Virus record (IMG/VR): IMGVR_UViG_3300028595_000065
Coordinates: 1-21,150 of that record
DNA length: 21,150 nt
Source of the DNA: a virus
Reading direction: 5' to 3' (one strand)
Position numbers and translations under genes: made by a program. Shown piece by piece: positions 1 through 21,150 of this stretch. Each line of letters starts with the position of its first letter. Positions within the stretch are counted from its first letter, which is position 1. The notes below the pieces were generated by a model. It had not been told where the DNA came from. It was given only the letters and a program-made list of their open reading frames with translations, and ran no database searches.

Positions 1-1
1 G

Positions 2-262
2 GACAGGTTGGCACAGGAGGAGGAAGCCCGGCTGAATGCCATGACACTGAAGAACGTCAAGGTCATCATCGGCGAGGGGGAGAAGGCCAGGGTCGTGGAG
101 AAGACCATCGATGTGGAGGACAACTCCATCCGGATGAGGGCCACGGAGCTGCTGGCAGATCTCCAGGGTGCCAGATACAAGCCGGCAGAGGGTGACAAGA
201 TCGCCAACGTCATCATCCTCAACCCCGTCATGAGTCCTAAGCCTATAGGGAGTGGAGAATGA
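2..262 (+). CDS. C-terminal part of unidentified protein, possibly terminase small subunit (5' partial)
   Basis: The frame is open from the first bases of the window, so the gene probably begins upstream; a TTG at 8 and an ATG at 41 are possible but unproven internal starts. The visible part is charged, with a short helical stretch around IRMRATELLADLQG followed by a tail ending in NVIILNP. An amphipathic helix of the type RxxATELLxxL followed by a short beta tail is seen at the C-terminus of many phage small terminase subunits, and the gene lies upstream of the large terminase, which fits. However, about eight small genes separate it from the large subunit, and no helix-turn-helix is visible in this fragment. 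Its stop overlaps the next start (ATGA at 259). The terminase identity is an inference of low confidence. Confidence 0.5.
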   Translation, partial: DRLAQEEEARLNAMTLKNVKVIIGEGEKARVVEKTIDVEDNSIRMRATELLADLQGARYKPAEGDKIANVIILNPVMSPKPIGSGE

Positions 263-441
263 CCTTTGAAGAGTGGGGCAAACAGGACGAAACGTGCAAA
301 GCTGCCCACCGGGCTATGTACGCCGACTGGAAAGCCGAGCGGGAGCAGCTCATCGATGCGGCTGAAGAAGTTATCGGAGAATGTGGGCTGAATGGCTCTA
401 TTGAGAAATTGGAAGCCGTACTGGAGCAGGTGAAGGGATGA
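259..441 (+). CDS. Small coiled-coil protein, member 1 of a shuffled three-gene family
   Basis: A 60-residue, highly charged, helical protein starting at an ATG that overlaps the upstream stop. Residues 2-6 (TFEEW) and the KAEREQL stretch near residue 25 resemble the two following genes. The C-terminal segment (ECGLNGSIEKLEAVLEQVK) is nearly identical to the end of the next gene. I do not recognise a function. The gene looks like a minimal version of the family, holding a head and a tail segment but lacking the ADMVNQHCRYAGELHAE block found in the other two. Translation is probably coupled to both neighbours, since the stop overlaps the next ATG at 438. Confidence 0.75.
   Translation: MTFEEWGKQDETCKAAHRAMYADWKAEREQLIDAAEEVIGECGLNGSIEKLEAVLEQVKG
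379..423 (+). repeat. Direct repeat B, copy 1 (second copy 816-860)
   Basis: A 45-base segment that recurs at 816-860 with three mismatches. It encodes the ECGLNGSIEKLEAVL end shared by family members 1 and 2. The pairing of repeat B (members 1 and 2) with repeat A (members 2 and 3) is what makes member 2 look like a recombinant of the flanking genes. Confidence 0.88.
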
Positions 442-875
442 AGTTTGAGGAATGGACAGAGGAACTCAAGAAGCCTGCAGGGACCAGCAAGCGAGACTGG
501 GCAGAGATGCTCCAGGACTGGAGCGATGAGCGGGAGCAGCTCCTCGAGGATCTGGCCGACATGGTCAACCAGCACTGCCGCTACGCAGGGGAGCTGCATG
601 CCGAGGTAGAGCGGTTGCGGGAAGAGATACAACTTATCACGCTACCTCATGGTGAAAGGGAGAAGGCTCTCCGTATCCGTGCCGAGAAAGCAGAGGCGTA
701 TGCCAAGGAGCTTGAAGCCAAGCTGGACGAGAACCGGGACGACTATATCGAGCAGGCCAGGAAAGCCGAGGCTCAGGTGGAGCAGCTCCTCGAGGCGGCG
801 TGGGAGGTTGTTGGTGAATGTGGCTTGAATGGCTCTATTGAGAAATTGGAAGCCGTCCTGAAGGAGGTGAAGTAA
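438..875 (+). CDS. Coiled-coil protein, member 2 of the shuffled family (longest form)
   Basis: A 145-residue protein rich in Glu, Lys, Ala and Arg, with a long predicted coiled coil in the middle (roughly residues 50-120). It begins KFEEW like member 1. It contains the block EREQLLEDLADMVNQHC through GELHAE, which recurs almost exactly in member 3, and it ends with the ECGLNGSIEKLEAVLKEVK segment shared with member 1. The gene therefore reads as a composite of its two neighbours around a unique central coiled coil. Function is unknown; the position before the large terminase is compatible with a DNA-packaging accessory or a non-structural role, but nothing proves either. The start overlaps the upstream TGA, and the gene's TAA overlaps the next ATG by one base. 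Confidence 0.78.
   Translation: MKFEEWTEELKKPAGTSKRDWAEMLQDWSDEREQLLEDLADMVNQHCRYAGELHAEVERLREEIQLITLPHGEREKALRIRAEKAEAYAKELEAKLDENRDDYIEQARKAEAQVEQLLEAAWEVVGECGLNGSIEKLEAVLKEVK
528..605 (+). repeat. Direct repeat A, copy 1 (second copy 944-1021)
   Basis: This 78-base segment recurs at 944-1021 with two mismatches, both at third codon positions in the reading frames used. A truncated third match (GAGCGGGAGCAGCTC) lies at 337-351. The copies encode the shared EREQL...GELHAE block of the small coiled-coil gene family. High DNA identity points to a recent duplication or ongoing exchange between neighbouring genes. Confidence 0.9.
816..860 (+). repeat. Direct repeat B, copy 2
   Basis: Second copy of the 45-base repeat of 379-423 (42 of 45 bases identical), at the 3' end of family member 2, just before the ribosome binding site of member 3. 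Confidence 0.88.
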
Positions 876-1168
876 TGTTTTCCGAGATCCATGAGGAGTG
901 GGAAGAAGCTGCCTATCGAAGAGGTCTGGCGGAAGGAAAGGCCGAGCGGGAGCAGCTCCTCGAGGATCTGGCCGACATGGTGAACCAGCACTGTCGCTAC
1001 GCAGGGGAGCTGCATGCCGAGAACGTCAAGCTCGACTCCCTGGCCCTGAGCGCCAACGCCTCCGCCATGCGGACCCTGGCACAACATGGCAGGTTCGTCA
1101 TAGAGAGTGAATACGGCCGGCGTGTCATCGGACACTGGCCAGAGAACCAACAGGGGGATGGGATATGA
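875..1168 (+). CDS. Coiled-coil protein, member 3 of the shuffled family
   Basis: A 97-residue protein. The N-terminal half (EEWEEAAYRRGLAEGKAEREQL, then LEDLADMVNQHC through GELHAEN) matches member 2; at DNA level 76 of 78 bases agree between 528-605 and 944-1021. The C-terminal half, from about residue 50, is unrelated to the other two members and lacks the ECGLNGSIEKLEAVL end. ATG at 875 follows AAGGAGGTGAAGTA, a very strong ribosome binding site. The stop TGA at 1166 overlaps the ATG of the next small gene. A competing frame (898-1110) inside this gene has no supporting start context and is a shadow. Confidence 0.75.
   Translation: MFSEIHEEWEEAAYRRGLAEGKAEREQLLEDLADMVNQHCRYAGELHAENVKLDSLALSANASAMRTLAQHGRFVIESEYGRRVIGHWPENQQGDGI
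944..1021 (+). repeat. Direct repeat A, copy 2
   Basis: Second copy of the 78-base repeat of 528-605 (76 of 78 bases identical), placed at the corresponding position inside the third family member. It is preceded by GCC, as is the truncated match at 337-351. Confidence 0.9.
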
Positions 1169-1326
1169 CAGAACGGATGAGGAAGGAGATGCTGGCCGCC
1201 ATCGACCAGCTCTATGGCAGCATGGGCCCCAGCAGGGTGCTCGAGATCTCCTGGGAGATGTTCGAGGACATCATGCAGCCGATCCTGGCGTTCATAGGAT
1301 GGCCAGACTGGGAGGAGAAAAAGTGA
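1165..1326 (+). CDS. Small hypothetical protein (53 aa)
   Basis: ATG at 1165 overlaps the upstream stop as ATGA, and the frame runs 53 codons to TGA at 1324. The peptide begins MTERMRKEMLAAIDQLYGS and ends FIGWPDWEEKK. It has an N-terminal amphipathic helix and a hydrophobic C-terminal patch (IMQPILAFIGW) too short to be a clear membrane segment. The AGGGGGATGGGAT upstream gives a plausible ribosome binding site. Tight overlaps at both ends and codon use like its neighbours support it as a real gene. No family is recognised. Confidence 0.65.
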   Translation: MTERMRKEMLAAIDQLYGSMGPSRVLEISWEMFEDIMQPILAFIGWPDWEEKK

Positions 1327-1493
1327 TCGAGGCCGGCGGCGACATGTACGAGAGGCTCACTGACGGCTGGTATCGCGTGAGCCAGGACGGAACACTCCTC
1401 GGCAAGGCGACCAAGAGGGAGGCAAGGCTCCTGGGACGTATCGAGGAGCTGAAGCAGGTTCTCAAAGAGGCCGCCTGGAAGGGGTTCAACTGA
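1323..1493 (+). CDS. Small hypothetical protein (56 aa), GTG start
   Basis: GTG at 1323 lies about six bases after GGGAGGAG (1310-1317) and overlaps the upstream stop, so it is preferred over more distant upstream ATGs in the same frame and over the ATG at 1344. The protein has a short aromatic N-terminal part (YERLTDGWYRVSQDGTLLG) that could form a small beta hairpin, followed by a charged amphipathic helix (REARLLGRIEELKQVLKEAA). Function is unknown. The stop overlaps the ATG of the HEYGH protein at 1493, so the two are probably translationally coupled. Confidence 0.65.
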   Translation: MIEAGGDMYERLTDGWYRVSQDGTLLGKATKREARLLGRIEELKQVLKEAAWKGFN

Positions 1494-1894
1494 TGAAGTG
1501 GTGGGTGTGGATCCTCATGTTCACCTGGGAGCTGCCCCAGACGATCCTGGGCGCGATCCTGCTGGCCATCTTCCACCGGGGACTGTGGAGACCGATCATG
1601 TACGATCCTCCGGAGCATGCCAGGGTCTGGGTGAATGATGATGGCAACTGGGGCGTGAGCCTGGGCCAGATCATCATCGTCCCCTACACTGTAGGCAGGA
1701 TCATACCGCACGAGTACGGCCACACCATCCAGAGCCTGTACCTGGGGCCGCTGTACCTGCTGTTGATCGGGTTGCCATCGATCACCTTCAACATCTTGAC
1801 CCGCCTGGGCTGGGTGGATCAGCACAAATACTATGACAGGCCCTGGGAAGCTTGGGCCGACCGACTGGGAGGAATAGACCGTGGATCACTATGA
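1493..1894 (+). CDS. Membrane-associated HEYGH zinc metalloprotease-like protein
   Basis: A 133-residue protein with a hydrophobic N-terminal segment (about 5-27) and a second hydrophobic stretch (about 83-103). Between them lies H73-E74-Y-G-H77, the HExxH zinc-binding signature, followed later by E119-A-W-A-D123, which resembles the glutamate third-ligand motif of gluzincin-type proteases. The surrounding text (SLGQIIIVP, HEYGHTIQSLYLGPLYLLLIGLPS, WADRLGG, shown here in parts) matches a conserved bacterial hypothetical membrane family as I remember it. Proteolysis is inferred from the motif only; substrate and role are unknown. It sits in a run of small genes upstream of the terminase, an unusual place for such a protein. 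It overlaps the next gene by 14 bases. Confidence 0.7.
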   Translation: MKWWVWILMFTWELPQTILGAILLAIFHRGLWRPIMYDPPEHARVWVNDDGNWGVSLGQIIIVPYTVGRIIPHEYGHTIQSLYLGPLYLLLIGLPSITFNILTRLGWVDQHKYYDRPWEAWADRLGGIDRGSL

Positions 1895-2120
1895 CTATAC
1901 TGGACCGACCAGCTGCGTGGAGTGCATCTACATGTGCTCATCGAGAAAGACCCAGGGCAAGTTCGAGTGTCATCGTTCGCCCCCGCAGCTGATCACCACC
2001 ATGCATCAGCAGAAGATCCAGGGCGGCATGTCCGTCCAGGTCCACTCTGTGTGGCCCGTGGTGGACCCCGAGCTTGACTGGTGTGGGAAAGGCATCAAAG
2101 ATGTCTCCCAGACCCCCTGA
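1881..2120 (+). CDS. Small cysteine-rich (putative zinc-binding) phage protein
   Basis: GTG at 1881 follows GGGAGGAATAGACC, a good ribosome binding site, and the gene overlaps the end of the HEYGH gene. The 79 residues contain C12-x2-C15, C19, C30-H31 and a late W67-C68-G. The layout CxxC, then C(H/R)xxPPQ, then WPVVDPExDWCG, is a recurring pattern in small phage and prophage proteins of unknown function, which probably bind one metal ion or an iron-sulfur cluster. No catalytic role can be read from it. Confidence is good for the gene and modest for metal binding. Confidence 0.7.
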   Translation: MDHYDYTGPTSCVECIYMCSSRKTQGKFECHRSPPQLITTMHQQKIQGGMSVQVHSVWPVVDPELDWCGKGIKDVSQTP

Positions 2121-2144
2121 GCTGCGAGATCTGGGGTATTCTCG

Positions 2145-2315
2145 GTGAGTCTCAGCTGTCAGTCCTGCGGCTACGTCGAGGAGCACATCAAGAACGAGCA
2201 GATCGTGAGGATCGATCCGAAGAAGCGCAAGCTGGTGTACCGCTGTCCGCAGTGTGGGCACCTGATCCACCACGCTGTCCACTACCATCATGAAAGGGAA
2301 GGCGATGTGCGCTGA
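2145..2315 (+). CDS. Small zinc-ribbon protein (56 aa)
   Basis: The frame from GTG at 2145 to TGA at 2313 encodes a peptide with two CxxC knuckles, C5-Q-S-C8 and C34-P-Q-C37-G-H, the classic zinc-ribbon spacing, followed by a His-rich tail (HHAVHYHHE). No in-frame ATG lies nearby and the ribosome binding site before GTG is weak (TGGGGT), so the exact start is uncertain. It overlaps the terminase start. Zinc ribbons of this size often contact nucleic acids or stabilise protein complexes; the role here is unknown. The short gap from 2121 to 2144 holds nothing recognisable. Confidence 0.6.
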   Translation: MSLSCQSCGYVEEHIKNEQIVRIDPKKRKLVYRCPQCGHLIHHAVHYHHEREGDVR

Positions 2316-3765
2316 TGCCCTGTACCTCGAGGACGAGGAGAAGAAGGACTACGCAGCTCTGCCCTCCCTGGACTACTTCCACCGATCACCGGCTCAGATC
2401 CGCTGCATCGTCGGGCCCGTGGGATCCGGCAAGACCACTGCAGCGGCCTGGGAGATCTGCTATGCTATCCCCTGGTATCTGTACAACTACAAGCACTACG
2501 AGAAGACACGCTGGGTGGTAGTCCGCAACACCTACTTCGAGCTGATGGACACGACCCGCAAGACGATCGAGGAATGGTTCGACTTCGGGGTGTACCGGGC
2601 CGGCACCAAGACCTATGTCATCCACTACCCAGACGGTCCCCAGGTTGAGCTGATGTACCGCAGCTGTGACAGGCCGGACGACATCAAGAAGTTCAAGTCC
2701 CTGGAGATCACCGGGTACTGGATCGACGAGTCCATAGAGGTGAAGGATGAGATCAAAAATATGCTCAAGAACAGGATCGGTCGCTTCCCTCGAAAAAGTG
2801 ATGTTCGGTTTGGTATCGAAACAACCAACCCTCCTGATGTCACCGATCCGACCTATTGGCGGTTCAACTGGAAGTACGTACAGCCGGGACAACCCGGTCC
2901 TGTTATCCCTCCTGGCCCGATCCCTACTAAGGAGCCCCTGCCCAAGCACGAAGGGTTCTGGCAGCCGCCCTACGAGAACAAAGCCAACCTGAGGACAGGC
3001 TACTACGATGACCTGAGGAGGGACTATGGTGACTATCCGGACTGGGTCTCACTCTATATCGAGGGGAAGCCCGGCATCATCGTCAAGGGCAAACCGGTCT
3101 ACAACAACTTTCGCCGGGAGTATCATGTGGCACAGGAGCCGCTTGCTTGGACGGGTGGTCCTCTTTTCGTGGGTTGGGACCACTCGGGTAACACTCCGGC
3201 TGCGGTTGTGGTTCAGATACCGACGGCCGGGAGGGCCCAGGTCCTCCGGGAGTTCTATTCCGATAAGATGGGAATTGTTGACTTTGGCCGTTGGGTTATC
3301 AACAACATCAACATCGACTTCCCTGGAGCTGAACTGGTCCACTGGGGCGACCCGGCGGGATCCAACGAGTTCAACACCAAGACGGGGTTCACATCCAACA
3401 CCAAGCTCTTGAGAGATGAGCTGGACATCGCTGTCCAGGCCAGTGAGCAGAACTTCCGGGTGAGGGTGGAGGCAGTAGAGCAGCAGCTGGGCAGGATCGA
3501 CGGCTTCCTCATGGATCCCAGCTGTATCATGCTGACCAACGGCTTCATCGGTGGCTATCACTACCCGGAGCACGGATCGCTGATGGGCGTGTACCTGCCC
3601 AACGTCCGCAAGAACAAGTACAGCCACCTCCAGGATGCCCTGCAGTACGTCATGGTCAGGCTGTTCAAGCCGATCGACAAGAAACGCAAGGACCTGGACG
3701 CGAACGTCGGGGAGTACTACGATGAGGAAGCCAACCGCTACGACCCCCTGGGGGTCTGGGACTGA
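2305..3765 (+). CDS. terL: Terminase large subunit (packaging ATPase and nuclease)
   Basis: This is the motor that cuts phage DNA and pumps it through the portal into the prohead. Numbered from ATG 2305 (486 aa), the N-terminal ATPase shows Walker A GPVGSGKT at 37-44, Walker B GYWIDE ending in D141-E142, and the coupling motif TTN at 173-175. The C-terminal RNase H-like nuclease shows D292 in GWDHSG, D349 in WGDPAG and D444 in HLQDAL, the expected three acids. The length is typical. ATG 2305 is preferred because AAAGGGA lies five bases upstream; ATG 2290, five codons earlier, has no visible ribosome binding site. All key motifs are present, so it should be active. Confidence 0.95.
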   Translation: MCADALYLEDEEKKDYAALPSLDYFHRSPAQIRCIVGPVGSGKTTAAAWEICYAIPWYLYNYKHYEKTRWVVVRNTYFELMDTTRKTIEEWFDFGVYRAGTKTYVIHYPDGPQVELMYRSCDRPDDIKKFKSLEITGYWIDESIEVKDEIKNMLKNRIGRFPRKSDVRFGIETTNPPDVTDPTYWRFNWKYVQPGQPGPVIPPGPIPTKEPLPKHEGFWQPPYENKANLRTGYYDDLRRDYGDYPDWVSLYIEGKPGIIVKGKPVYNNFRREYHVAQEPLAWTGGPLFVGWDHSGNTPAAVVVQIPTAGRAQVLREFYSDKMGIVDFGRWVINNINIDFPGAELVHWGDPAGSNEFNTKTGFTSNTKLLRDELDIAVQASEQNFRVRVEAVEQQLGRIDGFLMDPSCIMLTNGFIGGYHYPEHGSLMGVYLPNVRKNKYSHLQDALQYVMVRLFKPIDKKRKDLDANVGEYYDEEANRYDPLGVWD

Positions 3766-3775
3766 GGAGGAGCAC

Positions 3776-3919
3776 ATGGCGTTCAAACGAACCTACCGAT
3801 GGATCAAGAGGCGAGACAAGAAGCAGAGGGACCTGCCGGCCTGCTACCGGGTGAAGGCCAACTCGACGATCATCCAGGATCTGGTGGACATCGAGTCTAC
3901 CGGCGTGTATGACTGTTGA
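3776..3919 (+). CDS. Small basic hypothetical protein (47 aa)
   Basis: ATG at 3776 is preceded by GAGGAGG overlapping the terminase stop, an excellent ribosome binding site. The peptide is strongly basic at the N-terminus (FKRTYRWIKRRDKKQRD) and then neutral to acidic (IIQDLVDIESTG), ending in a cysteine. The basic start could contact DNA or the terminase, but this is speculation. The frame is open further upstream inside the terminase gene, yet the ribosome binding site fixes the start at 3776. The ends overlap the next gene by 11 bases. Confidence 0.65.
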   Translation: MAFKRTYRWIKRRDKKQRDLPACYRVKANSTIIQDLVDIESTGVYDC

Positions 3920-4100
3920 AGCGATGTTCCGGCTCTCCCAGGAGGTCGAGGCCCTGGAGCTGATCCTGCAGAAGGTCCGGGACATGGTAGCGGATCCCAT
4001 GGCCTACAAGCCCCACAGCGTCATCGAGTTCGCAGACAAGATCGAGGAGATGATCTGCGAGGAGCTTGGCAAGATGCACCAGAGGAAAGCCCGGCCTTGA
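3909..4100 (+). CDS. Small helical hypothetical protein (63 aa)
   Basis: The frame from ATG 3909 encodes a mostly helical, acidic protein (LSQEVEALELILQKVRDMVAD, then VIEFADKIEEMICEELGKMH, given here in pieces). An alternative start is ATG 3924, as the ribosome binding site before 3909 is poor. The length and heptad-like hydrophobic pattern suggest a small coiled-coil or helical hairpin. No family is recognised. Its stop codon lies within the TTGACA box of the candidate promoter at 4097, so it is likely the last gene of the packaging transcription unit. Confidence 0.6.
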   Translation: MTVEAMFRLSQEVEALELILQKVRDMVADPMAYKPHSVIEFADKIEEMICEELGKMHQRKARP

Positions 4101-4126
4101 CAGCACAGTCTACTTTCCTGTACACT
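4097..4126 (+). promoter_or_regulatory. Candidate sigma70 promoter for the head operon
   Basis: TTGACA at 4097-4102 is a perfect -35 consensus, and TACACT at 4121-4126 matches four of six -10 positions with an 18-base spacer. It lies in the 49-base gap before the gene at 4150, one of the larger gaps in this packed window and the first after the packaging genes, so it is well placed to transcribe the capsid module. The -10 is imperfect; a phage-specific or weak host promoter is also possible. Confidence 0.5.
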
Positions 4127-4139
4127 TGAATGTAACAGG
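4117..4139 (+). promoter_or_regulatory. Imperfect inverted repeat overlapping the promoter -10 region
   Basis: CCTGTACA at 4117-4124 and TGTAACAGG at 4131-4139 form an inverted repeat separated by CTTGAA, with a single extra A in the right arm. Because it covers the -10 box and the likely transcription start, it could be an operator. It could instead be a small hairpin in the leader RNA. There is no T tract, so it is not a terminator. Confidence 0.4.
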
Positions 4140-4149
4140 GAGGGGAACT

Positions 4150-4482
4150 ATGCCGACTGTGCATACTCTCCAGTTCAACCAGAAACACTCAAAGAACTAC
4201 ACTGACGTGGAACTTGCAAGGCGAGAGGAGACCGCAGAGCCCTTTCGCCTGTTTCAGTTTCTGGGGGGAGCAGGGGGCGAGGTCAGCCTGATCGGGGAAT
4301 ACGCACCACAGTGGTACACGGTGTTCCGGAAGGCCGAGATGGCCACGGGCTCGGACGATCCTATTGTCATAGATAACTGGGTCGACGAGCAGATCAAGGT
4401 GATCATGGGCCTGGAGAACCAGGCAGTCGCTGCACAGTCCGATGTGGTCTCTACTCCACGAGTAACGCTTGAGGAGGACTGA
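4150..4482 (+). CDS. Hypothetical protein between terminase and portal (110 aa)
   Basis: ATG at 4150 follows GGGAGGGGAACT, a strong ribosome binding site. The in-frame extension upstream overlaps the previous gene and is rejected. The protein is soluble, with an N-terminal polar region (TVHTLQFNQKHSKNYTDVE), a central Gly-rich stretch (FLGGAGGEVSLIG) and an acidic C-terminus. I recognise no family. As the first gene after the candidate promoter and directly before the head genes it is probably morphogenetic or structural, which is an inference from position only. Confidence 0.7.
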   Translation: MPTVHTLQFNQKHSKNYTDVELARREETAEPFRLFQFLGGAGGEVSLIGEYAPQWYTVFRKAEMATGSDDPIVIDNWVDEQIKVIMGLENQAVAAQSDVVSTPRVTLEED

Positions 4483-4483
4483 C

Positions 4484-5083
4484 ATGGCGGATGGACCACT
4501 GCTGGATCCTGATGTTCTAACTTCACCGGAGTTCAAGCACGGGAGCTATTACGACACCACTGGCGGCTTCGGAGGCAGGGCCTCACGGCTCTGGAACGAA
4601 GCGAGGCACAGGATGTCGGAAGGTCAGCTGAAACGGTTGCGCGAGAAGCTCCATGAGGAAGAGATGGCCCTCGCCGAAAAGCAGGGGGACCTGCGATGGG
4701 ATCCGGAAGGCCGGGAGTGGATCGGTCCAAAGGGAGTGCGAGTTCCTGAAGGGCAGCTGGCATCCAGGCTCGAGTTCACCGGGGGAACGCTCATCGCTCC
4801 GGAGCAGAAGCTCATGACGATGACCCCAGAGCAAAGGCAAGCTGAGGCCCAGGCCTTGAGACAGAAGTATGCCGCTCCAGAAGGGGCCTTCGGAGAGCCC
4901 ACGACCATGTTGGGCGGCAGCGCCGGTGGTATGCGACCTGCTGTCGATGCCTTCAAGGGCCGCACGGGAGCAGCTGTTGTAGATGCCATAGCCCAGGGCC
5001 TGATGGTTGATGATGCCGGCGAGGTCGTCAACCAGGAAGGCAAACGGTTGACCTGGAACAGTTCGGCGAAACGGTGGGAATAA
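4484..5083 (+). CDS. Hypothetical virion-region protein (199 aa)
   Basis: ATG at 4484 is six bases after GAGGAGG, so it is chosen over a TTG at 4469. The N-terminal third is polar and Gly-rich, then a strongly helical charged stretch (about residues 40-65, MSEGQLKRLREKLHEEEMAL). A W-rich segment (LRWDPEGREWIGPKG) follows, echoed at the very C-terminus by LTWNSSAKRWE, so the W-x(5-6)-W pattern occurs twice. Ala/Gln-rich helices lie in between. No known family is identified. It ends one base before the portal gene and is likely co-translated with it. A minor head or connector-associated role is plausible from position. Confidence 0.7.
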   Translation: MADGPLLDPDVLTSPEFKHGSYYDTTGGFGGRASRLWNEARHRMSEGQLKRLREKLHEEEMALAEKQGDLRWDPEGREWIGPKGVRVPEGQLASRLEFTGGTLIAPEQKLMTMTPEQRQAEAQALRQKYAAPEGAFGEPTTMLGGSAGGMRPAVDAFKGRTGAAVVDAIAQGLMVDDAGEVVNQEGKRLTWNSSAKRWE

Positions 5084-5084
5084 C

Positions 5085-6761
5085 ATGGCTGTGGAAGGAC
5101 GACCTGCCAAGACAGACAAGGAGAAGGCCAGCGCGATCACCGATCGCCTCACGGAGCTGAAGAACCTGCGCTCCCCCTGGGAAGACCTATGGGAGGAGAT
5201 CACGGACTTCGTCCATCCGCGCAGGACATGGTACGCCGGCGAATGGTCGGAGGAGGGCGGGATCTTCGGCGAGAACATCTACGACGGTTCCCCTGGGAAC
5301 GCCGCTCAGATGTTGGCCGACGGCATGATGGCCTATCTGGTCAGCCCATCGATCAAGTGGTTCTCCCTGCGTACCGAGATCATGGATCTGGAAGATCTCC
5401 CCGGTGTTCGCAGGTGGCTGCAGGAGCTGGAGGAGCACTACTACTCGGTGTTCCGGCGGTCGAACTTCTATCACACCATGGCCCAGTACTTCATGGACGC
5501 TGTCACCCTGGGCACGGCCACGATGTACTCCGAGGAGAACCCCGAGACTCAGCTGCCGGTGTTCTCCTGCCGGCATCCATATGAGGTGTACATCGCTGAG
5601 AACATGCGGGGTACAGTGGACACGGTGTTCCGGGAGTTCCGCTACACAGCCAGACAGGTCGTCCAACGGTTCGGGAAGGTGAGTCCCCAGCTGACCGATC
5701 TGGCCAAAACGGATCCGGATCACAAGATGACCTGCGTCCATGCTGTGTTCCCCAGGAACGACGACTGGATCAAGACGAAGTCCGCCAGGAACATGGCCTA
5801 CGCTTCGGTGTACCTGCTACCGACACAGAAGCGAGTCACCGGTGAGCGCCTGCTGCGGGAGTCAGGCTACCGGACCAACCCGTACCATGTCTGGCGCTAC
5901 CGTAAAAACACGCAGGAGACCTACGGAAGGTCGCCCTGCAGCGATGCGATCTATGACATCAAGATGATCAACCAGATGGGCCGCACAGGCTTGAAGGTAG
6001 CACAACGGGCTGCAGAGCCGCCCTACAACGTGCCGGAGGACATGCGGGGGAAGGTGAGAGTCGGTCCCCTGGGCATGAACTACTACGAGGATCCCTCAAG
6101 GATCATCGCTCCGATCGCCTCTCCCACCCAGTATCCGATCACGATCGAGGAGAAGCGCCGGCTGCAGGAGATCATCGAGAGCCGTTTTCATACGGACCTC
6201 TTTCTATTGTTGACCCGAGCCGACAAACCTATGACAGCTCGAGAGGTGGTAGAGAAGCAGGGCGAGAAGGCCGCCATCCTCGGGACCATCATCGGTCGGT
6301 TGGACTCGGAGTGCTTGGATCCGCTCTTTGATCGGATCTTCGATATCGAGTGGAATGCAGGAAGGATCCCTCCCCTCCCACCGGCGTTGATGCAAACGCC
6401 AGGGACCCAACTGCGGATCGAGTACAACGGGCCGCTTGCACAGGCGCAAAGGAGGCTGTTCGAGTCCCAAGGGACACTCCAGGCCCTGGAGTCAGGGCTC
6501 CCGTTGGCACAGGTCGATCCTACCGTGCTCGATAACATAGACCTCGGCGTAGCATTCCGGAAGATCGTGCAGTCTTTGGGGATCGACGAGGAAGCACTCC
6601 GTGACGAACCGGAGGTGGCCATGATCCGGGCCCAGAGGGCCCAGCAGCAAGCGATGGCCGCCCAGCTGGCCCAGGCTGAGAGTATGGGCAAAGCTGCCAA
6701 GGGCTTGAACGAAAAGGTGCAGCCCGGTAGCCTACTGGAGCAGATGCAGGGGCAGCGGTGA
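5085..6761 (+). CDS. Portal (head-to-tail connecting) protein
   Basis: The 558-residue protein matches the podovirus head-tail connector family (T7 gp8 and BPP-1/epsilon15 type). It has a helical start with PWEDLWEEITDFVHPRR, then the conserved early region with IYDGSPGNAAQMLADGM and GMMAYLVSPSIKWF, a central beta-rich part, and the helical region SRFHTDLFLLL near residue 370. The C-terminal part is Gln/Ala-rich and probably forms the internal barrel or crown. It assembles as a ring at one capsid vertex, docks the terminase during packaging and later carries the tail adaptor. Length is normal for the family. It is preceded by GGGAATAAC, a modest ribosome binding site, and overlaps the following GTG by four bases. 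Confidence 0.93.
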   Translation: MAVEGRPAKTDKEKASAITDRLTELKNLRSPWEDLWEEITDFVHPRRTWYAGEWSEEGGIFGENIYDGSPGNAAQMLADGMMAYLVSPSIKWFSLRTEIMDLEDLPGVRRWLQELEEHYYSVFRRSNFYHTMAQYFMDAVTLGTATMYSEENPETQLPVFSCRHPYEVYIAENMRGTVDTVFREFRYTARQVVQRFGKVSPQLTDLAKTDPDHKMTCVHAVFPRNDDWIKTKSARNMAYASVYLLPTQKRVTGERLLRESGYRTNPYHVWRYRKNTQETYGRSPCSDAIYDIKMINQMGRTGLKVAQRAAEPPYNVPEDMRGKVRVGPLGMNYYEDPSRIIAPIASPTQYPITIEEKRRLQEIIESRFHTDLFLLLTRADKPMTAREVVEKQGEKAAILGTIIGRLDSECLDPLFDRIFDIEWNAGRIPPLPPALMQTPGTQLRIEYNGPLAQAQRRLFESQGTLQALESGLPLAQVDPTVLDNIDLGVAFRKIVQSLGIDEEALRDEPEVAMIRAQRAQQQAMAAQLAQAESMGKAAKGLNEKVQPGSLLEQMQGQR

Positions 6762-7021
6762 GACTGGACAAGGTAGAGATCAAGGACATCAAAGATGCCT
6801 ACCGCTCTACGTTCAGTACCAAGGATGGCCGGCTGGTCCTCCAGCACATGCTGTATGAGCTGAGAATGCTGCAGCGCTGTGAGGACGAGAAGGACAGGCA
6901 TCTGCACAACTATGGCAGAAGGATCCTTGCACTGTTGGATGTTGATGAGTCCAACATGTACGAGGTCTTCGTCAATAAAGCCTTAGATCTCCCGATCAGG
7001 GAGGGAAGGAGAGAGAGTTGA
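6758..7021 (+). CDS. Bbp19-like small phage protein
   Basis: GTG at 6758 overlaps the portal stop. The 87 residues show the pattern of the Bbp19 family named after Bordetella phage BPP-1: a helical start (IKDIKDAYRSTFST), then DGRLVLQHMLYELRML and a final helix NYGRRILALLD. Family members lie next to the portal gene in many podoviruses; the molecular role is not established as far as I know. The position between portal and scaffold is exactly as expected. The gene stop overlaps the TTG start of the scaffold. Confidence 0.75.
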   Translation: MRLDKVEIKDIKDAYRSTFSTKDGRLVLQHMLYELRMLQRCEDEKDRHLHNYGRRILALLDVDESNMYEVFVNKALDLPIREGRRES

Positions 7022-7764
7022 GCGATCCAGCCAACACTGGTCCGGATCCGGGCAACCAGGATGGTCAAGGATCAGGCGACCGTTCTTCGGAATGGATAAC
7101 AGGTCTGAACCTAGACGACCAGACCAGACAAGCCATCAGCAAGTTCGACGGCGCTGAGGCCCTGGCAAAGAGCTACGTACAGCTCGAGTCAAAGTTAGGG
7201 AAAACTGCCCAGTTTCCAGGAGAGGGTGCCACCGAGGAAGAATGGTTGGCCTTCTTCAACAAAGCAGGCCGGCCGGAAAGTCCAGACGGGTATCAACTTC
7301 AGATGCCGGGACTACCGGAGGGTATGAAAGCGGACGAGGAGTTCTTCTCCAAGTTCAAAGAAGCTGCCCATCGGTCAGGACTGACATCAAGACAAGCTCG
7401 TAGTCTGTTCGACTGGTACAACCGCTACACTGGTGACCGTTACCAGACAGAGCGGACAGCACGACAGACTGAGACCAAGCAGGTGATGGACAAGCTCAAG
7501 GCCGAGGTCCCAGACTTCGAGAACGAGCTGAACCTGACCCGGCGGCTTGTTGATCATGTCGGCGGCCAGGACTTCAAGGACTGGCTCAACAAGACCGGCT
7601 TTGGAAACGATCCCCAGGCTTTTCACTTCCTCAACAAACTTGCCCACATGGTGGGCGAAGATGTCTTTGAAGAGGGAGAGCCTGCTGGTGGCGGGGAACG
7701 CGAGTCCGGAGTCTTTGACTACGACAAGATGCGTTCCATCAAAAAGGTCATCAACGAAGCTTAA
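7018..7764 (+). CDS. Scaffolding (capsid assembly) protein, TTG start
   Basis: The protein (248 aa) carries a Gly/Asp-rich disordered N-terminus, then LAKSYVQLESKLG at about 49-61 and the characteristic GRPESPDGY motif at 84-92, which recurs in scaffolding proteins encoded just upstream of coat genes. Helical regions follow, and it ends in a basic helix (KMRSIKKVINEA), a likely coat-binding tail as in other scaffolds. It would guide coat assembly into proheads and then leave. TTG at 7018 overlaps the previous TGA and follows GGGAAGGAGAGAGAG. The weak start codon could limit synthesis, but scaffolds are normally made in large amounts, so this is noteworthy. Confidence 0.85.
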   Translation: MSDPANTGPDPGNQDGQGSGDRSSEWITGLNLDDQTRQAISKFDGAEALAKSYVQLESKLGKTAQFPGEGATEEEWLAFFNKAGRPESPDGYQLQMPGLPEGMKADEEFFSKFKEAAHRSGLTSRQARSLFDWYNRYTGDRYQTERTARQTETKQVMDKLKAEVPDFENELNLTRRLVDHVGGQDFKDWLNKTGFGNDPQAFHFLNKLAHMVGEDVFEEGEPAGGGERESGVFDYDKMRSIKKVINEA

Positions 7765-7792
7765 CCTCCTCGAAGACCAAACTTTGAGGAGG
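7765..7792 (+). promoter_or_regulatory. Hairpin pairing with the major-capsid ribosome binding site
   Basis: CCTCCTCGAAG (7765-7775) and CTTTGAGGAGG (7782-7792) can form an 11-base-pair RNA stem with one G-U pair and the six-base loop ACCAAA. The right arm contains GAGGAGG, the ribosome binding site four bases before the capsid ATG at 7797, so the stem would hide it. The left arm begins immediately after the scaffold stop codon. There is no T tract, so it does not look like a terminator. Confidence 0.65.
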
Positions 7793-7796
7793 GCCT

Positions 7797-8762
7797 ATGG
7801 CCGTAAAAACGATGCGTAACCAGCTCACGCTCGTAGAGCTGGCGAAACGTGTCGGGGACGGCAACATCCTCGAGATAGCCGAGATCCTCGAGCAGACCAA
7901 CGAGATGCTCGAAGACGCTGTCTGGCTTGAGGCGAACATGGGAGATCATCACTTGATCACCGTGCGAACCTCCCTGCCCTCCGGCTCCTGGAGACTGCTG
8001 AACAAGGGTGTCCCACCCGAAGCAAGCTCCACCCGCCAGATCAAGGAAGGCATCGGCATGCTGGAGTCCTACTCCAAGGTCGATGCCAAGCTGGTGAAGA
8101 TCTCGCCCGATGGGCCGAGGTTCCGGAGCCAGGAGGACATGGCCTTCGTAGAAGGCATGAGCCAGACGCTGCAGGAGACTCTGATCTACGGCAACGTGGA
8201 TGTGAACCCCGAGCAGTTCGACGGACTTGCAAACAGATACAGCGCAGCGGCGCTTGCCAACGTCCATGACGGTGGTGGAACAGGCAGCGACCTGACTTCT
8301 GTTTGGATCATTCAGTGGGGCAGGACCAGGGTCCACATGATCTACCCCCGTGGACACAGGTCCATGGGAGTACAGGTAACCAACCTGGGAGAAGACACCG
8401 TTCAAGACGCAGACGGTAACGAGTACCAAGCCTTCCGGACGCACTTCGAGATCAACGGTGGTCTCTGTGTTCGGGACGATCGATGTGTGCAGCGGTATGC
8501 CAACATCGAGACAGCCGGTTCCACCAACATCTTCGACGAGAACTTCCTGATCGACGCTCTCACGCTGATGCTTCAGCGTGGCAAGGGCTCGATCATCTAC
8601 GGGAACCGGACGATCCAGGCTCAGATCGACAAGCAGGCCAACATCAAGACCAACGTCTACTACACGGTAGGCGAAGAGTTCGGGCGGCCTGTCAGCTACT
8701 TCCGGGGGATCCCGGTGAAGCTGGTCGAGAAGCTCGTCAACACCGAAGATCAGGTGACCTAA
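7797..8762 (+). CDS. Major capsid protein (GP7-like, HK97 fold)
   Basis: The 321-residue protein follows the scaffold gene and matches the epsilon15 gp7/BPP-1 coat family as recalled. Its N-terminus has LTLVELAKRVGDGNILEIAE, then DAVWLEANMGDHHLITVRTSLPSGSWR and the region LESYSKVDAKLV, followed by a loop-rich middle. It ends in a core with IYGNRTIQAQIDKQ and SYFRGIPVKLVEKLVN. This protein forms the icosahedral shell. No Cys-based or protease-processed delta domain is visible, consistent with separate scaffold use. Start ATG 7797 has a strong GAGGAGG, which lies in a hairpin. Likely the most highly expressed gene here. Confidence 0.9.
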   Translation: MAVKTMRNQLTLVELAKRVGDGNILEIAEILEQTNEMLEDAVWLEANMGDHHLITVRTSLPSGSWRLLNKGVPPEASSTRQIKEGIGMLESYSKVDAKLVKISPDGPRFRSQEDMAFVEGMSQTLQETLIYGNVDVNPEQFDGLANRYSAAALANVHDGGGTGSDLTSVWIIQWGRTRVHMIYPRGHRSMGVQVTNLGEDTVQDADGNEYQAFRTHFEINGGLCVRDDRCVQRYANIETAGSTNIFDENFLIDALTLMLQRGKGSIIYGNRTIQAQIDKQANIKTNVYYTVGEEFGRPVSYFRGIPVKLVEKLVNTEDQVT

Positions 8763-8773
8763 GGAGGAATGGC

Positions 8774-9166
8774 ATGATCATAGACTACATCTTCCTCGTT
8801 TCTGACGACCAAGCGGTCACCACCAGCGCTCCCTCCACGGACTACGTGGATCTGGGAGCTGCCGACATGGATCTGAACATCGGGACTGAGATCTACTGCA
8901 ACGTATTTCTCACGGCAGCGTTTGACACGGGTGCCAACACGCTGACGATAAACGTCGGAAACGACGCGAACACCCCCCCGACGACCAAGTTCCAGGAAGT
9001 GCTACCCGCGACGGCAACCTCAGCGTTGCTTTCGCCGGCACATCTGGTGAACGCACCTATCGGCCGTGTCGGCGCGGATCTGGCAGGACGTTACCTGAAC
9101 CTGCTCTACGTATGTAGCGCAGGGCTAACCTCAGGGACCCTGTACAGTTACTTCAACTGCCACTAA
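8774..9166 (+). CDS. Capsid cement/decoration protein, Bbp16-like
   Basis: ATG 8774 follows AAGGAGGAATGGC right after the coat gene. The 130 residues fit the Bbp16 family that stabilises the BPP-1 and related capsids: the start MIIDYIFLVSDDQAVT, the conserved DYVDLGA segment, a long beta-rich middle (YCNVFLTAAFDTGANTLTI) and a final RYLNLLYVC strand. The jelly-roll cement protein binds outside the shell. Position directly behind the coat gene, strong ribosome binding site and a terminator-like element afterwards fit a protein needed in capsid-like amounts. Upstream in-frame extension to 8483 inside the coat gene is rejected. Confidence 0.85.
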   Translation: MIIDYIFLVSDDQAVTTSAPSTDYVDLGAADMDLNIGTEIYCNVFLTAAFDTGANTLTINVGNDANTPPTTKFQEVLPATATSALLSPAHLVNAPIGRVGADLAGRYLNLLYVCSAGLTSGTLYSYFNCH

Positions 9167-9185
9167 AGCTCGCCATAGCTTTTTT
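9165..9185 (+). terminator. Weak intrinsic terminator after the capsid genes
   Basis: AAAGCT and AGCTTT (9165-9182) can form a six-base-pair stem with a CGCCAT loop, followed by a run of T up to 9185. The stem is short and AT-rich, so termination would be partial at best. It would lower transcription of the tail genes relative to the capsid genes. It begins inside the TAA stop of the cement gene. Confidence 0.45.
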
Positions 9186-9191
9186 GTGGTC

Positions 9192-9219
9192 AGGGTAGGG
9201 GCCTTCTGGCTCCTACCCT
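9192..9219 (+). promoter_or_regulatory. Strong intergenic hairpin after the capsid genes
   Basis: AGGGTAGGGGCC (9192-9203) pairs with GGCTCCTACCCT (9208-9219) over 12 base pairs with one G-U, around the tetraloop TTCT. No T run follows (CTATTCAAGG), so it is not a standard terminator on its own. It may protect the 3' end of the capsid mRNA, serve as a processing site, or work together with the T tract just upstream. The ribosome binding site of the next gene lies outside the stem. Confidence 0.6.
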
Positions 9220-9237
9220 CTATTCAAGGAGAATGGC

Positions 9238-9681
9238 ATGACAAACGCCCATGCGGCATGGGACTGGTTGATCGGGCTCGAGCAGATGACCCTGGACACC
9301 CAGCCGGCTCCCGCAGACTATGTGGTCGGAGAGACCATCACAGGACAGTCGAGCGGAAAGACGGCCGTCGTGGTGGCAGTGATCAGCTCTACGGTGTACC
9401 TGATCAAGGACCGGGACGGTGCGTTTACCGACGGTGAGGAGATCACCGATGAGACCGGCAACACCATCGATCTGGCAGCCGGCTATCCGGCGATCGTAGC
9501 GGCCAACGCTATGGCAGCCGTGGCAGCCGATGCGGATGTCCCGAAGTTCCTGCGCGACAAGATCACGGCCATCCAGGCTGACATCATCGCTGGGGGAAGC
9601 GCCAAGCTGACCCGCGAACAGCTGGCCTATCTCGGTCAGGCGCTGTCCTATCTCGGGACCAACGTCCACGAGCCCGTGTAG
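9238..9681 (+). CDS. Virion-region protein with GxTITGQ-type beta domain
   Basis: A 147-residue protein from ATG 9238 after CAAGGAGAATGGC. Residues about 17-87 form a beta-rich unit with YVVGETITGQSSGKTAVVV, then GAFTDGEEITD and AAGYP. The same arrangement appears in the tail nozzle protein at about residues 509-581. Such small beta units occur repeatedly in phage structural proteins. The remaining part is helical (FLRDKITAIQADIIAGG) with an LTREQLAYLGQALSYLG end. It is likely a minor structural protein. There is a short run of Ala residues between the two halves that may be a linker. Exact role unknown. Confidence 0.7.
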   Translation: MTNAHAAWDWLIGLEQMTLDTQPAPADYVVGETITGQSSGKTAVVVAVISSTVYLIKDRDGAFTDGEEITDETGNTIDLAAGYPAIVAANAMAAVAADADVPKFLRDKITAIQADIIAGGSAKLTREQLAYLGQALSYLGTNVHEPV

Positions 9682-9691
9682 GGAGGGACGT

Positions 9692-9892
9692 ATGGTTATC
9701 GAGTACAAGTGTATCCGGGACTGCTGGTATCAGTGGCAGCTGTGGAAGGCCGGCCAGAAGGCTCACTTCGATGAACGCCTCGAGCCGCCCCGCCACTTTG
9801 AGAGGCTGACCCCCGTGGAGAAGCCGAAGCCCAAGGTCGAGGTGAAGAACAAACCGAAACCGAAGCCCAAGACGGAAGTCAAAGAGGAGTAA
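9692..9892 (+). CDS. Small protein with Lys/Pro-rich tail (66 aa)
   Basis: ATG 9692 follows GGGAGGGACGT. The N-terminal 40 residues (YKCIRDCWYQWQLWKAGQ, then EPPRHFERL) resemble a small compact phage domain often found between capsid and tail genes. The C-terminal 25 residues are a disordered tail made almost only of Lys, Pro, Glu and Val (PKPKVEV, KPKPKPKTEV). A basic flexible tail of this kind may bind DNA or another virion protein; this is a guess. No function is assigned. Confidence 0.7.
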   Translation: MVIEYKCIRDCWYQWQLWKAGQKAHFDERLEPPRHFERLTPVEKPKPKVEVKNKPKPKPKTEVKEE

Positions 9893-9895
9893 ACC

Positions 9896-10462
9896 ATGGT
9901 CAGTACTGTTGTAGATATCTGCAACATGGCACTGATCAGGCTTGGAGCGAACCGGATAACCTCGATCGACGACGACTCCAAACAGGCTCTGCTGTGCAAG
10001 CAGCTCTACGATCAAACCCGAGATGAGGTCCTGCACGACCACGACTGGAACTGCTCGATCAACCGTCAGTCTCTGGCCCAGCTGGCCGAGACCCCGGAGT
10101 TCGGGTACGACTACGTGTACCAGCTGCCCACCTCCCCCTACTGCCTGAGAGTGCTCGACTGCGACAACGCAGATGTGGACTACCGGGTGGAGGGACGAAA
10201 ACTGTATACCGATGTGGACGAGATCTCGATCCGTTACATCTCCAGGGAGATCGATCCCACGAAGTATGACTCGTATCTGGCAGAGTGTATCGCCCTGCGT
10301 CTGGCCTCCAAGCTGGCCTATGCGCTACCGAACAAACAGACCATGAGACAGGACATCATGGGCGAGTACATCGTGATGCTCCGCAGGGCTCGAGGTCGGG
10401 ATGCCCTGGAAGAGCGCCAGGACGGGATAGACCAAGCCGACTACTGGGAAGACGAACGATAG
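9896..10462 (+). CDS. Tail adaptor (T7 gp11-like tail tubular protein A)
   Basis: A 188-residue protein with the hallmark N-terminus ICNMALIRLGANRITSI (residues 8-24), then the HDWNC segment at 49-53, YVYQLP at 73-78 and LRVL at 84-87, ending with a long helix (AECIALRLASKLAYALP and following). This pattern defines the T7 gp11/P22 gp4 type adaptor that forms a ring below the portal and connects the nozzle. Start ATG 9896 follows AGAGGAGTAAACC. The acidic C-terminus (QADYWEDER) is typical. Length is close to T7 gp11 (196 aa). Confidence 0.88.
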   Translation: MVSTVVDICNMALIRLGANRITSIDDDSKQALLCKQLYDQTRDEVLHDHDWNCSINRQSLAQLAETPEFGYDYVYQLPTSPYCLRVLDCDNADVDYRVEGRKLYTDVDEISIRYISREIDPTKYDSYLAECIALRLASKLAYALPNKQTMRQDIMGEYIVMLRRARGRDALEERQDGIDQADYWEDER

Positions 10463-10471
10463 GAGGTTCGT

Positions 10472-10876
10472 ATGGCAACAGGAACACTGGCCCTTGCCGG
10501 CCAGATAAACTTTCCGGCTGGTAACGACAAGGCGTTCATACTTGACTGGACCAGCGACGCATCGGGTGATGTGGATCAGAGTATCAGCGATCTGATCGGA
10601 TCCCAGGGTGGGCGAGTGATCGCCGCCCAGACAGTTCCCGGCTTGAACGGAGATCTGTCAACGGATCTACCGACAGCCCTGTATGATGTGGAAGTCCAGG
10701 ACGAGTATGCCACCGACATCATGGCAGCGGCCCTGGCCAACCGTAGCGGTACGGTCGGAGAACGGGTGAACCCCTCTCCAGGGATCCCTGTGTGGACACC
10801 GCTTACCCTGATCGTGGACAACGCCGGAGTATCCAACTCAGGACGGATCATCATCGTCATCAGTGAAGAAACATGA
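10472..10876 (+). CDS. Hypothetical structural protein (134 aa)
   Basis: ATG 10472 follows AGGAGGTTCGT, an excellent ribosome binding site. The protein is rich in small and beta-forming residues (LALAGQINFPAGNDKAFILDW, here split across strands) and contains GGRVIAAQTVPGLNGDLSTD. It ends in a beta strand, GRIIIVISEET. No cysteine and no signal peptide are present. The composition and place between the adaptor and the secreted Fn3-like protein suggest a minor virion component. No family is recognised with confidence. Its stop overlaps the next start by four bases. Confidence 0.65.
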   Translation: MATGTLALAGQINFPAGNDKAFILDWTSDASGDVDQSISDLIGSQGGRVIAAQTVPGLNGDLSTDLPTALYDVEVQDEYATDIMAAALANRSGTVGERVNPSPGIPVWTPLTLIVDNAGVSNSGRIIIVISEET

Positions 10877-11265
10877 AAAAGCTGATCCTGATCCTTCTCA
10901 TGTGCTTGCCCCTGCTGATGGGGCAGACAGTCCACTATGCTAACCAAGTCACAGTGGCATGGGATCCGGTTTCAGATACGGGTGTCATTACTTACGAAGT
11001 ATTTGTGGCTCCGTATCCTCTCCCTGATCCTCTGGATCTTGGAACACTGGACCCTCCGGTTGAAACGGCGGCGACTGAAGCTACAGTCAGCTTTTCGATC
11101 GAAGGTGCGTACACCGTCGGGGTTAGAACCAAGAAACAGGTAGACACAGAGATCCTGTACTCCGAGGTGAACTGGTCCTTCGAGAACGGAGCCAACACGC
11201 CGGACCCTTTTATTGTCGGGTACTACGTGCCCCCGGATGCACCGCTAACTCTGAGGATCCAATAG
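10873..11265 (+). CDS. Secreted or envelope-targeted Fn3-like protein
   Basis: The N-terminus MKKLILILLMCLPLLMGQT is a textbook signal peptide: two lysines, a hydrophobic core and a probable cleavage site after Gly17. A cysteine lies within the core but the context (LLMC) is not a good lipobox. The mature part begins with VTVAWDPV, then TYEVFVAP and AYTVGVRT, the strand pattern of a fibronectin type III or related Ig-like domain. A protein exported by the infected cell is unusual inside a tail operon. It might act in the periplasm or outer surface, for example superinfection exclusion or virion attachment. The function is unknown. Confidence 0.65.
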   Translation: MKKLILILLMCLPLLMGQTVHYANQVTVAWDPVSDTGVITYEVFVAPYPLPDPLDLGTLDPPVETAATEATVSFSIEGAYTVGVRTKKQVDTEILYSEVNWSFENGANTPDPFIVGYYVPPDAPLTLRIQ

Positions 11266-11756
11266 TGAGACTGCAGCCTGAGACATCCGGCCGGGATCAC
11301 TCAGGGCTGACGGTCACCGAAGACGATCACCACCCTGTCCCGACCTCTGTCACGATCGACAACACGACCCAGGTCATCAACGCCGGGACGTTGTGGAACC
11401 TGGACATCTCTTTGCCTCAGTCGAACTATCAGGCTGCACGAGTTATCATCCATGGACCGGATCAGTGCGCCGGCGCTGCGTGGTACGAGTTCGCCGAGAT
11501 CTATGTGACACGAGACAGCGCGGAGGCGATGGGTCACAGCGTGGAGGAGATCAGTTTCAAGAAAGTCTATGCGGTGACATACTCCAAGCAGGTCGCCGAC
11601 ACCTACCTGAGCCAGAAGATCTTCACCAACGCCTCGCCCCCGAACATCGTGCTACAGGATGCGGTCCTCACAGGGAGCTTGTTGCGGCTTTCCTTTCGCA
11701 ACACCTATACGGCCAACGAAACCCTCTGGGTGAAAGGACAGGCGTTACTGTTTTGA
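11265..11756 (+). CDS. DHH-motif virion-region protein, paralogue 1 of 3
   Basis: GTG at 11265 overlaps the preceding stop. Starting at this GTG gives MRLQ, matching the MRLE starts of the two following paralogues. Residues 19-23 are EDDHH, and DH occurs at 11-12. The C-terminal part (LSQKIFTNASPPNIVLQDAV, then ETLWVKGQALL) aligns with the ends of the two following proteins by eye, indicating a shared beta-rich fold. DHH-type motifs are common at the start of phage fibre or receptor-binding proteins and could bind a metal ion. No enzymatic motif is visible. Virion surface or tail role is inferred. Confidence 0.68.
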   Translation: MRLQPETSGRDHSGLTVTEDDHHPVPTSVTIDNTTQVINAGTLWNLDISLPQSNYQAARVIIHGPDQCAGAAWYEFAEIYVTRDSAEAMGHSVEEISFKKVYAVTYSKQVADTYLSQKIFTNASPPNIVLQDAVLTGSLLRLSFRNTYTANETLWVKGQALLF

Positions 11757-12241
11757 GACTCGAAGGCAAGGGCAAGCTGGCAGACCATGACCTCACGAAC
11801 GGGATCGGGGAACACGATCACCATCCTCGAGGCCAGTCTTTCCGGGTTCTGATCAACAACCAGAGTATCCCCGGCTCCAGTGCTTACGAGCACCGGGTCT
11901 CCCTGGGGCGAGAGGGTCACAAAACGATCCGGGCGGTCCTGAGAGGAAACCAGAACGTGGACATCCAGGGCCACACCGGCTGTGTCCTGATCGGCACCGA
12001 CACCTCCCAGGAGTGTACCGGGTTCTCGATCAAGCCCTATGGAGGATCAGGCTACCCGATCAGCTACATGGGCTGTTACTCCCGGCTGCACGGGGACTCC
12101 TATCTCACTCCTGCCCTGTTCGGGGGACTGGTACGGATGCGGGACATCTACATCGATGGGGACGAGGCGGTCCTGGAGTTCTACAACGTGAGCGGCTTCA
12201 CCCGGTTCTTCAACTGCTACGGCATGGTGGAAGTCAAATGA
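11753..12241 (+). CDS. DHH-motif virion-region protein, paralogue 2 of 3 (TTG start)
   Basis: TTG at 11753 overlaps the upstream TGA, and reading from there gives (M)RLE, the same opening as its neighbours; this is why the start is chosen over long upstream extensions. DHD lies at 11-13 and HDHH at 21-24. The middle contains LINNQSIPGSSAYEH and GHTGCVLIGTDTSQ. The end, LTPALFGGLVRMRDIYIDG then FFNCYGMVEV, corresponds to the LSxKIF...WxxxA end of paralogues 1 and 3. 162 residues. Probably a beta-sandwich structural protein. It has four visible cysteines, more than its relatives. Confidence 0.66.
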   Translation: MRLEGKGKLADHDLTNGIGEHDHHPRGQSFRVLINNQSIPGSSAYEHRVSLGREGHKTIRAVLRGNQNVDIQGHTGCVLIGTDTSQECTGFSIKPYGGSGYPISYMGCYSRLHGDSYLTPALFGGLVRMRDIYIDGDEAVLEFYNVSGFTRFFNCYGMVEVK

Positions 12242-12756
12242 GACTCGAGGACTACCTGATGAGGGCCCTGGACCACGGGGTGTACGTGAACGTCGGCACC
12301 CACGACCACCACGATCAGCCGGAAAACATCGAGGTGTCGAACACCACCTTGAGCGTTCAGCCCCTGCCTGGGGGACCGGGGGTGTGGGAGATCGACATTC
12401 CGGACGAGGCGACCCTGGTGATGTTCAGCTTCCGCAGCAACCACACTGTGGCCAACGGGGGAGCCAAGGCTGGTGTCATAGGGGTGGCCAACGACAACAG
12501 CTTGCACACCACGGCCATGGGCCTGGGCGGTCACGGGACTCTGGGTACATCTGCCTACAACCATGTGTACGCCAAGCCGGCGGCAGCCCTGAACCTGAGC
12601 GACAAGATCTTCAGCGCGGGAGGGGACCTGATCAGTCTCACCGAGGCCTACATCACCGGGACCGTTCCCAACCGGAAGCTGCGGACGGAGTGGACGAACT
12701 ACGGAGCCAGCACGTTGACGCTGAACTGCTGGGGACAGATAGCGGTGATCGGATGA
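12238..12756 (+). CDS. DHH-motif virion-region protein, paralogue 3 of 3
   Basis: ATG 12238 overlaps the upstream stop. The protein opens MRLEDYLMRALDHG and has HDHH at 22-25. A beta-rich body follows, with a Gly/Ala/Thr-rich middle (NGGAKAGVIGVANDNSLHTT). The C-terminal block LSDKIFSAGGDLISLTEAYI through LNCWGQIAVI aligns with paralogues 1 and 2. 172 residues. It is directly followed, with a four-base overlap, by the glycosyltransferase, so the two are translationally coupled; the paralogues are therefore the nearest candidates for its acceptor, which is an inference from order only. Confidence 0.68.
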   Translation: MRLEDYLMRALDHGVYVNVGTHDHHDQPENIEVSNTTLSVQPLPGGPGVWEIDIPDEATLVMFSFRSNHTVANGGAKAGVIGVANDNSLHTTAMGLGGHGTLGTSAYNHVYAKPAAALNLSDKIFSAGGDLISLTEAYITGTVPNRKLRTEWTNYGASTLTLNCWGQIAVIG

Positions 12757-13898
12757 ACATCTTGATGGTGTGCATGGAGGATCCCTGGGACATCCTGGGA
12801 GGCAGGGGTGTCGCGGTGCGGGAGATGAGTCAGGCCCTGGCGAAGCAGGGCCACGAGGTGACCGTGGCCTGTTCGGGAGAGAAGGGGGGCAAGATCAAGG
12901 GCGTGAGGAAGGTGGTTAGCGACAAACTGATCTGCTGGAAACCTCGGAACGCGAACGTGTCCAGCCTCCTTGCCATGGACGTGCAAATGTTTCGGAGCAT
13001 AGCCAAGCTACTTGCCACCGGGGAAAGATGGGATGTAGTGCACGTCCATGACTGGGATGCTGTGCAAACCGGACGGTGCATCAGGGATGCTTTGGAGATC
13101 CCGATGGTTGGAAGCCTTCACCTGTCTATGACGTATCTGAACCGGGACGGGCAGGCCACTATAACCGATGACCTTCTGTACTGCATGCAGCAGGAGGCCC
13201 ATCTGGTGGCCGACTCAGATGCCCTGATAGTCTCGTCAGCTGCGTATGCTGATCTGGTGCGCCGTCATTTTATGGTCGAGAGGAAGGTGGATGTCGTGCC
13301 CAACGGCATAGACACCAAGTGGTGGAAGGCCAACGGAACACCTCGAGCCGAAAACTTGGCTTTGTTCGTGGGCAGGATCGCCGAGATGAAGGGAGTTCGG
13401 GAGATCCTCGAGGCCGTGGAGGCCGGCACGGACTACATGGTCTGGCTCGTGGGAGAAGTGAACGCCAACACCGAGGAAGAGAAGGAGAGCTGGCCGCTTA
13501 CCCGTAAGATCCGGGCCCTCGAGGCTGAGGGGAAACTGAGCTGGATGGGGTTCAAGGATCACAAGGAGCTGCGGAAGTTGTACAGCATGGCCACCGTGGG
13601 ACTGATGCCGTCGGTCCATGAGCCGTTCGGGATCGCGGCCCTGGAACACATGGCGATGGGCGTTCCGTTGATCTCCAGTGAGCGTGGCGGCCTGAGGGAG
13701 ATCGTGGTAGACAAGCAGGGCGCAGAGTATGCGCTGATCATCGAGCCGGATCCCCAGCAGATCCGGGCGGCTCTGGAGATGTGCAAAGACGAGGGAGTGC
13801 GGAAGAGCTTGAGTGCGGCCGGAGTGAAACGGGCCAGGGAGTTTTCCTGGCCGGCGGCAGCAGAGAAACTAGTAGAGATCTACAGGAGGGTGGCGTGA
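12753..13898 (+). CDS. GT4-family (GT-B fold) glycosyltransferase
   Basis: A complete 381-residue GT4-type enzyme that would transfer a sugar from a nucleotide donor to an unknown acceptor. The N-terminal Rossmann domain shows MNILMVCMED with the GGRG loop at 16-19 and VHVHDW at 96-101. The linker has VVPNGID at 181-187. The C-terminal donor-binding domain has FVGRIAEMKGV at 205-215 and the E290-PFGIAAL-E298 pair (EX7E), followed by GVPLISSERGG. All motifs are intact. ATG 12753 overlaps the preceding stop; longer upstream extension lies inside paralogue 3 and is rejected. Location within a virion operon suggests modification of a virion protein or host surface glycan. The exact sugar cannot be read. 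Confidence 0.9.
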   Translation: MNILMVCMEDPWDILGGRGVAVREMSQALAKQGHEVTVACSGEKGGKIKGVRKVVSDKLICWKPRNANVSSLLAMDVQMFRSIAKLLATGERWDVVHVHDWDAVQTGRCIRDALEIPMVGSLHLSMTYLNRDGQATITDDLLYCMQQEAHLVADSDALIVSSAAYADLVRRHFMVERKVDVVPNGIDTKWWKANGTPRAENLALFVGRIAEMKGVREILEAVEAGTDYMVWLVGEVNANTEEEKESWPLTRKIRALEAEGKLSWMGFKDHKELRKLYSMATVGLMPSVHEPFGIAALEHMAMGVPLISSERGGLREIVVDKQGAEYALIIEPDPQQIRAALEMCKDEGVRKSLSAAGVKRAREFSWPAAAEKLVEIYRRVA

Positions 13899-14380
13899 TC
13901 GTACTGACGGAAGCGATAACAGTGAGAAACCTGAGCCGGGTCAAGGTGCAGAACGTGAGCTACGAGGCCAACGAAGAAAGAGGCCAGGAGTGGGCAGAGG
14001 TCTGGTGTGACTACGGGTACATGGAGGACGGGAGTTTCTTGTCCTATCCCCACCCGGTGACCAAAACTTCGGTCCTGTACTTCAAGTTCGAGAACGGCAT
14101 GCACCCGGAACGGGCCGGCATGATGCTCGGGCGATGTGACACTTGTAATGCTTGGTACTTCGCTGTCAGTGGCCCCTGCACCGAGCCGGGCTGCAGCGGG
14201 ACCATCGAACCGTTCCCCAGCTACAACCGGTTCCGGAACAAGATCGACGCATCGACGGAGCGGGACGTGTTTACAGCTACCGAGGCGTTCCTGGTGCACA
14301 AGGATGGGACTGAAGGGCTGCGGTTCCCAAACCCGGATGACATCAGCGATGTCCGGCCCCTGGTGGGTGGTACAGCATGA
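13895..14380 (+). CDS. Zinc-ribbon-containing hypothetical protein (161 aa)
   Basis: GTG 13895 overlaps the glycosyltransferase stop and follows CAGGAGGGTGGC. The protein contains C81-x2-C84 and C95-x4-C100 (CDTCNAWYFAVSGPC and TEPGC), a plausible zinc site, embedded between beta-rich parts. The N-terminal half contains WAEVWCDYGYMEDGSFLSYP, and the C-terminal part FLVHKDGTEGLRFPNPDDI. No known family is recognised. It is coupled at both ends to its neighbours (ATGA at 14377). It may be a minor virion protein or an accessory of the glycosyltransferase. Confidence 0.68.
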   Translation: MIVLTEAITVRNLSRVKVQNVSYEANEERGQEWAEVWCDYGYMEDGSFLSYPHPVTKTSVLYFKFENGMHPERAGMMLGRCDTCNAWYFAVSGPCTEPGCSGTIEPFPSYNRFRNKIDASTERDVFTATEAFLVHKDGTEGLRFPNPDDISDVRPLVGGTA

Positions 14381-15000
14381 TCGTCAGGCCTTCCTCCACA
14401 GAACGGATCCATGCCCTGGCCCTGGATGAGTCCCTGGATCCGGTTACCGGCAAGACGGATCTGCTGATCTCGATCTGGCGGGTATCGGACGGGTTCTACC
14501 TGGACTTCAACGACTCGACGTTCAAGGCCGCAGGCTGGACAACTCGCCAGACTCCCATGACGGAGTTCGATGCCACCAACGCTCCGGGAGAGTACTACTA
14601 CGACTTCTCCGTGCCGGCCGGCGATGAGGTCTATATCGCTCGAGTGGATCAGAGCCCAGGCACCGATGTGGCGAACCTGCCCCAGCTCGGGGAACTGAGG
14701 GCCGTCACCTACTACGTGGTGGGGATCGAGAAGAACACCGACCTGGATGCCTTCGAGTTCCTCATGGTGGATCCTGGAGAGAACTACCTGACCGGGTTGA
14801 CAGTGACAGCCCAGCGATCGATCGACGGTGCGGCCTTTGCCGGCTGTGCGAACGCTGTCACCGAGGTGGGCCTGGGGATCTACAAGATCGATCTGGCGGC
14901 AAGCGACCTGAACGGTAATGTCATCACTCTGCTGTTCTCGGCCACAGGGGCCCGGAACCGCTACATCACCATCGTGACCAACGAGGCGATCGCAGCATGA
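14377..15000 (+). CDS. Two-domain beta-sandwich virion protein (207 aa)
   Basis: The protein appears to consist of two Ig-like or related beta units. The first (about 20-105) has KTDLLISIWRVSDGFYLDF and PGEYYYDFSVPAGDEVYIARV. The second (about 130-205) has YLTGLTVTAQRSIDGAAF, EVGLGIYKIDLAASDLNG and LLFSATGARNRYITIVT. The second unit is a domain I recall from many phage capsid- and tail-associated proteins of unknown detailed role. A central segment (LRAVTYYVVGIEKNT) links them. Start ATG overlaps the preceding TGA. Likely a virion decoration or tail protein. Confidence 0.72.
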   Translation: MIVRPSSTERIHALALDESLDPVTGKTDLLISIWRVSDGFYLDFNDSTFKAAGWTTRQTPMTEFDATNAPGEYYYDFSVPAGDEVYIARVDQSPGTDVANLPQLGELRAVTYYVVGIEKNTDLDAFEFLMVDPGENYLTGLTVTAQRSIDGAAFAGCANAVTEVGLGIYKIDLAASDLNGNVITLLFSATGARNRYITIVTNEAIAA

Positions 15001-15209
15001 AAAAGCCTGTCCTGCTTTCGAGTCAGCGGTTCGAGTACGACTCCAAGGGACCGGCTGGTGCAAGCGGGGAGTGGCATCTATTCAGCTCCCAGAGGTGGGA
15101 TGAGACAGCCATCGTGCCGTTCGTGCCGGAGGACATCTTCGGGCTAAACCGGAAGCGGTTCATCGACACAGAACGGAGGACGCTGGCGGGGAGGTTCGAG
15201 GGACCATGA
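14997..15209 (+). CDS. Small hypothetical protein (70 aa)
   Basis: ATG 14997 overlaps the upstream stop. The peptide is polar, with SSQRFEYDSKGPAGASGEW and a repeated SSQR element (residues 8-11 and about 30-33). It ends basic to acidic (LNRKRFIDTERRTLAGRFEG). No hydrophobic segment, signal or known motif is seen. Its overlaps with both neighbours and compatible codon use support that it is translated. Function unknown. Confidence 0.62.
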   Translation: MKKPVLLSSQRFEYDSKGPAGASGEWHLFSSQRWDETAIVPFVPEDIFGLNRKRFIDTERRTLAGRFEGP

Positions 15210-15496
15210 GCGTATCAGGCGGTTGGATCAAAACCATGGATGAACAGGGGGATGTCCTCACCGGGTGCTACGTGGACTACATCCGCTGGGTCTGTCCCTC
15301 TACGCCCGGAGTGGGGCCTTCGGCTCCAGGCCACAAGCTGGTGATCACCTTCTTGGATGAGAATGGGGACACCAACACGATCTACGCTGTGGCCAACGGG
15401 TCGAACTTTTCAGACATCATCTGGGTCAACCTGAAAGGGGACCTGACCCTGACCACCATGGAAGCCGGTCTGGTGAACGTGTTCTTGAGGAGATAG
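15206..15496 (+). CDS. Small beta-rich hypothetical protein (96 aa)
   Basis: ATG 15206 overlaps the preceding TGA. The protein shows alternating strands: VDYIRWVC, HKLVITFLDENGD, then NTIYAVANGSNFSDIIWVN and VNVFLR. The order HKLVIT..., acidic turn, IYxxxA-GxNFSDI, matches small phage proteins seen next to the tail nozzle gene in other podoviruses as I recall them. Probably a minor tail or virion component. There is a Pro/Gly-rich loop (PSTPGVGPSAPG) in the middle. No enzyme motif is present. Confidence 0.65.
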   Translation: MSVSGGWIKTMDEQGDVLTGCYVDYIRWVCPSTPGVGPSAPGHKLVITFLDENGDTNTIYAVANGSNFSDIIWVNLKGDLTLTTMEAGLVNVFLRR

Positions 15497-15498
15497 CG

Positions 15499-17766
15499 AT
15501 GAGTTACGCCACAGTACTGCTGGCCAGGTTTATCAAGGGAGAGGTGAGCGACTTTGTCTCCGGTCAGATCGATGTCCCGGACACTCTGGCCTCCCTGAAG
15601 ACCTGCGAAAACATGCTTCCCCTGCCCCAGGGGCCAGCTCGTCGCCGGGCTGGGACGATCTGGATCTACGACTACGATCCCAGCGACCACGGGGACTTGG
15701 CAAGGTTGGTGCCCTACGAGAGGAACGCCGATCAGGCCTATGTCTTGAAGTTCACCGATCTCAAGATCCGGATCTACACCAACGACACAGCAGCACCATA
15801 TGAACCGGAGCAGATCATTACTGGCGGTCTGGCTCCCGTCGAGGTGGTCACGCCCTACACAGAGGCCCAGCTGTTCGAGCTGCAGTTTGCCCAGCAGCTG
15901 GACGAGCTGTACATCGCGCATCCGGCCCATCACCTGAAGATCCTCAAACGAACGACCGATGATCTGACCTGGACACTGACCGATGCGGTGATGAAGAACG
16001 ACGGGGGTACGGACATCTTCAACACAGCAGGGCCTCCGGCAGAGTATCCACGATGCGTGGCCTTCTACCAGTCCCGGGTGATCGTGGCCGGCACCGATGC
16101 AGAACCGCAGACGGTCTGGGGGTCTGCGGTGGGTGACTACACTTCGTTCAACTACGATGCGGCCTCGCCAAACGACGCAGATGGCTGGAAGTTCCCCCTG
16201 GCCGACTACCGGACCGACACGATCGTGTGGATCACGGGAGGATCTGACCTGCTGATCGGTACGATCGGAGCTGCATGGATCATGACGGGAGGAGGAGGGC
16301 CCCTCACGCCTACCAACGTCCAGGCAGCTCCCCAGGTCTTCTGGGGATCCTATCCCCTGCAGCCGGCGAAGGTGGGAGCCCTGGTCCTGTTCTTGTTGAA
16401 GAACCAGCAGTATGTCCGGGCCATGCAGTACCGCCTCGAGCGAAACGGCTACGAGGCACCGGACATGACGATGGCCGCCTCTCACATCGGAGAAAGCGGG
16501 ATCGTGGACTGGGCCGTCCAGACCTCCCCCCACACGATCCTGTGGGCCGTGAGAGCTGATGGGGTCCTGCTGTCCTTCTCCTTCGAGGGGGGAGCCGTGG
16601 CCGGCTGGGCCCGGCACACCACAGAGGGCGAATTCGAGAGTGTGGCTGTGATCCCCAACGGGTTCGAGGATCTGATCTACGTCAGCGTGAAGCGGAACGT
16701 CAACGGCTCGGATGTCCGCTACATCGAGTACTTCGACAAGTTCGCCGCAGAGAGCCAGTCTCTGGGCGTGTTCGTGGACTGTGCGAAGATCTTCAACCCG
16801 GACAACGACGGCTACTTTTCGTTCAACGATATCTCTGCGATCGCCCTGACCGATCCGATCCGGCTGACCGTCCTGGGGAACCCCTTTCAGAACGGGGACA
16901 TCGTCCAGATCACGGAGGTGGTGGGGACCACAGAGCTGAACGGCAAGTACTACAGTGTCCAGAAGTTTGGAGCGAACCTGCTGGACCTGTACCTGGAAGA
17001 TGGGTCTGATGGGGTAGATGGGACCCTCGAGCAGCTGACCATCGATGTGGATCCTTCCCCCAACAACTTCGCCGTGGGGGCAACGATCACCGGCCAGACA
17101 TCGCTTGAGACCTGTGTCGTGGTGAGTGTGATCGACAACAAGAACTACATCGTCAGCGCCCGGAGCGGGGTGTTCACTGATGGGGAGATCCTCGATGACG
17201 GGACCAACTCCGCAGACTGTGGGGCCGGCTTCCCGGTCTTTGTGGCTGAGTACACGCCCTACGTGAGCGGGGGCAAGGTCCTGTTTGCCAGAACGACCTT
17301 GGACGATCTGGACCACCTGGAGGATGAGGAGGTCTCGATCCTCACCGATGGAGCCAACCATCCGAACCGGACGGTAGCCTCTGGAGAGGTCTCCCTGCAG
17401 GTCCACGCCTATTACGCGATCGCCGGGCTTCCCTACACTTCGATCCTGCAGCCGTTGAGGATCGAGGGTGGTGGGGAGACTGGGCCCTCCCTGGGCAAGA
17501 TGAAACGGATCTACGCAGTGACCATACGGTTCATAGAGAGCCTGGGCGCGAAGATCGGTCAGACCCTGGACGACTTGAAGATCCTGCCTTTCCGGGAGGG
17601 AGCCACAGAGATGGATCAGGCCGAGCCCCTGTACTCCGGGGACCGGAGGATCGAGTTCGACGGGGACTATACGTTCGACAACTACGTGATCATCGTACAG
17701 GACCAGCCCCTGCCCATGGTGGTGGCGGCCATCGCGGTTGAGATGGAGACCTATGAGGGCACTTGA
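15499..17766 (+). CDS. Tail nozzle (T7 gp12-like tail tubular protein B) with E1_FCCH-like insert
   Basis: A 755-residue protein, close to T7 gp12 in length. The N-terminus has the family pattern: VSDFVSGQIDVPDTLASLKTC followed by ENMLPLPQGPARRRAGT. The propeller-like body includes LFELQFAQQLDELYIAHPAH, CVAFYQSRVIVAGT and GWKFPLADYRTDTIVWITGG. About residues 435-507 resemble the phage E1_FCCH domain (ITEVVGTTELNGKYYSV). About 509-581 hold the same GATITGQTS...GVFTDGEIL unit as the protein at 9238. The C-terminal region returns to nozzle-type sequence (SLGKMKRIYAVTIRF). It forms the distal tube of the short tail. ATG follows TGAGGAGATAGCG. Confidence 0.88.
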   Translation: MSYATVLLARFIKGEVSDFVSGQIDVPDTLASLKTCENMLPLPQGPARRRAGTIWIYDYDPSDHGDLARLVPYERNADQAYVLKFTDLKIRIYTNDTAAPYEPEQIITGGLAPVEVVTPYTEAQLFELQFAQQLDELYIAHPAHHLKILKRTTDDLTWTLTDAVMKNDGGTDIFNTAGPPAEYPRCVAFYQSRVIVAGTDAEPQTVWGSAVGDYTSFNYDAASPNDADGWKFPLADYRTDTIVWITGGSDLLIGTIGAAWIMTGGGGPLTPTNVQAAPQVFWGSYPLQPAKVGALVLFLLKNQQYVRAMQYRLERNGYEAPDMTMAASHIGESGIVDWAVQTSPHTILWAVRADGVLLSFSFEGGAVAGWARHTTEGEFESVAVIPNGFEDLIYVSVKRNVNGSDVRYIEYFDKFAAESQSLGVFVDCAKIFNPDNDGYFSFNDISAIALTDPIRLTVLGNPFQNGDIVQITEVVGTTELNGKYYSVQKFGANLLDLYLEDGSDGVDGTLEQLTIDVDPSPNNFAVGATITGQTSLETCVVVSVIDNKNYIVSARSGVFTDGEILDDGTNSADCGAGFPVFVAEYTPYVSGGKVLFARTTLDDLDHLEDEEVSILTDGANHPNRTVASGEVSLQVHAYYAIAGLPYTSILQPLRIEGGGETGPSLGKMKRIYAVTIRFIESLGAKIGQTLDDLKILPFREGATEMDQAEPLYSGDRRIEFDGDYTFDNYVIIVQDQPLPMVVAAIAVEMETYEGT

Positions 17767-18208
17767 TATTCGGGAAGCGAAGGTCTCTGATGTCATGAGT
17801 TTGCGGTTACGCAAGCCGGACCTGGACGTGATGGTAGACCTGGAGATCTATGCCGAGCAGAACCTGAGACAGGGGGCAGGTTATGCCCTGGTCGATGAGG
17901 ACACCAAGCAGGTCATCGCCACCTGCGGGATCATGCCCTACTGGGCCGGCATGGCCGAGATCTGGCTGTTGTGCGATCGAGATGTGGAGAGGTATGGGCA
18001 TGCTCTACTGCATGCCTGTCGTTGGTTGGTGGCCAGACACCAGACGGCAGATCAGCTGTGGAGGATGCAAGCCCACTGCCAAGCTGAGTGGGAGGAGGCG
18101 AACAACTTCATGCGGCACCTGGGCTTTCACATCGAAACGAGACTGCCCTACTTCGGTGTGAACCATGTGGACTATAACTTGTGGGCGTTACTGAAGAGGT
18201 GGGACTGA
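17753..18208 (+). CDS. GNAT-like protein (T7 gp13-like)
   Basis: The 151-residue protein begins DIREAKVSDV, continues with a helix and the strands YALVDEDTKQVIATCGI and EIWLLCD, and ends with EEANNFMRHLGFHIE, the layout of a GNAT acetyltransferase with the typical N-x-x-x-x-x-LGF element. In T7-like phages a related protein (gp13) is encoded directly before the internal core proteins, exactly this position. The acetyl-CoA loop is poorly conserved (RYGHAL), so activity is doubtful. ATG 17753 has GGAG five bases upstream; TTG 17738 is an alternative. It overlaps the nozzle gene by 14 bases. Confidence 0.75.
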   Translation: MRALDIREAKVSDVMSLRLRKPDLDVMVDLEIYAEQNLRQGAGYALVDEDTKQVIATCGIMPYWAGMAEIWLLCDRDVERYGHALLHACRWLVARHQTADQLWRMQAHCQAEWEEANNFMRHLGFHIETRLPYFGVNHVDYNLWALLKRWD

Positions 18209-18720
18209 TGGGTTTTATTACCAAACCGATCGAATTGGCTCAACAGCAGCAACAAACGATGCTCGAGGCAGAAGCTGCCGAGATCCGAACAGAGGCGACG
18301 ATATCCGGACTGCAGCATCAGCAGCAGCAGATCCAGGAACAGGCTGCCCGTCAGGAAGAACTGTACACTCGACAGGCCGAGGCGGCCATCGGCCGGGGGA
18401 CGGCTGCCTATGGCGCTTCTGGCGTGTCTCTGCAGGAGGGCAGCGCTTTGAATGTTCTTCAGTCTCAAAGACAGATCGCCGAAGAAGATGTCGCCTACTT
18501 GCGGGAAACAGCTGCCGCCCAGGTCGCTCAACTGGAAGAGCAGATCGGGTTCGCCAGAGAGGGTGGAGAGATCCAGCAGCAGTCTTTCGAGCTGCAGCAA
18601 CGGGCGATCACGTTCCAGGCGATCACGACCGGGTTCACCGAGCTGGCTAAGTTTGGGTTCAACATCGCCAGTGGAGGGATGGGCTCGATATCAAGCGGTG
18701 GTACGTCGATATGGGGGTAG
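18208..18720 (+). CDS. Internal virion/ejection protein (T7 gp14-like)
   Basis: A 170-residue helical protein, very rich in Gln, Glu and Ala (AQQQQQTMLEAEAAEI), with the hallmark AAYGASGVSLQEGSALNVL at 66-84 that I associate with small internal virion proteins of podoviruses. It ends in a Gly/Ser-rich hydrophobic segment (FGFNIASGGMGSISSGG) that could insert in the membrane. T7 gp14 forms an outer-membrane pore during ejection; a similar role is inferred. ATG 18208 follows GAGGTGGGACTG and overlaps the preceding stop, which is preferred over GTG 18181. Confidence 0.75.
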   Translation: MGFITKPIELAQQQQQTMLEAEAAEIRTEATISGLQHQQQQIQEQAARQEELYTRQAEAAIGRGTAAYGASGVSLQEGSALNVLQSQRQIAEEDVAYLRETAAAQVAQLEEQIGFAREGGEIQQQSFELQQRAITFQAITTGFTELAKFGFNIASGGMGSISSGGTSIWG

Positions 18721-18725
18721 GATAA

Positions 18726-20852
18726 ATGCAGATACCTGATGTTCCACGGATCGGTGTTCTAAGGCAGGGGTACTCAACAGCCGGATCCGAGGTCCTGGCT
18801 CAGAGCAAACAGATGATGGCCAACCAGTACGGTCAACGTGCGGCCATGGTCCGGCAGCTGGGACAGGGTCTGGATGAGCTTACCAGTACTCTCCTCAAAG
18901 GGCTGACCACTGCCGGCGCTTCGAACCAGTTCTACAACGCCCAGAAAGAGGTCCAGAAACAGTTTCAGGACTGGAAGCGGAACCTGGACCAGATGGAGAT
19001 CCGGGAGATGGTCACCACGGATCCAGGCGGGAACCCGATCTATGGGGAACCCAACTACGAGAAGTACATCGAGGCCTTCGACAAGTTTGAGTCTGAGGTC
19101 TATGAACAACGGCGCAAAGCCCTGCAGTACGGACAGGCTCAACAGTCTTTCGACCGCTGGTACGCCGCCTACATGCCGGCCCGTCGGGAGGAGGTGATCG
19201 GGTTTCGGATCCAGAAGGAGATGAACCAGATCGAGGGAGACTTCAACGATCGGGTCGATCACTACTTCGAACGGCGGGACCTGGAAAGTCTGCATAGAGA
19301 CACCAGTGAGATGGTGAGCCGAGGGTTTATCGCGCCGAATGCTGCAGAGCAGTTTCTCGATGCACAGACCCAACGGTTCAACCATGCCAAGGCGATGGAT
19401 ATCCTGAAAAAAGGGGACTACGTGGAAGGGATGCGGTCGCTACAGGCAGGTGACTTTGCAAAGCTTCTCCCCACCGACGAAGATGTCGCCACAGTAGCGA
19501 ACAAGTTCACTGACTGGTATGGGATGGGGAAGGCGGCCGAGGCAGAGGCGTTCGAAGAGAAGAACCAAGTAGACTTCCGAAACCTGTGGGACGGGATCAA
19601 GGATGGCAAGCAGATCGATCGGGACCTGCTCCGTGACCCGGACCTGTTTGCCCTGACAGACTCTCAGGTCATGCTTCTGGATGAAATGCAGGACGCGAAG
19701 ATCGCCGAGGGCCTGCAGTACGAACAGGATCAAAAAGATCTTCAGATGAAAGCGACCTTGGGGGAGATGCACGTCAAGATCGGGAACCGGGCTCTCGCAC
19801 CTGAGGATGTTGAGCTGTTCCAAGCTATGTATCCTTCAGAGGAGACCGCGATCCGTTACTTGACCCAGGCCTATGCTGCCCAACGGTTTGGTGGTGAAGA
19901 AGCCACCTGGGATGCCAGGATGGGCCAGCTGTGGATGCACAGCGCTCTGACCCAGCAAGCCATCAACGACACGGCCGAACATCCCAACCCCAACATCCGG
20001 GCCACCACAGACTATTGGGTTGGGAAGCTTAAACAACAGGAGGCGGCGAAAAGCTCGGCCCGACAAAAAGCTGAACCACTGTTCGAGAAAGATCTGTTGA
20101 CCATGTTGTTGGATCCCAACATCTCGACAAGAGAAGTGATGACCTGGATGGAGAACAACCGGTTGGACGAGAACGGGCAGATGAAGCTGACCTTCGACAA
20201 GTTCGAAGAGTGGTACTTCGGTATCGAGAAGTGGCGGGAAAACCCGACATGGTTTAAAGGCCTTCAGGCCGGTCTGGATGCGGAGTACAACACCGCGATC
20301 AAGAAACAGGGAACCGCTGAGGGTAAGAGGGCCCTGGCTGAAGAGGGAGTGCAGGTTCAGCTCGAGCTGCAAGACATGCTCGACATCGGAGCAAGCGAAA
20401 GAGATATTCGTAGTTACGAGAAGAACCTCCGGGACGAGGTGATCCAGAGGGGTAAAGATATGACCACTCGATGGTGGATCCTGCCAGACAAAGCTCCTGA
20501 GAAACAGATGGCCCAGTGGGCCGAGGCCGGCAGACTGGATCGGTGGGGTCGGCTGATCGGGGTGCCTTTCGAACAACAACTGGAACTGCTTGGTATCGAG
20601 AGCTTCGATGAGTTCAACTGGTCTGCCAAACAAAGGCAGTCCGCGAGAGTGAGGGGAGCTGATGTTTACCCGGAAGAGATCGCAACAGCACCGGTCGCTT
20701 GGTGGGAAACGAACATCATACCAGTCAGGGATGAGAATGGGATGCCGGTTATGGCGACCTCTCCGGGACAGCCGACGCTGTATCTGGTAATGAGAAACGG
20801 GGAACAAGTATGGGTGACGGACTCGGGCGAAGTGATAGCGACAGGGGAATAG
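18726..20852 (+). CDS. Large helical internal virion protein (T7 gp15-like position)
   Basis: A 708-residue, almost wholly alpha-helical, charged protein with many amphipathic helices (for example VRQLGQGLDELTSTLLKG and YARK-like repeats of Gln/Glu/Lys), no cysteine in the first half and no membrane segment. It opens MQIPDVPRIGVLRQGY, a start seen in other ejection proteins. In T7 the protein in this place (gp15, 747 aa) forms part of the periplasmic DNA-ejection tube; order, size and composition agree. Residues at the C-terminus form a small beta unit (PTLYLVMRNGEQVWVTDSGEV). The start follows GGGTAGGATAA. Its end overlaps the next gene by 43 bases. Confidence 0.75.
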   Translation: MQIPDVPRIGVLRQGYSTAGSEVLAQSKQMMANQYGQRAAMVRQLGQGLDELTSTLLKGLTTAGASNQFYNAQKEVQKQFQDWKRNLDQMEIREMVTTDPGGNPIYGEPNYEKYIEAFDKFESEVYEQRRKALQYGQAQQSFDRWYAAYMPARREEVIGFRIQKEMNQIEGDFNDRVDHYFERRDLESLHRDTSEMVSRGFIAPNAAEQFLDAQTQRFNHAKAMDILKKGDYVEGMRSLQAGDFAKLLPTDEDVATVANKFTDWYGMGKAAEAEAFEEKNQVDFRNLWDGIKDGKQIDRDLLRDPDLFALTDSQVMLLDEMQDAKIAEGLQYEQDQKDLQMKATLGEMHVKIGNRALAPEDVELFQAMYPSEETAIRYLTQAYAAQRFGGEEATWDARMGQLWMHSALTQQAINDTAEHPNPNIRATTDYWVGKLKQQEAAKSSARQKAEPLFEKDLLTMLLDPNISTREVMTWMENNRLDENGQMKLTFDKFEEWYFGIEKWRENPTWFKGLQAGLDAEYNTAIKKQGTAEGKRALAEEGVQVQLELQDMLDIGASERDIRSYEKNLRDEVIQRGKDMTTRWWILPDKAPEKQMAQWAEAGRLDRWGRLIGVPFEQQLELLGIESFDEFNWSAKQRQSARVRGADVYPEEIATAPVAWWETNIIPVRDENGMPVMATSPGQPTLYLVMRNGEQVWVTDSGEVIATGE

Positions 20853-21150
20853 CACCTCCCCCTCTGCCTGAGGGGTACGGTTTCGCACAGTACGAAGAGC
20901 CCAGCTTCCGAAAGCTGCCTCCCGGCTACACGCCCGTCAAACTGCCTACGCCTGATGAGTTCGTCGGCATGATGGAAGATGAGCTGGGTGAGGAGGCCTT
21001 CCGGGACTTCCAGAAAAACCTCGATCTCATGACAGAGGGAGATGAGGAGCAAAGAGCCAAACTCCTCAACGCCTCGATCCTGAGTATGTTTACCCAGGAG
21101 AGTCCCGAGCATGTCATGGCCAACTATGAGGGATACGTGCGCCAGTGGAC
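20810..21150 (+). CDS. Start of a further virion/ejection protein (3' partial)
   Basis: The frame from ATG 20810 stays open to the window end (113 codons seen). It begins MGDGLGRSDSDRGIAPPPLP and continues EGYGFAQYEEPSFRKLPPGY, a Pro-rich disordered start, then acidic helices (FVGMMEDELGEEAFRDFQ). In T7-like order the next gene is the very large gp16-type ejection protein, often with a transglycosylase domain; nothing of that domain is visible yet. The 43-base overlap with the previous gene is longer than elsewhere in the window. No alternative ATG with a better ribosome binding site lies between 20853 and 20960. Confidence 0.65.
   Translation, partial: MGDGLGRSDSDRGIAPPPLPEGYGFAQYEEPSFRKLPPGYTPVKLPTPDEFVGMMEDELGEEAFRDFQKNLDLMTEGDEEQRAKLLNASILSMFTQESPEHVMANYEGYVRQW

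Follow-up and report, generated by a model that had tools for sequence, protein, structure and literature searches.

A six-gene cassette with a GT4 glycosyltransferase recurs in unrelated phages and probably serves virion decoration

A GT4 glycosyltransferase (GT) gene was found within an unbroken chain of six genes, P1-P2-P3-GT-ZR-DN (positions 11265-15000), which behaves as a portable module and appears to move whole between otherwise unrelated phages. We consider it probable (roughly 0.6) that this chain is a virion-decoration module whose GT glycosylates the cassette's own proteins with a host sugar. The window, i.e. the whole stretch of DNA analysed, is the 21,150-base virus record IMGVR_UViG_3300028595_000065 (positions 1 to 21,150). 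It represents a short-tailed, T7-like phage with T7-type tail genes, and the chain is set between tail tubular A and tail tubular B. The features are as follows.

2290-3765, terminase
5085-6761, portal/head-tail adaptor
7797-8762, major capsid
9896-10462, tail tubular A
10873-11265, plus strand, upstream neighbour with an N-terminal signal-like segment (cluster c33)
11265-11756, plus strand, P1, first His-arm beta-sandwich paralogue (163 aa, GTG start, invariant H12, H22 and H23)
11753-12241, plus strand, P2, second paralogue (162 aa, TTG start, 4-nt overlap with P1)
12238-12756, plus strand, P3, third paralogue (172 aa, ATG start, 4-nt overlap with P2)
12753-13898, plus strand, GT4 glycosyltransferase (381 aa, ATG at 12753, 4-nt overlap with the P3 stop)
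13371-13394, plus strand, GRIAEMKG loop of the GT, donor phosphate-binding region (residues 207-214)
13620-13646, plus strand, EX7E motif EPFGIAALE of the GT with the two catalytic-site glutamates (residues 290-298)
13895-14380, plus strand, ZR, CxxC...C...C (zinc-ribbon) protein (161 aa, 4-nt overlap with the GT)
14377-15000, plus strand, DN, fibre-like protein (N-terminal ~110 aa conserved, C-terminus variable)
15499-17766, tail tubular B

Every junction from P1 through DN is a 4-nt overlap in the window; ATGA is common to the end of P3 and the start of the GT, and GTGA to the end of the GT and the start of ZR. All three paralogues have MRL N-termini, and the MRL start of P2 aligns with its relatives. 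A preliminary description of this DNA had noted an intact GT4 enzyme with an EX7E motif, overlapping the third 'DHH' paralogue upstream and a zinc-ribbon protein downstream, and this was borne out, with 4 nt on each side. The genes that it placed at 12238-14380 are present, but the unit is larger than that span and runs from P1 through DN. The small protein with a signal-like N-terminus encoded just 5' of the cassette (10873-11265) is shared among the relatives only with locus L005 (894-1289) and is therefore not regarded as a core cassette member.

The window GT matched the Pfam families Glycos_transf_1 (E = 1.2e-26, 93.7 bits, cut-off 26.4) and Glyco_transf_4 (E = 1.2e-21, 78 bits, cut-off 28.5), and the nearest solved structures were GT4 enzymes (maltose-1-phosphate synthase, MshA-type, GlgA and PimA). 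The EX7E motif and the Arg/Lys donor-phosphate residues that define GT4 are both present, and no membrane segment was detected (maximum 19-residue hydropathy 1.23). The window encodes, as judged from sequence, a GT4 enzyme that is both complete and soluble. In a ten-sequence alignment the G-R and K-G positions of the GRIAEMKG loop were invariant. All 25 family GTs (36-88% identity) carry the GR..MK loop, both EX7E glutamates and an open frame, a degree of conservation that implies that the enzyme is active and under purifying selection. As a rule, each cassette phage has one GT4 per record.

Relatives were sought in 2.9 million viral contigs using profiles built from the window and locus L002 and then from ten loci. 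A single-sequence GT scan of these contigs gave no match, and a two-sequence profile was needed. The first scan, with P3 only, returned a single relative, L002. This long-tailed phage of 64.5 kb encodes a tape measure, and it has the six genes of the window in unchanged order (34-62% identity). The GT profile gave 30 family contigs with 34-50% identity to the window GT; beneath them, apart from one short fragment, a gap extended down to generic GT4s below 30%. The P3 profile gave 26 loci, with the GT as the next gene in all of them, and the P2 profile gave 25, all in contigs of the same family. The GT, P3 and P2 seeds, scanned separately, thus retrieved the same set, together 34 contigs besides the window. 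Wherever a contig was long enough to judge, the order was P1-P2-P3-GT-ZR-DN. P3 was present in 32/32 contigs with sequence 5' of the GT, and the full P1-P3 triplet in 31; the other contig is cut inside P2.

The recurrence of this arrangement in 34 other contigs is far beyond chance. The co-occurrence of the enzyme with the 'DHH' proteins, which had been proposed as a check, was therefore upheld, and the opposite pattern (triplet without enzyme, or the reverse) was sought in the 34 contigs and not seen, although the P2 and P3 seeds came from GT-bearing loci and remote orphan triplets could escape such a scan. Evolutionary distances for P1, P2, P3 and the GT were correlated pairwise (r = 0.60-0.79), values reached in 0/999 permutations. 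The 4-nt P3/GT overlap recurs in 10 of the 25 representatives; in the others the two genes are separated by small gaps or, in some cases, by as much as about 180 nt. These distances depend on automatic start calls, and the values of 542 and 566 nt in L040 and L088 are artefactual, the GT start having been set at an internal insertion. These observations support the enzyme and the triplet being one heritable unit. The cassette was absent from a set of 50,697 phage records, in which single P1, P2, P3, ZR and DN sequences had no significant match and the GT had generic matches only.

Other GT4 loci served as a contrast. The 80 bacterial and archaeal loci, whose GTs show 22-38% identity across the best segment, contained no other cassette gene, and the 25 distantly related viral loci likewise had none, with the exception of L049. 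In a tree that included many cellular and other viral GT4s the family formed one clade (25/25, support 0.78), into which none of these fell. The cassette GT thus resembles the CAZy GT4 enzymes (GT-B fold; PimA, MshA, GlgA/GlgM-like) in its two-domain GT-B sequence, its EX7E motif and its full-length matches, and differs from them in its separate phage-only clade and in that the cellular relatives lack the cassette. Locus L049 (5988-8248 of an 88 kb virus) is a diverged two-paralogue version without the histidine arm and without ZR: two P1-like paralogues (hhalign probability 96.5%, E = 7.5e-10) are followed directly by a GT4 and then by a repeat fibre. Since L049 repeats the plan with remote homologues, the plan of tandem beta-sandwich proteins, GT4 and fibre is wider than the family, and the minimal plan excludes ZR and the histidine arm. 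No further member was retrieved when the L049 GT itself was used as the query.

The three 'DHH' proteins, described earlier as paralogues, are so by profile-profile comparison (P3 versus P1, 99.7%, E = 8e-27; P2 versus P3, 99.0%, E = 6e-18). In a tree of 75 sequences P2 formed one clade (support 0.997) and P3 another (1.0), with P1 as the remaining group; the triplication is accordingly older than the dispersal of the cassette, and none of the copies has been lost. Three histidines (H13, H24 and H25 in P3) are invariant in 75/75 sequences. The AlphaFold2 model of P3 is a beta-sandwich (mean pLDDT 80.8) with most of the body confident and a low-confidence N-terminal arm, in which the invariant histidines are placed. 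Conserved histidines on a poorly modelled arm would be in keeping with an interface, or a metal site, that takes shape only once the proteins assemble. No Ser, Thr or Asn is strictly invariant across the three paralogues in the 75 sequences (best N154, 73/75, with Y107 at 73/75 as well), so no acceptor site can be named on P1-P3.

The best structural neighbours of P3 were weak and were tail-fibre or tailspike domains (best PDB E = 1.5e-3, TM 0.32), among them Klebsiella phage Kp9 fibre gp42 and the vB_ApiP_P1 tailspike. Unlike such tip domains, P1-P3 are separate small proteins with a tri-histidine arm and occur as an ordered set of three. P1-P3, ZR and DN had no informative match in PHROGs or Pfam, and PDB searches with the P2, P3 and ZR profiles gave nothing significant. 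The AlphaFold2 model of ZR (mean pLDDT 90.5) had no solved fold match, the Foldseek search returning noise only. In L040 the ZR homologue (8340-8732) has lost the whole zinc-ribbon loop and retained the rest of the protein, and in L021 ZR is fragmentary; the ribbon is therefore not strictly essential. The C-terminus of DN varies from about 129 to 1025 aa across relatives. Pfam and PHROGs matches in its repeat region (Tox-HDC, UPF0180 and others) were rejected; mostly they had no passing stretch, and they look like repeat artefacts.

The 25 representatives fall into ten flank contexts (eleven with L049), even when a single shared flanking gene is allowed to join loci. Families near the cassette include capsid, portal, head-tail adaptor, head-morphogenesis and baseplate/structural genes. 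The cassette had at first been taken for a feature of a tail operon, a description that does not hold for relatives in which it lies beside capsid, portal or baseplate-type genes. Morphotypes were judged from searches for sheath, tape-measure and T7 tail-B genes: a tape-measure gene was found in 15/34 records, T7-type tail B only in the window and sheath matches, below the curated cut-off, in three.

The reading that we favour may be set out as follows. Translational coupling would lead to the GT4 being made in step with P1-P3. The enzyme would take a sugar from the host nucleotide-sugar pool and, while the proteins are still unassembled in the cytoplasm, attach it to at least one of P1-P3 and DN. 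P1-P3 and the fibre-like DN would probably then assemble on the particle, P1-P3 perhaps as a hetero-oligomer stabilised by metal through the N-terminal arms with their three invariant histidines. A host nucleotide sugar is the probable donor because genes for sugar-nucleotide synthesis are nearly absent: among the 34 records an NTP-transferase was found in none and an epimerase in one, although the records are incomplete and absence is weak evidence. The single case, in L021 (G012:13379-14089, minus strand), is an NAD-dependent epimerase family gene some 2.4 kb away from the Pfam match of the GT, and is the only sugar-nucleotide gene found in these records. A role of the decoration in immune evasion or attachment, as suggested in the preliminary description, would be a further and speculative step. 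A more specific form, in which P1-P3 are an obligate hetero-oligomer with metal at the invariant histidines, carry the sugar of their own GT and are mounted with the fibre on capsid or tail in unrelated phages, whether short- or long-tailed, as a plug-in glyco-decoration, is put forward tentatively as a possible refinement.

Since all six genes always occur together, co-occurrence cannot single out the acceptor among P1-P3, DN and other virion proteins. It is thus conceivable, if rather unlikely, that the GT acts on DN alone, or else on a different virion protein (the capsid, for example), with P1-P3 as unmodified partners, e.g. glycan-binding, lectin-like proteins. DN is present wherever the contig extends far enough and its C-terminus is variable in length, and beta-sandwich lectins occur among the weak fold matches of P3; these lectin matches have TM values of only about 0.2-0.25 at low probability, however, while the GT lies directly 3' of P3 and its distances track those of P1-P3 (r = 0.60-0.68). 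Modification of a host surface glycan, against re-infection or receptor competition, with the operon shared only for late expression, would agree with the fact that GT4 enzymes mostly build envelope glycans, the solved homologues including PimA, GlgA and MshA types. The lack of a membrane segment and the constant linkage to structural genes in unrelated phages make this reading improbable. Serotype-conversion systems are membrane-bound and are not known to travel with structural genes; gtr-type GTs are membrane-spanning with flippase partners, whereas the neighbours of the soluble cassette GT are structural.

Glycosylation of phage DNA bases is very improbable here. Base modification is the role of many phage GTs, as stated in PMC12619734 (citing Pyle 2024), yet the position of the cassette GT is fixed within a virion module, and thymidylate-synthase-type genes, the one enzyme family covered, were found in 1/24 incomplete records, far from the cassette. 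Near-absence of the thymidylate-synthase-type and NTP-transferase genes makes DNA modification unlikely, as far as incomplete records can tell. That the GT is a moron, a passenger carried by chance in a tail operon, would be the default had a single genome been at hand; this was rejected on the co-occurrence data, the order being fixed in 34 further contigs and at least ten contexts with the motif intact in 25/25, and its probability is negligible.

Glycosylation by the cassette GT of its own proteins would have its closest parallel in mycobacteriophages. Glycans are reported on the major capsid proteins of Che8 and Rita (PMC11256854, citing Freeman et al. 2023) and on capsid and tail tube subunits, at their C-termini (PMC12619734, citing Freeman et al. 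2023, doi 10.1016/j.chom.2023.05.028). According to these sources, the GT is phage-encoded there as it is here, and the glycans lie on virion proteins, with an antibody shield as the proposed role. There the sugars are attached to major capsid and tail tube proteins at the C-terminal ends, whereas the acceptors of the cassette are putative; in Maravista the GT genes are near the 3' end of the genome, in contrast to one GT locked, together with three small paralogues and a fibre, in a six-gene block of unrelated phages. No close homology to mycobacteriophage GTs was found: the 18 GT matches with E <= 1e-5 in the 50,697 phage records came from fecal metagenome, cyanophage and Salmonella records and included no mycobacteriophage, a remote relation being possible. 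A dedicated GT cassette is most likely new within phage virion glycosylation, provided that the putative acceptors are correct. If so, virion glycosylation would reach beyond a few actinobacteriophages, with a mobile cassette carrying it among uncultured phages that differ in tail type; five gene families without informative PHROGs, Pfam or PDB matches would gain names and a testable function; and a compact enzyme-plus-acceptor pair would become available for study and for protein glycoengineering.

Two further observations concern the window outside the cassette. Three successive small genes at 259-1168, near the contig start, have the repeated segments EREQLLEDLADMVNQHCRYAGELHAE and GECGLNGSIEKLEAVL in common, a tandem duplication. 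In a BLAST comparison a 147-aa protein encoded 3' of the capsid gene (9238-9681) was found to share a domain, with a GQTS...FTDGE.. segment, with tail tubular B (15499-17766).
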